From positions 5,580,325 to 5,644,324 of the forward strand of contig NZ_UPHU01000001.1 in NCBI RefSeq assembly GCF_900566075.1: a DNA stretch of 64,000 bases, read 5' to 3'. Origin of the DNA: Mycobacterium pseudokansasii (GTDB lineage Bacteria > Actinomycetota > Actinomycetes > Mycobacteriales > Mycobacteriaceae). Under the pieces are notes generated by a model that worked only from the letters and a program-made list of their open reading frames with translations, was not told where the DNA came from and ran no database searches. Both the position numbers and the translations under genes were made by a program. Below, in pieces: positions 1-64,000 of this stretch. The first letter of the stretch is position 1. Each line of letters starts with the position of its first letter.

Positions 1-665
1 CACCAGTCCACCGACACCACCGGCCCCGCCACCGCCGAAGATCAGCCCACCGGCACCACCGTTCCCTCCGGTACCGCCAGCCGCGCCGCTGCCCGCAGAG
101 GCGGTCCCGCCGGACCCGCCGTGACCGCCGGTTCCGAACAGGAACGCCGATCCACCGGCCCCACCACTGCCACCGGCGGGGCTGGTGGCCGTACCCGGCG
201 TGCCCGACCCGCCGTCGCCGCCATTGCCCCACAACCATCCACCGGGCCCACCGGCCTGCCCAGTGCCCGGCGCCCCGTTGGTGCCCGGCCCAAACAGCGG
301 GCGTCCGGTGAGCTGCTGGACCGGCGTATTGATGGCGTCTTGCACCCCCGCGGCCGCAGACGCGGCCGCTTGCAGCGGCGACGCGCTGGCGGCCTCAGTG
401 GCCGCATACAAGAACCCACCGCCATTCAGCGCCTGCACGAACTGGTCATGAAACAGCGACGCCTGCGCGCTCAGCGCCTGAAACTGCTGGGCGTAACCAC
501 CAAACAACTTCGCGACCGCCGCCGACACTTCATCCTCAGCCGCCGCAATCGACGTCGTCGAGCCCGCCGCCGCCACACGGGCCTCGCTGATCGACGACCC
601 AGACTGGTCAAGCTGGAAGACGCTGCCACCAACTCGTCGGGCGCGGCGAACAAGAAAGATGACAT
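1..665 (-). pseudogene. PE_PGRS gene, frameshifted in the PE domain and cut by the window edge
   Basis: Reading leftward from the ATG at 665, the first 22 codons give a normal PE N-terminus ([19 protein letters not shown]). The reading frame is then lost at about 596-604. In the neighbouring frame a normal PE domain resumes ([20 protein letters not shown], then the [19 protein letters not shown] region and [13 protein letters not shown]), followed by the linker ([15 protein letters not shown]) and Gly-Gly-X repeats open to base 1. One missing base explains the switch. The downstream frame has a TAG just before the normal start and no start codon of its own. It is either a pseudogene or a sequencing error in a PE_PGRS surface/secreted protein. 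The C-terminus lies outside the window. The 289 bases to its right hold nothing I can name. Confidence 0.8.
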
Positions 666-954
666 GCTAACCACATCACGAGCGGGTGACCCAAGTCCGA
701 GTAGGACCCTTAAGACTGTTTCGAGACGCTACGCCCGCCCGCTCGAAGCATCGCCGCACCTTTGCGATCTATGACGTAAGGCCCGTGATTTGGGGACTTA
801 AGTCACACCTCGTAAGGCCAACAAATGACCCGCGGCAAACACCGCGAAGCCAGGCGCCCCAACAGAATCGCGACGGAGTGAGCCCCTCACCAATCCCAAG
901 CGCTCCAACACAGCCCAGACGACCAGATGGCTCCAGCCATGGAGCAGGGCCGGA

Positions 955-2649
955 TCAGCACACGGCGTCGATCAGGTCGGTGGCCACCGCGATGGGGAAC
1001 TGGACCACCGCCGTGCCGACCTCGTCGATCCCCGTCCGGACCGCGTTCACGATCGTCGCCGGATCGCCGGTGAACAGCGACCAGCCGATGTCGAAAGCGG
1101 CAATCTGCGGCGCGGTGATGAGGTTACGCACGTCGACGAACAGCTCGGTCGGCAATGACGCAGGTGCGACGGGTATTCCGTCCCAGCTGACCATCGTCCA
1201 GCCCCCGGTGGGATTGCCCTCCACCACGACGACGCCGGTGTTGGGAAGCGGGTGGGTGAGGATGAGCAGCGGATTCGGGTTGTTGACGCCCATCATCGTC
1301 CCGACGCCGATGGTGAATGCGCTCGAGTAGGAGACCACGGTGACCTTGCCGTCCGCTGCTGGCACCGGGTTCGCCATCGCGGTGTCGTACATCGTTTGCA
1401 CCGCGCCGTTGAAGGTGTGGCCGAAGACCACGCCGTTGAAGTCGATGGAGCCCGGGTTCAGCATTGGCACGATGGGGAATCCGAACGTCCACGCCATCGG
1501 GCCGACGAGATAGAGCAGGCCCGCGGGACTTATCTGCGGAAAGTCTTCGAAAATGCCGGCGTTGATCTCGTTGAGCCCCGGCAAGTCCAGGGGGGTCATC
1601 CCGAGGAGGGTGGCCAACGGCGCGGCGGTCTGCTGCGTGCGGACCAATTGCGAGTCGAACAGCCCGGCGAAGGGGCCCTGCGGCGCAAGTATGTTGGCAA
1701 TGTCTACTGCCTGTTGCTGGCCCACCGCGGTGAGATTGGCCCCCGGGATCGCCGTGTCCATCAAGCCGGCCACATTGGCTGTGGTCTGCCCGTGCCGCAC
1801 GAAGTCGATGACGATCGACTGCTCGTTGCCGCTGGGCGGGTTGAGCCAGTTGAAGACGTTGACCGGCTCGCCGATGATCAACCCGCCACGGCCAGTTGGA
1901 GCACCGGTCGCGCCGAGGCCGCCGGTGCCGAACAATAAGGCCTGGCCGCCCGCACCGCCGACACCGCCGGTGCCGCCGATGCCGCCGTTGCCCATCAGCA
2001 CTCCGCCGGTGCCGCCCATGCCCCCTGGCCCGCCGCCAAAGCCGTCGCCCCCGGGGCCGCCGTTGCCGATGAATCCGGCGTTCCCGCCTCTACCGCCGGC
2101 CACAGCTCCGGGACCACCGGTGGGCGTATAGCCGGCCCCGCCGTCGCCGAATAGCACCCCGCCGGCGCCGCCGGTGGGATTTGCCGCCGTTCCGGCAGTT
2201 CCGTTGCCGATCAGGTCACGCCCCAGCAGCAGCTGGGTGGGCGCATTGATGACCGGGTCGAGCACCTGGCCGAACGGGCTGGTGATCCATGTTTGGCCGG
2301 CCGTGCGGATCGGGCCGTAGACCCCCGTCTGGAATCCGTCGGAAACAGCGGATGCAAGAGCGGCCGCGACGGTGGCCTCGGCGCTCGCATACGATGCCGC
2401 CGCCGCGCTCAAGGTGGCCATGAACTGCTCGTGAAACGCCGCTGCCTGCGCCGCCACCGCCTGGTATTCCTGGGCGTGCGCGCCGAACAGCGCCGCAATG
2501 GCCGCCGACACCTCGTCGGCGGCCGCTGCCGCGACTTCGGTCGTCGGAATGACTGCCGCCAGGTTGCCGACACTGACGGCCGAACCGATCTGGGCTACCT
2601 CCGCCGCAGCCGTCGCTAATGCCTCCGGCCCCACCAGCACAAATGACAT
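955..2649 (-). CDS. PE_PGRS-type protein with C-terminal histidine phosphatase (phosphoglycerate mutase-like) domain
   Basis: The 564-residue protein has three parts. Residues 1 to about 95 are a PE domain ([18 protein letters not shown]...), the ESX-type secretion signal region. Residues about 130-265 are a linker ([18 protein letters not shown]) and a short Gly-rich PGRS stretch. Residues about 280-500 are a histidine phosphatase fold with the RHGQT active-site motif, the conserved Arg in [10 protein letters not shown] and an acidic ELNE-like segment ([10 protein letters not shown]). The usual second catalytic His, normally after VVS, reads Tyr here (VVSYSSAF), so activity is uncertain. The layout matches PE_PGRS11-type proteins. 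A ribosome site (GAGGGGTAGG) precedes the ATG at 2649. The protein is probably exported or cell-wall associated. Confidence 0.9.
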
Positions 2650-2784
2650 TGCCTACCCCTCGTGCTAACGCGTACTAGTCATCATGGAGTCCGGCACCGG
2701 AAAACAGGTGGGTATCGACAAAATGCATCGGTGCTGTTGCTCGCATGCCGGCGGGGCCCGCCGCGGCTGGCCGCGTCAGGACGA

Positions 2785-3933
2785 CTACGCCGGGGTGATC
2801 GCCAGCGCGAGTTGCTGCGGCACAACGTTCATCAGGGTGGGAAGAATGCCGCTGACGGGCGGACCGGAGATATCGTCCACGAACGGCGGCAAGAACCACA
2901 CCAGAGTCCCTGTCATGGCGTGTTCCGGGACAAGAATCCCGTCAAAGGGGATATCCAGCACCACCAGTCCCAAGCCAAGCGGTAGGAACAAGGGTAGGGT
3001 CAGTTCGCCGTTGAGGAAGCCGTTGGCGACGAACGCAGGAGCATCGATCAGCGCTCCTAACGCTCCCGCGACATCTCCGGTCTGCACCGCGCCGGTAAAG
3101 GCCGCCACGGCGGTCCCGAATCCCCCGAGGGTGCTGAGCGGGGGACCTAACGCCGCGAGGGCCGCCGCCGGCGCCACCTTCGTGAGTGTGGTCCCGATAT
3201 TGACGACGTTCTGCTGGATCTGCGCGGGAATGGCAGCGATCGGGAATAGGTCTGTCACAACATGATTCAGCGCCGACGGGTCAGACAGCGCGGTACCGAG
3301 GTGTTGGGCCGCGTTCTGCAGCGACGTAGCGATGGTCTGACCGTAGGCCATCTGGTTGGCCACGATCTGACGCAAGAACGGCGCCGGGTTGGTAGCCCAG
3401 GTGCTGCCGAGGCTTTGCAGGTTGGCGGATGTAGTCGTAATGAGGTCCTGGTACGGGCCGGCAATACCCGGAGTCGCCTCCGCTGCCAGCGCCGCGGTTG
3501 CCCCGGCAGCCGCATCGACCGCACTCCGTCCGGCGGCCATGATCGCACCGGCACCCTGTCCGAACGCCGAGGGGCCGCCGGTGGGGATCAACGGGTGTCC
3601 CAGCAAGGTCTGCGCGGGCACATTAACCACGCTGATCAACGCCTGCTCGGCGTTGGCGATCTCGGCGCCGAGATATGCTGCCGCGCCGCCATTCAACAAG
3701 CTCACCAACTGCTCATGGAACGTCGCGGCCTGGGCGCTCAGGGCTTGAAATTCCCGGGCGTACGCGTTGAACAATCCGGAGATCGCCGCCGACACCTCGT
3801 CGGCGCCCGCAGCCACCAAACCCGTCGTGGGCGCCGCCGCCGCTGCGTTGGCCGAACTGATCGTCGAGCTGATGTCCGCGAGATCTGTTGCTGCCGCCGC
3901 CATGGTCTGTGGGGCCGTGATCACAAACGACAT
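2785..3933 (-). CDS. PE family protein with conserved C-terminal domain, no PGRS repeats
   Basis: The product is 382 residues. Residues 1 to about 95 form a typical PE domain ([43 protein letters not shown]). The linker VVNVPAQTLLGHPLIPTGG follows, then about 250 residues rich in Ala, Leu and Pro ending near LPLGLGLVVLDIPFDGILVP. That C-terminal type recurs in PE proteins; its function is unknown to me. The ATG at 3933 is chosen because GGAGGTG lies 5 bases upstream and because the PE domain starts exactly there, although the frame stays open to 4119. It may be co-transcribed with the PE protein 135 bases downstream (955-2649). No partner PPE gene is adjacent. Confidence 0.88.
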   Translation of the reverse strand: MSFVITAPQTMAAAATDLADISSTISSANAAAAAPTTGLVAAGADEVSAAISGLFNAYAREFQALSAQAATFHEQLVSLLNGGAAAYLGAEIANAEQALISVVNVPAQTLLGHPLIPTGGPSAFGQGAGAIMAAGRSAVDAAAGATAALAAEATPGIAGPYQDLITTTSANLQSLGSTWATNPAPFLRQIVANQMAYGQTIATSLQNAAQHLGTALSDPSALNHVVTDLFPIAAIPAQIQQNVVNIGTTLTKVAPAAALAALGPPLSTLGGFGTAVAAFTGAVQTGDVAGALGALIDAPAFVANGFLNGELTLPLFLPLGLGLVVLDIPFDGILVPEHAMTGTLVWFLPPFVDDISGPPVSGILPTLMNVVPQQLALAITPA

Positions 3934-4238
3934 CTGACACCTCCACTGGCCTGCGGCCGGTGACGCTGGTCTTGCGTTTCTCGAGCGACGTACAGTTTCG
4001 TTGGCGCGATGCCCATTCCGATAGGGGAATTGTACCTTTGTTGAACAGGCCGTAGTGCTCATGAGTGCGCGGACCGATCGTTGGGCTCCAGCGGTGCCTG
4101 CGGTGTGACCGCCGGTCATCCGGGCGAGGATCGAAAACCTCAGGGCGTCAAAGCATTTGATGTCGTTGGAGGGGTAGCGGAGCGACGTCCGGTCAGATAG
4201 ATCGCCGGCCGATCCGGCGCGGCGTCAAGGTTCACCGT
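3934..4238. other. Intergenic stretch between a PE gene and a LysR gene
   Basis: This stretch holds the upstream region of the PE gene, including GGAGGTG just before its start, and the space beyond the 3' end of the LysR gene. No further gene, repeat or clear promoter was recognised. Confidence 0.5.
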
Positions 4239-5144
4239 CTAGAACTTCGTCGGCTCCGGCGCCAGCTCGCTGTAGCGGCGCGCCGTGACCATCAGCGCGG
4301 TGGCGCCGGCGGTCAGGTGGCTGCGACGGCTGACGGCTGCCACGTAAAGGTAGGTCTCCGGAACGATGCGCTGCACCCGCGCGCCGGCGCGCTGCGCCAC
4401 TCGTGTCCACGACGATGGCATGACCGCCCGGCCTATCCCGTTGAGCACCATCGGCAGCATGGAAGTGCGGTGGGCAACCTCGGCGACGATGGTGGCCGGG
4501 ATGCCTTCGGCCAGGACGTCGTCGACGAGCGCACGCATCAACGAGCCACGCTGGGACACGATCAGCCGGCACCCAGCCAAGTCTTCGCGCCGCACGGTCG
4601 GGCCCGTCGGCCCGTCATCATCGAGACGCGAAATCAGCACCAGCGCTTGACGTTCCAGCGCGACGACGTCGAGATCGGAAGCGCGCGTGGGTTCGGCCGA
4701 TCCCAGCACCCCGATCTCGGTTGCGCCGCTGCGCACGCTGTCCAGAATCTCTTGCGGAGTAAAGCCGGCCTCGACGTTGACGGCGACTTCCGGATGGGCG
4801 CCGGCAAAAACGGCCAAAATCGTTGTCAGCGGTTCCATTCCCGGCGACGGCATGGTGATCAGATCGACCCGACCACCACGCAGGCCCTTCAGCTCCCGCA
4901 TGACGGCTGTTGCCTCGTCGATATCGCGGAGTACCACCCGGGCCGGACCCACCAACGCCTTACCGGCGTCGGAGAGCACCACCCCGCGCCCGACCCGGTG
5001 AAACAGCGGCATGCCCAGCTCACGTTCGAAGCCGGCGATCGCCTGCGACAGCGACGGCTGGGCGATCATCAACTGTTCGGCCGCCTTGCCAAAGCCGCCA
5101 TAGTCGACGACCGCCAGGAAGAACTTGAGCTGCCTGACATCCAT
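4239..5144 (-). CDS. LysR-family transcriptional regulator of the adjacent tartrate/D-malate unit
   Basis: This is a 301-residue LysR-type regulator. Residues 1 to about 60 are the winged helix-turn-helix (MDVRQLKFFLAVVDYGGFGKAA, QPSLSQAIAGFERELGMPLF). Residues about 90-295 are the periplasmic-binding-protein-like effector domain. The ATG at 5144 is preferred over upstream in-frame codons because AGAGGA sits at proper spacing and the family begins at this motif. It is transcribed away from the dehydrogenase gene, with a 131-base shared region holding a perfect T-N11-A palindrome. Divergent placement is the classical LysR arrangement. I infer that it senses tartrate, malate or a related acid and controls the three genes to its right and itself. 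Confidence 0.9.
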   Translation of the reverse strand: MDVRQLKFFLAVVDYGGFGKAAEQLMIAQPSLSQAIAGFERELGMPLFHRVGRGVVLSDAGKALVGPARVVLRDIDEATAVMRELKGLRGGRVDLITMPSPGMEPLTTILAVFAGAHPEVAVNVEAGFTPQEILDSVRSGATEIGVLGSAEPTRASDLDVVALERQALVLISRLDDDGPTGPTVRREDLAGCRLIVSQRGSLMRALVDDVLAEGIPATIVAEVAHRTSMLPMVLNGIGRAVMPSSWTRVAQRAGARVQRIVPETYLYVAAVSRRSHLTAGATALMVTARRYSELAPEPTKF

Positions 5145-5167
5145 GGCTATTCCTCTGATCAGCTTCG

Positions 5168-5182
5168 ATAGGCGAAGCCTAT
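5168..5182. promoter_or_regulatory. LysR-type operator palindrome
   Basis: ATAGGC-GAA-GCCTAT is a perfect 6-bp inverted repeat with a 3-bp centre and fits the T-N11-A LysR box. It lies between the divergent LysR gene (start 5144) and the dehydrogenase gene (start 5276), so it can serve both autoregulation and activation. Confidence 0.75.
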
Positions 5183-5275
5183 ACCGCGGATCGCATCTTG
5201 GTCTTGGACGCCGGCCCGGGTGCGCCCCGCTAATGGACTGTGCAGGAACTACAGAGTCAGCAATGGAGGCGTCCC

Positions 5276-6376
5276 ATGACAGGGCAGACACGGCAGGTTT
5301 TCAAAATCGCAGCGATTCCCGGCGACGGCGTCGGCCAGGAAGTCGTCGCCGCGGGCCGGCGGGTTCTGGACACAGTGGCAGCCCAGTCGGGGCGGTTCGC
5401 GTTCGAGTGGACCGAGTTTCCCTGGGGCTGCGAGCATTACGAGTGGACCGGGCGGATGATGGCCGCCGACGGGCTGGAGACCCTGCGGGCGTTCGACGCC
5501 ATCTACTTCGGTGCGGTCGGCTGGCCCAGCGTGCCCGACCACATCAGCCTGTGGGGACTGCGGCTGAACATCACCCAGAATTTCGACCAGTGGGCCAACG
5601 TCCGGCCGGTCAAGTTCCTGCCCGGCGTGGTCTCACCGCTGCGTAACGCCGACGACCACGAGCTGGACTGGGTGGTCGTCCGGGAAAACAGCGAAGGCGA
5701 GTATGCGGGACTGGGTGGACGCAATCTCAGCGGTCGTGGGCCCGGCAACGAGGTGGCCTTGCAAACCGCCTTGTTCACCGACAAGGGCTGCGAGCGCATC
5801 ATCCGGTTCGCGTTCGATCTGGCCCGCACCCGGCGCGTGAAAAAGGTCTCCAGCGTCACCAAGTCCAACGCCCAGCAGTACGGAATGGTGTTGTGGGACG
5901 AGGTCTTTGCCCGGGTCGCCCAGGACTATCCCGACGTGGCGCACGAGAGCGTGCTGGTGGACGCGATGAGCGCCAAGTTCGTTCTGCACCCCGAAGACCT
6001 GTCGGTGGTCGTGGCGTCCAACCTCAACGCCGACATCCTGTCGGATCTTGGCTCGGCGCTGGCGGGCAGCCTGGGCGTGGCCGCCAGCGCCAACCTCAAC
6101 CCCGAACGGCGCTTTCCCAGCATGTTCGAACCCGTCCACGGTTCGGCACCCGACATCGCCGGGCACGGGATCAGCAACCCCATCGGCGCGATCGCCAGCG
6201 CCGCGCTGATGCTCGATCACTTCGGGCTGCACCACGTGGCTCGGCGCGTCGAATCAGCGATCGAAATCGCCACCGGCAGCCGCGTATTGACCCGCGACAT
6301 CGGCGGCACGGCCACCACCGACGAGATGACCGACGCGGTGATCGCGGCACTGACTTCTCTCCGCAGCGCGGCCTGA
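5276..6376 (+). CDS. Tartrate dehydrogenase/decarboxylase or D-malate dehydrogenase (NAD-dependent)
   Basis: This 366-residue member of the isocitrate/isopropylmalate dehydrogenase superfamily resembles the TtuC/DmlA branch. Visible features are the N-terminal IPGDGVGQEV nucleotide/metal start, LNITQNFDQWANVRPVKF (substrate-binding Arg region), WVVVRENSEGEYAG, the metal-binding VDAMSAKFVLHPEDLSVVVA and ILSDLGSALAGSLG, and the NAD-binding EPVHGSAPDIAG. Family members oxidise tartrate to oxaloglycolate, decarboxylate meso-tartrate to D-glycerate, or convert D-malate to pyruvate. The start at 5276 has GGAGGC upstream; an earlier in-frame codon at 5240 is less likely. The symporter and glycerate kinase genes that follow favour a tartrate-to-glycerate role. 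Substrate choice is inference. Confidence 0.88.
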   Translation: MTGQTRQVFKIAAIPGDGVGQEVVAAGRRVLDTVAAQSGRFAFEWTEFPWGCEHYEWTGRMMAADGLETLRAFDAIYFGAVGWPSVPDHISLWGLRLNITQNFDQWANVRPVKFLPGVVSPLRNADDHELDWVVVRENSEGEYAGLGGRNLSGRGPGNEVALQTALFTDKGCERIIRFAFDLARTRRVKKVSSVTKSNAQQYGMVLWDEVFARVAQDYPDVAHESVLVDAMSAKFVLHPEDLSVVVASNLNADILSDLGSALAGSLGVAASANLNPERRFPSMFEPVHGSAPDIAGHGISNPIGAIASAALMLDHFGLHHVARRVESAIEIATGSRVLTRDIGGTATTDEMTDAVIAALTSLRSAA

Positions 6377-6409
6377 CCCGCACCGCCGATGGACACGGGA
6401 AGTCATGTC

Positions 6410-7759
6410 ATGCCCGCACCCGGGAACACGCGGTGGTACCGGCAGCTGTATTTCTGGGTGCTGGTCGCCATCGCGGCGGGCATCATGGTGGGCTGGATCG
6501 CGCCGGCCGCCGGGGTGGCGATGGAACCGCTCGGCGCCACGTTCGTCACCGCGATGAAAATGCTGATCGGGCCCATCGTGTTCCTCACCATCGTCGGAGG
6601 CATCGCCAGCGTCGCGGACCTTCGTAAGGTCGGCCTGACCGGTGTGAAAGCGCTGACCTACTTCCAGGCCGGGACGATCGTCGCGATGGTCACCGGGCTG
6701 GTGGCGATCAACGTGTTCCGGCTCGGCGACGGCGTCAACGCCGACCCGGGCAAGATTCCCGCCGTCTACTCGGGGCCGAAACCTACCACCGGAGGCAAGC
6801 ACGGGTGGGAGTTGCTGACCCACCTCGTTCCCAGCAGCGTGCTGGGCCCGTTCGTCGACGGTGACGTCCTGCAAATCATCTTTCTCGCCGTGCTTTTCGG
6901 GGTGGCGCTCAACGCGGTCGGCCAGATCGGCGGCCCGGTGCTCGACGCGGTCAACCGCCTGACCGCAGTCGTCTTCAAGGTGTTGTCCTACCTCATGAAG
7001 CTGGCGCCGCTCGGGGCATTCGGGGCAATGGCCGTTGCGACCGGCGGATACGGCGTCCACATGCTCACCAGCCTCGCCGGCCTGATCCTGCTGTTCTACG
7101 TCACGTCGGCGCTGTTCGTGGTGGTCGTGCTCGGTTCGGTGATGGCGTACCTGCGGCTCAACATCTTTCACCTGCTGGGCTACCTGCGTGCGGAGTTGCT
7201 GCTGGTCCTGGGTACCTCCAGCCCGGAGCCCGCGCTGCCGGGGTTGATGCGCAAGCTCGAACACGCCGGGGTCAGCACGGCCACCGTGCGGCTGATCGTG
7301 CCGACCGGTTACGCGTTCAACCTCGACGGCGCGGCGATCTATCTGTCCCTGGCCGCGGTCTACATCGCCCAGGCGACCAACACCCACCTGAGCGTCGGTG
7401 CTCAAATCGGGTTGCTCGCAGTCATGTTGCTGACGTCCAAGGGTGCGGCCGGAACGTCCGGGGGCGGGTTCATCGCGCTGACCGCGACGCTGAGCACCGT
7501 CGGTCACATTCCGGCCGCCGGGATCATGCTGATCTTCGGGATCGACAAGTTCATGGCCGAATGCCGAGCTCTGGTCAACTTCATCGGTAACGCGGTGGCC
7601 ACCCTGTTCGTGGCCCGGTGGAACGGCGAACTCGATCTGGATCACGCCCGAAAGGTGCTTGCCGGCAGGCGCATTCGTCTGCCAGAGATTGGCGCCGAGG
7701 CCGCCACACCGGCACTGGTCGCAACTGGAGCGCACCATGCGGGCACTCGTCGCACCTGA
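6410..7759 (+). CDS. Dicarboxylate/cation symporter of the DAACS (DctA) family
   Basis: The product is about 449 residues with 8 or so hydrophobic segments and the re-entrant-loop signatures of the DAACS family: VPTGYAFNLDGAAIYLSLAAVYIAQATN, LLTSKGAAGTSGGGFIALTATL and GIDKFMAECRALVNFIGNAVATLFVARW. The usual Ser-rich SSSESALP motif reads SSPEPALP, which may change substrate preference. ATG 6410 has GGGAAG upstream and aligns with family starts; ATG 6389 is an alternative. It begins 33 bases after the dehydrogenase stop and its end overlaps the glycerate kinase start, so the three genes form one transcript. I infer uptake of tartrate, D-malate or a similar C4 dicarboxylate across the inner membrane. 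Confidence 0.87.
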   Translation: MPAPGNTRWYRQLYFWVLVAIAAGIMVGWIAPAAGVAMEPLGATFVTAMKMLIGPIVFLTIVGGIASVADLRKVGLTGVKALTYFQAGTIVAMVTGLVAINVFRLGDGVNADPGKIPAVYSGPKPTTGGKHGWELLTHLVPSSVLGPFVDGDVLQIIFLAVLFGVALNAVGQIGGPVLDAVNRLTAVVFKVLSYLMKLAPLGAFGAMAVATGGYGVHMLTSLAGLILLFYVTSALFVVVVLGSVMAYLRLNIFHLLGYLRAELLLVLGTSSPEPALPGLMRKLEHAGVSTATVRLIVPTGYAFNLDGAAIYLSLAAVYIAQATNTHLSVGAQIGLLAVMLLTSKGAAGTSGGGFIALTATLSTVGHIPAAGIMLIFGIDKFMAECRALVNFIGNAVATLFVARWNGELDLDHARKVLAGRRIRLPEIGAEAATPALVATGAHHAGTRRT

Positions 7760-8879
7760 CAAGTTCAAGGGCAGCCTGTCGGCCACCGAGGTCGCCGACA
7801 ACCTCGCCCACGGCCTGGCCGCAACCGGCGTGCACACCGTGACCCTGCCGTTGGCCGATGGCGGCGACGGCAGCGTCGCCGCCGCAGTGGCCGCCGGGAT
7901 GCGGCCACACCCGTGCACCGTCGCCGACGCACTGGGTAGGCCGCATACCGCCACCATCGCCGTCGACGCCGAAACCGCCGTCGTGGAAGTGGCCAACACC
8001 TGCGGATTATCCACGCTGCCGTGCAATGTACTGGCCCCGATGACCGCCTCGAGCTACGGATTTGGCGAAGCGATCCGGCACGCCGTGGGCCTGGGTGTGC
8101 GCCGCATTGTCCTCGCGCTCGGCGGCAGCGCCAGCACCGACGGAGGCGCCGGTTTGCTCGCCGCGCTGGGCTACACCTTCCACGACAGCGGTGGCCAACC
8201 AATTAGACCGGAGGCCCACGCGCTCAACCGAATCCGTCGGGTGGACGCCTCACGCGCCGTCGACCTGAGCGGGGTCGAACTGATCGTGGCCAGCGATGTG
8301 ACCAGTCCGCTGACCGGGCCCGACGGTGCCGCAGCACTTTTCGCTCCGCAGAAGGGGGCCGCCGTCACCGACGTCGATCGCCTGGAAGCGGGTCTGACGG
8401 GCCTCGTTTCCGCGCTGCAACGATCGGCCTGCCCCGACGCCACGGCCTTGGCTCAACTACCCGGTGCTGGTGCAGCCGGTGGATGCGGCTTTGCGGCGCT
8501 GTGCCTGGGTGCCCGAATCGTTTCCGGCGCCGACTACTTTCTCGACCTGCTGGGTTTTCAGCAGCGCCTGCCCGACGTCGAGGTCGTCATCACCGGTGAG
8601 GGGTGCCTGGATCGCCAAACCCTGCAGGGAAAGCTACCTGCCGTCGTCGCGCAGCGCGCCGCTCCCACGCCGGTCATCGCCGTGGCGGGCCGAACCGAAA
8701 TAGATTCCAGCTCTGGAATTTTCACCGACATCTTTACCGTCGCTGAGCGGACCGCCGCCGACACCAGACACGACCCTGTACTCACCGCCGAATTGCTCTA
8801 CCACATCGGCGTCGACATCGGAGTTCACCTCACGTGCCGGGCGGTGAAGCGGCGAGCAGTTCTTGCAACTCGACAGTGA
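7737..8879 (+). CDS. Glycerate kinase (GlxK/GarK family)
   Basis: The product is 380 residues, typical for the family. It starts with MRALVAPDKFKGSLSA and carries PLADGGDGS, VLALGGSASTDGGAGLLAALG and VVITGEGCLDRQTLQGKLP, the conserved blocks of the GlxK-type kinase that phosphorylates D-glycerate to 2-phosphoglycerate. The ATG at 7737 overlaps the symporter end by 23 bases and has CTGGAG upstream. Glycerate is the product of tartrate decarboxylation, so this enzyme would feed the pathway into glycolysis and links the three genes. Its 3' end overlaps the end of the convergent wax ester synthase gene by 50 bases. Confidence 0.9.
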   Translation: MRALVAPDKFKGSLSATEVADNLAHGLAATGVHTVTLPLADGGDGSVAAAVAAGMRPHPCTVADALGRPHTATIAVDAETAVVEVANTCGLSTLPCNVLAPMTASSYGFGEAIRHAVGLGVRRIVLALGGSASTDGGAGLLAALGYTFHDSGGQPIRPEAHALNRIRRVDASRAVDLSGVELIVASDVTSPLTGPDGAAALFAPQKGAAVTDVDRLEAGLTGLVSALQRSACPDATALAQLPGAGAAGGCGFAALCLGARIVSGADYFLDLLGFQQRLPDVEVVITGEGCLDRQTLQGKLPAVVAQRAAPTPVIAVAGRTEIDSSSGIFTDIFTVAERTAADTRHDPVLTAELLYHIGVDIGVHLTCRAVKRRAVLATRQ

Positions 8880-10293
8880 AGTCGTCGGCGAGGACCGCCA
8901 GATCGGGCAGCAGCTTCGGGCAGGAAATGATGCCGAGATCGAGTTTGCCGTTGAGCGACATGACGGTGATGTTGAGCCCGCAGCCGTGAAAGATGGGTCC
9001 AAGCGGATAGATCGCGGTCAGCCTTGCGCCCAGGAAATACAACGTGACCTGAGGACCGGCGACATTGGAGACGATCACGTTGTGCACCGGTGTATGCGTC
9101 AGCGGGGTCTTGGCGAAAAGCCGCATCGCGGTACCGAACAGTGTCGAGTCGGCAAACTGCGCCCAGTCCTGCAGCAGGGTGGCTCCGATCGCCGAACTAT
9201 GGTCCTTGGCACGCGAATTCGCCTGCGCGATGGCCTGTAACCGTCTGCCCGGATCGGAGATATGGGTCTCCAACCGCGAGAACATCCCCGAGACCTGGTT
9301 GTGACCGGGCCGACCGGAGGTGTCGCGCACCGACACCGGAACCATCGCCACCAGCGGTTTGCTCGGCAGTTCGCCGCGGTCGGACAACCAGCGCCGTAGC
9401 ACCCCCGCGCACAGCGCCATGACCACGTCGTTGACCTTGACGCCGAACCGGTCTTTGACCTTCTTGATGTCGGAGAGCTCCAGCTGCGTATACGCGATGT
9501 TGCGCTGGGCGGTAACGGCGGCATTGAACGCCGTCGGCGGCGCGGCGAACGGACGTGCCATGCTTCGGCCGCTGCGTGCTCGGCGGGCCGTCTCGACGAG
9601 CGAGGCACCCGTCAGCGACACCACGTTGACAAGCCGCCACGACCGGGCGGCAAAGCCCACCAGCCCGCTCGCGGCAATCTGCAGCCAATGGGCACCACCG
9701 GGGCCGGCCACCGCATCTGGCGGTGGCGCGTCCGGTTCGGTACTGCACAGCTGTGACAGCAGGTCGGCGCCCATGACACCGTCCACCGCGGCGTGATGCA
9801 CCTTGGTCAGCACCGCCACTGGGCCACCGGCGGATGCGGGCATGCCGGCGAGGCCCTCAATGACCCACATCTCCCACAACGGGTGGTCGCGGTCCAAGGG
9901 CACCGCGGCGATTTGTGCGCAGATCTCGGCCACCTCCGGCCGCCCGCCCGGGGCCGGCACGCCGATGCAGTGCAGATGGTGGTCGAGATCGAAGGCGCTG
10001 TCCTCCACCCATACCGGGTGGTCCAGATTCAGCCGGCTGTCGGCCAACTTCTCACGGAATTGCGGTATCGCCTTGATCCGCATCCCCAACGCGTCGCGCA
10101 GCCGGTCGAACGTGTAACCGCCCGGCATGGTCGAAGTGTCCAGTTCCAGCAGAGAACACACATGCAACGGCTGCGTGAAGGTTTCCAGGTACAGGAAACT
10201 GGCGTCCAGCCCGCTCAGTCTTTCCACAATGGTCTCCCCTGAGGTCTCCCCTGACTCGTTTCGGGTATCAGAGCTATCCACCGCCCGATCCAC
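8830..10293 (-). CDS. Wax ester synthase/diacylglycerol acyltransferase (WS/DGAT), Rv3480c-like
   Basis: This is a 487-residue WS/DGAT-family enzyme. The catalytic HHxxxDG motif is HHAAVDG at residues 166-172, preceded by PLWEMWVIEG. The C-terminal block VSNVAGPQVTLYFLGARLTAIYPLGPIFHGCGLNI is also characteristic. These enzymes transfer acyl groups from acyl-CoA to diacylglycerol or fatty alcohols at the membrane or lipid-droplet surface. Length and sequence recall Rv3480c of M. tuberculosis. The conserved region starts at about residue 24 (ERLSGLDASFLYLE), so a start downstream of 10293 is possible. Convergent with glycerate kinase and transcribed alone. Confidence 0.88.
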   Translation of the reverse strand: MDRAVDSSDTRNESGETSGETIVERLSGLDASFLYLETFTQPLHVCSLLELDTSTMPGGYTFDRLRDALGMRIKAIPQFREKLADSRLNLDHPVWVEDSAFDLDHHLHCIGVPAPGGRPEVAEICAQIAAVPLDRDHPLWEMWVIEGLAGMPASAGGPVAVLTKVHHAAVDGVMGADLLSQLCSTEPDAPPPDAVAGPGGAHWLQIAASGLVGFAARSWRLVNVVSLTGASLVETARRARSGRSMARPFAAPPTAFNAAVTAQRNIAYTQLELSDIKKVKDRFGVKVNDVVMALCAGVLRRWLSDRGELPSKPLVAMVPVSVRDTSGRPGHNQVSGMFSRLETHISDPGRRLQAIAQANSRAKDHSSAIGATLLQDWAQFADSTLFGTAMRLFAKTPLTHTPVHNVIVSNVAGPQVTLYFLGARLTAIYPLGPIFHGCGLNITVMSLNGKLDLGIISCPKLLPDLAVLADDFTVELQELLAASPPGT

Positions 10294-10463
10294 CGCCGGC
10301 TACCGATTCCGGGCATAGTGCGCCCGACGGGGGTACCCGTTTTGGCGGCGCGTAAACCTGACGCGCCGAACATGCCGTGACACCTCGGCAGACCGTCGAT
10401 GGTTGTCTTGCGGCGGGCATGGGCTTCGAGCCGCACGGCGCGGCAGCGGTCCGGCCCGGCTCG

Positions 10464-10475
10464 TAGGATCGGCCA
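10464..10475 (+). promoter_or_regulatory. Leaderless-type -10 element for the amidase gene
   Basis: TAGGAT at 10464-10469 fits the TANNNT -10 consensus and ends 6 bases before the ATG at 10476. No ribosome-binding site is visible, as expected for a leaderless mRNA. Confidence 0.45.
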
Positions 10476-11972
10476 ATGCAGCTTGACGAGTACCTATCCC
10501 TGGATGCGACGGCTCTGGCCGAGCTTGTCGAACGCAAACAGGTCACCCCGGCCGAACTTCTCGCCCTGGCGCGCCAGCGTGCCGATGCGGTCAATCCGCG
10601 GTTGAACGCGATCGTTTGTCGCCTCGACGAGGTCGCCGACCGGCAAGCGGCCGACCCACGGTTGCACGGCAGATTCGCCGGTGTGCCGTTTCTGATCAAG
10701 GACCTCGACCAGGAATATCGGGGCTTTCCCACCTCGTCCGGATCCCGGTCGCTGGCCAACGACGTGGCCGACCGGCACGCCTTGATCACTCAGCGGTTCC
10801 TGGACGCCGGCCTGGTGATCTTCGGCAAGACCAACACCCCGGAGTTCGGGGCCAAGGGCGTGACCGAGCCCGAGTACTGGGGTCCGGCTCGCAACCCGTG
10901 GAACCTGCAGCACACGCCGGGCGGCTCGTCGGGCGGATCGGGAGCTGCGGTCGCCGCCGGGATCGTGCCGGCAGCCGGGGCCAACGACGGCGGCGGGTCG
11001 ATCCGCATCCCGGCCGCCTGCAACGGGCTCGTCGGCCTCAAACCGAGCCGCGGGCTGTCCCCCTACGGTCCGCAGACCGGCGAGCCGATGTTCGGCATGG
11101 CCGTCCAGGGCGTCGTGTCACGCACCGTGCGGGACAGCGCCGGACTCTACGACGCGATCGTCGGACCCAATCCCCGCGCCGGCTACCAGGTCCGGCTCCC
11201 CGACGTCCCGTTCACCGAGCACATCAAGAACCGTCCGGGCGTCCTTATGATCGGCTTCTCGACGTCGTCGGCGATCAACCCCAGCCCTCACCGGGAGGCC
11301 GTCGCCGCGGTCGACGGCGCGGCCCAGCTGCTGCAGGACCTCGGTCACCGGGTCGAGGAAGTCAAGCCGCCCTACGACGACGCCGCCCTGGCGCGTGATT
11401 TTCTCACCATCTGGTTCGCTCAGCTCTACCGCCATGTCGCCGATATCAAAGCGCGAATCGGCGCCCGAGACAGCGACTTCGAGGCCGACACGCTGGGCAT
11501 GTGTGAGCTCGCGCGATCCGCCGGTGTGCTGGCGCCGATGCAGGCGCTGGAGAACATCAACAACTACATCCAATCCCTGACCACGTTCCACGAGAGCTAC
11601 GACTACTTTCTGACCCCGACCCTTGCCACGCCACCCCTTGCGGTCGGCGCGACGGCGACGTCACCCCGCCTGCAGACGGTGGCCCGGGTGCTGAGCAAGC
11701 TGCATGCCGGAAAAGTGTTGGCGCTCAGCGGAATTCTGGATCAGCTGATTCAGGAGAGCCTGGGCTGGGTGCCTTACACGCAACTGGCCAATCTGACCGG
11801 GCGTCCGGCGATCAGTGTGCCGTTGCACTGGACCGACGACGGGCTGCCCCTGGGGGTGCAGTTTGTCGGACGGCTGGGCGCCGACGGTGACCTGTTGCAG
11901 CTGGCCGCACAACTCGAAGAAGCCCGCCCCTGGGCGCAGCGGCATCCGGCGACCGCGGTGGCAGCGAGTTAG
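10476..11972 (+). CDS. Amidase signature family enzyme
   Basis: This 498-residue amidase has the complete Ser-cisSer-Lys triad: Lys75 in LIKDLD, Ser151 in GGSSGGS and the nucleophile Ser175 in GGGSIRIP. It hydrolyses a carboxylic amide; the natural substrate cannot be told. The amidase core spans residues about 10-485 and there is no signal peptide, so it is cytosolic. The 182-base upstream region ends in a leaderless-type promoter. It ends 9 bases from the end of the convergent ligase gene. Confidence 0.92.
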
Positions 11973-11980
11973 GTTCCCGC

Positions 11981-13459
11981 TCAAGGCCATTCGTGCACCG
12001 GAGCGCCGGTGTGCGCGTTCTCGGCATAACGCCGGGTCATCTCGTGCAGCGCCGGGATGCGCGGCATCCCGCGGTCCTCGAGGCGGCGCACCACCCCGGT
12101 CTGCCAGGCCGCTCCGGTCTGCCCGGTCCGCACCCGCGCCTCGACGACACCCAGGTAGCGGTCGCGGTCAGCCGCATCGACGCCCCAGGCATCCAGCCCG
12201 GCTGCGGCGGCCGGTAGCAGCCACTCACCGACGAGCCGCTCGACCGGCTGCTCGGCCCCCTGCCAATGCAGCCGCGCCGCCAGCCCGTCACGGGCCCCGC
12301 GATGCAGGTTCTGCTCGGCGGCCGCGAACGGCAGCTGCCGCCACGGCGCGGCATCGCTGTCGGTGCTGTCGGCGATCGACCGGACCAGGCCGTAATAGAA
12401 GGCGGCGTTAGCGACCATGTCCACGGCGGTCGGACCGCTTGGCAGCACCCGGTTTTCGATGCGCAATTGCGGTTGCCCGGCCTGGACGTCGTAGACCGGA
12501 CGGTTCCAGCGCCACACCGTGCCGTTGTGCAGCCGAAGCTCCCGCAGGGTGGGCGCGTCACCGGCCTGCAGGGCGGCATCGGGGTCCTGGGCCTCCAGCA
12601 TCGGAAACAGCGGCGGAAACAACCGGACGAGGTCGTCGAACAGCTCGACGGGGTCCTCGATCCAGCGGTCACCGAGCCGGACCCGCGCCGGTGCGCCGGC
12701 GCGTACCTCGTCGCGGCGACGGGTGTCGAGCAGCTGTTCGAGCAGCGTGATACGGGTCTCCTGCCATGCCTGGCGACCGAGCAGGTACGGCGAGTTGGCC
12801 GCCACCGCCACCTGCGCCCCCGCGATAGCCTGGGCGGCGTTGTAGTAAGCGGCGAACCGGTCCGGCGCTACCCGCAGGTGCAGTTGCAGGCTGGTGGTGG
12901 CCGCATCAGGTGCCACCGAATCGGTGGTGAACTCCACCGCCTCGCAGCCGTCGACGATGCGCACCAGGAATGGTCGGCGGCGAGCGGCGGACATCCGGCT
13001 GGTCAGCAACTCGTAGCGCGGGTTGTGCGAGATGCGCTCGACGGTGAGCTGCTCGGCGCTCAGTGTCGGCAACATGCCGACCGCGAGCAGCCGGGCACCC
13101 AGCCGCTCGATGCGTGCCCGGCACCCGTCGAGGACCTCGGCGAGGTCGCGTTCGCTGTCGCGCAGCACGCTGCCGTGTAGCCGGCGGGGCGCCAGGTTCA
13201 GCTCGACGTTGAACTGGCCGAGCTCGTGCTGCATGTCCGCGCGGCCGAGGCGGGCCAGGACCGCGTCGTTGACCAGCCGCGGCCGGCCCAACGGGTCCAC
13301 CAGATCCAGTTCCACTTCCATACCGATGGAATCCTGGTGGCCGGTGAACCAGCCGTCGTCGACCATGCGGTGTAACGCGGCAACGCATCGCCCCAGCCGG
13401 TGCCGCACCTCGCGTTCGCGGCCGACGACGAGGCCGGAAGCATCGACGCGGTCACCCAC
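11981..13459 (-). CDS. Glutamate-cysteine ligase family (GCS2-like) carboxylate-amine ligase
   Basis: The product is 492 residues. Motifs expected of the GCS2/YbdK-like group include GMEVELDLVDPLGRP (metal-binding acidic region), LGQFNVELNLAP, AANSPYLLG and LRIENRVLPSGPTAVDMVANAAF. Such enzymes join an amino acid amine to a glutamate-type carboxylate using ATP. Mycobacteria make mycothiol rather than glutathione, so the product is unknown; this is not obviously EgtA. The GTG at 13459 is chosen because GAGGAGGTG lies just upstream; the frame stays open to 13492. Divergent from the DHA2 transporter, with 141 bases between. Confidence 0.8.
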   Translation of the reverse strand: MGDRVDASGLVVGREREVRHRLGRCVAALHRMVDDGWFTGHQDSIGMEVELDLVDPLGRPRLVNDAVLARLGRADMQHELGQFNVELNLAPRRLHGSVLRDSERDLAEVLDGCRARIERLGARLLAVGMLPTLSAEQLTVERISHNPRYELLTSRMSAARRRPFLVRIVDGCEAVEFTTDSVAPDAATTSLQLHLRVAPDRFAAYYNAAQAIAGAQVAVAANSPYLLGRQAWQETRITLLEQLLDTRRRDEVRAGAPARVRLGDRWIEDPVELFDDLVRLFPPLFPMLEAQDPDAALQAGDAPTLRELRLHNGTVWRWNRPVYDVQAGQPQLRIENRVLPSGPTAVDMVANAAFYYGLVRSIADSTDSDAAPWRQLPFAAAEQNLHRGARDGLAARLHWQGAEQPVERLVGEWLLPAAAAGLDAWGVDAADRDRYLGVVEARVRTGQTGAAWQTGVVRRLEDRGMPRIPALHEMTRRYAENAHTGAPVHEWP

Positions 13460-13600
13460 GGCACACCTCCTCGCGGCACGGCTGGATGCCACCGCAACTA
13501 CAGCATGCCTTCTCCGGGCATGGCGCGCGTGCTGGTCAATCCGTGGCAGATCCTTGGAAAGATGGCCTTACGCAGCCATTTCAGGAGATACAGTGACACG

Positions 13601-15262
13601 ATGCGCCGCCAGGCGGGTCGGCCACCGCGCGCGCCGACGACCGTAGCCAGCACTCATGCCAGAAGCCAACAGCGTCTGGACGATGATGCCCGGACAGCCG
13701 ACGGCCCCGCCGCGCCGGATCCCAGAGCGGACTGCCGGCTGGATTCCAAGCTTTTGCTGATCACCGTGACGTGCATGATGCTTCCGCTGATGGTCACGCT
13801 GGACACCACGGTCGTCAATGTGGCGCAGCGGACGTTCATCGAGGAGTTCTCGTCGACCCAGGCCGTGGTGGCCTGGGCATCGACCGGCTATACCTTGGCA
13901 CTGGCCGCGGTGATCCCGCTGACCGGGTGGTTGGCCAATCGGCTGGGCACCAAGCGGCTCCTGATGGCCTCGGTGCTGATGTTCACCGCGGGATCATTGC
14001 TGTGCGCGCTGGCGTCGAATATCGCGCTGCTGGTGGCCTTTCGGGCGGTGCAGGGTTTTGGCGGCGGGATGCTGTTACCGCTGCAGCTGATCATCCTGGC
14101 GCGCGCGGCGGGTCCGGCGCGGTTGGGCCGGGTGATGACGATCAGCATGATCACCGTCTTGTTGGCCCCTATCGTCGGACCCATTCTCGGCGGCTGGCTG
14201 ATCGACTCATTCGGCTGGCAGTGGATCTTCCTGATCAATCTCCCGATCGGAGTGCTGACCCTGCTGCTGGCGGGATTGACGCTGCCCCAAGATGATTCGC
14301 TGCCCGCGGAGTCCCTGGACGTGGTCGGCATGGCGCTGCTGTCACCGGGGCTGGTGCTGCTGCTCTACGGGGTGTCACAGCTGCCCGGGCGCGGAACCTT
14401 CGCCGACCCGTATGTCTGGGCACCGGCCACCATCGGTGTGCTGCTGATCGGCGCTTTCGCCAACCACGCGCTGCGCCGGAGCGACTACGCGCTGATCGAT
14501 CTGCGGCTGCTCAAGAATCGGTCGGTCGCGGCCGCCAACGCGACCCGGTTCCTGTTCGCCATCACGTTTTTCGGCAGCTGCCTACTGTTTCCGGCGTACT
14601 TCCAGCAGGTCCTCGGCAAGACCCCGATGCAGTCGGGACTGCTGCTCATCCCGCAGACCGTGGCCGCTGCCACGGTGATGCCGATCGTCGGACGGCTGAT
14701 GGAAACCCGGGGACCGCGCAACGTGGTGTTGGTCGGCATAGCGGTGACCGTCGTCGGCATGGGCATGTTTGTTTACGCCATCCGCCACCAGGGCATCGAC
14801 CTCACCGTGCTGCTGGGGGGGCTCGGCCTGTTCGGCCTGGGCACCGCCTGTTTGATGGTTCCGGTGACTTGGGCAGCCGTGCACACGCTCGATTCCAGCG
14901 AAGTAGCCCACGGTTCGACGCTGTTCAACGTCAACCACAACGTCGCCGCGTCCGTCGGCACGGCCTTGATGTCGGTAATCCTCACCAGCAGCTTCAATGG
15001 CAGCGCCGCCATCGCTGCGGCCAGACAAGCCGATTCGATCCGGGAACGGGCGGCCAGGCGAGGCTTTTCCACCGACCTGACCGGGCTGCCGTCACAGGTG
15101 CGCGCCCCCGACTTCGCCGAACACCTCGCTGACGACCTGGCGCTCTCCTACACCGGGGTGTTCGGAGTCGCCATGGTCTTGACCGCGATGATCGCTATTC
15201 CGGCGTCGTTTCTGCCGACACGGGCCACGCCCCGGGTGCAGTTGATCGAGGCGGATTCGTAG
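13601..15262 (+). CDS. MFS multidrug efflux transporter, DHA2 (EmrB/QacA) family, 14 TM
   Basis: The product is about 553 residues with a hydrophilic N-terminus of about 45 residues, then 14 hydrophobic segments. Family motifs are visible: LDTTVVNVA in TM1 (motif D1), GWLANRLGTKRLL (motif A) and the antiporter motif C GPILGGWLIDSFGWQWIFLINLP. It is a proton-driven exporter of unknown substrate in the inner membrane. AGGAGA precedes ATG 13601 by 12 bases, which is slightly long; the frame is open much further upstream, so the start is uncertain. Confidence 0.87.
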   Translation: MRRQAGRPPRAPTTVASTHARSQQRLDDDARTADGPAAPDPRADCRLDSKLLLITVTCMMLPLMVTLDTTVVNVAQRTFIEEFSSTQAVVAWASTGYTLALAAVIPLTGWLANRLGTKRLLMASVLMFTAGSLLCALASNIALLVAFRAVQGFGGGMLLPLQLIILARAAGPARLGRVMTISMITVLLAPIVGPILGGWLIDSFGWQWIFLINLPIGVLTLLLAGLTLPQDDSLPAESLDVVGMALLSPGLVLLLYGVSQLPGRGTFADPYVWAPATIGVLLIGAFANHALRRSDYALIDLRLLKNRSVAAANATRFLFAITFFGSCLLFPAYFQQVLGKTPMQSGLLLIPQTVAAATVMPIVGRLMETRGPRNVVLVGIAVTVVGMGMFVYAIRHQGIDLTVLLGGLGLFGLGTACLMVPVTWAAVHTLDSSEVAHGSTLFNVNHNVAASVGTALMSVILTSSFNGSAAIAAARQADSIRERAARRGFSTDLTGLPSQVRAPDFAEHLADDLALSYTGVFGVAMVLTAMIAIPASFLPTRATPRVQLIEADS

Positions 15263-15282
15263 CACCCGCCGGCGGTATCGGG

Positions 15283-15699
15283 TCAGTTGCCATCGGTGGC
15301 CGGACTCGCATCCTTGGCGCCCATCTTCAGGATTGCCGCGGCCAACGGGTAGTCGGCGCCCTCGCGTTGCTCGATATAGCGGCGAACCCGCTCGTTGCCG
15401 AACAGCGCGACACCGGCCTGCTCCATGTACTGGCGCATCTCGTCGATGTCGAGCAGGATCAGCTCGTCCTCGCCGCGCCAGCCGAACGCGATCTGCAGCA
15501 CCCGCGGCGACAGATCGAAGTACTCGCCGACCGCGATGAGCTCGGCAAAGTCGGGGAAGTCGTCGGCCTCCTTGCGCCGGGAGTAGGTGGCTTTGGGCAG
15601 TTTGAGCGCGGAACCGATTTCGCTGTCCGGAACGTCGCGGTTGAGCAGCCACTCCAGCACGCGGCCAAGGTCCTTACCCGCTCGGTTAAGTCTTGGCAT
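15283..15699 (-). CDS. Helix-turn-helix DNA-binding protein
   Basis: This 138-residue soluble protein begins MPRLNRAGKDLGRVLEWLL. An HTH-like segment (DSEIGSALKLPKATYSRRKEADDFP) spans residues about 28-55. The C-terminal half is acidic and helical (LILLDIDEMRQYMEQAGVALF). It resembles small mycobacterial and phage-like regulators; I cannot name a target. The start at 15699 has GGTGGG directly upstream and a good promoter just before it, so longer in-frame starts to 15855 are rejected. It is divergent from a secreted protein gene. Confidence 0.75.
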   Translation of the reverse strand: MPRLNRAGKDLGRVLEWLLNRDVPDSEIGSALKLPKATYSRRKEADDFPDFAELIAVGEYFDLSPRVLQIAFGWRGEDELILLDIDEMRQYMEQAGVALFGNERVRRYIEQREGADYPLAAAILKMGAKDASPATDGN

Positions 15700-15705
15700 C
15701 CCACC

Positions 15706-15734
15706 AACGTAGTGCCGGTTCCGGGAAGCGTCAA
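15706..15734 (-). promoter_or_regulatory. Promoter of the HTH gene (-35 TTGACG, -10 TACGTT)
   Basis: On the minus strand, TTGACG at 15734-15729 and TACGTT at 15711-15706 are separated by exactly 17 bases. The -10 ends 6 bases before the ATG at 15699, giving a nearly leaderless transcript. Confidence 0.6.
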
Positions 15735-15907
15735 TCCTGACGCGGTATTGGAACCTACCCCAGCTAGACGACCCTAACGATTCTTTTTTCGGGAGACTAT
15801 TCCATTTTTGAAACGCATGACGTACTGTACCCCTTGTGAGGTACTGAGACGGCACGGAGGCCCGTCACACGAAACGAGATCCTCACTGACCAGATCGGGG
15901 TAACGCC

Positions 15908-16291
15908 ATGGCGAACGACGCAGCTATCAAGAACCACCCCCTGCCGGCACCGCGGCGCCGCACCGCCGGGCGGCTGTCTCGGCTGGCCATTGTCGTCATC
16001 GCCGGAGCAGCCCTGCTGGCCTCCGCGCCTGCCTTCGCCGATGTCGCCGAAACCGGCCCGTCCTACCAGCTGGGCTACACCAAGGCGGTCGAGGATGGCC
16101 ACTTCACGGTCAGCAGGATGCGCGCCATGGGCTTTCCGGACGACGCGATCGTCATCTCGAGCCAGGTGCACAAGGTCTGCGCCAGGGAACTGGCCTCGGT
16201 GCAGGCCGTCGCTGGGGTCAATGGCGCCGACTTCCTGCGTGGCTGCGCCAGCGGTGTGCAAAGCCTGGTCGATGCCGGAATGGCCTCCTGA
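15908..16291 (+). CDS. Secreted DUF732-type protein
   Basis: This 127-residue protein has a basic N-terminus, a hydrophobic core (LAIVVIAGAALLASAP) and a likely signal peptidase site after AFA, at about residue 44. The mature part (YQLGYTKAVEDGHF..., DDAIVISSQVHKVCARELA, ADFLRGCASGVQSLV) has two Cys that could form a disulfide, as in mycobacterial DUF732 proteins. Function unknown; exported or cell-wall located. The ATG at 15908 has GGGG at moderate spacing. Confidence 0.82.
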   Translation: MANDAAIKNHPLPAPRRRTAGRLSRLAIVVIAGAALLASAPAFADVAETGPSYQLGYTKAVEDGHFTVSRMRAMGFPDDAIVISSQVHKVCARELASVQAVAGVNGADFLRGCASGVQSLVDAGMAS

Positions 16292-16383
16292 CGCCCGCGC
16301 CGCCGGCCGCGGATCTCGGCACCGCCGACCCGGCCGACGAGGAAATTCCGACGATCAATCGGCACAACCCTTACGATGCCGAC

Positions 16384-16647
16384 GTGGCCACACCAGAGGA
16401 TCTCGACGGCGTCCTGGCAAATCTGAAAGCGCGCGTCGCGGCGGTAGAGAGATCGCAGGCCGATTACCGTTCGATGGTCGAGGCCATCAAGGCCTTCGGC
16501 GAAACGCAGCAACTGCTTGCCGACGTGCTTCGGGGTTACGCCGGTGAGATGAGAGCCACCGCCGACGACTCCAACCAACGCATCCGTTCGCTGGAAACGT
16601 CCACCGCCGAGATCAAGAATCTGCTCACCCGGGCGCTCGAGCGCTGA
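16384..16647 (+). CDS. Small coiled-coil protein of unknown function
   Basis: Starting from GTG 16384 the product is 87 residues, strongly helical and charged, with heptad-like spacing (LDGVLANLKARVAAVERSQ, IRSLETSTAEIKNLLTRALE). The frame remains open upstream and reads protein-like (DPADEEIPTINRHNPYDAD), but no ATG, GTG or TTG exists there. The true start may therefore be non-standard, or the gene has lost its 5' end. It follows the DUF732 gene by 92 bases on the same strand. I do not recognise the family. Confidence 0.5.
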   Translation: MATPEDLDGVLANLKARVAAVERSQADYRSMVEAIKAFGETQQLLADVLRGYAGEMRATADDSNQRIRSLETSTAEIKNLLTRALER

Positions 16648-16690
16648 CCGGTCGGCCGTACGCCGACGCGTGGCCGCGCCGCAACCGGGG

Positions 16691-17566
16691 TCACGCGTCG
16701 TCGACCCGGCGGGCCAGGAAGTCCAGAACAGCGTCGGCGAAGACGTCGTTGCGGTCTCCGGCCACCATGTGCCCCGCACCACGGACGTCGGTGAATTCCA
16801 CCTGCGGAAAGCGTGCCAGAAATTCGTCAGCGCACTCCTGACTGACCAGGTCGCTCATCTGGCCGCGGATGAGCAGCATGGGTACGCCGCCATCCAGGAT
16901 CGCCTCGACCGCGGCGTACAGGCGGTCGGCCTCGGTGACCTCGATCGGGGGAAACGCCGCGGTGCCGCTGATGAATTGCGGGTCCCAGTGCCAATACCAG
17001 CGATCGCCGCGGCGGCGGAGGTTGCTGGTCAGACCTTCCAGATCGGACGGTCGCGGGCGATGCGGGTTGTACTCGGCGATCATGTCAGCGACTTCGTCGA
17101 GTGAGCCGAACCCCGATTCCACCCGGTTGGCCATGAACGCGTGCACCCGATTCGCCCCGGACGGGTCCATGTTCGGCACGATGTCCACCAGCACCACCGC
17201 GCCGGCGATGCCCGGCGCGAGCTCGCCGGCCAGCAGCATCGCGGTGAACCCGCCCAGCGAGGCACCCACCAGCACCGGGCGCGGGGGCAGGCCGCGCAGT
17301 AGCTCCCGGACATCGCCGGCGAAGCTCACCACGCGATAGTCGCCGTCGCTGGACCAGTCCGATTCGCCGTGGCCCCGCAAGTCGACGGTGACGGCTTGCC
17401 AGCCCCGGTCGGCCACGGCGGCAGCCGCCCGGGCCCAGGAGCGACGGGTCTGCCCGCCGCCGTGCAGGAACACCACGGCGCGCGCCCGCGGATCACCCAA
17501 TCGGTCGGCGACGATGCGCACACCGCCCGGCCCCTGGATCGAAAACGATTCCGGTGCAGTCGTCAT
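16691..17566 (-). CDS. Alpha/beta hydrolase
   Basis: The product is 291 residues with an alpha/beta hydrolase fold: oxyanion motif HGGG (35-38), VDLRGHGESD, nucleophile elbow GASLGG with Ser103, an Asp region near VPMLLIRGQMSDLV and the catalytic His in GAGHMVAGD near residue 270. No signal peptide, so cytosolic. Substrate unknown; esterase, epoxide hydrolase-like or C-C hydrolase roles are all possible. Transcribed alone, with 97 bases to the divergent patatin-like gene. Confidence 0.85.
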   Translation of the reverse strand: MTTAPESFSIQGPGGVRIVADRLGDPRARAVVFLHGGGQTRRSWARAAAAVADRGWQAVTVDLRGHGESDWSSDGDYRVVSFAGDVRELLRGLPPRPVLVGASLGGFTAMLLAGELAPGIAGAVVLVDIVPNMDPSGANRVHAFMANRVESGFGSLDEVADMIAEYNPHRPRPSDLEGLTSNLRRRGDRWYWHWDPQFISGTAAFPPIEVTEADRLYAAVEAILDGGVPMLLIRGQMSDLVSQECADEFLARFPQVEFTDVRGAGHMVAGDRNDVFADAVLDFLARRVDDA

Positions 17567-17663
17567 CAGCTGATGTTAAGACGCTCTGACGCGGCCCCGG
17601 CTGGCTAATCTAGGCCCCGGGACTCGGCTCGGTCAGCCGGCCCCCGACATCGAAGGGTGCGCG

Positions 17664-20600
17664 ATGGCATTCGAAAAGCCGACACCGGTGACCCAGCTGA
17701 CGCTGGAACTCCGACTCGCCACGATGATGACGGGCGGGGTCAGTCTCGCGGTCTGGATCGCCGGCGTCGCACGTGAGCTCAACCTGCTCGCGCAAGCCTC
17801 ACAATGGCGCAGGGCGGGCGGGACCTTCCCGACGAACAGCCGGCTCACCACCGAGTCGACGGCATCCCTGCGGCTTTATGCCCAACTCATCGACCTGCTC
17901 GACATGATCGTCGACATCGACATCCTGTCCGGGACAAGCGGGGGCGGCATCAACGCGGCTTTGCTTGCGTCGTCGCGCATCTCGGGGGCTGATCTCGGCG
18001 GGCTGCGCGACCTGTGGCTCGATCTCGGGTCCCTGACCGACCTGTTACGAGACCCGCGAGACGAATTCACACCGTCCCTGCTGTACGGCGACGAGAAGCT
18101 GTTCGCCACGCTGGCGACCCAGCTGCCCAGACTCGAGATCGGTCCGTTCCCGCCTGCGGAGTTTCCCGGCGGTATCCGGATCCCGTCCACCACCTTGTAC
18201 ATCACGACAACCCTGCTGTCCGGAGAGGCGAGTAGCTTCACCGACTCGTTCGGCACTCGCGTCCAATACGTCAACCGGCGTGGCCTGTTCACCTTCACCG
18301 AGGCAGACCTGACGGACAAGGGGATCGCCTCGGCTCTGGCGCTGGCTGCGCGCAGCTCGGCCTCGTTTCCCCTCGCGTTCGAGCCCTCGTTCGTGCCCTT
18401 CATGAAGGGGACCCCCGCGCAGGGCGCTGTCCCGGCTCGACCACCGATGGCGCCGTACGCCAATATCACCCGTCCGCACTGGGTCGCCGACGGCAGCCTG
18501 CTCGACAATCGGCCCATCGACGTGTTACTCAAGCGCATCTGCGACCGCCCCGCCCGGCGTCCGGTGCGCCGGGTGCTTCTGTTCGTCGTGCCGTCGTCCG
18601 GACCCCCACCGAACCTGATGCAACAGGCGGCACCGGACAGCGCCGACGAGCGGCTCGGGCTGCTCGCCAGCCTGCTGCGGGATCTGGGGGCGATCACCAC
18701 TCAGTCCATCGCGACCGACCTGCGAGCGATACGCGGCCATCAGGACCGCACGGCAGCGCGGATCGACGCGAAACTGCGCCTGGCCGAGCTGGCCGCGACG
18801 CTGCCGCACGGTTCTCGGCTACTGACACCGCCGCTGCTGACCGACTACCAGTCACGTGAGGCACAACAACATGCGCGCGAGCTGACCGATGCGCTGTTCC
18901 GCCAGCTCGGCAGCTGGCTACCGGCGTCGAGCACTGACGCCGAACGGGTTCCCAAGAACTGGGAACCCGAACTGGCGGCAGTCGACACCGAGAAGGCGTG
19001 TCGCCAACACATCACCGAGGCGCTACTGAGTTGTTGGTCGCAACCGCCCCACCAGCCGCTGCCCGAGAGCACCGCCGAGCTCGCCCGGTATGGCCAGCCG
19101 GCATACGAGCTTGCCAAAGGCAGTGCGCTCGCCGTCGCCCAGGCGGCATACCACCTGGCGAAGTCGGACGCCGATATCGCCGAATTGGCGGCGCTCACGG
19201 CCGCCGTCCATGCCGCCGGCCCGTCGCCCACCGCGGTCGACCTGGGTGATCTTGTGCGCGCGGTATGCGAGAACACGTCCATCCGCGAAGGGTCGCTCAA
19301 GGATGCCGCCGCCTTGATCGCCGACGGCTATCTCCAACAGTTAGCGGTGCGACAGGACGCCTGGGACCGGCTCGGCGACGCGTTGGTCAACGGCTATGAC
19401 ACGCTAAAGCGGTTGTGCGCCAACGCCGCAGCGGCCGCCGGCGCCGAGCGAGGCGGGTTGCCGTCACATGATCGCGTTGGTCCCAGTGCGCTCGATACCT
19501 ACCTGGACTACCTGGGGGCCGGCGACGACCCCGCGGCGATCGCGACGAAATTGTTCGATCTGGCCGCGACGCAGCGGGCCATGCTGCCGGCAGATTCGGG
19601 CATCGAGCAGCCGGTGGAGCTCGTACAGGTGAGTGCCGATACCCGCAGTCTGCTTGCGCCCGACTGCCGGAGTGCCCAGCAGAAACTCACCGGTATGCAG
19701 TTCCATCAGTTCGGCGCCTTCTACAAGCGGTCCTGGCGAATCAATGACTGGATGTGGGGACGGCTGGACGCAGCCGGCTGGCTCGTCCATGTCCTGCTGA
19801 ACCCACGACGTGTGCATTGGATTGCGCAGACCCGAGTTGGCACACCCGGACCAGAGAGCCGGGCGCAGTGGTTTCTGCGCCAACTCAAAGCCCTAGGCGC
19901 ACCTGAGTTTCCGCGTTCGGGCTACCGGCTGCCAACCTTTGGTGGCGGCCCCGAGCAGCTACTGACCGAAACCATGGTGCTCGACGAGCTGGCATTTCTG
20001 GACGACCCGACGATGCCGTTGCCGACGAGCATTCCGCTGACCGCGCTGTGGCTGGCGCAGGCGTGGCACCAACGAATCCTCGATGAGGAGCTGGACACAC
20101 TGGCCAACACGGTGATCGACCCGCAACCGGGACAGCGGCCGGATTGGAGCCCGACAACGTCGCGCAGCTGGGCCAAGAAGGTGTTGGCCGCGACCCCGGG
20201 GGACGCCAAATATGCTCTGCTGAACGAGAACCCCGTCGCGGGCGAAACGTTCGCCAGCGACAAGCGCTCGCCGCTGATGGCGCAAACCCTTGCGAAGGCC
20301 GTCGCGACCGCATCCGCGGCGGCGGGCTCAATTCGGTTGCTACCCAGTGCTTTCAAACCGTCCGTGGTCACACTGCGAACGCTGGCGCTCGGTGGATACC
20401 GGGTCGTGTCGTTGACCAAAGGCATTGCCCGGACCACGATCCTGGTCGGCGTAATGCTGCTGATCCTGGGTGTTGCCACCGCCATTCAGTCGGCAACGGT
20501 GCTCGGCGTTACCGGCCTGATCATGGCCGGAACCGGCAGTTACCTGATCGTCCTGGGGACCTGGCAGTTCTCCAGCAGGTCGCTCTTTGCGCTGCTATCG

Positions 20601-20798
20601 GTCACTCTGGCCGGCGCGGTCCTTTCGCTGGCAACGCCCGTCGCACGTAGCTGGCTGTTCGGCGACGCGGACCATCCCGGGCTGCTGGGCGCCAACATCT
20701 ACTGGCTCGGCGAACAGTGGTGGCGGCCGCTGATCGCCGTGGGCGCGGTCGCGCTGGGCATCACGGTCATCGCGGCCGCCAAGCCCGGACGCCGGTGA
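17664..20798 (+). CDS. Patatin-like phospholipase with C-terminal membrane segments (Rv3479-like)
   Basis: The product is 1044 residues. A patatin domain covers residues about 15-300, with nucleophile Ser92 in GTSGGG and the catalytic Asp276 in VADGSLLDN, giving the Ser-Asp dyad of patatin lipid acyl hydrolases. A long helical middle follows (DUF3376-like). The C-terminus, about residues 920-1040, has 3-4 hydrophobic segments (TTILVGVMLLILGVATAIQ, LIMAGTGSYLIVLG, ALLSVTLAGAVLSLA, PLIAVGAVALGITVIAAA), so it is membrane-anchored. It matches Rv3479 in length and architecture. AAGGGTG precedes the ATG at 17664. A role in phospholipid turnover is inference. Confidence 0.87.
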   Translation: MAFEKPTPVTQLTLELRLATMMTGGVSLAVWIAGVARELNLLAQASQWRRAGGTFPTNSRLTTESTASLRLYAQLIDLLDMIVDIDILSGTSGGGINAALLASSRISGADLGGLRDLWLDLGSLTDLLRDPRDEFTPSLLYGDEKLFATLATQLPRLEIGPFPPAEFPGGIRIPSTTLYITTTLLSGEASSFTDSFGTRVQYVNRRGLFTFTEADLTDKGIASALALAARSSASFPLAFEPSFVPFMKGTPAQGAVPARPPMAPYANITRPHWVADGSLLDNRPIDVLLKRICDRPARRPVRRVLLFVVPSSGPPPNLMQQAAPDSADERLGLLASLLRDLGAITTQSIATDLRAIRGHQDRTAARIDAKLRLAELAATLPHGSRLLTPPLLTDYQSREAQQHARELTDALFRQLGSWLPASSTDAERVPKNWEPELAAVDTEKACRQHITEALLSCWSQPPHQPLPESTAELARYGQPAYELAKGSALAVAQAAYHLAKSDADIAELAALTAAVHAAGPSPTAVDLGDLVRAVCENTSIREGSLKDAAALIADGYLQQLAVRQDAWDRLGDALVNGYDTLKRLCANAAAAAGAERGGLPSHDRVGPSALDTYLDYLGAGDDPAAIATKLFDLAATQRAMLPADSGIEQPVELVQVSADTRSLLAPDCRSAQQKLTGMQFHQFGAFYKRSWRINDWMWGRLDAAGWLVHVLLNPRRVHWIAQTRVGTPGPESRAQWFLRQLKALGAPEFPRSGYRLPTFGGGPEQLLTETMVLDELAFLDDPTMPLPTSIPLTALWLAQAWHQRILDEELDTLANTVIDPQPGQRPDWSPTTSRSWAKKVLAATPGDAKYALLNENPVAGETFASDKRSPLMAQTLAKAVATASAAAGSIRLLPSAFKPSVVTLRTLALGGYRVVSLTKGIARTTILVGVMLLILGVATAIQSATVLGVTGLIMAGTGSYLIVLGTWQFSSRSLFALLSVTLAGAVLSLATPVARSWLFGDADHPGLLGANIYWLGEQWWRPLIAVGAVALGITVIAAAKPGRR

Positions 20799-20805
20799 AA
20801 CCACC

Positions 20806-21495
20806 TTATAGCGCACGGATCCCGTTGTAGAGCACCATCACTCCGATCAAGACCAAGACCACCGCGAGCATCGCGGCGTGGTTCTTGGCCATCCATTCTT
20901 TGAGCCGGGTCAGCGGCTCGTCGAGGCGATCAGCGGCACTCAGATAACCCACTATCGGCAAGGCGACCGTACTCCCGGCGAGGGTGACGAAGATCGCGGC
21001 GCATATCCACTTACCGGCGACGCCGAGCGCACTGGTGCCGATAGCCAATCCGCCGGCCAGGCAAATGATCAGAACCTCGGGTCGTAGCACCACCAGCACC
21101 GCCGCGGTAATGCCGGCGCGCCGCGGAGTAATCGTCGAGAACGACCGCATCCAGCGCGGCGATTCCGCGTGTCCATGGCGGGTCAGCCAACGGTAGCCGC
21201 CGAACAAGATCAGCGCCGAACCAAGGACCACCCGCAACCAGGAGGCCCAGGCCGGCGGCGTCCGGTGCAGGCCGCCGAGCAGGCCCGACCCCGCTACGAA
21301 GATGGCGGTCACCGCGGCCAGCCCCAGCAGCCAGCCACTCAGGAATGCCAGGCCCGTCGGCCGCGGCCGCGGCGCGTGTAGGACCAGGACCGCCGGGATG
21401 ACCGTCAACGGCGAAACCGCGATCACGAGCGCGAGCGGAACCAGACTGGCTAGCACCGCACCCCAATTTGCTGTCACGGGCTGAAATCTTCGCAT
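20806..21495 (-). CDS. GAP/Sap-family integral membrane protein (Rv3481c-like)
   Basis: The product is 229 residues, the length I recall for Rv3481c. It has six hydrophobic segments, beginning LASLVPLALVIAVSPLTVIPAVLVL, with FLSGWLLGLAAVTAIFVAGSGLL and a C-terminal LAVVLVLIGVMVLYNGIRAL. The pattern of APRPRPTGLAFLSGWLLG belongs to the GAP (Sap) family linked to glycolipid/peptidolipid export. ATG 21495 is chosen where homology begins; the frame is open to 21747 but reads as non-protein. Its 3' end meets that of the patatin-like gene. Confidence 0.82.
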   Translation of the reverse strand: MRRFQPVTANWGAVLASLVPLALVIAVSPLTVIPAVLVLHAPRPRPTGLAFLSGWLLGLAAVTAIFVAGSGLLGGLHRTPPAWASWLRVVLGSALILFGGYRWLTRHGHAESPRWMRSFSTITPRRAGITAAVLVVLRPEVLIICLAGGLAIGTSALGVAGKWICAAIFVTLAGSTVALPIVGYLSAADRLDEPLTRLKEWMAKNHAAMLAVVLVLIGVMVLYNGIRAL

Positions 21496-21566
21496 CGACC
21501 GGCCACCCCAATGCGCCCCGGGGTTCGATCTCCAAGCGATTCGCCATGACGAGCGATGATCCGGTC

Positions 21567-21580
21567 TATGATCCGGCGTT
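21567..21580 (+). promoter_or_regulatory. Leaderless-type -10 element for the Bcr-type transporter
   Basis: TATGAT at 21567-21572 lies 8 bases before the GTG at 21581 and no ribosome-binding site is visible. A 9-base direct repeat (ATGATCCGG) overlaps it. Confidence 0.4.
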
Positions 21581-22810
21581 GTGTGGGACGCGTATCCCGA
21601 ACGTGGGCCCGCGTCGCCGCCACGGTATCTCGTTGCGATCCTGATGTTCGTCGTGCCGCTGAGCCAGATCCCGCTGGACCTGTACACCCCCGCGCTGCCA
21701 CAGATGGTCGTCGATCTGCATGCGTCGCCGACGGCGATGCAACACACCGTGGCGGCCTACCTCCTCGGGATGAGTTTGGCGTTCGTGCCCGTCGGAGTCG
21801 TCGCGGACGCCCGGGGCCGCAAACCGGTCCTGCTGACCTGCCTGGGCATCATGGTCGCGACCAGTGCGCTGTGCGCGGTGGCCGGCAGCGTGCCGGTGCT
21901 TCTCGCGGCGCGCTTCGTCGAGGGCGCGGCCGCGTCGGCCTGCATGGTGGTGCCCTACGCCATCGCCGCTGATTGCTTCCGCGGCCGGCGATTGACGTCG
22001 GTGTCGGGGCTGCTCGGCGTCGCATGGGGGCTGGCGCCGGTGCTGGCGCCCGCGGCTGGCGGGGTGCTGGTCCAGTTTCTCGACTGGCGGCTGGTGTTCG
22101 CCTCGATCGCGGTGTTGGCCGCACTCGCCGCGGTGGTCGTCGTGCCGCTATTGCCCGAAACGCTTGCGCGGCAGAAACGTTCACCGATCCACCCGCGGGC
22201 GACCGCGCGGGTTCTGGCTACCGCGCTGCGGCATCGGGTGTTTTGCAGCTTCGTGCTGGTTTTCGGATTGATGGCCTCGGCGCAGCTCGCCTTCGGAGTG
22301 GCCGGGCCCTTCCTGTACCAGGGGAACCTGGGTTTCTCCCCGGCGGCATACGGCTTGATGGCGCTGATCGTCGGGGTGGCGAATCTGTGCGGCGAACTGG
22401 CTTGCGGGATACTGGCCGTTCGCCTCTCGGCGCGTCGGCTGGCGATGGGCGCACTGGCGGTCTTCGGCATCGGCACCGCGGTGCTGGTCGGGTCGGGCCT
22501 GCTGATCGGAAACGACGCGTGGGCACTCACGATCGGCTCCTGTCTGGCATTGTCCGGGTGCGGGGTGCTCTGCCCGCAGATGTACGGCCTGGCGATGGGC
22601 CTGTTCGTCCGGAATCTCGGATTGATCGGCGGTCTGGTGAGCGGTATCGGTTATCTCGTGGTCAGCGCCGCCATGGCAGCTGTCGGCGCATTCCACGAGC
22701 GCACCCAGACACCGCTGGGGCTGTTGTTCGCGGCATGCGGCGCAACAGCATTCGTGTTGCTCGCCTGGGCCATGGCCAGGTACGAACGAGTCCGGCAACC
22801 GGCACATTGA
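21581..22810 (+). CDS. MFS drug-resistance transporter, Bcr/CflA type, 12 TM
   Basis: This is a 409-residue DHA1-type MFS protein with 12 hydrophobic segments. The signature of the Bcr/CflA group is visible: QIPLDLYTPALPQMV in TM1, motif A GVVADARGRKPVLL, and GLLGVAWGLAPVLAPAAGGVLVQFLDWRLVF (motif C). It would export small molecules across the inner membrane by proton antiport; substrate unknown. GTG 21581 is used as start. Divergent from the GAP-family gene by 85 bases. Confidence 0.87.
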   Translation: MWDAYPERGPASPPRYLVAILMFVVPLSQIPLDLYTPALPQMVVDLHASPTAMQHTVAAYLLGMSLAFVPVGVVADARGRKPVLLTCLGIMVATSALCAVAGSVPVLLAARFVEGAAASACMVVPYAIAADCFRGRRLTSVSGLLGVAWGLAPVLAPAAGGVLVQFLDWRLVFASIAVLAALAAVVVVPLLPETLARQKRSPIHPRATARVLATALRHRVFCSFVLVFGLMASAQLAFGVAGPFLYQGNLGFSPAAYGLMALIVGVANLCGELACGILAVRLSARRLAMGALAVFGIGTAVLVGSGLLIGNDAWALTIGSCLALSGCGVLCPQMYGLAMGLFVRNLGLIGGLVSGIGYLVVSAAMAAVGAFHERTQTPLGLLFAACGATAFVLLAWAMARYERVRQPAH

Positions 22811-22857
22811 CGACCGCCGGTGACCGGCCATCCGTCCGGGGCGCCTGACCGTCCTGA

Positions 22858-23427
22858 TCCTGGTCAGGACTGCGGCTTCTTGCCGACCGCGACCGGCGCC
22901 GAACTCGGCGGCAGCAGCAGATTGCCGCGAAGGCTGCCCTCGGCGGTGCGGCCGCCGCCCTGGTCATCGCCGTCCTGGGGGTCGGCGCGATCGCGCGCAA
23001 CCCGACTGCCCACACCGTCTCGCAAGCCGGGCTGATGTCCGAGCCGCTGGCGCCAGCACCGGTGGTGCTGCCGTTCACCGGGCTCAACGGCCCCACCCCG
23101 GTCGCGGTCGGCCCCGGTGGCGCCGTTTACGTCGGCGACTACTACAACAATCGGGTGGTGCAGCTGGCGTCCAGTTCGTTCGCCGAGACCGAGCTGCCGT
23201 TCGCCGGACTCAACCGTCCCCAATCCCTGGCGGTCGACAGCACCGGCACCGTGTATGTCTCCGACGCCCGTGGCGAGGTGCTCACCCTGCCCGCCGGCGC
23301 CACCAGCCAGTCGAAGCTGGCCGACACCGGCGCGGAGGATCCCGCGGGTCTGGCGGTCGATACCGGCGGCAACGTCTACGTCGTCGACAGCAATAACAAC
23401 CGGGTGCTCAAACTACCCGCGCGCTAA
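22858..23427 (+). pseudogene. Relic of a PknD-like sensor: one TM segment plus three NHL blades, no kinase domain
   Basis: An open frame from 22858 encodes a basic stretch, a hydrophobic segment (ALGGAAAALVIAVLGVGAIA) and then three NHL-type beta-propeller blades (VLPFTGLNGPTPVAVGPGG, LPFAGLNRPQSLAVDSTG, AGLAVDTGGNVYVVDSNNNR). The blades closely resemble the extracellular six-blade domain of PknD. Only half a propeller is present, no kinase domain precedes it, and no ATG, GTG or TTG lies before the membrane segment. The first possible start, ATG 23035, would drop the membrane anchor and leave 130 residues. I read it as a truncated remnant; a short periplasmic protein from a CTG start is the alternative. 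Confidence 0.6.
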
Positions 23428-23499
23428 CCGATTGGTCCGGATTTCGGTTGCCCGATGCGGGCCAACACGTTCCGCGAGCCGCATACACTGCCTGCAGTG

Positions 23500-23760
23500 A
23501 TGCTTTCTTCGCAGACGAGGTTCGCATTGAGAAGAGTCCCGCTTGGGGTGTGGTTTTCGGTCGTGCTGCTGATCGCCGCGCTAGCCATGCCGATCAAGCA
23601 ACGGTGCGGGACACCGAGCCGCAGCTGCGCCAGCACAATGGACGCGAACGGCAACGTTCACTACTACTACGAGGTCGAACCACTGGGGGTATTTCTCCTG
23701 GAAATGATCACCGGCACCAACATCCGCTGGTATTACACGTCGGGCGAGGAAATCTCGTAA
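23500..23760 (+). CDS. Small membrane protein of unknown function
   Basis: The product is about 86 residues from ATG 23500 (frame open to 23455; GTG 23497 and TTG 23524 also possible). It has one hydrophobic segment (VWFSVVLLIAALAMPI), then a short outer part with two Cys (RCGTPSRSCAS) and a distinctive NVHYYYEVEPLGVFLLEMITGTNIRWYY tail. The family is not recognised. The aromatic tail and codon use suggest a real gene. Confidence 0.55.
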   Translation: MLSSQTRFALRRVPLGVWFSVVLLIAALAMPIKQRCGTPSRSCASTMDANGNVHYYYEVEPLGVFLLEMITGTNIRWYYTSGEEIS

Positions 23761-23784
23761 GCGCAAGGCGCATAAAGAGTTTCG

Positions 23785-24537
23785 CTAGCCCCGGCAGACT
23801 TGCGGCGCATACTGCACGGTTGTGGTAGACGGCGTGTTGAACTGAGAGTCGACGGTGAGCTCGGGAATCACCGGCTGATTTTCGACCCCGAGCCGCTTCA
23901 GTTCGAGATTGATCTGCATGGTGTCGGGGGTGATCCTGCGGGCATTGGTGTCCCGGTCCGGCCGCATCGACGCATCAGTGCTGGCGGGGCCCTGCGTGCG
24001 GACGATGGCTAGGTCGTCGGTGTCCTGTTCCGGGCCGAGTTCGACGAACTTCTTGCCGTTGTTGGCGACACTGTACGTCAGGACGTAACCCACAAAGCCC
24101 GACGAGTGGTTACCCGCCGGCGACTGCGGCAACGGCTGCGCGAATCGAACCACCAGCTGCAACACGCCGCTTCGGGGATGGCCGACATCCACCGACACCA
24201 CGGTGAGGTTGTCGGGCGGCTTCGGTCCGTCTTGCAGCTGGCAGTTGAGCCGCTTCGGAAGGCGCGCCCAGTCGTCGCGGGGTGATTTCACCCAGAAGGC
24301 AAATCCGATTCCGACCGACATCAGCACCAAGGCGATGGGAAGTAGCAGCCGCAGTGCCGCCGGCATCCCCGACCAGCCCCGGCGCACCCCGTTGGCAACG
24401 GAACGAAACGGTGAGCGTGCCCTCGAGCGGTCCGCTCGGCAATGCTTGGTCCAGTGCTGACCGTCCCAAAATCGCTGTCCGCCCGAACCGTCGGGGTTGA
24501 AATACCATCCTGCCGGCGGTGAAGTCGGCACGGTCAC
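23785..24537 (-). CDS. DUF2510 membrane protein (Rv3482c-like)
   Basis: The product is 250 residues. The N-terminal DUF2510 motif (PAGWYFNPDGSGGQRFWDGQHWT) is followed by one membrane segment (LRLLLPIALVLMSVGIGFAFWV, about residues 62-83) and an extracytoplasmic domain of about 165 residues with two Cys (NCQLQDG and a C-terminal VCRG). Function unknown. GTG 24537 has TGGAGC just upstream. It lies 48 bases downstream of the Rv3483c-like gene on the same strand, as in M. tuberculosis, and is probably co-transcribed with it. Confidence 0.82.
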   Translation of the reverse strand: MTVPTSPPAGWYFNPDGSGGQRFWDGQHWTKHCRADRSRARSPFRSVANGVRRGWSGMPAALRLLLPIALVLMSVGIGFAFWVKSPRDDWARLPKRLNCQLQDGPKPPDNLTVVSVDVGHPRSGVLQLVVRFAQPLPQSPAGNHSSGFVGYVLTYSVANNGKKFVELGPEQDTDDLAIVRTQGPASTDASMRPDRDTNARRITPDTMQINLELKRLGVENQPVIPELTVDSQFNTPSTTTVQYAPQVCRG

Positions 24538-24585
24538 GCTCCATTCAACGTCGGGGTCGGTGAGGGCTCGGCCGGGCGCGCCGGA

Positions 24586-25290
24586 TCACGGCGGCGAGTC
24601 CAACGACTCCGGGGGCGGATCGAGCATTTGGACGTGGTCGCCTTGCCACTGAAACCCGACGGTGGTCAGCGTGCCGTCATCACAGGCGTCACAGCTTTGT
24701 CTGCTCCGATACGTGAGGACGACCAGGTCGTCGGTGGAGGCCGGAACCTCCAATTCGGTGAACGGATACGCCACCGGTGTGGCAGTGCCGACGAACGCCC
24801 CGCGGTGAAACATCAGCGCCTGGTCCGGTGAGCTGCGGGTGGCATCCACCACCGTCACCACCACCGCCGACAGGTCCGCGCATGGATCGTAGTCGCTGAA
24901 CTGCGGGGTGGGATTCCACGCTTTGCCGGTCTTCTTGTCCGCGGGGAGCTGGGCAAGAGCCGCGGACACCGCGGTTGCCTCATCCGGCCCGCACGGGCCC
25001 GCGGGCGCCGTAGACGCCGTAGACGCCGTAGACGCCGTAGACGGCGGGTTCGATGGGACGGTCGTGGGCGCCGCCGGTGAACCGGCGGGCCGCTGCTTGC
25101 CCGAGAACACCACGACAGCCACGACGACGAGCGCTACGACAGCGAGGACAGCCAGCAGCGCCGCCACCAGCCAACTGGTACGCGCGGACCGGGACGGCCC
25201 CGACGGTGCGGTCGGTGGAGTCGTATCGACATCGTCGGACGGCTCGTAGGCCGGCGGGGGCCAGTTTGGGTCGATATCGCCCGATGCCAT
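24586..25290 (-). CDS. Membrane-anchored protein with Thr/Ser/Pro-rich linker (Rv3483c-like)
   Basis: From ATG 25290 the product is 234 residues: a Pro-rich cytoplasmic head, one strongly hydrophobic segment (SWLVAALLAVLAVVALVVVAVVVF), a Ser/Thr/Pro-rich linker containing a TAS repeat, then an outer domain with Cys pairs (GPCGPDE...YDPCADL and SCDACDDG). An alternative ATG at 25305 has AGGGAGGG immediately adjacent, too close for normal spacing. Conserved in mycobacteria; function unknown. Divergent from cpsA with about 265 bases between. Confidence 0.78.
   Translation of the reverse strand: MASGDIDPNWPPPAYEPSDDVDTTPPTAPSGPSRSARTSWLVAALLAVLAVVALVVVAVVVFSGKQRPAGSPAAPTTVPSNPPSTASTASTASTAPAGPCGPDEATAVSAALAQLPADKKTGKAWNPTPQFSDYDPCADLSAVVVTVVDATRSSPDQALMFHRGAFVGTATPVAYPFTELEVPASTDDLVVLTYRSRQSCDACDDGTLTTVGFQWQGDHVQMLDPPPESLDSPP
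25007..25042. repeat. 9-bp tandem repeat (GCCGTAGAC, four copies) inside the Rv3483c-like gene
   Basis: Four perfect 9-base units lie in frame within the minus-strand gene and encode a Ser-Thr-Ala repeat in the linker after the membrane segment. Copy number can change without a frameshift, so the linker length may vary between strains. Confidence 0.85.
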
Positions 25291-25485
25291 GTTCGTGCCC
25301 GACATCCCTCCCTGTTGGGCGACAGACGCCACCCCGGTACTTCCGAGCTTGGCGAATTGTAGCCAGAAGGTGCAGGTAGGGGAAATGAACCGGCCGCGGA
25401 GTACCTGCTGCTCAGCGGGTGAATCTGCCCACATCCGCGCATCTGGAGTGGGGGCTGCGCAGCAATCTGCCGCATACTAGACGGC

Positions 25486-25560
25486 ATGCAGCAAGCGACG
25501 TCCCCGCAAACCGCCGGCCCGGTGCCGGCCGGTGAACCGGTGACGGGTCGAGGCTGGTGA
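25486..25560 (+). CDS. Possible 24-residue leader ORF coupled to cpsA
   Basis: ATG 25486 opens a 24-codon frame (MQQATSPQTAGPVPAGEPV...) whose TGA overlaps the GTG/ATG start of cpsA. The junction TGGTGATG gives stop and start overlap typical of translational coupling. CATACT ends 7 bases before this ATG, consistent with a leaderless start. cpsA itself lacks a clear ribosome site. Not recognised as a known peptide; it could also be chance. Confidence 0.35.
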   Translation: MQQATSPQTAGPVPAGEPVTGRGW

Positions 25561-27119
25561 TGGGTCGTTCGGGCGGACGCCACCGCCGTCGCGCTGTCCG
25601 TAAGCCGTCGCCGTTGCGCCGACGGCTGTCGCGAAGTTTCATGACCCTGGTCTCCGTGGTGGCCCTGGGCATGACCGGGGCCGGATATTGGGTGGCTCAC
25701 GGCGCACTGAGCGGCATCACGATTTCCCAGGCCCTGACCGCCGAGGACCCGCGGTCCACCGGCAACAACATGAACATCCTGCTGATCGGGCTGGACTCCC
25801 GTAAAGACCAGGAGGGCAACGACCTGCCGTGGTCGATCCTCAAACACCTGCACGCCGGTGATTCCGACCAGGGGGGCTACAACACCAACACCCTGATCCT
25901 CGTGCACGTCGGCGCCGACGGAAAGGTCGTCGCCTTCTCGATCCCCCGTGACGACTGGGTGCCCTTCACCGGCGTTCCGGGCTACAACCACATCAAGATC
26001 AAGGAAGCGTACGGGCTCACCAAGCAGTACGTCGCTCAGCAGTTGGCCAACCAAGGGGTGAGCTCCCAGCGAGAGCTGGAGACCCGGGGCCGCGAGGCCG
26101 GCCGCGCCGCGACCCTGCGGGCGGTGCGCAGTCTGACCGGCGTTCCGATCGACTACTTCGCCGAGGTCAATCTGGCCGGTTTCTACGATCTGGCCGAGAC
26201 ACTGGGCGGCGTCGAGGTGTGTCTGAACCACGCCGTGTACGACTCATATTCGGGCGCCGACTTTCCGGCCGGACGCCAGCGACTCGACGCGACCCAGGCG
26301 CTGGCGTTCGTGCGGCAGCGTCACGGTCTGGACAACGGGGACCTGGACCGGACCCACCGGCAGCAGGCGTTCCTGTCGTCGGTGATGCACGATCTGCAGG
26401 ATTCTGGCACCTTCACCAATCTGGACCGCCTCGACAGCCTGATGGCCGTAGCCCGTAAAGACGTCGTGTTGTCGGCCGGCTGGGATGAGGACCTGTTCCG
26501 CCGTATGGGCGAACTGGCGGGCGGGAACGTCGAGTTTCGGACCCTGCCCGTGGTGCGTTATGACAACATCGACGGCCAGGACGTCAACATCATCGACCCG
26601 GCCGCGATCAAGGCCGAGGTAGCCGCGGCGATCGGCACCGGTTCCGCGGCGGCGACAACCACGACCCCCGCCGCGAAGCCGGACCCGTCCACCGTCGTCG
26701 ACGTGGTCAATGCCGGCAGCATCGGCGGCATGGCCAGCCAGGTGTCCAGCGCGCTGCGAAAGCGCGGCTACACCGCCGGCCAGGTCCGGGACCGCCAGGC
26801 CGGCGATCCCTCGACCAGCACCATCAAATATGGCACCGGCGCCCAAACCGACGCGCAGAATCTGGCCAGCCTGCTCGGCGTCGACACGTTGAAAGCGGAC
26901 CCCAGCCTGGCGCCCGGACACATCCAGCTGACCGTGGATACCGACTTCGCGATGCCGGCCCTCGACGAATCTCAAGAAATGAGCACGACCACCACATCGA
27001 CCGGGACATCGACCGGGAACAAGTACAACACGTATTACAGCGGCGGTACTACCAGCACATATCCGACGCCCGATCATGGAAAGCCGATCGACGGCGGCGG
27101 AGTTCCCTGCGTGAACTAG
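25557..27119 (+). CDS. cpsA: LytR-CpsA-Psr family cell-wall ligase CpsA (Rv3484-like)
   Basis: The product is 520 residues. A basic N-terminus precedes one membrane segment (LVSVVALGMTGAGYWVAH, about 31-48). The LCP domain spans about 70-330 with NILLIGLDSR, NTNTLILVHVGADGKVVAFSIPRDDWV (catalytic Arg/Asp region), NLAGFYDLAETLGGVEVCLN and LDATQALAFVRQRHGLDNGDLDRTHRQQ. A C-terminal LytR_C-like domain follows (VVDVVNAGSIGGMASQVSSAL), then a Thr/Ser/Gly tail. LCP enzymes attach arabinogalactan-type polymers to peptidoglycan outside the membrane. GTG 25557 or ATG 25560 is the start. Confidence 0.9.
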   Translation: MMGRSGGRHRRRAVRKPSPLRRRLSRSFMTLVSVVALGMTGAGYWVAHGALSGITISQALTAEDPRSTGNNMNILLIGLDSRKDQEGNDLPWSILKHLHAGDSDQGGYNTNTLILVHVGADGKVVAFSIPRDDWVPFTGVPGYNHIKIKEAYGLTKQYVAQQLANQGVSSQRELETRGREAGRAATLRAVRSLTGVPIDYFAEVNLAGFYDLAETLGGVEVCLNHAVYDSYSGADFPAGRQRLDATQALAFVRQRHGLDNGDLDRTHRQQAFLSSVMHDLQDSGTFTNLDRLDSLMAVARKDVVLSAGWDEDLFRRMGELAGGNVEFRTLPVVRYDNIDGQDVNIIDPAAIKAEVAAAIGTGSAAATTTTPAAKPDPSTVVDVVNAGSIGGMASQVSSALRKRGYTAGQVRDRQAGDPSTSTIKYGTGAQTDAQNLASLLGVDTLKADPSLAPGHIQLTVDTDFAMPALDESQEMSTTTTSTGTSTGNKYNTYYSGGTTSTYPTPDHGKPIDGGGVPCVN

Positions 27120-27911
27120 TTAGGCGTGCGTTCCCCCGTCGATGCGGATTTCGGTGCCGGTGATGAACGCACCGTCCCTCGACACCAGCATGGCGATGAC
27201 GCCGGCGACCGCCGACGGATCGGCCATTCCGGTGCCACTGGATGTCTCGGTGGTGGGCAGAACCGGCAGCAGCCGGGTGAACAGCGACCAGTCGGCGTCT
27301 GGCGGAATGTAACCGCCGGTGGCATCGGTGATGCCCGACTTGATGCTGCCCGGCGCCACGCACACCGCACGCAGACCGCGCTTCGCATACTCGAGTGCCA
27401 GGGAATGCGTGAAGGCCTGCACGCCGCCTTTACTCGCGGCGTAGGCGGCCATGTACGGGTGGGCAAACGACGCCGAGGTCGAGCTGAAATTCACTATCGT
27501 GCTGCGCTGGTTGGCCAGCAGCGCCGGAAGGGCTTCCCGGACCACCAGGAAGGTGCCGGTCAGGTTGACCGCGATGATCTGATTCCACTGCGCGATGCCG
27601 GTCTGGTGGGTGTGCGCGGCGCGCAGCATGCCGGCGGCGTTGACCAGTGAGTCCAGGCCGCCCAGAGTGTCGACGGCGCGGCGTACCCCTTCGATCACCG
27701 ACCGCTCGTCGGCGACGTTCATTTCGCATGTGGTGAACCTGCCACCGGTCCCGGCCTCGGCGGCGCGGGCCGCCGTCGTGGCCAAGCCGTCGGCCGCGAT
27801 GTCGGCGCCAACCACCACGGCGTCCTCGTCCAGCAGCCGCAGTGCGGTGGCCTGGCCGATGCCCGACGCGGCGCCGGTGACCAGGATCCGCTGACCGTGG
27901 AGGCGCTTCAT
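27120..27911 (-). CDS. Short-chain dehydrogenase/reductase
   Basis: This 263-residue classical SDR has the cofactor motif TGAASGIG, the NAAG-type motif VNAAG, catalytic Ser in NFSSTSAS and YAASK. Asp at the end of beta-2 (GADIAADG) suggests NAD preference. Substrate unknown. Its stop codon abuts the cpsA stop from the other strand. The next gene upstream on the same strand ends 1 base before its start, so the two SDRs are one operon, probably with the enoyl-CoA hydratase gene. Confidence 0.88.
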   Translation of the reverse strand: MKRLHGQRILVTGAASGIGQATALRLLDEDAVVVGADIAADGLATTAARAAEAGTGGRFTTCEMNVADERSVIEGVRRAVDTLGGLDSLVNAAGMLRAAHTHQTGIAQWNQIIAVNLTGTFLVVREALPALLANQRSTIVNFSSTSASFAHPYMAAYAASKGGVQAFTHSLALEYAKRGLRAVCVAPGSIKSGITDATGGYIPPDADWSLFTRLLPVLPTTETSSGTGMADPSAVAGVIAMLVSRDGAFITGTEIRIDGGTHA

Positions 27912-27912
27912 G

Positions 27913-28746
27913 TCAGACCACTCCGCGTAGCCCGTCGCGGCCGAACACCGGTTCCAGCATCGCCGAGAAGTCGGGGCCTCGTCGCAACATGTGGCCGCCG
28001 TCGACGTTGATGACCTGCCCGGTGATGAAGCCGGCGGCGTCGCTGAGCAGAAACATCGCCAGGTTGGCGACGTCCTCGACCTCGCCGACCCGCGGCAGCG
28101 GCGTGCAGATCGCGTAGTCGCGGCTCAATTCCGGCGATTCGGTGACCGGCGCGACGAGTTCGGTGCGGATCAGGCCCGGGCGGATGCTGTTGACCCGTAC
28201 CCACGACGGGCCGAGCTCGTCGGCCGCCAACTGCATCAGGTGGTCGACGGCCGACTTGGTCACCCCGTAGGCGCCAAACCAGCGATGGGTGTTGCTGGCC
28301 GCGATCGACGAGATGCCGACGAAGGACCCGCCGCCGCCGCGCACCATCTCGCGCGCGGCGTGCTTGAGGACGTACATGGTGCCGTTGACGTTGAGGTCGA
28401 CGGTCCGACGCCACGCCGCCGAGTCGATCTGGGTGATCGGTCCGATGGTCTCCGACCCGCCCGCGCAATGCACCACACCGTGCAGCTGACCGTGCCAGGC
28501 CGTTACCGCGTGGACCGCACGGGCGGTCTCCTCCTCGTTGGTGACGTCTGCGGGCTCGTAGCGGATGGCACCGCCACGGGCCTTCAGCGCTTCGAGTTCG
28601 TTGACGGTGCCCGCCAGCCGGTCGGGGTTGCGGCCGACGATCATGACCGACGCCCCCGCGGCCACCAGACCGGCGGCCACCCCCTTGCCGATTCCACTGC
28701 CGCCGCCGGTGACCAGGTAGGTCCGGTCGTGAAAGGAAAGCTGCAT
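27913..28746 (-). CDS. Short-chain dehydrogenase/reductase
   Basis: The product is 277 residues, with TGGGSGIG, CAGG in place of NNAG, Ser in ISSIAAS, YGVTK and IRPGLIRTELV. The fatty acyl/2,4-dienoyl-CoA reductase-like subgroup is suggested by SFHDRTYLVTGGGSGIGKG. Arg in VGRNPDR after beta-2 suggests NADPH use. Lying with another SDR and an enoyl-CoA hydratase, it likely works on CoA-linked substrates; this is inference. Confidence 0.86.
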   Translation of the reverse strand: MQLSFHDRTYLVTGGGSGIGKGVAAGLVAAGASVMIVGRNPDRLAGTVNELEALKARGGAIRYEPADVTNEEETARAVHAVTAWHGQLHGVVHCAGGSETIGPITQIDSAAWRRTVDLNVNGTMYVLKHAAREMVRGGGGSFVGISSIAASNTHRWFGAYGVTKSAVDHLMQLAADELGPSWVRVNSIRPGLIRTELVAPVTESPELSRDYAICTPLPRVGEVEDVANLAMFLLSDAAGFITGQVINVDGGHMLRRGPDFSAMLEPVFGRDGLRGVV

Positions 28747-28858
28747 CCGAGCCCCTCACGGTGAAGCTGAAACAGGTTCTCGTCATCGAACCATGCGGCT
28801 GCCGGCGCGGGAATCGGTCCCCGGTGTGGACAACCGGTTCCGTCGGCTCAGCCCGGCG

Positions 28859-29815
28859 CTACGGCGTATCGCGGCGCGCCACCCGGGTCGGCTTGGCCGT
28901 ACGCCAGTCTTCGACGTCGGGCGGCAGGCCAACCGGGTACCTGTTCTGGTTGTGGGCGGCCCAGTGCGCATGCCCCAACTCGTGGACGTGAAACGCGTGC
29001 CGCAGCGCCTCGGTGAAGCCCATGGCGTCGGAGGCGGCGTTGACCGAGTCCTTGACCAGCAACGCCGCCATGGTGGGACGCTCGGCGATGCGCCGCGCGA
29101 ACTCCAGCGTCTTGTCCTCGAGTTCGGCGGCCGGAAAGACCTTCGACACCATGCCGAGGCGGTAGGCCTCGTCGGCATCCAGCGAATCACCGGTCAACAG
29201 CAGCTCTTTGGCCTTGCGCGGCCCGAATTCCCAAGGGTGCGCGTAGTATTCGACACCCGGCATGCCCAGCCGCACCGCCACCACATCGCTGAACTTGGCA
29301 TTGTCGGCGGCGACGATCAGATCGCATGCCCAGATCAGCATCAGCCCAGCCGAGATCGCGTTGCCCTGAACCTGGGCGATGGTGATCTTGCGCAAATCGC
29401 GCCAGCGGCAGGTGTTCTGGAAGTAGAAGTGCCACTCCTGCAGGTACAACTTTTCCATGACGGCGTCGCGGGTGGCGCCGTGCGAGCGGAAAGTCGGATG
29501 CTGCGCCGGCCCGGGCTTGCGCTCCAGCATCGCCTCCTCCGACCCGAGGTCGTGCCCGGCGGAAAAGTTCTTTCCCCGCGCGGCAAGGATCACCACCCGC
29601 ACGTCGTCGTCGGCCTCGGCCCGGCAGAACGCCTCGTCGAGTTGAACCAGCAGCGTGCGATTCTGCGCGTTGTGGGCCTCCGGCCGGTTGAGCCAGATCC
29701 GCGCGATCCGCCCGTCGTCGAGGGTTTCGTAGGCCACCAGCTCGGCGGGTTTGGCGCCGTCGGCGCGGGTATCTGCCTGGCTATCTAGGTTGTCCGAGAG
29801 AGTCATCGCGCCCAC
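28859..29815 (-). CDS. Enoyl-CoA hydratase/isomerase family protein
   Basis: The product is about 315-318 residues, longer than a typical crotonase. The crotonase fold spans about 25-250, with IWLNRPEAHNAQNRTLL, SAGHDLGSEE (oxyanion region) and the second oxyanion block QGNAISAGLMLIWACDLIVAADNAKFSD. The family's second catalytic Glu is not obvious in the MPGVEYYAHPWEFG region. The C-terminal 60 residues (HELGHAHWAAHNQNRYPVGL) are a specific extension. GTG 29815 or ATG 29806 may start. A palindromic operator lies 40 bases upstream. The downstream SDR pair is 112 bases away on the same strand. Confidence 0.85.
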   Translation of the reverse strand: MGAMTLSDNLDSQADTRADGAKPAELVAYETLDDGRIARIWLNRPEAHNAQNRTLLVQLDEAFCRAEADDDVRVVILAARGKNFSAGHDLGSEEAMLERKPGPAQHPTFRSHGATRDAVMEKLYLQEWHFYFQNTCRWRDLRKITIAQVQGNAISAGLMLIWACDLIVAADNAKFSDVVAVRLGMPGVEYYAHPWEFGPRKAKELLLTGDSLDADEAYRLGMVSKVFPAAELEDKTLEFARRIAERPTMAALLVKDSVNAASDAMGFTEALRHAFHVHELGHAHWAAHNQNRYPVGLPPDVEDWRTAKPTRVARRDTP

Positions 29816-29854
29816 CTACCTTGTCTCGCGGGTCGTCCGGGGCTGGTATCGACT

Positions 29855-29878
29855 TTACAGATTACGGTGACTCTGTAA
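29855..29878. promoter_or_regulatory. Palindromic operator TTACAGA-N10-TCTGTAA
   Basis: A perfect 7-bp inverted repeat with a 10-base spacer lies 40 bases upstream of the enoyl-CoA hydratase gene and 148 bases from the divergent small gene. Size and spacing suit a dimeric TetR- or GntR-type repressor. No regulator gene is adjacent. Confidence 0.6.
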
Positions 29879-30013
29879 GAGGGTCGCGGGCCGGGCCGCC
29901 GACGCGCTGACCGGCGCTGGGAAAAGTTTGCTGCGGCAGCGGTCCCTCGAGGTCTTGCCGCAGAACCGGCGCCGGACGCGCCGCCGCGGCTGCGTGCCGG
30001 ATTTAGCTTCGCT

Positions 30014-30025
30014 TACAGTGGTGTA
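30014..30025 (+). promoter_or_regulatory. Leaderless-type -10 element (TACAGT) for the Rv3489-like/otsA unit
   Basis: TACAGT at 30014-30019 ends 6 bases before ATG 30026. No ribosome-binding site is seen, which fits a leaderless transcript carrying the small gene and otsA. Confidence 0.55.
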
Positions 30026-30190
30026 ATGCCAACCAAAACTGACCATGGCGATATCGGCGACGTGGAACCGGTGGCCGACAGCACCGCGAGCCAGGCCAGG
30101 AGGGTCGTCGCCGCGTACGCCAACGACGCCGATGAGTGCCGCATTTTCTTGTCCATGCTCGGTATTGGGCCGGCGAAGCTCGAGAGCTAA
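30026..30190 (+). CDS. Conserved 54-residue protein (Rv3489-like)
   Basis: ATG 30026 to TAA 30190 encodes MPTKTDHGDIGDVEPVADST... ending AKLES, 54 residues, the length I recall for Rv3489. It is soluble, mixed acidic/basic, with a C-terminal CRIFLSMLGIG patch. Its TAA is followed at once by the ATG of otsA (TAAATG), so the two are co-transcribed and probably coupled. Function unknown. Confidence 0.75.
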   Translation: MPTKTDHGDIGDVEPVADSTASQARRVVAAYANDADECRIFLSMLGIGPAKLES

Positions 30191-31681
30191 ATGGCTTCCA
30201 GGCGACCGCGGTCCACGGAGCCCACAACCACGGAAGTCTTCGGCGACTCGGACTTCGTAGTCGTCGCCAACCGACTGCCCGTCGACCAGGAGCGGCTTCC
30301 CGACGGCTCCACCGCCTGGAAGCGCAGCCCCGGAGGGCTGGTCACCGCCCTCGAGCCGCTACTGCGGCGCCGGCGCGGCGCCTGGGTCGGCTGGCCCGGC
30401 GTTGCTGAAGCCGATGTCGACGTGGTAGACGAGCCCATCGTCCAGGACGAACTGCGGCTTCATCCGGTACGGCTGTCCACCGACGACGTCGCGGAGTATT
30501 ATGAGGGGTTTTCCAACGCCACGCTGTGGCCCCTCTACCACGACGTCATCGTCAAGCCGCGCTACCACCGCCAGTGGTGGGAGCGCTATGTCGACGTCAA
30601 CCGCCGGTTCGCCGAAGCCACCGCACGCGCGGCGGCCCGCGGCGGAACCGTGTGGGTTCAGGACTACCAGCTGCAACTGGTCCCGAAGATGCTGCGCACC
30701 ATGCGTCCCGACCTGACCATCGGCTTCTTCTTGCATATCCCCTTCCCGCCGGTGGAGCTGTTCATGCAGCTGCCCTGGCGCACCGAGATCATCGAGGGCC
30801 TGCTGGGTGCCGACCTGGTGGGGTTCCACCTGGTCGGCGACGCCCAGAATTTCCTCTTTCTGGCCAGGCAGCTGCTCGACGCCGAAACGTCGCGGGGAGC
30901 CGTCGGGGTGCGGTCGCGGTTCGGCGCGGTCCAGCTCGGGTCGCGCACTATTCGCGTGGGCGCCTTCCCCATCTCCATCGATTCCGGCGCGCTCGACCAC
31001 AAGGCGCGCGATCGCAACATCAAGCGCCGCGCCCGCGAGATCCGCGCCGAGCTTGGCAATCCCCGCAAGATCCTGCTCGGCGTCGACCGGCTGGACTACA
31101 CCAAGGGCATCGACGTACGGCTCAAGGCGTTCTACGAGCTGCTGGCCGAGGGCCGCGCCAAGCGCGACGACACCGTGTTGATCCAGCTGGCGACCCCCAG
31201 CCGGGAGCGGGTGGAGAGTTACCAGATACTGCGCAACGACATCGAGCGTCAGGTCGGCCACATCAACGGCGAGTACGCGGAGGTCGGTCATCCGGTCGTC
31301 CATTACCTGCACCGTCCGGTTCCGCGCGACGAGCTCATCGCCTATTTCGTGGCCAGCGACGTCATGCTGGTCACCCCGCTGCGGGACGGGATGAACCTGG
31401 TGGCCAAGGAGTATGTCGCGTGCCGCAGTGATCTCGGCGGCGCCTTGGTGCTCAGTGAGTTCACCGGAGCCGCCGCCGAACTGCGACAGGCATACCTGGT
31501 CAATCCCCATGACCTCGAAGGGCTCAAGGACGCGATCGAGGCCGCGCTCAACCAGCCCGACGAGGAGGGCCGGCGCCGGATGCGCGCGCTGCGACGCCAG
31601 GTGCTGGCCCATGACGTGGATCGCTGGGCCCGCTCGTTCCTCGACGCACTCGCCGAGGCGCGCCCGAGGGACGCGAGCTAG
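30191..31681 (+). CDS. otsA: Trehalose-6-phosphate synthase OtsA
   Basis: The 496-residue GT20 glycosyltransferase makes trehalose-6-phosphate from a nucleotide-glucose donor and glucose-6-phosphate in the cytosol. Visible blocks: [105 protein letters not shown] (phosphate-binding) and [19 protein letters not shown] with VLSEFTGAA. No phosphatase domain is fused. Trehalose feeds mycobacterial cell-wall glycolipids. Starts directly after the small gene and overlaps the end of the convergent permease gene by 4 bases. Confidence 0.95.
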
Positions 31682-32460
31682 CGCTGGGGCCGCGAACGCA
31701 GCGGCAGTAGCCGGTGGTCCCGGGTGAACACCAGGCGGACCAGCCCCAGCGCGACGACGACGGTGGTGGTCGCGACCGAGCCGAGGATGAGGAACATCAC
31801 GACCGCCTGCACCAGCACCGCCTGCACCGGCGGCACGCCGGCGAGGATCAGTCCGGTCATGGCGCCCGGCAGGAACACCAGTCCGGTGGCTTTGGTGGTC
31901 TCGATCTGCGGCGATATCGCCGAGCGCAGCGCGATCCGCAGATAGGGGGCCGCGGCCTGGCGCGACGGCTGCCCCAGGGCGAGCCGGGCTTCGACCTCGT
32001 CACGTTTGTCGCGCAGCTCGTCGACCAGGCGCCGGGCCACCAGCACCATGGCCGTCATCGAGTTGCCGATCATCATTCCGGCAATCGGCACCAGGGTCCG
32101 GGCCTGCAGTGGGAACACCCGCATTCCGAATATCACGCCCAGGGTGATCGCGGCCGCCGCGGCGAACGCCGTGATGGCCAGCGGCGCCAGCCGCGGCACC
32201 TCGGGAGCCCGCCGGCGGGCGACATCGCCGGCGTAGGCGATCATGCCCGCGGTCCATGCGCATGACCACCACAACGCCCGGCCGGGCGCGAAGAGCAGCG
32301 TCAGCGCGCCCCCGACGAGCAGCAACTGGACCAGCGCGCGGGTGGCCGCCCACAGTACCTGTCTTTCCAGGCCCAGCCGCTGCCACAGCGAGATCGCCGC
32401 GGCGAACACCACCAGGGCCAGCGACGTCGCCAGCCCGATCCAGCCCACCTGGCTGCTCAC
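31678..32460 (-). CDS. FetB-like ABC transporter permease (UPF0014)
   Basis: The product is about 260 residues with six or seven membrane segments. The UPF0014/FetB family motifs are [95 protein letters not shown] (the conserved loop). In E. coli, FetAB exports iron and protects against peroxide. The GTG at 32460 overlaps the ATPase stop (GTGA), so the two genes are coupled. The neighbouring multicopper oxidase suggests metal homeostasis. Confidence 0.85.
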
Positions 32461-33164
32461 GGCTGGACCCGATCGTTGGCCTGTTCGTTGCCCGGTTTGG
32501 ACGCGACCTCGACGAGTCCCACGCAGCGTCCCCGTTCGATGTGCAGTATCCGGTCGGCGGCCCGCTCGGCCTGCGCCGGGTCGTGGGTGACCCACAGGGC
32601 GGGAATCCCGTCGTCGGCCAGCCGGCGCACCGCGCGCTCGATCACGCCTGCCGCGTCGGCGTCGACGGCCGAGGTCGGTTCGTCGAGCAGCAGCACCTGC
32701 GGGCGGGCCATCAGGGTGCGGGCCAGGCACATGCGCTGCGCTTCCCCGCCCGACAGCGCGGTCGCGTCGCGGTCCAACCATGACCCGGTGAGCGCCACGC
32801 GGGCCAGCGTGTCGGTCATCTGCGCCTTCGACGCAGTCGGCTCGGCGGCCCGCAGGTTGTCGGCCACGGTGCCCGGAAACGGCGTCGGACGCTGGAAGCA
32901 CATGCCCACCCGGCGCCGCAGCCACAATGGGTCGGTCTCGGCAATATCCTTGTCGCAGAACAACACTCGTCCGCTCGTCGGCACCTCCAGTCGATTGCAC
33001 AACCGCAGCATGGTCGACTTGCCCGATCCCGACGGGCCGAACACCGCCGTCACCCCGCGCCGAGGAATGGCGGCGGTGAACAGGTTCAACGCTCGCACCC
33101 GGTCACGTTCGACGACAACGTCGGCGAATTCGAACACCGAAACGGCATCCACTGCTGAATCCAC
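32457..33164 (-). CDS. FetA-like ABC transporter ATP-binding protein
   Basis: This 235-residue ABC ATPase has Walker A GPSGSGKST, Q-loop MCFQRPTPFPGTV, signature LSGGEAQRMCLARTL, Walker B VLLLDEPTSAVD and the switch His in VTHDPAQ. It pairs with the FetB-like permease immediately downstream. The start at 33164 (MDSAVDAVSVFEF) faces the multicopper oxidase gene across 145 bases that hold a palindromic operator. Iron or another metal is the inferred substrate. Confidence 0.88.
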   Translation of the reverse strand: MDSAVDAVSVFEFADVVVERDRVRALNLFTAAIPRRGVTAVFGPSGSGKSTMLRLCNRLEVPTSGRVLFCDKDIAETDPLWLRRRVGMCFQRPTPFPGTVADNLRAAEPTASKAQMTDTLARVALTGSWLDRDATALSGGEAQRMCLARTLMARPQVLLLDEPTSAVDADAAGVIERAVRRLADDGIPALWVTHDPAQAERAADRILHIERGRCVGLVEVASKPGNEQANDRVQP

Positions 33165-33242
33165 TGCTCAATCCTGCCAAGCCTCGATCTGCCCGGGGGT
33201 CGGTCGCCAACAACTGCTGCGGTACGCTCACCCAGAAGACTA

Positions 33243-33266
33243 TCGGAACACGATATCGGAGTCCGA
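33243..33266. promoter_or_regulatory. Operator-like dyad centred on CGATATCG, shared with the PadR promoter
   Basis: The dyad TCGGA-NNN-CGATATCG-NNN-TCCGA is symmetric about 33254/33255 and lies between fetA and the multicopper oxidase gene. Bases 33242-33259 match 17 of 18 with the site at 34781-34798 upstream of the PadR gene, implying one regulator for both. Confidence 0.65.
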
Positions 33267-33309
33267 GTTGGCAGTGGCGGGTTCGTCTGTCTGGTCACAG
33301 GGCTGGTCA

Positions 33310-34764
33310 ATGCCGGTTGATCGACGCGGCTTTCTCACGTGGAGCGGCCTGGGCATGCTCACCGCCACCGGCCTGGTGACCGGCTGCTCGCATAGCCTGC
33401 CGCCCGGCAAGGCCGACTACACGCTGCGCATCGGCCACAGCCAGGTGGAAGTCGCCCCCGGCAAAATCGTGTCGACCACCACCTACAACGGCCAATTCCC
33501 GGGGCCGCTGCTGAGGTTTACCGAAGGCAAGCAGATCACCGTCGACGTCCACAACGACACCGGCACCCCACAGCAGCTGCACTGGCACGGCCAGCACCTG
33601 CCGGTCGAGGTCGACGGCTCGGCCGAGGAGGGCACCCCGTTCATCGCGGCCCACGGAATGCGGCGGATCTCGTTGGTGCCCGGCCCGGCGGGGTTCCGCT
33701 TCTACCACACCCACCTCAACCCGGGTGCCGACCTGACGGGCGGGCAATACGGTGGCTTGGTCGGCGCCGTCTACATCGAGCCCAAGCATGAGCCGGGCGC
33801 CTACGACCGCGAAGTGTTCCTGACGCTCAAGGAGTTCGAGCCCAGCCTGAGCCAGGGCGGTGACATGCCCGGCGGCTTCCTGGCCGGCGACGCGGTCGCC
33901 GAGATGAAAAGCCTAGGCGAGCAAGCGATGAACGCCGCACTGGCAGCCGGTCTGCCGCACGGCTACGAAGTGGGCTACGAGGTCTTCACCGTCAACGGCC
34001 GCACCCTGGGCCACGGCGAACCGATCCGGGTCAAGACCGGTGAGCGTGTCATGCTTCATGTCCTCAACGGCAGCGCCACCGAGAACCGCAGCCTGGCCCT
34101 GCCCGGACACGTCTTCACCGTGGTGGCCCTGGACGGCAACCCGGTGCCCAAACCCGTTGCGGTTCCGGTGTTGTGGCTGGGCGCCGCCGAACGCATCTCC
34201 GCGATCGTGGAGATGAACCACCCCGGCGTATGGATCCTCGGCGACCTCTCCGACGAGGACCGTCAAACGGGCATGGGCACCGTCATCGAGTACGCCGGGC
34301 GCACCGGCGACCCGCAGTGGGCTCCACCGCCCGAGTTTGCCTGGGACTACCGGGTATTCGGCAGCGGCGGCACTGCCCCGGCCCCCGACCAGGTGATCGA
34401 CCTGCTCATCGAGAAGCGCAATGCCGCCCGCGACGGGTTCAACATCTGGACTGTCAACGGCGCCCCGTACGCCATGGACACCAAGCAGCCGGTCCTCGAC
34501 ATCGTCAACGGCCGGCGCTACCGGCTGCGGTTCCGCAACGCCACCGACGACATTCACCCGATGCATCTGCATCGGCATACCTTCGAAATCACCCATGTCG
34601 CAGGCACACCCACGGCCGGTGTGCGCAAGGATGTCGCGATGCTGGGTGGCTACCAGATCATGGAGGTCGACTTCACCGCCGACCAACCGGGGCTGTCGCT
34701 GTTGCACTGCCACCAACAAATACACATGGACTTCGGTTTCATGACGCTGCTGCGCTGCTCCTAG
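33310..34764 (+). CDS. Multicopper oxidase, Tat-exported lipoprotein
   Basis: The product is about 484 residues. The N-terminus has a twin-arginine motif (DRRGFLTWSG) and a lipobox LVTGC with Cys26, so it is probably a Tat-exported lipoprotein at the outer face of the membrane. Three cupredoxin domains are indicated by all four copper-binding blocks: HWHGQH (91-96), FYHTHLN, HPMHLHRHTF and HCHQQIHMDFGFM near the C-terminus. Such enzymes oxidise Cu(I) or other metals and phenols using O2; MmcO of M. tuberculosis is the nearest concept. A start further upstream (GTG/TTG near 33268-33274) cannot be excluded. Neighbours: divergent FetAB, downstream PadR. Confidence 0.9.
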   Translation: MPVDRRGFLTWSGLGMLTATGLVTGCSHSLPPGKADYTLRIGHSQVEVAPGKIVSTTTYNGQFPGPLLRFTEGKQITVDVHNDTGTPQQLHWHGQHLPVEVDGSAEEGTPFIAAHGMRRISLVPGPAGFRFYHTHLNPGADLTGGQYGGLVGAVYIEPKHEPGAYDREVFLTLKEFEPSLSQGGDMPGGFLAGDAVAEMKSLGEQAMNAALAAGLPHGYEVGYEVFTVNGRTLGHGEPIRVKTGERVMLHVLNGSATENRSLALPGHVFTVVALDGNPVPKPVAVPVLWLGAAERISAIVEMNHPGVWILGDLSDEDRQTGMGTVIEYAGRTGDPQWAPPPEFAWDYRVFGSGGTAPAPDQVIDLLIEKRNAARDGFNIWTVNGAPYAMDTKQPVLDIVNGRRYRLRFRNATDDIHPMHLHRHTFEITHVAGTPTAGVRKDVAMLGGYQIMEVDFTADQPGLSLLHCHQQIHMDFGFMTLLRCS

Positions 34765-34780
34765 AGCTGCACACCGTAGA

Positions 34781-34802
34781 ATCGGAACCCGATATCGGTT
34801 TC
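34781..34802. promoter_or_regulatory. Operator-like dyad centred on CCGATATCGG upstream of the PadR gene
   Basis: GAA-C-CCGATATCGG-T-TTC is a near-perfect dyad 41 bases upstream of the PadR start. It repeats the site found before the multicopper oxidase gene (17 of 18 bases in the shared core), consistent with PadR autoregulation. Confidence 0.65.
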
Positions 34803-34842
34803 GTCACTGATCCGGAACGGGTTGTCCCGAAAGGGGTTGTCC

Positions 34843-35145
34843 ATGCGGGAATTTCAGCGGGCCGCGCTGCGCCTGCACATCCTGCATCACGCCGTCGAGG
34901 GAGAAGTCCATGGCGCGTGGCTGACCGGGGAACTGAGTCGCCACGGATATCAGGTGAGCCCCGGCACGCTGTATCCGACCCTGCACCGGCTGGAGGCCGC
35001 CGGTCTGCTGGTGTCGAAGCAACAGGTGGTGGCAGGCCGGGCTCGCCGCGTCTACCGGGCTACCGCGGCCGGCCGCGCGGCGTTGGCCGACGATCGCCGT
35101 GCGCTTCGAGAACTGGCCCGCGAAGTCCTCGGCACGGAGGCTTGA
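34843..35145 (+). CDS. PadR-family transcriptional regulator (Rv3488-like)
   Basis: The product is 100 residues from ATG 34843, with AAAGGGG upstream (TTG 34822 would give 107). It is a winged helix of the PadR type: LRLHILHHAVEGEVHGAWLTGELSRHGYQVSPGTLYPTLHRLEAAGLLVSKQQ with the wing VAGRARRVYRATAAGRAAL. It follows the multicopper oxidase gene by 78 bases, and both promoters carry the same dyad. I infer that it represses itself and the oxidase, responding to a metal or phenolic ligand. Mtb keeps the homologue next to Rv3489/otsA; here it is across the metal cluster. Confidence 0.88.
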   Translation: MREFQRAALRLHILHHAVEGEVHGAWLTGELSRHGYQVSPGTLYPTLHRLEAAGLLVSKQQVVAGRARRVYRATAAGRAALADDRRALRELAREVLGTEA

Positions 35146-35276
35146 CAGGCCTGAGCTACCGTGCCGGCCGGAGTCCGGCCCGCGCCGAGACGCCATGGTG
35201 TTCCCACCGAAACGCTGTGATACTCGATGCAGCGCCGCAGCGCGGTAGGCAGCGAAGAAGATCAAGGAGTACCGAC

Positions 35277-35855
35277 GTGAAGATCCGTCACGGACTGGCC
35301 GCCGGCGCGGGCATCGTCTCGGCCGTCGCACTGGCGACCGCGCTGGAATCAGGCGAACCGGCCCATGCCGTCGCGCCACCGCCGGACGGCGCCTATTCCT
35401 TCAGCGAGGCCGGCGTTTCCGGGGTTACCTGGACCATCACCGCGCTGTGCGACCAGCCGTCCGGAACGCGCAATATGAACGACTACTCCGACCCGGTCAC
35501 GTGGGCGTTCCAGTGTGCGCTCAATATCGCGAGCACGACGCCCCAGCAGATCACCCGCGCCGACAAGCTGCAGAACTTCAGCGCCAGGGCTCGGCTGACC
35601 AGTGTTCTGTGGACCTTCCAGGTGAATCAGGCAGAGGGTGTGTTGTGCCCCGACGGCAGCACCGCGCCGTCGACCGAAACCTATGCGTTCAGCGACGAGA
35701 ACATGAGCGGCACGCACACCACCTTGCATGGCGCGGTCTGTGGTCTGGCGCCGGACATGAAAAAGGAACCGTTCTCTCTCCAGCTGGTGGGGCCGCCGCC
35801 CAGCCCGATCGAACGGTACCCGTTGCGCTGCAACCAAATTGCCATCTGCTACTGA
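35277..35855 (+). CDS. Secreted protein of unknown function (Rv3491-like)
   Basis: The 192-residue protein, the length I recall for Rv3491, has a signal peptide (KIRHGLAAGAGIVSAVALATA, cleavage near AHA at about residue 31). The mature domain has six Cys, for example ALCDQPSG, FQCALN, VLCPDG, AVCGLAP and LRCNQIAIC, suggesting disulfides. GTG 35277 has AAGGAG upstream. Exported; function unknown. Confidence 0.82.
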   Translation: MKIRHGLAAGAGIVSAVALATALESGEPAHAVAPPPDGAYSFSEAGVSGVTWTITALCDQPSGTRNMNDYSDPVTWAFQCALNIASTTPQQITRADKLQNFSARARLTSVLWTFQVNQAEGVLCPDGSTAPSTETYAFSDENMSGTHTTLHGAVCGLAPDMKKEPFSLQLVGPPPSPIERYPLRCNQIAICY

Positions 35856-35942
35856 CGGCGACGGAGCACCTGAGCTGCGGGCGCGTGCCATCGACAATGC
35901 GCGCGTCGACTTTCGACGGGCGCCCGAGCGCACTACCCGGAG

Positions 35943-36257
35943 CTAAACGGGGTGGTGTTGCTGACGCCAGTAGTCCGGGTGTTCAGCCAGCCACCGACGT
36001 TCCACGCGTTGCACCCGGTGATGTTCGGCCATGATCAACAACCCACCGGCGATCAGCAGACCCGCCGCGGCTGAGCCCAGCGTCAGTAGCAGCTCGCGAT
36101 GGTTGTAGGCCAGGGACGCCACAATCCCGGCCAGGCCGATCACGCCGAGCACGATGAGAAACAACCCCGGAAGCCACAGCGTGTCGATAAACGATTCACC
36201 GGCATGCGGTTGGGTGGTCCGGGAGTGTTCCACCGGATCGCGATATGCACCCTTCAT
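35943..36257 (-). CDS. UsfY-like membrane protein
   Basis: The product is 104 residues with two hydrophobic segments (LWLPGLFLIVLGVIGLAGIVASLAY and LLLTLGSAAAGLLIAGGLLIM). The N-terminal YRDPVEHSRTTQPHAGESFID motif and C-terminal RWLAEHPDYWRQQ match UsfY-type proteins, which in M. tuberculosis sit upstream of sigF. ATG 36257 has GGGAGA upstream. Stress-related regulation by SigF would be inference. Convergent with the secreted-protein gene. Confidence 0.72.
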   Translation of the reverse strand: MKGAYRDPVEHSRTTQPHAGESFIDTLWLPGLFLIVLGVIGLAGIVASLAYNHRELLLTLGSAAAGLLIAGGLLIMAEHHRVQRVERRWLAEHPDYWRQQHHPV

Positions 36258-36377
36258 TGACGTCTCCCTTCTCCAAGAGACGCCTCTAGAGTACGCCCAG
36301 ATTGTGTGCCGGGTCACAGTTAATTTTCCGGGTCGCGCAGCTGCGTCGGCTCCGGCCTCGATCGCTCGGGACTGGGC

Positions 36378-36878
36378 TCAGATCGGCGTGATGTAGGCGA
36401 TCAGCCACTTGCCGTCGATCCGTTTGTAGTCCACCCGCAGCCGGCTGCCGTCGTAGAGCGGCTGGCGCGACTTGTCGGTCACGGTGCGGTTCATATACAC
36501 CATCACCGACGCCGAATTTCGTTGCGCCGACATGACTCCCACGCCGACGACATTGGCCTGCACCACCACCTCGCGCTTTTTGGCCTCCGGGATGATCTGG
36601 GCGTTGGCGCTGCGCTTGAACTCCTGGCGATAGTCGGGCGTCAACAACGGATAAGCGTCGTTGAGGCTGCGTTCGACCGTCTGGTAGTCGTAGGCGAACA
36701 CTTTCGGTATCTGGTCGGCGGCCACCTTCGGCAACTCCGCCCGCGCGGTCCGCGCGCCGCTGGTCTCCACCCGGTCCCAGTAGAACCACCCGCCGGCCGC
36801 GGCCAGCCCCACGATCGCGGCGACCAGCAGGACGCCGGCAACGGCACCCAGCGCAGGCCACACGCGCCGCAGTCGCAT
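36378..36878 (-). CDS. Mce4-associated membrane protein (Rv3492c-like)
   Basis: This 166-residue Mas-type protein has one N-terminal membrane segment (LGAVAGVLLVAAIVGLAAAGGWFYW) and an outer domain resembling SnoaL/NTF2-type Mce-associated proteins (LNDAYPLLTPDYRQEFKRSANAQI, VMVYMNRTVTDKS). It is the last gene of the mce4 operon; its ATG at 36878 overlaps the previous stop (TGATG). Mas proteins are thought to stabilise the Mce complex. Confidence 0.87.
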   Translation of the reverse strand: MRLRRVWPALGAVAGVLLVAAIVGLAAAGGWFYWDRVETSGARTARAELPKVAADQIPKVFAYDYQTVERSLNDAYPLLTPDYRQEFKRSANAQIIPEAKKREVVVQANVVGVGVMSAQRNSASVMVYMNRTVTDKSRQPLYDGSRLRVDYKRIDGKWLIAYITPI

Positions 36879-37594
36879 CAGTTGCCCCCGTCGGGATACT
36901 TCAGGTCGTAGCCGGTCATCCGTCCGGTCTCGTCCTCGTGCACGATGACCCGTAACCGGTAGGGCATCGACGGCTTGTTGACGCCGTCGATGTCGGCAAC
37001 GGTCACCCGTACCGAAACCAGCACCGAGGCGTTGTCGCTGACGGTGTCGATGCCTTCCAGGGCGGCACCGTTGATAACGGCCTCGGACGTGGCGTTGGTG
37101 GCGCGGAACAGGCCTTTGAGGTTGTCGACGTTGTTGTTGGCGCTGAGCATCCCGCGCAGCGGACCGCTGGTGCTGTTGACGAATCGGTTGACGGCCTCGT
37201 CGATAGTGTTCGGCGTATAGCTGAACATATTGACCACCAGCTGCGTGGCGGTGTCGACGAAGCGTCGTTCGCGGGCCTGCTCGGCGTCGGCGTCCCGGTG
37301 CTGGCCAACGAGGGCCAGCACCCCCCAGCTCAGCGCGGCGATGACCACTACGGCGGCGACCAGCGAGATCCAGGCCACCAGCCTGCCCCGCGCCCGCCGC
37401 CGGGGCGGCGGCCGGAGGGCCGACCGGGCCTTGGCCGGCGTGGCCGGTTTGGCCGGTGGCTTCGGCTCGGGCGTGGACGCCACGGTGACGGTGGCTTCGG
37501 CGGTGTCCCGCTGGCTCGATACGGCTTTGGCCGGACCCGCCGCCCGAGACGCCCGCCGGCGCACCCGTTGCGCACCCGGCTGCTGTGGTGCCAC
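36878..37594 (-). CDS. Mce4-associated membrane protein (Rv3493c-like)
   Basis: The product is 238 residues from GTG 37594, which overlaps the mce4F stop (TAGTG). A long basic, Pro-rich cytoplasmic head (KPPAKPATPAKARSALRPPPRRRARG) precedes a membrane segment (LVAWISLVAAVVVIAALSWGVLALVG) and an outer Mas-type domain (VDTATQLVVNMFSYTPNTIDEAVNRFVNSTSG). It belongs to the Mce4 cholesterol importer accessory set. Confidence 0.87.
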   Translation of the reverse strand: MAPQQPGAQRVRRRASRAAGPAKAVSSQRDTAEATVTVASTPEPKPPAKPATPAKARSALRPPPRRRARGRLVAWISLVAAVVVIAALSWGVLALVGQHRDADAEQARERRFVDTATQLVVNMFSYTPNTIDEAVNRFVNSTSGPLRGMLSANNNVDNLKGLFRATNATSEAVINGAALEGIDTVSDNASVLVSVRVTVADIDGVNKPSMPYRLRVIVHEDETGRMTGYDLKYPDGGN

Positions 37595-39264
37595 TACATG
37601 GCCTTCGGAGCAAGCATGAGGTCCACCCAATTCTCTGCGCTGGACGCGCCGTTGACGCCAGGCGCGAAGATACCAGTGCCGCCGGCCGGGTCTTTGAAGA
37701 CGCCGGTCGTCTGGTCGTAGGTGGTGTAAGCCTGGCCGCTGGCTTGCGGTTCCGGTCCGGTGCCCACCGGCGGGGGCGGCGGCGGCAGCGTCTTCGGGTA
37801 CGGGAGCAGCGGCGGCTGCGGCGGGTAATCCGGCGGCATCCACGACGTGAAGGGCGGCGGCGGGCCGTTGTCGTTGGGCGGCGGCGCCGGCTGCGCCGGC
37901 TGGTGCGGCGCCGGTCCGGGACCGGGGACCACACCCGGTGGTGGCGGCCCGGCGATCGGCGTGCCCGGGTCCGGATCGGCGTCCGGCGGAATGTAGGGAA
38001 ACTTGTTGGGCGGCAAGACGTTCAGTCCGTTGGTTACCGGTGTGTCGTACGGCACCGGCGGACCGCGCCACGGGTTGCGGCCCAGCGGCACGTAGCCCTT
38101 CGGATCCCGGCACAACTGGATCGTCGGTGCCCGCTTGCCGGGAAACTCCTGGCACGGGTAGTTCCGGGCACCGCGAACCGTGCTGGGGTCGTTCTGGGCG
38201 GTCTTGCAGTACATGTCCGTCGGGATTTCCCGCAGTCCCTCGTCGGCGGGCGAGCGGATCAGCGGCGGCGGAATGAAGCCGACGTTGCATGGCGGCGGGT
38301 CGTTGAGGTCGATCTTGAAGTCCAGCTTGGCGCCCTCGTCCTGGGGCACCCCGCCGGCCGCGGTGGTGAGCGCGGCGAACAGCGCCGGCAGCACCACCAG
38401 CAGCTGCTCGATCGACTTGTGATAGATCACGCCCACCCGGCCGAGGTTGGCCAGGCTGGCCGCCAGCGCCGGGAAGGAGGGCCGGATACCGGAGAATGCC
38501 GTGTTGGCCTCGTCGATCGCGTCCGGAGCGGTGGCCAGGGTGTCGCGCAGCCGCGGATCGGCCGCACGGAGCTCGGCGGTGAACCGCGCCAGCCCGTCAG
38601 CCAGGGACTTGATGTCAGCGCCGGCACGGACTTGAGCCTGCAGGAACGGACCGGCCTGATCGATCAGCTGCGAGACCTGCGGGTAGTTGGTATTGGCCTC
38701 ATCCACCAGCAACCGCGCCGATTCCACCAGCCGGGCCAGCTCCGGACCGGTGCCGTTGGTGGCGGTGAACGCCTCGTGCAGCAATTCCCGCAGCCGCGTA
38801 TCGCCGAGACTGTTGACCAGCACCTCGGCCTTGTGCAGCAGATCGGCGACGTCCTGGCCGATCCGGGTGTTCTTGCGCTCGATCTTGGATCCGTTGCGCA
38901 GCTTGGCCGGCGACGGATTGGCGGGCGGCACCAGGTCGACGTACTGCTCGCCGATGGCCGACACGCTCTTCACGGTGGCGGTGACGTTCGACGGAATCGG
39001 AGTGCCGCTGTTCAGCCGCATTTCGGCGGTGACGCCGGATGGATTCAGCTCGACCGACTCCACCCGCCCCACTTCCACGCCGCGGTAGGTGACGTTGGCG
39101 TTCTTGTACAAACCGCCGCCGGCGACGAAATCGGCGCTGACACCGTAGGTACCGAGGCCGAACGTGGCCGGCAACCGCAGGTAGAAGACCGCCATCACCA
39201 CCAGGGTGATGACGGTGATCACCCCGAAGATGGCCAGCTGGATCCTGGTGAGTCTGTCGATCAT
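37594..39264 (-). CDS. mce4F: Mce4F, Mce-family subunit of the sterol importer
   Basis: The product is 556 residues. An N-terminal membrane segment (LAIFGVITVITLVVMAVFYLRL) is followed by the MlaD/MCE domain (YGVSADFVAGGGLYKNANVTYRGVEVGRVESVEL, about 38-115), a long helical region (about 130-310) and a Pro-rich C-terminal tail (about 410-520). Six MCE subunits form a tube spanning the cell envelope. Ends overlap the following gene. Confidence 0.95.
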   Translation of the reverse strand: MIDRLTRIQLAIFGVITVITLVVMAVFYLRLPATFGLGTYGVSADFVAGGGLYKNANVTYRGVEVGRVESVELNPSGVTAEMRLNSGTPIPSNVTATVKSVSAIGEQYVDLVPPANPSPAKLRNGSKIERKNTRIGQDVADLLHKAEVLVNSLGDTRLRELLHEAFTATNGTGPELARLVESARLLVDEANTNYPQVSQLIDQAGPFLQAQVRAGADIKSLADGLARFTAELRAADPRLRDTLATAPDAIDEANTAFSGIRPSFPALAASLANLGRVGVIYHKSIEQLLVVLPALFAALTTAAGGVPQDEGAKLDFKIDLNDPPPCNVGFIPPPLIRSPADEGLREIPTDMYCKTAQNDPSTVRGARNYPCQEFPGKRAPTIQLCRDPKGYVPLGRNPWRGPPVPYDTPVTNGLNVLPPNKFPYIPPDADPDPGTPIAGPPPPGVVPGPGPAPHQPAQPAPPPNDNGPPPPFTSWMPPDYPPQPPLLPYPKTLPPPPPPVGTGPEPQASGQAYTTYDQTTGVFKDPAGGTGIFAPGVNGASSAENWVDLMLAPKAM

Positions 39265-39276
39265 CTCCGCATACCC

Positions 39277-40437
39277 TTACTGACCCGAAGCCGTACCGGG
39301 CGGAATCTTGAACGGGTCGGCCGCCTGTCCGGACAGGTTGGCCAATTCCCCGGTCAGGAAGTCGGGCGGGTTGACGACCTCGTCCATGTGCGCCATGTTC
39401 GGGTCGAGTGCATACGACGTGGTGAAGAACGTCTCGCCGATACGCCGCAGGGTCAGGTCGAACGTGGTGAACACGTTGAGATAGTCCCCGCGCACCGCCT
39501 GTTTGATGCCGAAGTTGGGGAACGGGAAGGTCAGCAGCAGCTGCTGCGAGGTGACGAATTCCTTACGGTTGTCGTTGATCGCCTTCACGACCGAGTACAG
39601 GTCTTTCAAGTCTGCGGCGAAGTCGGTCTTGGTCTTGGACAGCACGTGCGAGGTGACCATGGCCAGCTTTTTCAGCGCGGCGAACGCCTCGACGATGCTG
39701 GCGCGGTTCTTGTTGAGCACCCGAAGCGCGTCGGGCAAGGTGTCCAGCGCCCGACCCAGGTTGTCCTTGTCCCGGGCCAGGATGCCGGCGAATCTGTTCA
39801 GCCCGTCGACCGCGTTGATGATGTCGTTGACCTGCTTGTTGAGTCCGGCCGTCAACTCCGCGAGCCTGGGGATCAGGTCTTTGAACTGACCCTGCCGGCC
39901 CGCCACGGCTTGATAGGTCTCGTCGGTGATCTCCTCCAGCGCACCGACATTGCCCTTGTTGACCACCACCCCGAGTGCGGCGAACACCTCCTCAGTGGTA
40001 GGCGCGCGGCCCGTGCGGGACTCCGGGATGGACCGGCAGTTCCGGTCGCCCAGCCTGCCGGTCGGATTGTCTGCCGGACGCACCAGGTCGACGTGCATCG
40101 AGCCCAGCAGCGACGTCTGGGCGACCGTGGCGGTCGAGTTGCACGGCAGCACCACTTGCTTGTCCATGGCCAATGTCACCGCGGCATAAAAGGATCCGTC
40201 GGGCCGCTGCATGGCGTCGATGCCGGCGACACTGCCCACAGTGACGTCGTCGACCATCACCGGCGAGTTCTGCGGCAGCGTCGCCACGTCGGGCATCTCG
40301 GCGGTGATCGTGAATGCGCCGTCGCCGTGGCCGGCGGTCCCGGGCAACGGCAGCGAGTTCAGCCCGCCGAACTGACAACCCGCAAGCAGCGTGCTGCCCG
40401 CAGCAAAAGCGCTGGCCCGCAACATGATTCGCTTCAT
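39277..40437 (-). CDS. mce4E: Mce4E (LprN), lipoprotein Mce subunit
   Basis: The product is 386 residues. The signal peptide ends in a lipobox (STLLAGC, Cys21), so this is the lipidated E subunit typical of mce operons. The MCE domain is near residues 40-115 (FTITAEMPDVATLPQNSPVMVDDVTVGSVAGI) and is followed by the helical region (LTAGLNKQVNDIINAVDGLNRF). It overlaps the mce4D stop by one base and is 12 bases before mce4F. Confidence 0.94.
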   Translation of the reverse strand: MKRIMLRASAFAAGSTLLAGCQFGGLNSLPLPGTAGHGDGAFTITAEMPDVATLPQNSPVMVDDVTVGSVAGIDAMQRPDGSFYAAVTLAMDKQVVLPCNSTATVAQTSLLGSMHVDLVRPADNPTGRLGDRNCRSIPESRTGRAPTTEEVFAALGVVVNKGNVGALEEITDETYQAVAGRQGQFKDLIPRLAELTAGLNKQVNDIINAVDGLNRFAGILARDKDNLGRALDTLPDALRVLNKNRASIVEAFAALKKLAMVTSHVLSKTKTDFAADLKDLYSVVKAINDNRKEFVTSQQLLLTFPFPNFGIKQAVRGDYLNVFTTFDLTLRRIGETFFTTSYALDPNMAHMDEVVNPPDFLTGELANLSGQAADPFKIPPGTASGQ

Positions 40438-41864
40438 CAGCCGGCCCCCTGCTCGGCAGGCAGCGGTGCCGTCGGCGCCGGGGAGCCCGCCGGAGCAGGC
40501 TGCGGACCGGCAGCGGCGCTGGGCGGCGGCCCCGGCAGCGGGCCGAAACCGGGCGGGGGGCCCGGCGCTTGGGGAACCAGCAGGCTCTGCAGGTCGGTGC
40601 TGTTGCCCGGCGCAGGCTGAGTCGTCGGCTTGGCCGGAATCCAGGTCAACTCCGGAACCGGCGTCTCGGCCTTGGCCTGGGTGGCCGGGGTGTCGTAGAT
40701 GACCTGGCCCTTGTAGGCCGTGATCGTGTTGAGCGGGTGGAACATGATCGGCGGGTAGTTCGCCGTGAGCCGGCGCAGCACCGGTCCCAAGCGCTCACGG
40801 CACAGTTCGGCGCGCCGGTAGTAGTCGGGTCCCGACGTTCCCGCAGGGGTGTCGAACGAGCCGCCGCAGATGAATTGCACGGGGTTGGCGAAGTTGGGTA
40901 TCGACAGCAGACCGTTCAGGGTGCCCTGCGCGGGGTCGTAGATGTTGTAGAAGTTGGCGATACCGGGACCCGCCACGTGCAACACCTGTTCGAGGTTGTC
41001 GCTCTGGTTGCTCAAGGTCTGGGTAAGGTCGCCCAGCTGGCTGACCGTTTCGATCAGCGTCGAGTTGTTCTCGTGCAGAAAGCCCCGGATATCGGAGAGC
41101 GCCTGGTTGAGCGTGCCCAGGGTGTGGTCCAGGTTGCGTGAGCTGTCGGCGAGCACCTGCGACACCGAGGCCACGTGCCCGGCGAACTGAACGATCTGCT
41201 CGTTGCTCTGCGACAGCGCGTCGACCAGTACCTGCAGGTTCTTGACGGTGCTGAAAATGTCGCTGCGCGAATCCCCCAGGCGCCCGGCGACTTGCGAGAG
41301 TTCCTGCAGCGCCTTGTGGAACGAGTCGCCGTTGCCGTCGAGGGTGTCGGCGGCCTGGTTGATCGCTGCTCCCAGTGGGCCCTGCAGTTCCCCCGCGGCC
41401 GGACTGAGCGTGACCGACAGTTGCGTCAGCGCCTCCTTGACCTCGTCCCACTCCACCGGGACCGCGGTGCGGGACAGCTCGATGCTGGCGCCGTCGGGCA
41501 GCACCGCGCCGCCGGTGTAGGCGGGAGTGAGCTGAATGAACCTCGCCGCCACCAGGTTTGGCGACATGATGACGGCCTGGGCGTCGCGGGGAACCTTGAC
41601 GTCCTCGGACACCGACATGGTGATCTTGACGTCGGACGGCCGCGGCTCGATCGCGTCCACGGTACCGACCGGAACCCCGAGGATGCGGACCTCGTCGCCG
41701 GGGTAGAGCCCGACGGCGGAGGTGAAGTACGCGACGATCTTGCGGCCGTTGCCGCCCACCGAAGCCAGCACGTAGACACCGCCCACCAGCACCGCGACCA
41801 ACGCGATGATGGTGACGGTGCGCACGCCCCGGCGGCCGAAACGTCGTTGTATGGCGGTCGTCAT
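40437..41864 (-). CDS. mce4D: Mce4D, Mce-family subunit
   Basis: The product is 475 residues: a membrane segment (TVTIIALVAVLVGGVYVLASVG), the MCE domain (YFTSAVGLYPGDEVRILGVPVGTVDAIEP), a helical region with repeated Leu-rich heptads, and a Pro/Gly-rich C-terminus. It overlaps mce4C by 4 bases (ATGA). Somewhat longer than the 451 residues I recall for M. tuberculosis, mainly in the tail. Confidence 0.94.
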   Translation of the reverse strand: MTTAIQRRFGRRGVRTVTIIALVAVLVGGVYVLASVGGNGRKIVAYFTSAVGLYPGDEVRILGVPVGTVDAIEPRPSDVKITMSVSEDVKVPRDAQAVIMSPNLVAARFIQLTPAYTGGAVLPDGASIELSRTAVPVEWDEVKEALTQLSVTLSPAAGELQGPLGAAINQAADTLDGNGDSFHKALQELSQVAGRLGDSRSDIFSTVKNLQVLVDALSQSNEQIVQFAGHVASVSQVLADSSRNLDHTLGTLNQALSDIRGFLHENNSTLIETVSQLGDLTQTLSNQSDNLEQVLHVAGPGIANFYNIYDPAQGTLNGLLSIPNFANPVQFICGGSFDTPAGTSGPDYYRRAELCRERLGPVLRRLTANYPPIMFHPLNTITAYKGQVIYDTPATQAKAETPVPELTWIPAKPTTQPAPGNSTDLQSLLVPQAPGPPPGFGPLPGPPPSAAAGPQPAPAGSPAPTAPLPAEQGAG

Positions 41865-42934
41865 GGTGACTTCGGCCTGATGATCCAGCGTTCCTGGATG
41901 AGCCCGCGCAGATAGTCGGCGAAGCTGTCCGGCAGTTTGCCGGGCTGGTAGACCATGTCGAACACCATGGCCATCAGCGGCGCCGGAATCGCGCTGAAGA
42001 CGTTGACGTTGAATCCCGGTCCGGATCCGACGACCTCGCCCAGCGTGGTCGCGTAGGCCGGCAGCCGCTTGAGGGCTTCGGTGATGTAGTCGCGGCGCTC
42101 GTTGAGGTTGCTCAGCACCTGGTTGAGCTTGGAGAGGGCCGGGCCGAACTCTCGGCGGTTGTCGGCGACGAAGCCGGAAATCTGCGCCGAGACGTCGTCG
42201 ATGCCGGAGATGAGCGCGCCCAGCGCGGCACGGCGCTCGTCGAGCGCGGCGAACAACTGGTTGCCGTCCTCGATCAGCTTGTTGACCTGCGCGGCGCGCT
42301 GCGACAACACCCCGGTTACCGTCTTGGCGTGCGCCAGCAGACCCTGCAGCGCTTCGTCGCGACTGTTCAGGGTGCGCGACAGCGACGTCACGCCGTCCAG
42401 CGCACCGCGCAGCTGCGGTGTGGCGTCATGCAGCGTCTCGGTGAGCACCTTCAAGGCCTGCTCGAACTGCGGCTTGTTCAGGTCGTTGGCGTTGCGGCCC
42501 AGCTCCTCGAGGGCGCCGTTGAGTGTGTAGGGCGTGGTGGTGCGGTTCAACGGAATCGTGGTGGCATGCCCGCTGCCGGCAGGGGTGACTGCGATGGACC
42601 GCTCGCCGAGGATGGTGTCGGTCCGGATCGCGGCCAGCGACTGGTCGCCGACGACGACTTTGCGGTCCACGCTGAAGGTGATCTTGGCGCTGTCACCGGC
42701 CAGGCTCACCTCCGAGACCTTGCCCACCTTGAAGCCCGAGACGTAGACGGCGTTACCGGGCGTGATGCCGCCCGCATCGGTGAAGTAGGCGTCGTAGGTC
42801 TTGCCCTGAGGAATGAAGGGCAGCCCGGCGTAGCCGAATGCGATCAGCACGACGCAGACCACCAGCACCACGCCGAAGATGCCGGTGCGCAGCGGGTCGC
42901 GATCGCGTTTACTGCCTGGCTTCTTACTTGGCAA
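41861..42934 (-). CDS. mce4C: Mce4C, Mce-family subunit
   Basis: The product is 357 residues, as I recall for M. tuberculosis. It has a membrane segment (LRTGIFGVVLVVCVVLIAFGYAG), the MCE domain (YDAYFTDAGGITPGNAVYVSGFKVGKVSEVSL) and the helical needle region. It overlaps mce4B by 11 bases and mce4D by 4. Confidence 0.94.
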   Translation of the reverse strand: MPSKKPGSKRDRDPLRTGIFGVVLVVCVVLIAFGYAGLPFIPQGKTYDAYFTDAGGITPGNAVYVSGFKVGKVSEVSLAGDSAKITFSVDRKVVVGDQSLAAIRTDTILGERSIAVTPAGSGHATTIPLNRTTTPYTLNGALEELGRNANDLNKPQFEQALKVLTETLHDATPQLRGALDGVTSLSRTLNSRDEALQGLLAHAKTVTGVLSQRAAQVNKLIEDGNQLFAALDERRAALGALISGIDDVSAQISGFVADNRREFGPALSKLNQVLSNLNERRDYITEALKRLPAYATTLGEVVGSGPGFNVNVFSAIPAPLMAMVFDMVYQPGKLPDSFADYLRGLIQERWIIRPKSP

Positions 42935-43976
42935 AGGCGCACCTTCCCTTGCTGGGATCCGGCTGACCGCCCATCGGGATCAGGATGTCGCTGCCGGCCG
43001 GACCGTTGATCTTGATCGTCACGGTGCAGAAGTAGATGTTGAAGAACGCCCCGTAGGAGCCGAGTGCCGCCAACCGCAGGTAGTCCTCGCCCAGCTGTTC
43101 GATGTCGTTGTTGATCTCGGCCTTGCGTTCGTCGAGCTCGGTGGCCAACGGCCGGGTGTTTTCCAGGATGCCCTGCAACGGCCGACGCGAATTTCTCAGC
43201 AGGTCGGTGAGATCGGTTGTCGTCGAGGCCAGCGGCGGGATCGCGCCGGCAACCGCGTCCTTGTTGTCGGCCAGCCCGGTGATCAGCTGTTGCAGCTGGT
43301 CGACACTGGCGGAGAATTGCGCGCTCTTCTGGTCGACGGTGGCCAGCACCGCGTTGAGGTTGGTGATCGCGTCACCGATCAGCTGGTCGCGTTGGCCCAG
43401 GGCCGTCGAAAAGGCGCTGGTTTCGGCGAGCACGTCCGACAATGCGCCGCCCTGGCCTTGCAGCAACTCGATGACCGCGCTGGTGATCGTGTTGACCTTG
43501 TCCGCGTCGAGGCCCTTGAGCACCGGCTTCAGTCCCCCCAGCAGCGCATCGAGGTCCAGCGCCGGCTGAGTGTGCTGGGCGTTGATGGTGCCGCCCGGCG
43601 GCAGCTTGCGCAGCTCCCCGGGCCCGGAGGTGATCTCCAGGTACCGGTCGCCGACCAGGTTTTCGTACCGGACCATCGCACGCGTGGACGAGTACAGCGT
43701 GTAGCGCTTGTCGACTCCGAACGTCACGTCGACGGTGTTGTCCGGGTTCAGCGCGACCCCCGAGACCGCCCCGACCGGTATGCCGGCGATGCGCACCTTC
43801 TGGCCAGCCTTCAACCGGGACGCGTTGGTGAAGGTGGCGTGGTAGCTGGCTTCGGGGCCGAACCGGAAGTCGCCGAACACCACCACCAGCGCCGCGGCCA
43901 CCAGCAACATCGCCAGTGCGAAGATGCTGACCTTGATCACCATCGAGCGATGCGACGGCACGCCCCCGCCGGCCAT
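42924..43976 (-). CDS. mce4B: Mce4B, Mce-family subunit
   Basis: The product is 350 residues: a membrane segment (VIKVSIFALAMLLVAAALVVVFG), the MCE domain (YHATFTNASRLKAGQKVRIAGIPVGAVSGVAL) and a helical domain (LLQGQGGALSDVLAETSAFSTAL...). The ATG at 43976 overlaps the mce4A stop by one base (TGATG). Confidence 0.94.
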   Translation of the reverse strand: MAGGGVPSHRSMVIKVSIFALAMLLVAAALVVVFGDFRFGPEASYHATFTNASRLKAGQKVRIAGIPVGAVSGVALNPDNTVDVTFGVDKRYTLYSSTRAMVRYENLVGDRYLEITSGPGELRKLPPGGTINAQHTQPALDLDALLGGLKPVLKGLDADKVNTITSAVIELLQGQGGALSDVLAETSAFSTALGQRDQLIGDAITNLNAVLATVDQKSAQFSASVDQLQQLITGLADNKDAVAGAIPPLASTTTDLTDLLRNSRRPLQGILENTRPLATELDERKAEINNDIEQLGEDYLRLAALGSYGAFFNIYFCTVTIKINGPAGSDILIPMGGQPDPSKGRCAFAK

Positions 43977-45178
43977 CAGAAGTCGTCCCGTTCGGCGAAG
44001 GCGCCGTGGAACAAGAACTGCAAGGTCGACGGCGCGTCAACCTGCACCTCGGTGAACGGCTCGTATGGAATGTTGGCGTTGTCGGTGACCAGGAACGGCG
44101 CGCGGTAGAACGACCCGCCGTTCTGTTTGGTCGGGATGTCGGGCAAACCGCGGCAGTTCGGCCCGCCGGAGGCGTTGACGATCGGCAGGCTCTCCGGGTA
44201 GGTGTAGGCCGGCGCGCCCAGCACGAAGTTCGACGAGGTGAACAGGCCCGCCTTGCGGACCCCGATCAACGGCGCGAATTCCTTGATACCGCGACCGATT
44301 CCTTTGAACAGGCAGCCGAATTCCGGCGAGTAGTCGGCGGCCACCTTCAGCGGGGCCCGCAACCGGTTGATGGCATCGATGAAGTTCTGCTCGGCGGGCT
44401 CCAGCGTCTCGTAGGCGTTGTTGGCCAGGCCGATGGTGGCCAGCAGCGTGGTGTTCAGGTCCTTCTGCTTGTCCACCAGTGTCTTGTTGATGGTGGGCAG
44501 GCTGTCGAACACGGTGTTGAGGTCGGGCGCGGCGTCGGCGTAGACGTTGGTCACGATGCCCGCCTTGCGGAAATCCTCCTGCAGGGTGGGCAGCTTCGGA
44601 TTCGCTTGGCGCGTCAGCGTATTCAGCCCCGACAACAGCGCGCCGAGATCGTCGCCGTGGCCGCGCAGGCCTTCGGACAGCGCGCTGAGCGTTCCGTTCA
44701 ATTCGACCGGGTCGATTTTGTGCAGCAGGTCGATGAGCGACTGGAACAGCGTGTTGACCTCCAGCTGCACCTGGGGTGCCTCGACATGCGCGTTGGGGCG
44801 CAGCGACGTGGGCGACGGCGCCGTCTTGGGCGGTTCGAACTCCACTGACTTGGCCCCGAAGATGGTATTGCCGGCGATGCGGACCGTCGCGTTGGACGGG
44901 ATGAAATGCATCTCGCCGCTTCTGATGGCCAGCCGCAGCCGTGCCTGGTCACCGCTATAGGTGATGTCCTCGACGGTGCCGACCTGGACACCGCGGAACT
45001 TGACCTTGGCGCCCTTCTCCATCACCAGCCCGGCCCGCGGCGCGGACACGATGACGGTGTCGGTCGAGGTGAAGGCCGCGGTATAGGACAGGTAGGTCAG
45101 GACGGCCGACCCCACCATCAGGCCGGCCAGCAGCGCTGCCGCCACCCGCACGCTGGTGCGTCGCGATCCGCCCGCCAT
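43976..45178 (-). CDS. mce4A: Mce4A, Mce-family subunit
   Basis: The product is 400 residues, the length I recall for M. tuberculosis. Membrane segment VRVAAALLAGLMVGSAVLTYLSY, MCE domain (VIVSAPRAGLVMEKGAKVKFRGVQVGTVEDITY), helical region, and the Mce4A-type C-terminal domain (YSPEFGCLFKGIGRGIKEFAPLIG, NCRGLPDIPTKQNGGSFYRAP). The first MCE subunit, 15 bases after yrbE4B. Part of the cholesterol uptake complex. Confidence 0.95.
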   Translation of the reverse strand: MAGGSRRTSVRVAAALLAGLMVGSAVLTYLSYTAAFTSTDTVIVSAPRAGLVMEKGAKVKFRGVQVGTVEDITYSGDQARLRLAIRSGEMHFIPSNATVRIAGNTIFGAKSVEFEPPKTAPSPTSLRPNAHVEAPQVQLEVNTLFQSLIDLLHKIDPVELNGTLSALSEGLRGHGDDLGALLSGLNTLTRQANPKLPTLQEDFRKAGIVTNVYADAAPDLNTVFDSLPTINKTLVDKQKDLNTTLLATIGLANNAYETLEPAEQNFIDAINRLRAPLKVAADYSPEFGCLFKGIGRGIKEFAPLIGVRKAGLFTSSNFVLGAPAYTYPESLPIVNASGGPNCRGLPDIPTKQNGGSFYRAPFLVTDNANIPYEPFTEVQVDAPSTLQFLFHGAFAERDDF

Positions 45179-45193
45179 GGTCCTATCGAGTCC

Positions 45194-46036
45194 TTATCCA
45201 GAGAGGTTGAAGTTGCCGGACGCGCCGTAGACGGCGAGCGAGATGAACAACGTGATGACCACCACCACGATCAGCGAAGTCCGAACGGCCTGACCTACGG
45301 CGATGCCGACGCCGACCGAACCGCCGCTGGCGTTGTAGCCGTAATAGGTATGCACCAGCATCACCGCGATCGACATCACGATCGCCTGCAGGAACGACCA
45401 CAGCAGGTCGGACGGGATCAGGAAGGTGTTGAAGTAGTGGTCGTAAAGGCCTTTGGACTGCCCGTTGATGAACACCGTGGTGAAGCGGGCGGCGAAGAAC
45501 GCGGCCAGCACCGACAGCGAATACAGCGGAATGATGGCGACCAGACCGGCGATCAACCGGGTCGACACCAGGTACGAGACCGAGTGGACGGCCATGCATT
45601 CGACCGCGTCGATCTCCTCCGACACCCGCATCGCGCCCAGCTGGGCGGTGGCGCCGGCGCCGATGGTGGCCGCCAGGGCGATGCCGGCGATCACCGGTGC
45701 GACGACGCGCACGTTCAAAAACGCCGAGAGGAATCCGGTGAGCGCCTCGATCCCGATGTTGCCCAGCGACGAGTAGCCCTGCACCGCGATGACGCCACCG
45801 GAGGCCAGGGTCAGGAAGGCCGCCACGCCGACCGTGCCGCCGATCATGACCAGCGCGCCCGCGCCCAGGGTCATCTCGGCGACCAGCCGGATGGTCTCTT
45901 TGCGATAGCGGGTGATGGCGTTGGGGACGTAGCGCACGGTTTCGCCGTAGAACAGCGCCTGCTCGCCGAAACTGTCCACCGGCTCCTGCAGTCGGGACAT
46001 GAATCGGCGGAAGCGGATAGTGACGTCATAGCTCAT
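45194..46036 (-). CDS. yrbE4B: YrbE4B, MlaE-like permease of the Mce4 importer
   Basis: This 280-residue MlaE-family permease has about five or six hydrophobic segments and the conserved EQALFYGETVRYVPNAITRYRKETIRLVAEM, GIALAATIGAGATAQLGAMRVSEEIDAVECMAV and LVSTRLIAGLVAIIPL blocks. With YrbE4A it forms the inner-membrane channel driven by the Mce ATPase encoded elsewhere (MceG). Confidence 0.94.
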   Translation of the reverse strand: MSYDVTIRFRRFMSRLQEPVDSFGEQALFYGETVRYVPNAITRYRKETIRLVAEMTLGAGALVMIGGTVGVAAFLTLASGGVIAVQGYSSLGNIGIEALTGFLSAFLNVRVVAPVIAGIALAATIGAGATAQLGAMRVSEEIDAVECMAVHSVSYLVSTRLIAGLVAIIPLYSLSVLAAFFAARFTTVFINGQSKGLYDHYFNTFLIPSDLLWSFLQAIVMSIAVMLVHTYYGYNASGGSVGVGIAVGQAVRTSLIVVVVITLFISLAVYGASGNFNLSG

Positions 46037-46070
46037 CGCTTCATCACCATCGCTTGCTTTCCTTCATGTG

Positions 46071-46835
46071 TTACTTCGCCGAGATTCGTACGCCGATGGC
46101 CGTCATCACCACGTTGATCACGAACAGGCAGATGAACGCGTAGACGACGGTTTCGTTGACCGCGTTGCCGACGCCCTTGGGCCCGCCCTTGACGGTCAGG
46201 CCACGGTAACAGCCGACCAGCCCGGCCATCACGCCGAACAGCAGCGCTTTGACTTCGGCCAGGATCAACTCCCGAAGGCCGGTCAGCACGGTCAGCCCGT
46301 TGATGAAGGCACCGGGGTTGACCCCCTGCAGGAAGACGGAGAACACATAGCCACCGGACAAACCGATGGCGCACACCAATCCGTTGAGCAGCAACGCGAC
46401 CAGCGTCGACGCCAAAACCCTTGGCACGACCAGGCGTTGGATCGGGTCGATACCCAGTACCCGCATCGCGTCGATCTCTTCGCGGATGGTGCGGGCGCCC
46501 AGGTCGGCGCAGATTGCGGTGGCGCCGGCGCCGGCCACCACCAGCACGGTCACCACCGGGCCCAGCTGGGTGATGGTGCCGAATGCCGTTCCGGCGCCGG
46601 AGAGGTCGGCCGCACCGATTTCACGCAGCAGGATGTTGAGGGTAAAGGCGACCAGGACCGTGAACGGGATGGAGACCAGCAGGGTGGGGACCAGTGATAC
46701 CCGGGCAACCATCCAGGTCTGATCGAGGAACTCGCGCAACTGAAACGGACGCCGGAAAGCAGCACGTGCGGTATCGATCGACATTTCGAAGAACCCGCCG
46801 ACGGCCCGGGCCGGAACCGCAAGCTGTTGAATCAA
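46071..46835 (-). CDS. yrbE4A: YrbE4A, MlaE-like permease of the Mce4 importer
   Basis: The product is 254 residues with MlaE-family blocks VVTVLVVAGAGATAICADLGARTIREEIDAMRVLGIDPIQRLVVPRVLAS and several membrane segments. First gene of the mce4 operon. It appears to start with TTG at 46835, with GGGGGAA upstream. The 242-base space upstream contains an imperfect KstR-type site. Confidence 0.94.
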   Translation of the reverse strand: MIQQLAVPARAVGGFFEMSIDTARAAFRRPFQLREFLDQTWMVARVSLVPTLLVSIPFTVLVAFTLNILLREIGAADLSGAGTAFGTITQLGPVVTVLVVAGAGATAICADLGARTIREEIDAMRVLGIDPIQRLVVPRVLASTLVALLLNGLVCAIGLSGGYVFSVFLQGVNPGAFINGLTVLTGLRELILAEVKALLFGVMAGLVGCYRGLTVKGGPKGVGNAVNETVVYAFICLFVINVVMTAIGVRISAK

Positions 46836-47017
46836 CTTGGTTCCCCCGTCTGCTAGGCGGCGAAGCCGATGTGTCCCCTGAGCCCGAGCGGGGGCCAGAT
46901 GCGGCTCCTGGCGAGCCGGCTCATATTAACCCAGAACGACTTCGCCGTGTCAATGAACAGTACTTTGCATAACCTGCGTTAATTTGGCTGGTTAAACCCT
47001 TTCTCGTGCGGTCGTTC

Positions 47018-47031
47018 TGACACAGGTTCTA
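47018..47031. promoter_or_regulatory. Imperfect KstR-type operator upstream of mce4
   Basis: On the minus strand this reads TAGAACCTGTGTCA: the left half matches the TAGAAC half-site of the other copies, the right half is degenerate. It lies 183 bases upstream of yrbE4A. mce4 is a known KstR target in mycobacteria. Confidence 0.45.
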
Positions 47032-47077
47032 ACTGCTGAAGCAGGGCCCGACAAGCCCCCCGGTCGTCGTCGGGTCC

Positions 47078-48052
47078 CTACTGTGCCATCAGACCGGTAG
47101 CCGAAAAATTGCGGTCCGGAGCCCGGCCAGCAAAGTAATCCCGCAGTGTGTCACTCAGCTGCGCGGGCTCCCACGCCTGGCCGTCCGCGCTGAAGCGCTG
47201 CTCGACCGTCGGCGCGGCCACCAGCGTCACCTGCGGGCCGTAGACGATGAACAGTTGCCCGTTGACCTCCGCGGCCGCCGGCGACGCCAGAAACTGGACC
47301 AGGCTGACCACGTGTTCCGGTGACAACGGGTCGATTTCACCTTCTGCGATTTCGGGCTCGGCGCCGAAGACCTCGGCGGTCATCGCGGTGCGGGCCCGCG
47401 GGCAGATTGCGTTGGCGCGCACGCCGTAGCGTCCCAGCGCCCGCGCCGCCGACAGGGTGAGCGCGGTGATGCCCGCCTTGGCCGCTCCGTAGTTGGCCTG
47501 CCCTGCGGGACCGACCAGCCCCGCCTCCGAGGAGGTGTTGACCAGCCGGGCATACACCGAGCCGTCCGCGGTGTCTTTGGCTTTCGCGCGCCAGTAGGTG
47601 GCCGCGTTACGGGTGAGCAGGAAATGGCCGCGTAGGTGTACCGCGATGACCTGGTCCCAGTCCTCGTCGGACATGTTGAACAACATCCGGTCGCGGGTGA
47701 TACCGGCGTTGTTGACCACGATGTCCAGCCCGCCCAGCCCGTCGGCGGTTGCGACGAGTTCGTCGGCCGTTGCGCGTTGGCTGATGTCGCCGGCGACCGC
47801 GACCGCTTTGGCGCCGATTGCGTTGATCTCGTCGATGACATCCGAGTTGTGCAGGGCGGCGCCGATGTCGTTGACGACGACGACACCGCCGAGCCTGGCC
47901 AGCCCCACCGCCTCGGCGCGGCCCAGTCCCGCGGCCGCGCCGGTGACCACCGCGACCTTCCCGGACAGATCGGTCGCGTTCGTGCTGCTGCCCGGCGACG
48001 ATGCGGACCTTGCGGGGGTCGCAGCAGAAGCCGGGCCATTGGCCCTAGTCAA
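47078..48052 (-). CDS. hsd4A: Hsd4A-like steroid SDR (17-beta-hydroxysteroid / 3-hydroxyacyl-CoA dehydrogenase)
   Basis: The product is 324 residues. The SDR core has TGAAAGLG, VNDIG (NAD-specific Asp), NNAG, catalytic Ser in NTSSEAG and YGAAK, followed by a C-terminal extension of about 70 residues (VAAPTVEQRFSADGQAWEPAQLSDTLRDYF) as in MFE-2-type hydroxyacyl-CoA dehydrogenases. It corresponds to Rv3502c, which acts in cholesterol side-chain beta-oxidation. TTG 48052 is the apparent start with AGAGG upstream; no ATG lies before the Rossmann motif. It follows fdxD by 43 bases and precedes mce4. Confidence 0.88.
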   Translation of the reverse strand: MTRANGPASAATPARSASSPGSSTNATDLSGKVAVVTGAAAGLGRAEAVGLARLGGVVVVNDIGAALHNSDVIDEINAIGAKAVAVAGDISQRATADELVATADGLGGLDIVVNNAGITRDRMLFNMSDEDWDQVIAVHLRGHFLLTRNAATYWRAKAKDTADGSVYARLVNTSSEAGLVGPAGQANYGAAKAGITALTLSAARALGRYGVRANAICPRARTAMTAEVFGAEPEIAEGEIDPLSPEHVVSLVQFLASPAAAEVNGQLFIVYGPQVTLVAAPTVEQRFSADGQAWEPAQLSDTLRDYFAGRAPDRNFSATGLMAQ

Positions 48053-48095
48053 TTATGAATACCTCTAGTTCGGGTTGTTCGGGTTGTTCTGGGGC

Positions 48096-48287
48096 CTAGT
48101 CCTCGCGGAGCAGGGCCGCCCGCGGACATTCGGCGATCGCCTGCTCGGCCAGGGCCTCTCGGTCCGGCGGAATGGGGTCAAGCTTCACGACGGCATAGTC
48201 CTCGTCGTCCAGGTCGAAGATATCCGGTGCAATTCCCAAGCACACCGCGTTACCTTCGCACCGGTCACGGTCCACCTTTACCCGCAC
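48096..48287 (-). CDS. fdxD: FdxD, small ferredoxin
   Basis: This 63-residue ferredoxin has three cluster Cys: Cys10 and Cys16 (CEGNAVC) and Cys54 before Pro (ECP), with Ala replacing the central fourth Cys, a [3Fe-4S] pattern. Such ferredoxins serve cytochromes P450; Cyp142 or other sterol P450s are likely partners. GTG 48287 has AGGGAGG upstream. Probably co-transcribed with hsd4A. Confidence 0.9.
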   Translation of the reverse strand: MRVKVDRDRCEGNAVCLGIAPDIFDLDDEDYAVVKLDPIPPDREALAEQAIAECPRAALLRED

Positions 48288-48383
48288 GGCATCCTCCCTG
48301 AAGCTGGCGCTTTACCTGATCACTCCGTAGCACCACCATAGGGCTGTGGCGCCTCTGACGAAACGGTCGCTGGATTCCCAGAC

Positions 48384-48397
48384 TAGAACGTGTTACA
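48384..48397. promoter_or_regulatory. KstR-type operator between fdxD and fadE26
   Basis: TAGAACGTGTTACA fits the TNNAACNNGTTNNA KstR motif. It lies between the divergent fdxD (start 48287) and fadE26 (start 48547) and so can repress both the fdxD-hsd4A and the fadE26-fadE27-fadD17 units. Confidence 0.8.
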
Positions 48398-48429
48398 ACC
48401 GGGAGAACGGATGGGTAGCCGTTCGCCTT

Positions 48430-48501
48430 CGTTCAGGCGCTCGTTCAGGCGCTCGTTCAGGCGGCCGTTTCGGCGGCCGTTTCGGCGGCCGTTTCGGCGG
48501 C
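48430..48501. repeat. 12-bp tandem repeat, six copies, in the fadE26 leader region
   Basis: Six contiguous 12-base units: two of CGTTCAGGCGCT, one hybrid CGTTCAGGCGGC, and three of CGTTTCGGCGGC. The array fills the space between the KstR site and the fadE26 ribosome site. It is a candidate VNTR affecting promoter-to-start distance. Confidence 0.9.
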
Positions 48502-48546
48502 CAGTGACGGCACTATGTGCACGACGTTTGACCGGAGGCGGCAGGA

Positions 48547-49737
48547 ATGCGCATCAGTTACACACCTGAGCAGGAAGACCTGCGCCGCGAACTGCGGTCG
48601 TACTTCACCACCTTGATGACGCCGGAGCGGCGCGAGGCGCTGAGCTCGATCGGGGGCGAAATCGGCCTCGGCAATGTGTACCGGGAGACGGTCGCGCAGA
48701 TGGGCAAGGACGGCTGGCTCACCCTGAACTGGCCCAAGGAGTACGGCGGCCAGGACCGCTCGCCGATGGACTCGCTGATTTTCGCCGACGAGGCGGCGCT
48801 GGCAGGTGCACCGGTGCCGTTCCTGACGATCAACAGCGTCGCGCCGACCATCATGGCCTACGGCACCGACGAGCAGAAGAAGTTCTTCCTGCCGCGAATT
48901 GCTGCGGGGGATCTGCATTTCTCGATCGGCTACTCCGAGCCGGGCGCCGGCACCGACCTGGCGAACCTGCGCACCACCGCCGTCCGCGACGGCGACGACT
49001 ACGTGATCAACGGACAGAAGATGTGGACCAGCCTGATCCAGTACGCCGACTACGTCTGGCTGGCGGTGCGCACCAACACCGATTCTTTGGGGACCAAGAA
49101 GCACCGGGGCATCTCGGTGCTGATCGTGCCGACAACCGCCGACGGGTTCTCCTGGACGCCGGTGCACACCATGGCCGGCCCCGACACCAGCGCCACCTAT
49201 TACTCCGATGTGCGGGTGCCGGTGACCAACCGAGTCGGCGAGGAGAACGGCGGCTGGAAGCTGGTGACCAACCAGCTCAATCACGAGCGGGTCGCGCTGG
49301 TGTCGCCGGCGCCGATCTTCCTGTGCCTGCGCGAGGTTCGTGAATGGGCGCAGAACACCAAGGATTCCAGCGGAGCGCGGCTCATCGACTCGGAATGGGT
49401 GCAGCTCAACCTGGCCCGGGTGCACGCCAAAGCCGAGGTGCTGAAGTTGATCAACTGGGAGCTCGCGTCATCGCAGGACGAGGCGCCGTCTCCGGCCGAT
49501 GCCTCGGCCGCCAAGGTGTTCGGGACCGAGCTGGCCACCGAGGCCTACCGGCTGCTGATGGAGGTGCTGGGTACCGCGGCCACGCTGCGCCAGGATTCGC
49601 CGGGCGTATTGCTGCGCGGCCGGGTGGAGCGGATGCACCGGGCGTGCCTGATTCTGACCTTCGGTGGCGGTACCAACGAAGTGCAGCGCGACATCATCGG
49701 CATGGTGGCGCTGGGCCTGCCCCGGGCCAGCCGCTGA
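48547..49737 (+). CDS. fadE26: Acyl-CoA dehydrogenase FadE26 (ChsE4)
   Basis: This 396-residue acyl-CoA dehydrogenase opens with MRISYTPEQEDLRRELRSYF. FAD-binding blocks FSIGYSEPGAGTDLANLRTTA and WTSLIQYADYVWLAVRT are followed by the C-terminal helical bundle ending GGGTNEVQRDIIGMVALGLPRASR. It corresponds to Rv3504, which forms a heterotetramer with FadE27 to desaturate steroid side-chain acyl-CoAs. GGAGG lies 10 bases upstream. First gene of the fadE26-fadE27-fadD17 operon. Confidence 0.93.
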   Translation: MRISYTPEQEDLRRELRSYFTTLMTPERREALSSIGGEIGLGNVYRETVAQMGKDGWLTLNWPKEYGGQDRSPMDSLIFADEAALAGAPVPFLTINSVAPTIMAYGTDEQKKFFLPRIAAGDLHFSIGYSEPGAGTDLANLRTTAVRDGDDYVINGQKMWTSLIQYADYVWLAVRTNTDSLGTKKHRGISVLIVPTTADGFSWTPVHTMAGPDTSATYYSDVRVPVTNRVGEENGGWKLVTNQLNHERVALVSPAPIFLCLREVREWAQNTKDSSGARLIDSEWVQLNLARVHAKAEVLKLINWELASSQDEAPSPADASAAKVFGTELATEAYRLLMEVLGTAATLRQDSPGVLLRGRVERMHRACLILTFGGGTNEVQRDIIGMVALGLPRASR

Positions 49738-49753
49738 AAGGACTGGAGCAGCA

Positions 49754-50851
49754 ATGGATTTCTCGACAACCGAGGCCGCGGCCGATCTTGGCGGTCTAGT
49801 GGACACCATCGTCGACGCGGTGTGCACCCCACAGCATCAGCGGCAGCTGGACGCACTGGAGCAACGGTTCGACCGCGAGCTTTGGGACAAGCTGGCCGGC
49901 GCCGACATCCTGACCAGCGCGGCGGCGACGTCGCTGGGTGGCGACGGATTCGGGGTGCTCGAGCAGATTGCGGTGCTGGTCGCGCTGGGTCACCAGCTGG
50001 CCGCGGTGCCCTATCTCGAGTCGGTGGTGCTGGCCGCCGGTGCGCTGGCCCGGTTCGGCCCCGAGGAACTGCAGCAGGGCTGGGGGGTGCCGGCGGTCAG
50101 CGGATCGAAGATCTTGACCGTCGCGCTAGACGGTGAAATGGGCGAGGGCCCGGTGCAGGCCGTTGGCGCCGCCGAGGGCTATCGGCTTAGCGGCACGCGC
50201 ACCCAGGTGGGCTACGGCCCGGTCGCGGACGCCTTTCTGGTTCCCACCGAAACCGATTCCGGCACCGAGGTTTTCCTTGTCGCCGCCGATGACCCGGGGG
50301 TGCGCGTGACAGCTCTGCACACCACCGGCCTGGGCAGCATCGGGCATCTGACCCTGGATGGTGTTGCGGTGGACGGCTCGCGCCGGGTTGGCGGCAGTAC
50401 CGTGGTCGCCTGGCTGCGCACGATATATTCCTTGGGCCGCAGCGCATTCCAGCTCGGCGTCTTGGAGCGCGGATTGCGGATGACGGCCGAGTACGCCCGT
50501 ACCCGAGAGCAATTCGACCGCCCGATCGGCAGCTTCCAGGCGGTGGGGCAACGGCTGGCCGACGGTTACATCGACGTCAAGGGGCTGCGGCTGACGCTGA
50601 CCCAGGCGGCCTGGAAGGTCGCCGAAGATCTGCCGGCCGAGCTCGAGGTGGCCTCGGCCGCGTTCTGGGCCGCCGACGCCGGGCATCGGGTGGCGCACAC
50701 GATCGTGCACGTGCATGGCGGTGTCGGCGTCGACACCGATCACCCGGTGCATCGATACTTTCTGGCAGCCAAGGAGACCGAGTTCGCCCTGGGCGGTGCC
50801 ACCAGGCAGCTGCGCCAGATCGGGCGTGAGCTGGCAGAGACCCCGGCCTAG
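49754..50851 (+). CDS. fadE27: Acyl-CoA dehydrogenase FadE27 (ChsE5)
   Basis: The 365-residue partner subunit begins MDFSTTEAAADLGGLVDTIVD. It retains the acyl-CoA dehydrogenase fold, with YARTREQFDRPIGSFQAVGQRLAD and VHVHGGVGVDTDHPVHRYFLAAKE, but lacks a clear copy of the FAD-binding YSEPGAGTD motif, as expected of one half of the alpha2beta2 ChsE4-ChsE5 enzyme. ATG 49754 follows fadE26 by 16 bases with CTGGAG upstream. Confidence 0.92.
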   Translation: MDFSTTEAAADLGGLVDTIVDAVCTPQHQRQLDALEQRFDRELWDKLAGADILTSAAATSLGGDGFGVLEQIAVLVALGHQLAAVPYLESVVLAAGALARFGPEELQQGWGVPAVSGSKILTVALDGEMGEGPVQAVGAAEGYRLSGTRTQVGYGPVADAFLVPTETDSGTEVFLVAADDPGVRVTALHTTGLGSIGHLTLDGVAVDGSRRVGGSTVVAWLRTIYSLGRSAFQLGVLERGLRMTAEYARTREQFDRPIGSFQAVGQRLADGYIDVKGLRLTLTQAAWKVAEDLPAELEVASAAFWAADAGHRVAHTIVHVHGGVGVDTDHPVHRYFLAAKETEFALGGATRQLRQIGRELAETPA

Positions 50852-50859
50852 TGGCTTGC

Positions 50860-50905
50860 GTGACTGTAGCGTCGCGGTGGGATGCGAACGTGACTGCGGC
50901 GTCAC
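50860..50905. repeat. Imperfect 16-bp direct repeat upstream of fadD17
   Basis: GTGACTGTAGCGTCGC (50860-50875) and GTGACTGCGGCGTCAC (50890-50905) are spaced exactly 30 bases apart in the 78-base gap between fadE27 and fadD17. The outer GCGTGAC/GTCACGC also form an inverted repeat. Regulatory role unknown. Confidence 0.6.
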
Positions 50906-50929
50906 GCTCGAGACGAGAAGTCCGAAGCA

Positions 50930-52435
50930 TTGAGCACTGATCCGACCGTCACCCAACTGCTAGTGCCGTTGGCCGAAATCGCGGACCGGGGCGTGTATTT
51001 CGAGGACTCTTTCACCAGTTGGCGTGATCACCTACGGCACGGAGCCGCTATCGCGGCGGCGTTGCGTGATCGTCTGGATCCCGGGAGTCCGCCGCATGTC
51101 GGGGTGCTGCTGCAGAACACCCCATTCTTCTCGGCGATGTTGGTGGCGGCCGGGATGTCGGGCATCGTTCCAGTGGGTCTCAATCCGGTGCGCCGCGGCG
51201 CGGCACTGGCCCGCGACATCCGGCACGCCGACTGTCAGCTGGTGCTTGCCGACTCGGAATCTGCTGCGTCGCTGGGGGATCTGGACCATGTCAACGTGGA
51301 TTCCGCCGGATGGGCCGACGAGGTCGCGGCTCAACACGACGCCGGCGTGTGTTTCCAATCCTCCTCACCCGCAGACACTTTCATGTTGATCTACACCTCG
51401 GGCACCAGCGGTGACCCGAAGGCGGTGAAGTGCAGTCACAGCAAGGTGGCGATCGCCGGCGTGACCATGACCCAGCGCTTCGGCCTGGGCCGCGATGACG
51501 TCTGCTACGTGTCGATGCCGTTGTTCCATTCCAACGCGGTCCTGGTCGGATGGGCGGTGGCGCTGGCATGCCAAGGGTCAATGGCGTTGCGTCGTAAGTT
51601 TTCTGCCTCCGGGTTCCTGGCAGACGTGCGCCGCTACGGCGCCACCTACGCCAACTACGTCGGCAAACCGTTGTCGTACGTGCTTGCGACACCCGAGCAG
51701 CCCGACGACGCCGACAACCCGCTGCGGGCGGTGTACGGCAACGAAGGTGTGCCCGGTGACGTCGAGCGGTTCGGGCGCCGGTTCGGCTGTGTGGTCATCG
51801 ACGGGTTCGGTTCGACCGAGGGCGGCGTGGCGATCAGTCGCACGCCCGACACTCCGGCCGGTGCGCTCGGACCGCTGCCGGAGGGTATTCAGATCGTCGA
51901 CCCCGAGACCGGCGAACAGTGCCCACCGGGCGTCATGGGCGAGTTGGTCAACATCGCCGGGCCCGGTCGCTTCGAGGGCTACTACAACGACGACGCCGCC
52001 TCCGCCGAGCGCATGGCCGGCGGCGTCTATCACAGCGGCGACCTGGCTTACCGCGACGCGGCCGGCTATGCCTATTTCGCGGGGCGGCTGGGTGATTGGA
52101 TGCGCGTCGACGGAGAGAATCTCGGTACGGCACCGATCGAACGGGTGCTGCAGCGCTACCCCGGAGTTGCCGAGGTAGCGGTTTATCCGGTACCCGATCC
52201 GGTGGTGGGTGACCAGGTGATGGCGGCGGTGGTGATGGCGTCCGGGGTCGACTTCGACGTCGACTCGTTCCGGGCTTTTCTGGCCGGACAGCCCGACCTG
52301 GGGCCCAAGCAGTGGCCGTCATACGTCCGGGTGAGCGCGACGCTGCCCCGCACCATGACCTTCAAGGTGCTCAAGCGCCAACTTTCGGCCGACGGTGTCG
52401 ACTGCGGTGATCCGGTGTGGCCGATACCGCGATAG
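50930..52435 (+). CDS. fadD17: Steroid side-chain acyl-CoA synthetase FadD17
   Basis: This 501-residue ANL-family adenylating enzyme has the P-loop-like motif MLIYTSGTSGDPKAVKCSHS, VIDGFGSTEGGVAI, YHSGDLAYRDAAGYAYFAGRLGDWMRVDGENL and the C-terminal Lys region FKVLKRQL. It corresponds to Rv3506, an ATP-dependent CoA ligase for steroid carboxylates. It appears to start with TTG at 50930. Operon with fadE26 and fadE27. Confidence 0.9.
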   Translation: MSTDPTVTQLLVPLAEIADRGVYFEDSFTSWRDHLRHGAAIAAALRDRLDPGSPPHVGVLLQNTPFFSAMLVAAGMSGIVPVGLNPVRRGAALARDIRHADCQLVLADSESAASLGDLDHVNVDSAGWADEVAAQHDAGVCFQSSSPADTFMLIYTSGTSGDPKAVKCSHSKVAIAGVTMTQRFGLGRDDVCYVSMPLFHSNAVLVGWAVALACQGSMALRRKFSASGFLADVRRYGATYANYVGKPLSYVLATPEQPDDADNPLRAVYGNEGVPGDVERFGRRFGCVVIDGFGSTEGGVAISRTPDTPAGALGPLPEGIQIVDPETGEQCPPGVMGELVNIAGPGRFEGYYNDDAASAERMAGGVYHSGDLAYRDAAGYAYFAGRLGDWMRVDGENLGTAPIERVLQRYPGVAEVAVYPVPDPVVGDQVMAAVVMASGVDFDVDSFRAFLAGQPDLGPKQWPSYVRVSATLPRTMTFKVLKRQLSADGVDCGDPVWPIPR

Positions 52436-52526
52436 CGGATTTCGCCGAGGCACCGCTTGGTGTTGGTACCGGCCGGCCAGGATCGGTACTCGTGTCAGGC
52501 GATTATGCCCGTCGACCAAGGTGCAG

Positions 52527-53237
52527 ATGACTGGCGAACCGCATACGTCACTCGAAGAGAGCTTTGCAGAGCTCGCTGCCGCAGTGCCGGCGGTCATTGG
52601 CCTGGCCGTCGCCGCACCGGGACAACCCGGGGCATCTGTGGTGGGCCGGTGGTCGTCCGGTGTTGCTTGGTCAACGATCAAGGTGCCGTTGGCGATCGCT
52701 GCGCTGCGTCGTGACCGTGGCCGCGCAAAAGACTTGACGGTCAAGGCGATCACCGAATCGGACAATATCGCCGCGGAAGCGCTATGGTCGCAACTGGGAG
52801 ATCCCGCTGACGCGGCGCGGCAGGTGCAAGACGTACTCCGAGAAGCCGGCGATACGTGCACCGTAGTCGAATCCCGTCGGCTGCGAGAGGGTTTCACGGC
52901 ATTCGGGCAAACGCAGTGGCCGCTGGACCGGCAAGCACAATTCGCGGCGTCCCTGCCGGGGATTTCCGACGCCGACCGTGTCATCGACTTGATGCATCGT
53001 CTCGTCGACGACCATCGTTGGGGGTTGGCCGCCAAAGGTGCTGCCGCGAAAGGTGGTTGGGGTCCGGGCAGCGAGGGCGATTATCTGGTAAGGCAATTCG
53101 GAATCTTTCCCACCGCATCCGGCCATGCCGGTGTGGCGTTGGCGGCCCAGGCGAAGGCTTTCGAGGCCGGGGTGGATGCGCTCAACCAGATGACGGCCTG
53201 GCTCGTCGGCCGGGTCCCCGAGCTGATCCGGCGCTGA
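52527..53237 (+). CDS. Serine beta-lactamase/transpeptidase-fold protein
   Basis: From ATG 52527 the product is 236 residues (GTG 52521 also possible). All three motifs of the penicillin-recognising fold are present in order: SxxK as STIK (49-52), SDN (78-80) and KGG (175-177, replacing KTG). No signal peptide is visible, so it may act in the cytosol as an esterase- or amidase-like enzyme rather than a lactamase. It sits between fadD17 and ilvX, a position I do not recall from M. tuberculosis. Confidence 0.78.
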   Translation: MTGEPHTSLEESFAELAAAVPAVIGLAVAAPGQPGASVVGRWSSGVAWSTIKVPLAIAALRRDRGRAKDLTVKAITESDNIAAEALWSQLGDPADAARQVQDVLREAGDTCTVVESRRLREGFTAFGQTQWPLDRQAQFAASLPGISDADRVIDLMHRLVDDHRWGLAAKGAAAKGGWGPGSEGDYLVRQFGIFPTASGHAGVALAAQAKAFEAGVDALNQMTAWLVGRVPELIRR

Positions 53238-53261
53238 CGAGCCGCCGGTGCTGGGGCCGCG

Positions 53262-54809
53262 TTATCCCAGCAGCGACGGCACGACCGCGTCGATCAGGTG
53301 CGGTCCGGGTTCGGCGAAGGCGGCGCGCAAGGCGTCGGCGAGCTCCTCACAGGTGGTGACGCGACGTGCTGAAACACCCATTCCCTCAGCCATCTTCACG
53401 AAATCCATTCTGGGAGGCGAGATGTCGAGAAGGTTCAGCGCCTTGGGACCGGGAGCGGACCCGGCGCCGACGCGCTGCAACTCGATCCGCAGGATGTCGT
53501 AGGCGCCGTTGTTGTAGATGACGGTGGTGACGTCCAGGTTTTCCCGCGCCTGGGTCCACAACCCCGAAATCGTGTACATCGCCGAGCCGTCGGCTTGCAG
53601 GCACAGCACCGGACGGTCCGGTGCCGCGACGGCAGCCCCCACCGCCGCCGGGATGCCGTAGCCGATCGCTCCGCCGGTCAGCGTCAGCCAGTCGTGGGCC
53701 GGGCACCCGGCGGTAGCTGCTGGCAGCAGCAGACCCGAGGTGGTGGATTCGTCGACGACGATCGCCCGATCGGGCATCAGCGCACCGATCACGTCGGCCG
53801 CCGTCGCCGACGTCAACGCCCCCTCGGGAAGTTGCGGACGTGACGCTGCCGCCACCGGCGCGCTGGTGCCGGGTGCCAGCTCGTCGGCCAGCGCGGTCAA
53901 CGCCTCCGCCGCTCCGCTTGGCTCGGCGAGCACGTGCACCGCACATCCGGCCGGCACCAGATCGCTTGGCATGCCGGGGTAGGCGAAAAACGACACCGGT
54001 GATTTGGCGCCGGCCAGCACCAGGTGCTTGGCCCCATCCAGTTGCGCCGCGGCTGCTTCTGCGAAGTACGCCAGGCGCTCCACCGCGGGCACGCCGGCGC
54101 CGCGCTCCAGCCGGGTCGGAAACGTCTCACATAGCCAGCGGGCCCCCGTGGCGTCGGCGATCCGCGCGGCCGCGGCCAACCCCGGGCCGCGGGTGGCGTC
54201 CCCACCAATCAGCAACATCACGGGTTCTCCGGAGCGCAACACGCCGGCCACCGACTCCAGGTCCGCACCCGCCGGCACCGGCGGCTCGTGCGCGGTGGCG
54301 GCCGGCGCGGCGCCTTCCGACCACGAGGCGTCAGCGGGCAGGATCAGCGTCGCGATCTGCGGACCCAGCCGGCTTGCCGCGACGGCGTCGGCGGTATCGG
54401 TTCCCACGTCACCAGCCGTCTGCGTCCGTCGCACCCATCCCGATACCGTGCCGGCCAGCGCATCGATGTCGGATTCCAGTGGAGCGTCGTACTTTTTGTG
54501 ATAGGTCGCATGGTCACCGACGACGACCACCATCGGCACCCACGCACGGCGCGCGTTGTGCAGGTTGGCCAGACCGTTGCCCAGCCCGGGACCAAGGTGC
54601 AACAGCACCGCCGCGGGCCGGTCGGCGATGCGGGCGTAGCCGTCGGCCGCACCGGTGGCCACGCCTTCGAAAAGCGTTAATATACCGCGCATTTGGGGAA
54701 CATAGTCGAGTGCTGCCACGAAGTGCATCTCCGACGTACCGGGGTTGGCGAAGCACACTTCGACACCGCCGTCGACCAGAGTGCTGATGAGGGCCTGAGC
54801 ACCGTTCAT
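53262..54809 (-). CDS. ilvX: Thiamine diphosphate enzyme IlvX, acetolactate synthase-like
   Basis: The product is 515 residues, as I recall for Rv3509c. The N-terminal ThDP PYR domain includes the catalytic Glu ([18 protein letters not shown]). The C-terminal PP domain has the ThDP/Mg motif [31 protein letters not shown], where Ala replaces the first Gly of GDG. No FAD-binding acetolactate synthase features are evident, so true acetolactate synthase activity is doubtful and a decarboxylase/lyase role is likely. The start overlaps the upstream amidohydrolase stop by 4 bases. Confidence 0.87.
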
Positions 54810-55654
54810 GGAATTGCCCTTCCTGCTGCCGGTCCGCCTACCAACTTCCCGAATACACGTATAGCGTTGCGGTGCAAGAAGTCTCGTCGGGCCTCATCGG
54901 TGAGACCGAGTTCGTCGAGACCCGCCAGGGCGTGCTGGTGGGCGATCATCGGATAATTGGTGCCGAATAAGACTTTGCGTTGTCCGGTACCGGTTTTCAT
55001 GAAGCGCACCAGCTCCGGCGGTAGCCGCTTGATGGTGTAGGCGGAGGTGTCGATGTAGACGTTTTCGTGCTTGCGGGCCACCGCGACCATTTCCTCGGTC
55101 CACGGATAGCCGACGTGCCCGCACACGATCACCAGTTCCGGAAAGTCCAGTGCCACCTGATCAATGTAGGGAATCGGACGTCCGGTTTCCGACGGCCGCA
55201 GCGGCCCGGTATGTCCGACCTGGGTACAGAACGGCACCGCGGACTCGACGCATTCGGCGAACAACGGGTAGTAGCGGCGGTCGGTGGGTGGGGCGTTCCA
55301 AAGCCAGGGCACCACCCGCAGGCCGACGAACCCGTCGCGCACGCGGCGCCGCAGTTCCCGAACCGCCGCCATGGGACGGTCCAGGTCGACCGTCGCCAAA
55401 GCGGCAAACCTGTGGGGATGCGCAGCGACCCATGCGGCGACCTCGTCGTTGGAGATCAGATCCTGGCCGCCGGGGCCGTGCCACGCACTGAGCAGCCCGA
55501 CGTCAACGCCGGCGGCGTCCATCGCCGCGAGCGTTGCCTCGATCGGGATCTCGGTATCGGGTATGGACCCACCGGTCCAGCGCCGAAGCGACGCCAACAT
55601 GTCGCTGCGCAGGAACCGCTGCGTCGGGTGCTGCATCCACACATCGATCGTCAT
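54806..55654 (-). CDS. Amidohydrolase family (TIM-barrel) protein, Rv3510c-like
   Basis: The product is 282 residues from ATG 55654 ([14 protein letters not shown]). It belongs to the amidohydrolase-2 (ACMSD-like) group: [43 protein letters not shown] with metal-ligand-type His, and [10 protein letters not shown]. The usual HxH motif near the N-terminus is absent. The frame stays open upstream for 429 bases through Gly-rich PGRS-like sequence to 56083, probably by chance. TACAGT lies 8 bases before the ATG, hinting at a leaderless start. Coupled to ilvX by a 4-base overlap. Confidence 0.82.
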
Positions 55655-55769
55655 CGCGCTTCGAACTGTAGACGCCGTGCCGGCTCTTTCGTGCGGACCT
55701 GTGGATTCTGACGCCGACAGCGATCCGACCGAGCTGTCTTGGCCGGTTCGCGGCCTCGTGCACGCACTA

Positions 55770-56098
55770 AATGCACCAGCAGCGCCAAACAGCAGCGCGG
55801 CGCGACCTCCCGCACCGCCGTCACCGCCACCGTGGCCACCAACGCCGCCGGCGCCCCCGCGACCCCACAACCAGGCGCCGTCACCGCCGGCGCCACCGTT
55901 GCCGCCACCGTCTCCGCCGGCGCCACCGGCCCCGCCGCCGCCCCACAAGAACCCGCCGTTGCCGCCCGCCCCACCGGTGCCACCCGCGCCGCCCGGGCCG
56001 ATCAGCCATTCGCCGCGGCCGCCGGACCCGCCGGACCCGCCACCGTCTCCGCCGGCGCCACCGGCCCCGCCGCCACCCCACAAGAACCCGCGGTTCCC
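55770..56098 (-). pseudogene. Minus-strand PGRS relic without a PE domain
   Basis: On the minus strand this encodes Gly-Gly-Ala/Asn repeats ([37 protein letters not shown]), typical PGRS sequence. No PE domain or linker precedes it: at about 56098 it meets plus-strand PGRS sequence head to head. Segments 55909-55960 and 56044-56095 are near-identical direct repeats. Its frame runs on into the amidohydrolase gene. Confidence 0.6.
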
Positions 56099-56425
56099 TC
56101 GAGCAGGACGTGCTCAACCTGGTGAATGCGCCAACCCAGCTGTTCTTGGGAAGACCGCTGATTGGCAACGGCCGCCAACGCGACAGTTCCCGGCGCCACG
56201 GCCGGTGGCCTGGGTGGCCACGGCGGCAAGGGTGGCGCCGGCGGCGCCGGCGCTCTCGGGATCGGCGGCGGCAACGGCGGCAACGCGGGCAACGGCGGCA
56301 GCGGCGGCCTCAGCGGCACCGGAGGTACCGCTGGCGGTCCCGGCCTACCTCCGATCGGTACCACCGGCAGGAAGGGCGGCAAAGGCGGCACCGGTGGCAC
56401 CGGTGGCACCGGAGGCCCTGCCTGA
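56099..56425 (+). pseudogene. Plus-strand PE_PGRS relic: linker plus PGRS, PE domain missing, frameshifted
   Basis: The plus strand begins at the conserved PE_PGRS linker ([22 protein letters not shown]), then shifts frame at about 56169-56176, where one extra C is present, and continues as ANATVPGATAGGLGGHGGKGG and PGRS repeats to a stop at 56425. The PE domain and start are absent. M. tuberculosis has several PE_PGRS genes at this place, so this is a decayed remnant. The next 290 bases, to fadD19, hold nothing I recognise. Confidence 0.7.
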
Positions 56426-56715
56426 CCCGGCTATATCAGCGGCCCGTGGTGAGAGTACCGCCAACCGGGCGGCGGGCCCGCAACCTCATGGCTGTGAACC
56501 GTTAGCCGCGCCGCCGCCCAACGTCGGTCACATCATCGCCTGCGCGTGCGGTGCAGTCGACCCCCGACCACGGTTGCGCCACCAAGCGGCCGGCCCGCGG
56601 TTCGGCCCTCGCCTGCAGCCATGCCGAAACGTGGCTTCGCCCATGGCCAAACGGACCTACCGCGACGCAAGCCGCCCCAGCGCCTATGCACAGCCGCCGC
56701 CGACCAAGCCCAAAA

Positions 56716-58356
56716 TCAGGCCCCAGTAGCAACCTGACTGGCACGCACCTCATCGGCGGGTCGCGCTTCGGTCTGCTCCTTGGCCCACCGGTAATCCGGC
56801 TTACCGGCCGGTGACCGCTTCACCTCGTCGACGAACCAAAGGCTGCGCGGCACTTTGTATCCCGCGATAAGACCGCGGACGAAGCCGTCCAGCTCGGCCA
56901 GTGACGGACGGCACCCGGGCCGGGCCTGCACCACGGTCGCCACCTGCTGGCCGTACCGGGGATCGGGCACCCCGACCACCAGAGCATCGAAGACGTCGGG
57001 ATGCCCCTTTAACGCGGCCTCGACCTCTTCGGGATAGATCTTCTCACCGCCGCTGTTGATCGACACTGAGCCGCGGCCCAGCATGGTGACCGTTCCGTCC
57101 GCCTCAACCATGGCGTAGTCACCCGGAATCGCATACCGCACACCGTTAATCGTCTTGAACGTCTCGGCGGTCTTCTTCTCGTCCTTGTAATAGCCGACCG
57201 GAATGTTGCCCTTCTTCGCGATCATGCCACGCACCCCGGAGCCGGGCTGCACTTCGTTGCCGTCCTCGTCGAGGACCACCGTCCGGTGGTCGATGGTGAC
57301 TCGCGGACCCCCGTTCTGCGAAGCGCCGGCAGCGACAATACTGGTACCACCAAACCCGGTCTCCGACGACCCAATTGAGTCGGTGATAACCCGATTCGGA
57401 AGCAGCTCAAGCAGTTTCTGCTTGATGCTGGGCGAGAACAGAGCGGCGGTGCTGGCCAGCAGGAACAGCGACGACAGATCGTAATCATGTTCTCTGTCAA
57501 GCGCATCCAGCAACGGCCTGGCCATCGCGTCACCGGTGAAGAACAATAGGTTCACCCTATGCTTCTCGACCGTGCGCCATACCTCCTCGGCGTTGAATTC
57601 CGGTTCCAGAACAGTAGTTTGGCCGGAAAAGATGGACATCCAAGTGGCAGATTGGGTGGCGCCGTGGATCATCGGCGGAATCGGATAGCGGATCATCGGC
57701 GAGTTCGCGGCGGCGGCCTTGGCCAGGTCGTACTCGTCCTTGACGAATTCTCCTGTCGCAAAATCGGTTCCGCCGAACAGCACGCGGTAGATGTCTTCGT
57801 GGCGCCACATCACACCCTTCGGAAAGCCCGTGGTGCCACCCGTATACAGCAGGTAGATGTCGTCAGCACTTCGCTCACCGAAGTCACGCTGCGGCGAGCC
57901 CTGCTCCAACGCGGCGTAGAACTCCACTCCCCCGTAGCGGTCAAAGTCAGCCTCGCTACCGTCCTCCACAACGAGGACGGTCTTGACATTGGGGGTGTCC
58001 GGCAGCACATTGGCGACCCGGTCGGAGTACTGGCGTTCGTGAACCAGTGCAACCATGTCGGAATTGTCGAAGAGGTACCCCAGCTCGCCCTCGACATAGC
58101 GGTAGTTGACGTTGACCAGAATGGCGCCGGCCTTCACGATGCCGAGCATCGCGATGACGATCTCATTGCGGTTGCGGCAGTAGAGTCCGACCTTGTCGCC
58201 CTTCTGCACTCCCTGATCGAGCAGGTAGTGCGCCAGGCGGTTGGCTTTCTCCTCGAGTTGGGCGTAGGTCAGCTGCTCATCTCCGCAGATGAGCGCTACC
58301 CGGTCAGGCACCGCGTCGATGGCGTGCTCAGCGAGATCGGCAATATTCAGGGCCAC
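56716..58356 (-). CDS. fadD19: Steroid-24-oyl-CoA synthetase FadD19
   Basis: This 546-residue ANL-family ligase starts at GTG 58356 ([20 protein letters not shown]), where family similarity begins. Motifs: [78 protein letters not shown] and the catalytic Lys in [14 protein letters not shown]. It corresponds to Rv3515c, which activates cholesterol-derived C24 carboxylates. Divergent from echA19 across a KstR-type operator. Confidence 0.94.
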
Positions 58357-58367
58357 GGACCCCAAAC

Positions 58368-58381
58368 TAGAACGTGTTACA
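58368..58381. promoter_or_regulatory. KstR-type operator between fadD19 and echA19
   Basis: TAGAACGTGTTACA is identical to the operator at 48384-48397. It lies 12 bases upstream of the fadD19 start and 46 bases upstream of echA19, so it can control both divergent genes. Confidence 0.82.
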
Positions 58382-58426
58382 TTTCTTGACAAGCTCGGAC
58401 CCATTGTCGACGGAGAGGCGGTAACC

Positions 58427-59239
58427 GTGCCCCAGGCTTCAGCAAACGAACAAACGGGTCCTGACGCGCTGGTGGAGCAGCGCGGTCACACGCTGGTCGT
58501 GACCATGAACCGGCCGCACGCCCGCAACGCGCTGAGCAGCGAAATGATGCAGATCATGGTCGAAGCCTGGGACCGCGTCGACAACGACCCCGACATCCGA
58601 TGCGCCATCCTCACCGGGGCAGGTGGCTACTTCTGCGCCGGGATGGACCTCAAGGCGGCAACCAAGAAGCCGCCGGGTGAGTCGTTCAAGGACGGCAGCT
58701 ACGACCCGTCACGCATCGACGCCCTGCTGAAAGGTCGCAGGCTGACCAAACCGTTGATCGCCGCCGTCGAAGGCCCCGCGATCGCCGGTGGCACCGAGAT
58801 CTTGCAGGGCACCGATATCCGGGTCGCCGGGCAAAGCGCGAAGTTCGGCATCTCCGAGGCCAAGTGGAGCCTGTACCCGATGGGCGGTTCCGCGGTGCGC
58901 CTACCCCGCCAGATCCCCTACACCGTGGCCTGCGACCTGCTGCTGACCGGACGGCACATCACCGCCGCCGAGGCCAAGGAGATGGGCCTGATCGGGCACC
59001 TGGTGCCCGACGGGCAGGCCCTGACCAAAGCCCTCGAACTCGCGCAAACCATCGAGAACAACGGCCCGCTCGCCGTGCAGGCAATCCTGCGGACCATCCG
59101 CGAGACCGAAGGCATGGCCGAAAACGACGCGTTCAAGATCGACACCCAGATCGGTATCAAGGTCTTTCTGTCCGACGACGCCAAGGAAGGCCCGAAGGCA
59201 TTCGCCGAGAAACGCAAACCCAACTTCCAGAACCGCTAG
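58427..59239 (+). CDS. echA19: Steroid enoyl-CoA hydratase EchA19
   Basis: The 270-residue crotonase has oxyanion blocks [14 protein letters not shown] and [22 protein letters not shown] and a catalytic Glu-type region [20 protein letters not shown]. It corresponds to Rv3516, which hydrates cholesterol side-chain enoyl-CoAs. GTG 58427 is chosen because GGAGAGG lies 8 bases upstream; it adds a few residues relative to M. tuberculosis. Confidence 0.92.
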
Positions 59240-59245
59240 TTTTCG

Positions 59246-59301
59246 CGAACGTGCACTCAGCGCGAAAAGCCGGCCAGAATCTCGCAAGGACTACACGCTC
59301 G
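59246..59301. repeat. Palindromic repeat element, copy A, upstream of the DUF559 gene
   Basis: This 56-base imperfect inverted repeat begins CGAACGTGCACTCAGCGCGA and ends ACACGCTCG; arms of 22 bases pair with about 7 mismatches around a GGCC-containing loop. It is a direct repeat of copy B (60166-60224) at the other end of the DUF559 gene. Confidence 0.75.
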
Positions 59302-59336
59302 GCGAAGGTGTCGGCAGGCCGCGGCACACTGCGGCC

Positions 59337-60401
59337 ATGCAAGAACCCTTCGTTGGCAGTGAAGCCCTCGCGGCTCACATCCTGACGCCATACCGCCTGC
59401 GCAGCCGATTCACCGCAATCCATCCGGACATCTACGTCACGACCGGCACCGAACTCGATGCCATCACACGCGCTCGCGCCGCTTGGCTATGGTCGCGGCG
59501 CCGCGGGATCGTGGCCGGGCATTCCGCGGCGGCGCTGCACGGCGCCAAGTGGATCGACAATCGGAGCCCAGCCGAACTGCTCTACGACTATCGCCGTCCG
59601 CCAACCGGGGTACATACGTGGTCGGATGCAGTTGCCGAGGACGAGATCCAACGCATCGCCGGCATGCCCGTCACCACAGCAGCCCGTACCGCACTCGACC
59701 TCTCATGCCGGTATCCGGTCGGAAAAGCAGTCGCTGCCATCGATGCCCTTTGTCGCGCAACCGAACTCAAGATCCCCGACGCCGAGTTGCTCGCCGAGCG
59801 TTATCGGGGACGTCGCGGCATCAGACATGCCCGTACCACACTGAATCTGGTCGACCCGGGCGCGGAGTCTCCCCGCGAGACGTGGCTGCGTCTCATACTG
59901 ATCCGGGCCGGTTTTCCAAAGCCACAGACGCAGATCCCGGTTTACGACCGATACGGACAGCTGGTCGCGGTTCTCGACATGGGCTGGCAGCACATCAAGG
60001 TCGCGGTGGAGTACGACGGCGACCACCATCGCACCGACCGAAGGCAGTTCAGTAAGGACATCAGACGCGCCGAGACCATCGCTGAGTTGGGCTGGATCAA
60101 CGTCCGCGTCACCGCTGAGGACACCGAAGGCAGCGTCATCTGGCGACTGTCCGCCGCGTGGGATCGCCGAACGTGCACTCAGCGCGAAAATGACTCAGAA
60201 TCTCGCAGCGACTGCACGTTCGGCGAACGGGATCAGCCCCGAACCGGCGCACTAGGCGTGAACACCACCGGCATCGACTCCAAGCCGCTGACGAAGTTCG
60301 CCGGTCGCAGCGGCAACGCATCCGAAGACGCCAGCCGAAGGTCGGGCAGCCGCCGCAGCACCCGCTCCGTCATCAACGATAACTCCAAGCGTGCCAGTTG
60401 A
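59337..60401 (+). CDS. AbiEi-like HTH plus DUF559 (PD-(D/E)XK) nuclease-fold protein, Rv3517-like
   Basis: The product is 354 residues. Residues 1 to about 100 resemble the AbiEi-type winged helix of actinobacterial antitoxin-like proteins (EALAAHILTPYRLRSRFTAIHPDIYV). Residues about 178-275 form a DUF559/Vsr-like nuclease fold with candidate catalytic residues Glu181, Asp214 (VLDMGW) and Glu225-Tyr-Asp227 (VEYDGDHH), then DIRRAETIAELGWINVRV. The natural end is near residue 278 (AAWDRR), the size I recall for Rv3517. Here the stop is absent, and the frame reads through palindrome copy B and 169 bases into the antisense of cyp142. Function unknown. Confidence 0.78.
   Translation: MQEPFVGSEALAAHILTPYRLRSRFTAIHPDIYVTTGTELDAITRARAAWLWSRRRGIVAGHSAAALHGAKWIDNRSPAELLYDYRRPPTGVHTWSDAVAEDEIQRIAGMPVTTAARTALDLSCRYPVGKAVAAIDALCRATELKIPDAELLAERYRGRRGIRHARTTLNLVDPGAESPRETWLRLILIRAGFPKPQTQIPVYDRYGQLVAVLDMGWQHIKVAVEYDGDHHRTDRRQFSKDIRRAETIAELGWINVRVTAEDTEGSVIWRLSAAWDRRTCTQRENDSESRSDCTFGERDQPRTGALGVNTTGIDSKPLTKFAGRSGNASEDASRRSGSRRSTRSVINDNSKRAS
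60166..60224. repeat. Palindromic repeat element, copy B, at the 3' end of the DUF559 gene
   Basis: The outer arms GCCGAACGTGCA and TGCACGTTCGGC pair perfectly over 12 bases; further inner bases also pair, giving a strong hairpin. Most of its 59 bases match copy A. It starts precisely where the conserved protein ends (after AAWDRR) and lies just beyond the cyp142 3' end, so it could also act as a terminator. Confidence 0.8.
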
Positions 60402-61438
60402 TTGCCCAGACAGAAATGCGTGCCGAACCCGAATGCCAAGTGGCTGTTCGGGTTTCGGCAGACGTCGAACTTCTCCGGCTCAGAGAACACCGCCTCGTCG
60501 AAATTCGCCGACTCAAACAACAGCATCATCTTCTCGCCGGCCCGCAACGCCGTGCCATGAAAGTCAGTATCCGCCGTGAGCATTCGGCACATGTTCTTCA
60601 CCGGCGAGGTCCAGCGCAGCATTTCTTCCACCGCCGAAGGCAGCAACGACGGGTCATGCTGCAACAGGTCCCATTGGTCCCGGTTACGCAGCAGCTGCTC
60701 GGTTCCCCCGCTCAACGTGTGCCGCGTGGTTTCGTCGCCGCCGATCAGAATCAGCAGCGTCTCCATGACGAGCTCGTCGTCGCTGAGCCGCTCCCCGTCG
60801 ACTTCGGAACGCACCAGCACCCCGACCAGATCCTCGGTCGGCTCCGCACGACGCGCCGCAATCGTCTCGCGGGTGAAGTCGTTGTAGGCCGCGAAGGCAT
60901 CCATGCTGATCTGGAAATCCTCTTGCGACACATGTGAACTCAGAAACGTCACCAGGTCGTCGGACCACTTCAGGAACATGTCGCGCTGCTCCGGGCGCAC
61001 CCCGAGCATGTCGCCGATCACCGCCATCGGCAACGGCGCGGCAAGATCCCGCACGAAGTCGCATTCACCGCGTTCGCACACCGCGTCGATCAACGTGTCG
61101 CACAGCGCCGCAATCGATTCCTCGCGGTCGCGCACCCGCTTGCGGGTAAAGCCGGCGTTAACCAGCTTGCGCCGCAGCAGATGTGCGGGGTCGTCCATGT
61201 CGATCATCATCGGCATGGCCGGCTGGTCGGGACGGATACCGCCGGCGCTGGAGAACAGCTCGGGCTGTCGTTCGGCGTCGATCACCGCCTGGTAGGTGGA
61301 CGCCGCGGCCAGCCCGTTGCGGTCCCGAAAGACCGGCTGATGCGTCCGCATCCACCGGTACGCCGCGCGTGCCTCACGGCCGGCGTAGAAGGTGCCGTCG
61401 GTCAAATCGACGTCAGGCCTACCAACGGCTTCAGTCAT
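60233..61438 (-). CDS. cyp142: Cytochrome P450 Cyp142 (cholesterol/cholestenone C26 oxidase)
   Basis: This 401-residue P450 has the I-helix oxygen motif LIGGDETTRH (231-240), the EXXR-type EEMLRW, and the heme-binding FGFGTHFCLGNQLAR with Cys343 as iron ligand. It corresponds to Rv3518c, which oxidises the terminal side-chain carbon of cholesterol. ATG 61438 has GGAGG upstream. FdxD could supply electrons. It overlaps the read-through tail of the DUF559 frame. Confidence 0.94.
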   Translation of the reverse strand: MTEAVGRPDVDLTDGTFYAGREARAAYRWMRTHQPVFRDRNGLAAASTYQAVIDAERQPELFSSAGGIRPDQPAMPMMIDMDDPAHLLRRKLVNAGFTRKRVRDREESIAALCDTLIDAVCERGECDFVRDLAAPLPMAVIGDMLGVRPEQRDMFLKWSDDLVTFLSSHVSQEDFQISMDAFAAYNDFTRETIAARRAEPTEDLVGVLVRSEVDGERLSDDELVMETLLILIGGDETTRHTLSGGTEQLLRNRDQWDLLQHDPSLLPSAVEEMLRWTSPVKNMCRMLTADTDFHGTALRAGEKMMLLFESANFDEAVFSEPEKFDVCRNPNSHLAFGFGTHFCLGNQLARLELSLMTERVLRRLPDLRLASSDALPLRPANFVSGLESMPVVFTPSAPVRG

Positions 61439-61453
61439 GCCAGTCCTCCGCAT

Positions 61454-61466
61454 TACAGTGAGCGTC
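61454..61466 (+). promoter_or_regulatory. Leaderless-type -10 element (TACAGT) for the Rv3519-like gene
   Basis: TACAGT at 61454-61459 ends 7 bases before ATG 61467, with no ribosome site between. The same hexamer precedes the Rv3489-like gene at 30014. Confidence 0.5.
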
Positions 61467-62186
61467 ATGGCCGTCTCGCAACACACCATCGCCGGCACGG
61501 TGCTCACCATGCCGGTCCGAATCCGCAAAGCGGACATGCACTCCGCGATGTTCTCGGTGCCCGTCGCGCCGACACAGCGCCTCATCGACTACAGCGGCCT
61601 GACGGTGTGCGAGTACCTGCCCGGCAAGGCGATCGTGATGCAGATGCTGGTGCGCTACGTCGACGGCGACCTCGGCCAGTACCACGAATACGGCACCGCG
61701 GTCATGGTCAATCCGCCCGGCTCCCACGCCCGACGAGCCAGGGGTCCGCGCGCCCTCAGCAGAGCCGCGGCGTTCATCCACCACCTGCCGGTCGACCAGT
61801 CGTTCACGCTCGAGGCCGGCCGCACCATCTGGGGCTTCCCGAAGATCATGGCGGACTTCACCGTTCGCGAGGGCGCCGGATTCGGCTTCGACGTCAGCGC
61901 CGACGGGCAGCTCATCGCCGGTATCGAGTTCAGCAACGGACTTCCGCTCCCCACCAGAGGCGCGCAAACGCTGAAAACCTATTCGCACCTCGACGGGGTG
62001 ACCCGGGAGATTCCGTGGGAGATGCGCATGACCGGCCTGCGGGCCAGGCTTGGCGGCGCCCGCCTCCACCTGGGCGACCACCCCTACGCCAAGGAGCTGG
62101 CTTCGCTGGGCCTGCCCAAGCGGGCGCTGCTGTCGCAGTCGGCGGCCAACGTGGAGATGACCTTCGGCGACGCGCACGCCATCTGA
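61467..62186 (+). CDS. Acetoacetate decarboxylase-like conserved protein (Rv3519-like)
   Basis: The product is 239 residues from ATG 61467 (MAVSQHTIAGTVLTMPVRIRKADMH). The acetoacetate decarboxylase-type beta fold is suggested by MHSAMFSVPVAPTQRLI, RTIWGFPKIMADFTV and PWEMRM. The position of the catalytic Lys is compatible with GFPKIMAD, the block surrounding it in that family. It lies among cholesterol genes, divergent from cyp142 by 28 bases. Function not established. Confidence 0.78.
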   Translation: MAVSQHTIAGTVLTMPVRIRKADMHSAMFSVPVAPTQRLIDYSGLTVCEYLPGKAIVMQMLVRYVDGDLGQYHEYGTAVMVNPPGSHARRARGPRALSRAAAFIHHLPVDQSFTLEAGRTIWGFPKIMADFTVREGAGFGFDVSADGQLIAGIEFSNGLPLPTRGAQTLKTYSHLDGVTREIPWEMRMTGLRARLGGARLHLGDHPYAKELASLGLPKRALLSQSAANVEMTFGDAHAI

Positions 62187-62202
62187 ACTCATCCGGTCAA
62201 TC

Positions 62203-62216
62203 TAGAACGCGTTCTA
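62203..62216. promoter_or_regulatory. Perfect KstR-type palindrome between convergent 3' ends
   Basis: TAGAACGCGTTCTA is a perfect 14-base palindrome with KstR half-sites. It lies 16 bases after the stop of the Rv3519-like gene and 21 bases beyond the stop of the convergent F420-type oxidoreductase gene, so it is not placed at any recognisable promoter. Confidence 0.75.
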
Positions 62217-62237
62217 ATCGCCCCGCAAGGACCGCCG

Positions 62238-63269
62238 TCAAACCAGCGCGGCGAGGTCGCGGACCTGCTCAACACTGCGGGCGCTGACCACCATCATGGT
62301 CACGCCGGCGGCCTCCCAGGCCGCGATCTGCTTACGCACGTAGTCGAGGTTCCCGACGATCATCGCGTCGTCGACGAGCTCGTCGGGGATCACCGCAGCG
62401 GCCTCATCCTTGCGTCCGGACCGGAACAGCTTGGTCACGTCGTCGACGATCTCGGCGTAACCCATCCGGCGATAGACGTCGGCGTGGAAGTTGGTGTCCT
62501 CCGCGCCCATGCCGCCCATGTACAGCGCCAGGAACGGCTTGATTCCGGTGAACGCCGCCGCGCGGTCTTCGGTGACGACGATCTGCGCCGTCGCGCAGAT
62601 CTCGAAATCCGTACGGCTGCGGCGGGCGCCGGCCTGGGCGAATCCCTCGTCGAGCCATTCGTTGTACATGCCGGCCATCCGGGGCGAATAGAAAATCGGT
62701 AGCCAGCCGTCGCAGATCTCGGCGGCCAACGCCACATTCTTCGGCCCCTCCGCACCCAGCATGATCGGGATGCCGGCACGCAGCGGATGGGTAATGGGCT
62801 TCAACGCCTTACCCAACCCGGTGGTCCCCGCGCCGGTCAGCGGCAGCGGATAGTGCGGGCCGTCGCTGGTCACCGGTTTCTCGCGGGCCCAGACCTGGCG
62901 CACGATGTCGATGTACTCGCGGGTGCGCGCCAGCGGCTTGGGGAACGGCTGGCCGTACCAGCCCTCGACCACCTGTGGGCCGGACACGCCGAGCCCCAGA
63001 ATGTGCCGCCCACCGGACAGATGATCCAACGTCAAGGCCGCCATCGCACAAGCCGTCGGAGTGCGCGCGGACAGCTGGACCACCGAGGTACCCAGGCGCA
63101 GCCGCCGCGTGGCCGAACCCCACCAGGCCAGCGGGGTGTAAGCATCGGAGCCCCACGCCTCGGCGGTGAACACGGCGTCGAACGCGGCGTCCTCGGCCGC
63201 GGCGACGAGTTCCGCGGCATTCTCCGGAGGCTGAGCGCCCCAGTACCCTAGCTGTAGGCCCAGCTTCAT
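62238..63269 (-). CDS. F420-dependent-type luciferase-like oxidoreductase (Rv3520c-like)
   Basis: This 343-residue member of the luciferase-like (LLM) TIM-barrel family begins MKLGLQLGYWGAQPPENAAELVAAAEDAAFD. Typical blocks are LDHLSGGRHILGLGVSGPQVVEGWYG and PIMLGAEGPKNVALAAEICDGWLPIFY. Mycobacterial members use coenzyme F420. ATG 63269 has AAGGAGG upstream. Substrate unknown; its place in the KstR regulon suggests sterol-related redox work. Confidence 0.88.
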   Translation of the reverse strand: MKLGLQLGYWGAQPPENAAELVAAAEDAAFDAVFTAEAWGSDAYTPLAWWGSATRRLRLGTSVVQLSARTPTACAMAALTLDHLSGGRHILGLGVSGPQVVEGWYGQPFPKPLARTREYIDIVRQVWAREKPVTSDGPHYPLPLTGAGTTGLGKALKPITHPLRAGIPIMLGAEGPKNVALAAEICDGWLPIFYSPRMAGMYNEWLDEGFAQAGARRSRTDFEICATAQIVVTEDRAAAFTGIKPFLALYMGGMGAEDTNFHADVYRRMGYAEIVDDVTKLFRSGRKDEAAAVIPDELVDDAMIVGNLDYVRKQIAAWEAAGVTMMVVSARSVEQVRDLAALV

Positions 63270-63292
63270 CCCTGCCTCCTTGCGACCATAGT

Positions 63293-63306
63293 TAGAACCT
63301 GTTCTA
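63293..63306. promoter_or_regulatory. KstR-type operator between the Rv3520c-like and Rv3521-like genes
   Basis: TAGAACCTGTTCTA has perfect TAGAAC/GTTCTA arms. It lies 23 bases upstream of the minus-strand oxidoreductase start and 9 bases upstream of the plus-strand GTG at 63316, covering both divergent promoters. Confidence 0.85.
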
Positions 63307-63315
63307 CTCGAAGGC

Positions 63316-64000
63316 GTGACAGCCACCTCGAGCGGCCCGACCTTGATCGATCATCGTGAGCCGCCTCTCTCCGCGCCGTTGACGTTGTCGTTCGACTACA
63401 CCCGTTCGGTGGGTCCCACCCTCGGCCAGTTCTTCACCGCACTGCGTGAGCGCCGCATTCTGGGCGTTCGCGGATCCGATGGCCGGGTGCACGTACCACC
63501 CGCGGAATACGACCCGGTGACCTACAAACCGCTGACCGAGATGGTACCGGTGTCGGATGTCGGCACCGTCGCATCCTGGACCTGGCAGCCGGAGCCGTTG
63601 CCGGGCCAGCCGCTGGACCGCCCATTTGCCTGGGCGCTGATCAAGCTGGACGGCGCCGACACCCTGCTGATGCACGCCGTCGACGCCGTCGAAGTCGACA
63701 ATATTCGCACCGGCGTCCGGGTGCATGTGCACTGGGCCGACGAGACCGTGGGCGCCATCACCGATATCGCCTACTTCGCGCTGGGCGGCGAACCCGAACC
63801 TGTCCCGGAAGCACAAGCCGACAAAGAAGACAAAGACCCGGTCACCATGATCGTCACCCCGATCGAGATGACCATTCAGCACACCGCATCTCACGAGGAG
63901 AGCGCGTATCTGCGGGCCATCGCCGAGGGCAAGTTGCTCGGCGCCCGCACTAGAAGCGATGGCGGGGTAAAGGGAAAGGTCTATTTCCCACCGCACGGCG
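63316..64000 (+). CDS. DUF35/OB-fold protein (Rv3521-like), cut by the window end
   Basis: GTG 63316 opens a frame that runs past base 64000 (228 codons seen). It begins VTATSSGPTLIDHREPPLSA and carries YTRSVGPTLGQFFTALRERRILGVRGSDGRVHVPP, where the usual zinc-ribbon Cys residues are absent, then an OB-fold (PFAWALIKLDGADTLLMHAVD, VRVHVHWADETVG). Such proteins pair with a thiolase-like partner; in M. tuberculosis Rv3521 is followed by ltp4, which forms the side-chain aldolase/thiolase unit. The first promoter element is the KstR site. Confidence 0.88.
   Translation, partial: MTATSSGPTLIDHREPPLSAPLTLSFDYTRSVGPTLGQFFTALRERRILGVRGSDGRVHVPPAEYDPVTYKPLTEMVPVSDVGTVASWTWQPEPLPGQPLDRPFAWALIKLDGADTLLMHAVDAVEVDNIRTGVRVHVHWADETVGAITDIAYFALGGEPEPVPEAQADKEDKDPVTMIVTPIEMTIQHTASHEESAYLRAIAEGKLLGARTRSDGGVKGKVYFPPHG

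Follow-up and report, generated by a model that had tools for sequence, protein, structure and literature searches.

A putative nuclease gene flanked by its own palindromes in mycobacteria: a REP/RAYT-like association with an unrelated enzyme?

Why does a nuclease-like gene of Mycobacterium pseudokansasii stand between two related palindromes? The question arises from a stretch of 64,000 nucleotides of that genome (the window), in which the original prediction had noticed the two repeats, likened the arrangement to the RAYT transposases with their REP sequences, and proposed that the protein recognises or moves the palindrome as a small self-propagating or defence-related unit.

The locus and its protein

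The gene order in the window is fadD19-like, echA19-like, nuclease gene and cyp142-like, where the gene before the echA19-like one is presumably fadD19. The conserved part of the putative AbiEi-nuclease fusion gene comprises 282 codons on the plus strand (59337..60182). Its upstream neighbour, used here as a landmark, is an open reading frame for an enoyl-CoA hydratase (echA19-like; 58289..59239, plus strand), and its downstream neighbour is an open reading frame for a cytochrome P450 (cyp142-like; 60233..61585, minus strand), convergent with echA19. Both neighbours take their names from a gene table in PMC6429209, whose order echA19-Rv3517-cyp142 is matched by that of the window, and a passage in PMC8386458 describes a deletion in lineage 3 that takes out Rv3516 and Rv3517.

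No stop codon closes the nuclease frame at its conserved end, and the frame stays open for about 73 codons past the end of its homologues, to 60401, which is the longest such tail among the 90 loci compared within the genus. This tail (60183-60401) runs antisense to the terminal part of the P450 gene. Directly before the start codon lies a promoter-like spacer, TGTCGG-N10-CACACT (59309..59330, plus strand). A hexamer of the loose pattern [CTG]ANNNT, counted without a shuffle control, lies 4-12 nt 5' of the start in 79 of the 90 loci, and a Shine-Dalgarno-like 4-mer was found in 3 of them; the nuclease transcript may therefore be leaderless and the spacer a promoter.

The structure model of the window protein (mean pLDDT 95.2) supports an AbiEi-like domain fused to an EDxHD/Vsr-like nuclease. 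The AbiEi-like N-terminal region, presumed to bind DNA, would span residues 1-173 (59337..59855, plus strand) and the nuclease domain residues 176-280 (59862..60176, plus strand), where acidic residues are conserved: E181 (59877-59879), D214 (59976-59978), E225 (60009-60011) and D241 (60057-60059). We base the nuclease fold assignment on this model and on a profile match to solved structures, since the Pfam matches of the window protein (MTES_1575, 25.7 bits; DUF559, 16.3 bits) both fall under the curated cut-offs; querying PDB sequences with only the N-terminal part gave no match. A Pfam scan of 75 family members at E 0.001 returned five families, MTES_1575 (65 members), DUF559 (30) and three AbiEi families (12, 11 and 1), and no match to a transposase domain. 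The original reading of an AbiEi-like region joined to a nuclease is upheld by the model, which places the nearest nucleases in the EDxHD/Vsr type.

AbiEi ancestry and a restriction-like fold might suggest a defence system in which the nuclease, held or inhibited by the palindromes, attacks foreign DNA lacking them. We consider this very improbable, and the defence-related unit originally proposed gained no support. PADLOC returned AbiEi-type matches and a weak mREase_II match for the window protein. With that protein as the sole query, so that more distant family members would escape, tblastn matched 2 phage records out of 50,697 at E 0.001, neither of them reaching 80% coverage, and 5 plasmid records out of 72,556 at E 1e-8, of which one did. 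Nor does a defence role predict the placement of palindromes at gene ends or their tracking of protein clade, both described below. A search for related loci with the window protein returned two, both in Mycobacterium.

The two palindromes are about 63 bp each. Copy A lies upstream of the gene (about 59243..59306) and scores 60.2 bits at 59243-59305 against a model, R1, built from 23 sequences that include both copies; copy B lies downstream (about 60164..60227) and scores 64.6 bits. Across the 64-kb window R1 is strong only at these two places, the next score being 13.1. The bracketing of the gene by two related palindromic elements is borne out. The copies have in common an identical stretch of 23 nt and a further stretch of 32 nt with 88% identity. 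That each is an inverted repeat holds for copy B, which is near-perfect (24-nt arms, 83% complementary; folding z -5.55), but copy A is degenerate and folds no better than its shuffles (z +1.19), leaving the relic of a decayed hairpin. Copy B overlaps the last conserved codons, and with no stop codon before it this is not where the open frame ends. The 12-base arm with at most one mismatch occurs six times in the window, against 1.14 expected, a count reached in 0 of 100 shuffles. Of the 24 stem pairs compared over 23 window-type palindromes, 12 show changes in both partners, a number that 13 of 500 shuffles attain, and stem covariation is 0.194 against 0.114 in shuffles, exceeding 500 of 500, where the shuffles leave relatedness in.

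Flank pairs and palindrome types beyond the window

All 41 genomes of the genus that were searched contain homologues of the window protein (E 1e-30), as do 43 of 149 genomes in a phylum sample (E 1e-15); G089, the one listed genome from another genus in the family, has none at E 1e-15. In the M. pseudokansasii genome itself homologues occupy nine places, four of which hold decayed copies, and several carry a repeat of their own on both sides. To see how general such flanking is, we took 113 of 120 loci and compared roughly 300 bases on the upstream side with 300 on the downstream side, seven (L080, L083, L097, L112, L116, L145 and L160) being dropped for short flanks. These loci are the best-scoring ones and not a random draw; 60 further places were added in roughly list order, skipping a few at contig ends, broken or duplicated, and the four decayed copies of the own genome stand outside the 120.

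Upstream and downstream flanks resembled one another with a score of at least 20 at 70 of 90 genus loci and 13 of 23 loci in the rest of the phylum, 20 and 10 loci falling below. Shifted flanks reached this score in 7 of 112 cases (Fisher p 6e-25 for the genus and 0.0012 for the rest of the phylum) and mismatched flank pairs in 510 of 12656. Control genes reached it in 1 of 32 cases in the window and 2 of 76 in loci with solo palindromes, and AbiEi genes without a nuclease had flank pairs in 0 of 10. The threshold was chosen with the scores already known; raising it to 24 gives 59/90, 12/23 and 1/112 (genus, rest of phylum and shifted flanks), and lowering it to 16 gives 75/90, 15/23 and 27/112. 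These comparisons strongly support a pairing of nuclease family and palindrome that would be general in the genus and extend into the wider phylum.

The decayed or partial homologues of the own genome lie at G000:C1:2698338-2698780, 5700305-5701113, 6002437-6003246 and 1015630-1016046; the first keeps window-type palindromes on both sides, and the third is without a flank pair. The decayed copy L032 has a flank pair by eye, and L031 has none (score 15).

If protein and palindrome belong together, related proteins should have related palindromes even where their genes lie in different places. When the upstream flank of one locus was compared with the downstream flank of another, similarity climbed with protein identity. 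The share of non-syntenic ordered pairs with a common palindrome was 52/2878 at 45-50% identity, 68/2624 at 50-55%, 57/1000 at 55-60%, 56/252 at 60-65%, 18/42 at 65-70%, 10/16 at 70-80% and 1/2 above 80%, counts in which related loci enter repeatedly, so that the pairs are non-independent. Judged from these sequence comparisons, palindrome type tracks protein clade, at non-syntenic sites as well. A double-hairpin palindrome type (GTGCGGCTGGCCGCAC-like), seen at L220, L225, L125, L130, L132 and L135, goes with a protein clade of its own.

Within a genome the types appear to be kept single. Pairs from the same genome, drawn from the 90 loci and not from all copies per genome, reached 65% protein identity in 0 of 123 cases (highest 61%), and 0 of 123 had a common palindrome at score 25; between genomes, 159 of 3882 pairs reached 65%. 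No second copy of a type thus appears among the sampled pairs, which is as expected of a RAYT. Together with the flank pairs and the clade tracking, the proposed RAYT-like pairing of a gene with its own palindrome emerges strongly supported and wider than originally claimed.

Dispersed copies and the junctions they occupy

Window-type palindromes are dispersed in their own genome at about 20 places (43 matches over both strands). The type belonging to locus L033 has 13 matches at E 0.01, of which 11 lie apart from its gene, and for one homologue outside the genus (G048) the palindrome occurs 15 times, 13 of these elsewhere than at its gene. In part this is the scatter without relation to DUF559 genes that was to count against the original proposal: the majority of copies are solo, in the manner of REPs, yet their type follows the protein clade. 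The dispersed copies of a cognate repeat number tens and not hundreds, which is low for REPs. Window-type matches have a median of 33 in the 20 genomes with a protein of at least 60% identity and of 13 in 21 others (p 4e-4), a contrast of little weight because both strands are counted, phylogeny is ignored, the first group includes a partial gene (G008), and there are exceptions: G013 (48 matches) and G029 (57), counted over both strands, have numerous copies and no protein of at least 60% identity.

Gene orientation around solo copies was called with a GC-frame gene finder made for the purpose; of 40 places taken for this, L283 was dropped because of a contig end. The 45 solo places comprised 24 between convergent genes, 16 tandem, 3 divergent, 1 intragenic and 1 unclassified, against 1 convergent, 16 tandem and 7 divergent among the other gaps of more than 30 nt in the same loci (n=24). 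Such a preference for convergent gaps is what terminators would show. It is thus conceivable that nothing moves, the upstream palindrome being an autoregulatory operator and the downstream one a terminator. As set out in part of PMC3985639, AbiEi of Streptococcus binds inverted repeats extending to 23 bp and represses its own promoter, and our upstream palindrome abuts the conserved promoter-like spacer. We nevertheless hold this account to be quite unlikely: it leaves unexplained the clade-following sequence common to both flanks, the dispersed copies, the missing pairs at the ten AbiEi genes without nuclease and the retention of the acidic residues of the nuclease. Operator alone and terminator alone both fail on the clade-specific sharing at the two flanks, and the palindromes may still serve in either role.

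The same junctions were then compared between species. Of 30 echA19-cyp142 loci, 11 hold a full-length gene of the window clade, L194 a partial match (by a one-frame test), L202 a gene of another clade and L200 a remnant; eight are empty with cyp142 adjacent, and eight are uninformative, with contig ends or other neighbours. Searching with R1, we found two palindromes at 9 of the 12 sites with a clade gene (L194 included) and one at the other 3 (L186, L190 and L191), so that at these three the gene is kept with only one window-type palindrome, a partial exception to the pairing. One palindrome was present at 7 of the 8 empty sites, belonging to several families as judged by eye and folding, and none at L203; at the empty site L196 folding was weakly better than in shuffles (z -1.5) and R1 matches. 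A second junction, C1:6190449, carried the window type at 13 of 30 loci, other types at 8 and none at 9, and at a third the L033 type alternates with another type, several loci not being resolvable; palindrome types at junctions were assigned by eye. The patterns at the three junctions therefore indicate that, over time, the same places have served different families.

Such junctions also bear on a different history, that of a homing cassette, in which the nuclease cuts solo palindromes and repair inserts the gene together with a second palindrome, so that it is the gene that spreads and not the palindrome. We regard this as unlikely. Among the 123 sampled same-genome pairs a type never occurs twice within one genome, and the solo palindromes that we looked at are still unoccupied; the single palindromes at empty sites may moreover be independent arrivals, because they belong to several families.

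Several further junctions were looked at individually. L241-L244, which carry additional DNA of about 1.2 kb or more, were considered as possible filled sites and left out of the site comparison because no DUF559 gene was found there; at L241 and L242 about 1.2 kb of extra DNA lies at a junction that has a solo palindrome in other species. A clean excision considered at the L257 junction was rejected, L312 looking like an internal deletion with a remnant left. This deletion-like site was the sole short one, and no clean palindrome gain was seen between close relatives. At L066/L185 (against the other echA19 loci), L138/L141, L162/L163 and L170/L176 flank matches point to a single intergenic site in which the nuclease gene has been reversed; two of these cases have 49-56% protein identity, suggesting inversion or replacement between palindromes. 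By eye, the palindrome after echA19 at L180 and that after the gene at L186 seem to be split by inserted DNA.

A possible mechanism and comparison with known systems

We read the gene and its palindromes as a REP/RAYT-like partnership with an unrelated enzyme, in which the protein recognises the palindrome and copies spread in trans, and we think this reading probable, if only just. The AbiEi-like part would recognise the clade-specific sequence of a long imperfect palindrome, which is a natural inference because the Streptococcus AbiEi described in PMC3985639 binds inverted repeats. The EDxHD/Vsr-like part would nick or cut at the recognised palindrome, and repair or replication at the cut would yield copies elsewhere, mainly at gene 3' ends, where they would be retained and may act as terminators too. 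As for the nuclease gene, it would move rarely and be kept between two palindromes, with about one copy of each type in a genome. Recognition, cutting and copying are all attributed here to the nuclease protein, an assignment that we infer. It is directly testable, because the clade-specific palindromes provide ready matched and mismatched substrates.

Searches of literature titles and the beginnings of abstracts, with subscription journals mostly outside their reach, found among the matches listed no description of a nuclease-palindrome pairing, no match for RAYTs with REP sequences in mycobacteria and none for DUF559 in mycobacteria; matches for DUF559 with palindromic repeats were unrelated by title. 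If the partnership is real, it would explain a class of dispersed mycobacterial palindromes and give a DNA target to an uncharacterised gene family present in every genome of the genus sampled.

Some elements of this arrangement have counterparts elsewhere. With the AbiEi antitoxins and type IV toxin-antitoxin regulators the protein has the AbiEi fold in common, but here a nuclease is fused to it and palindromes lie on both sides and are dispersed; in the window no AbiEii-type toxin follows the gene, the next gene being the convergent P450. The predicted C-terminal fold and its conserved acidic residues are those of EDxHD/Vsr-like nucleases, including the homing endonuclease I-Bth0305I, whereas here the gene is free-standing between palindromes. 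CGTC-tagged REPs, compared by description and not by sequence, are likewise dispersed palindromic repeats and are said in the sections of PMC3733652 that treat them to be without a dedicated transposase; in the main text of that paper neither mycobacteria nor actinobacteria come up (term counts 0). PMC2267715 lists families of stem-loops in M. tuberculosis, among them Myt-1 and Myt-8, and some of the nuclease-linked palindromes may already be catalogued there, as far as its family descriptions go without the nuclease.

The closest likeness is to the REP/REPIN-RAYT systems of the IS200/IS605 type. RAYTs carry the HUH/Y1 tyrosine transposase domain, Y1_Tnp in Pfam, which was found in none of our 75 members; the enzyme here is instead a putative AbiEi-EDxHD/Vsr-like fusion, and its elements are about 63 bp long with arms of about 24 bp and occur in tens of copies. 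In what PMC3116915 sets out of them, RAYTs are single-copy and distinctive in each genome, flanked by their own repeat, accompanied by dispersed copies, and co-vary with that repeat. The nuclease genes resemble them in each respect: the gene lies between its own palindromes at most of the loci compared, as a single distinctive copy of its type among the same-genome pairs sampled, with dispersed extragenic copies and co-variation of enzyme and repeat. Our wider proposition, to which we give slightly less than an even chance, is that palindromes dispersed across the phylum are recognised and propagated by an undescribed AbiEi-EDxHD fusion that arrived independently of the HUH-based REP/RAYT systems at a convergent lifestyle, in which each repeat type has a single enzyme gene and this gene is locked in by a copy of the repeat on either side; if so, the REP-like lifestyle would have arisen twice, from unrelated enzymes.
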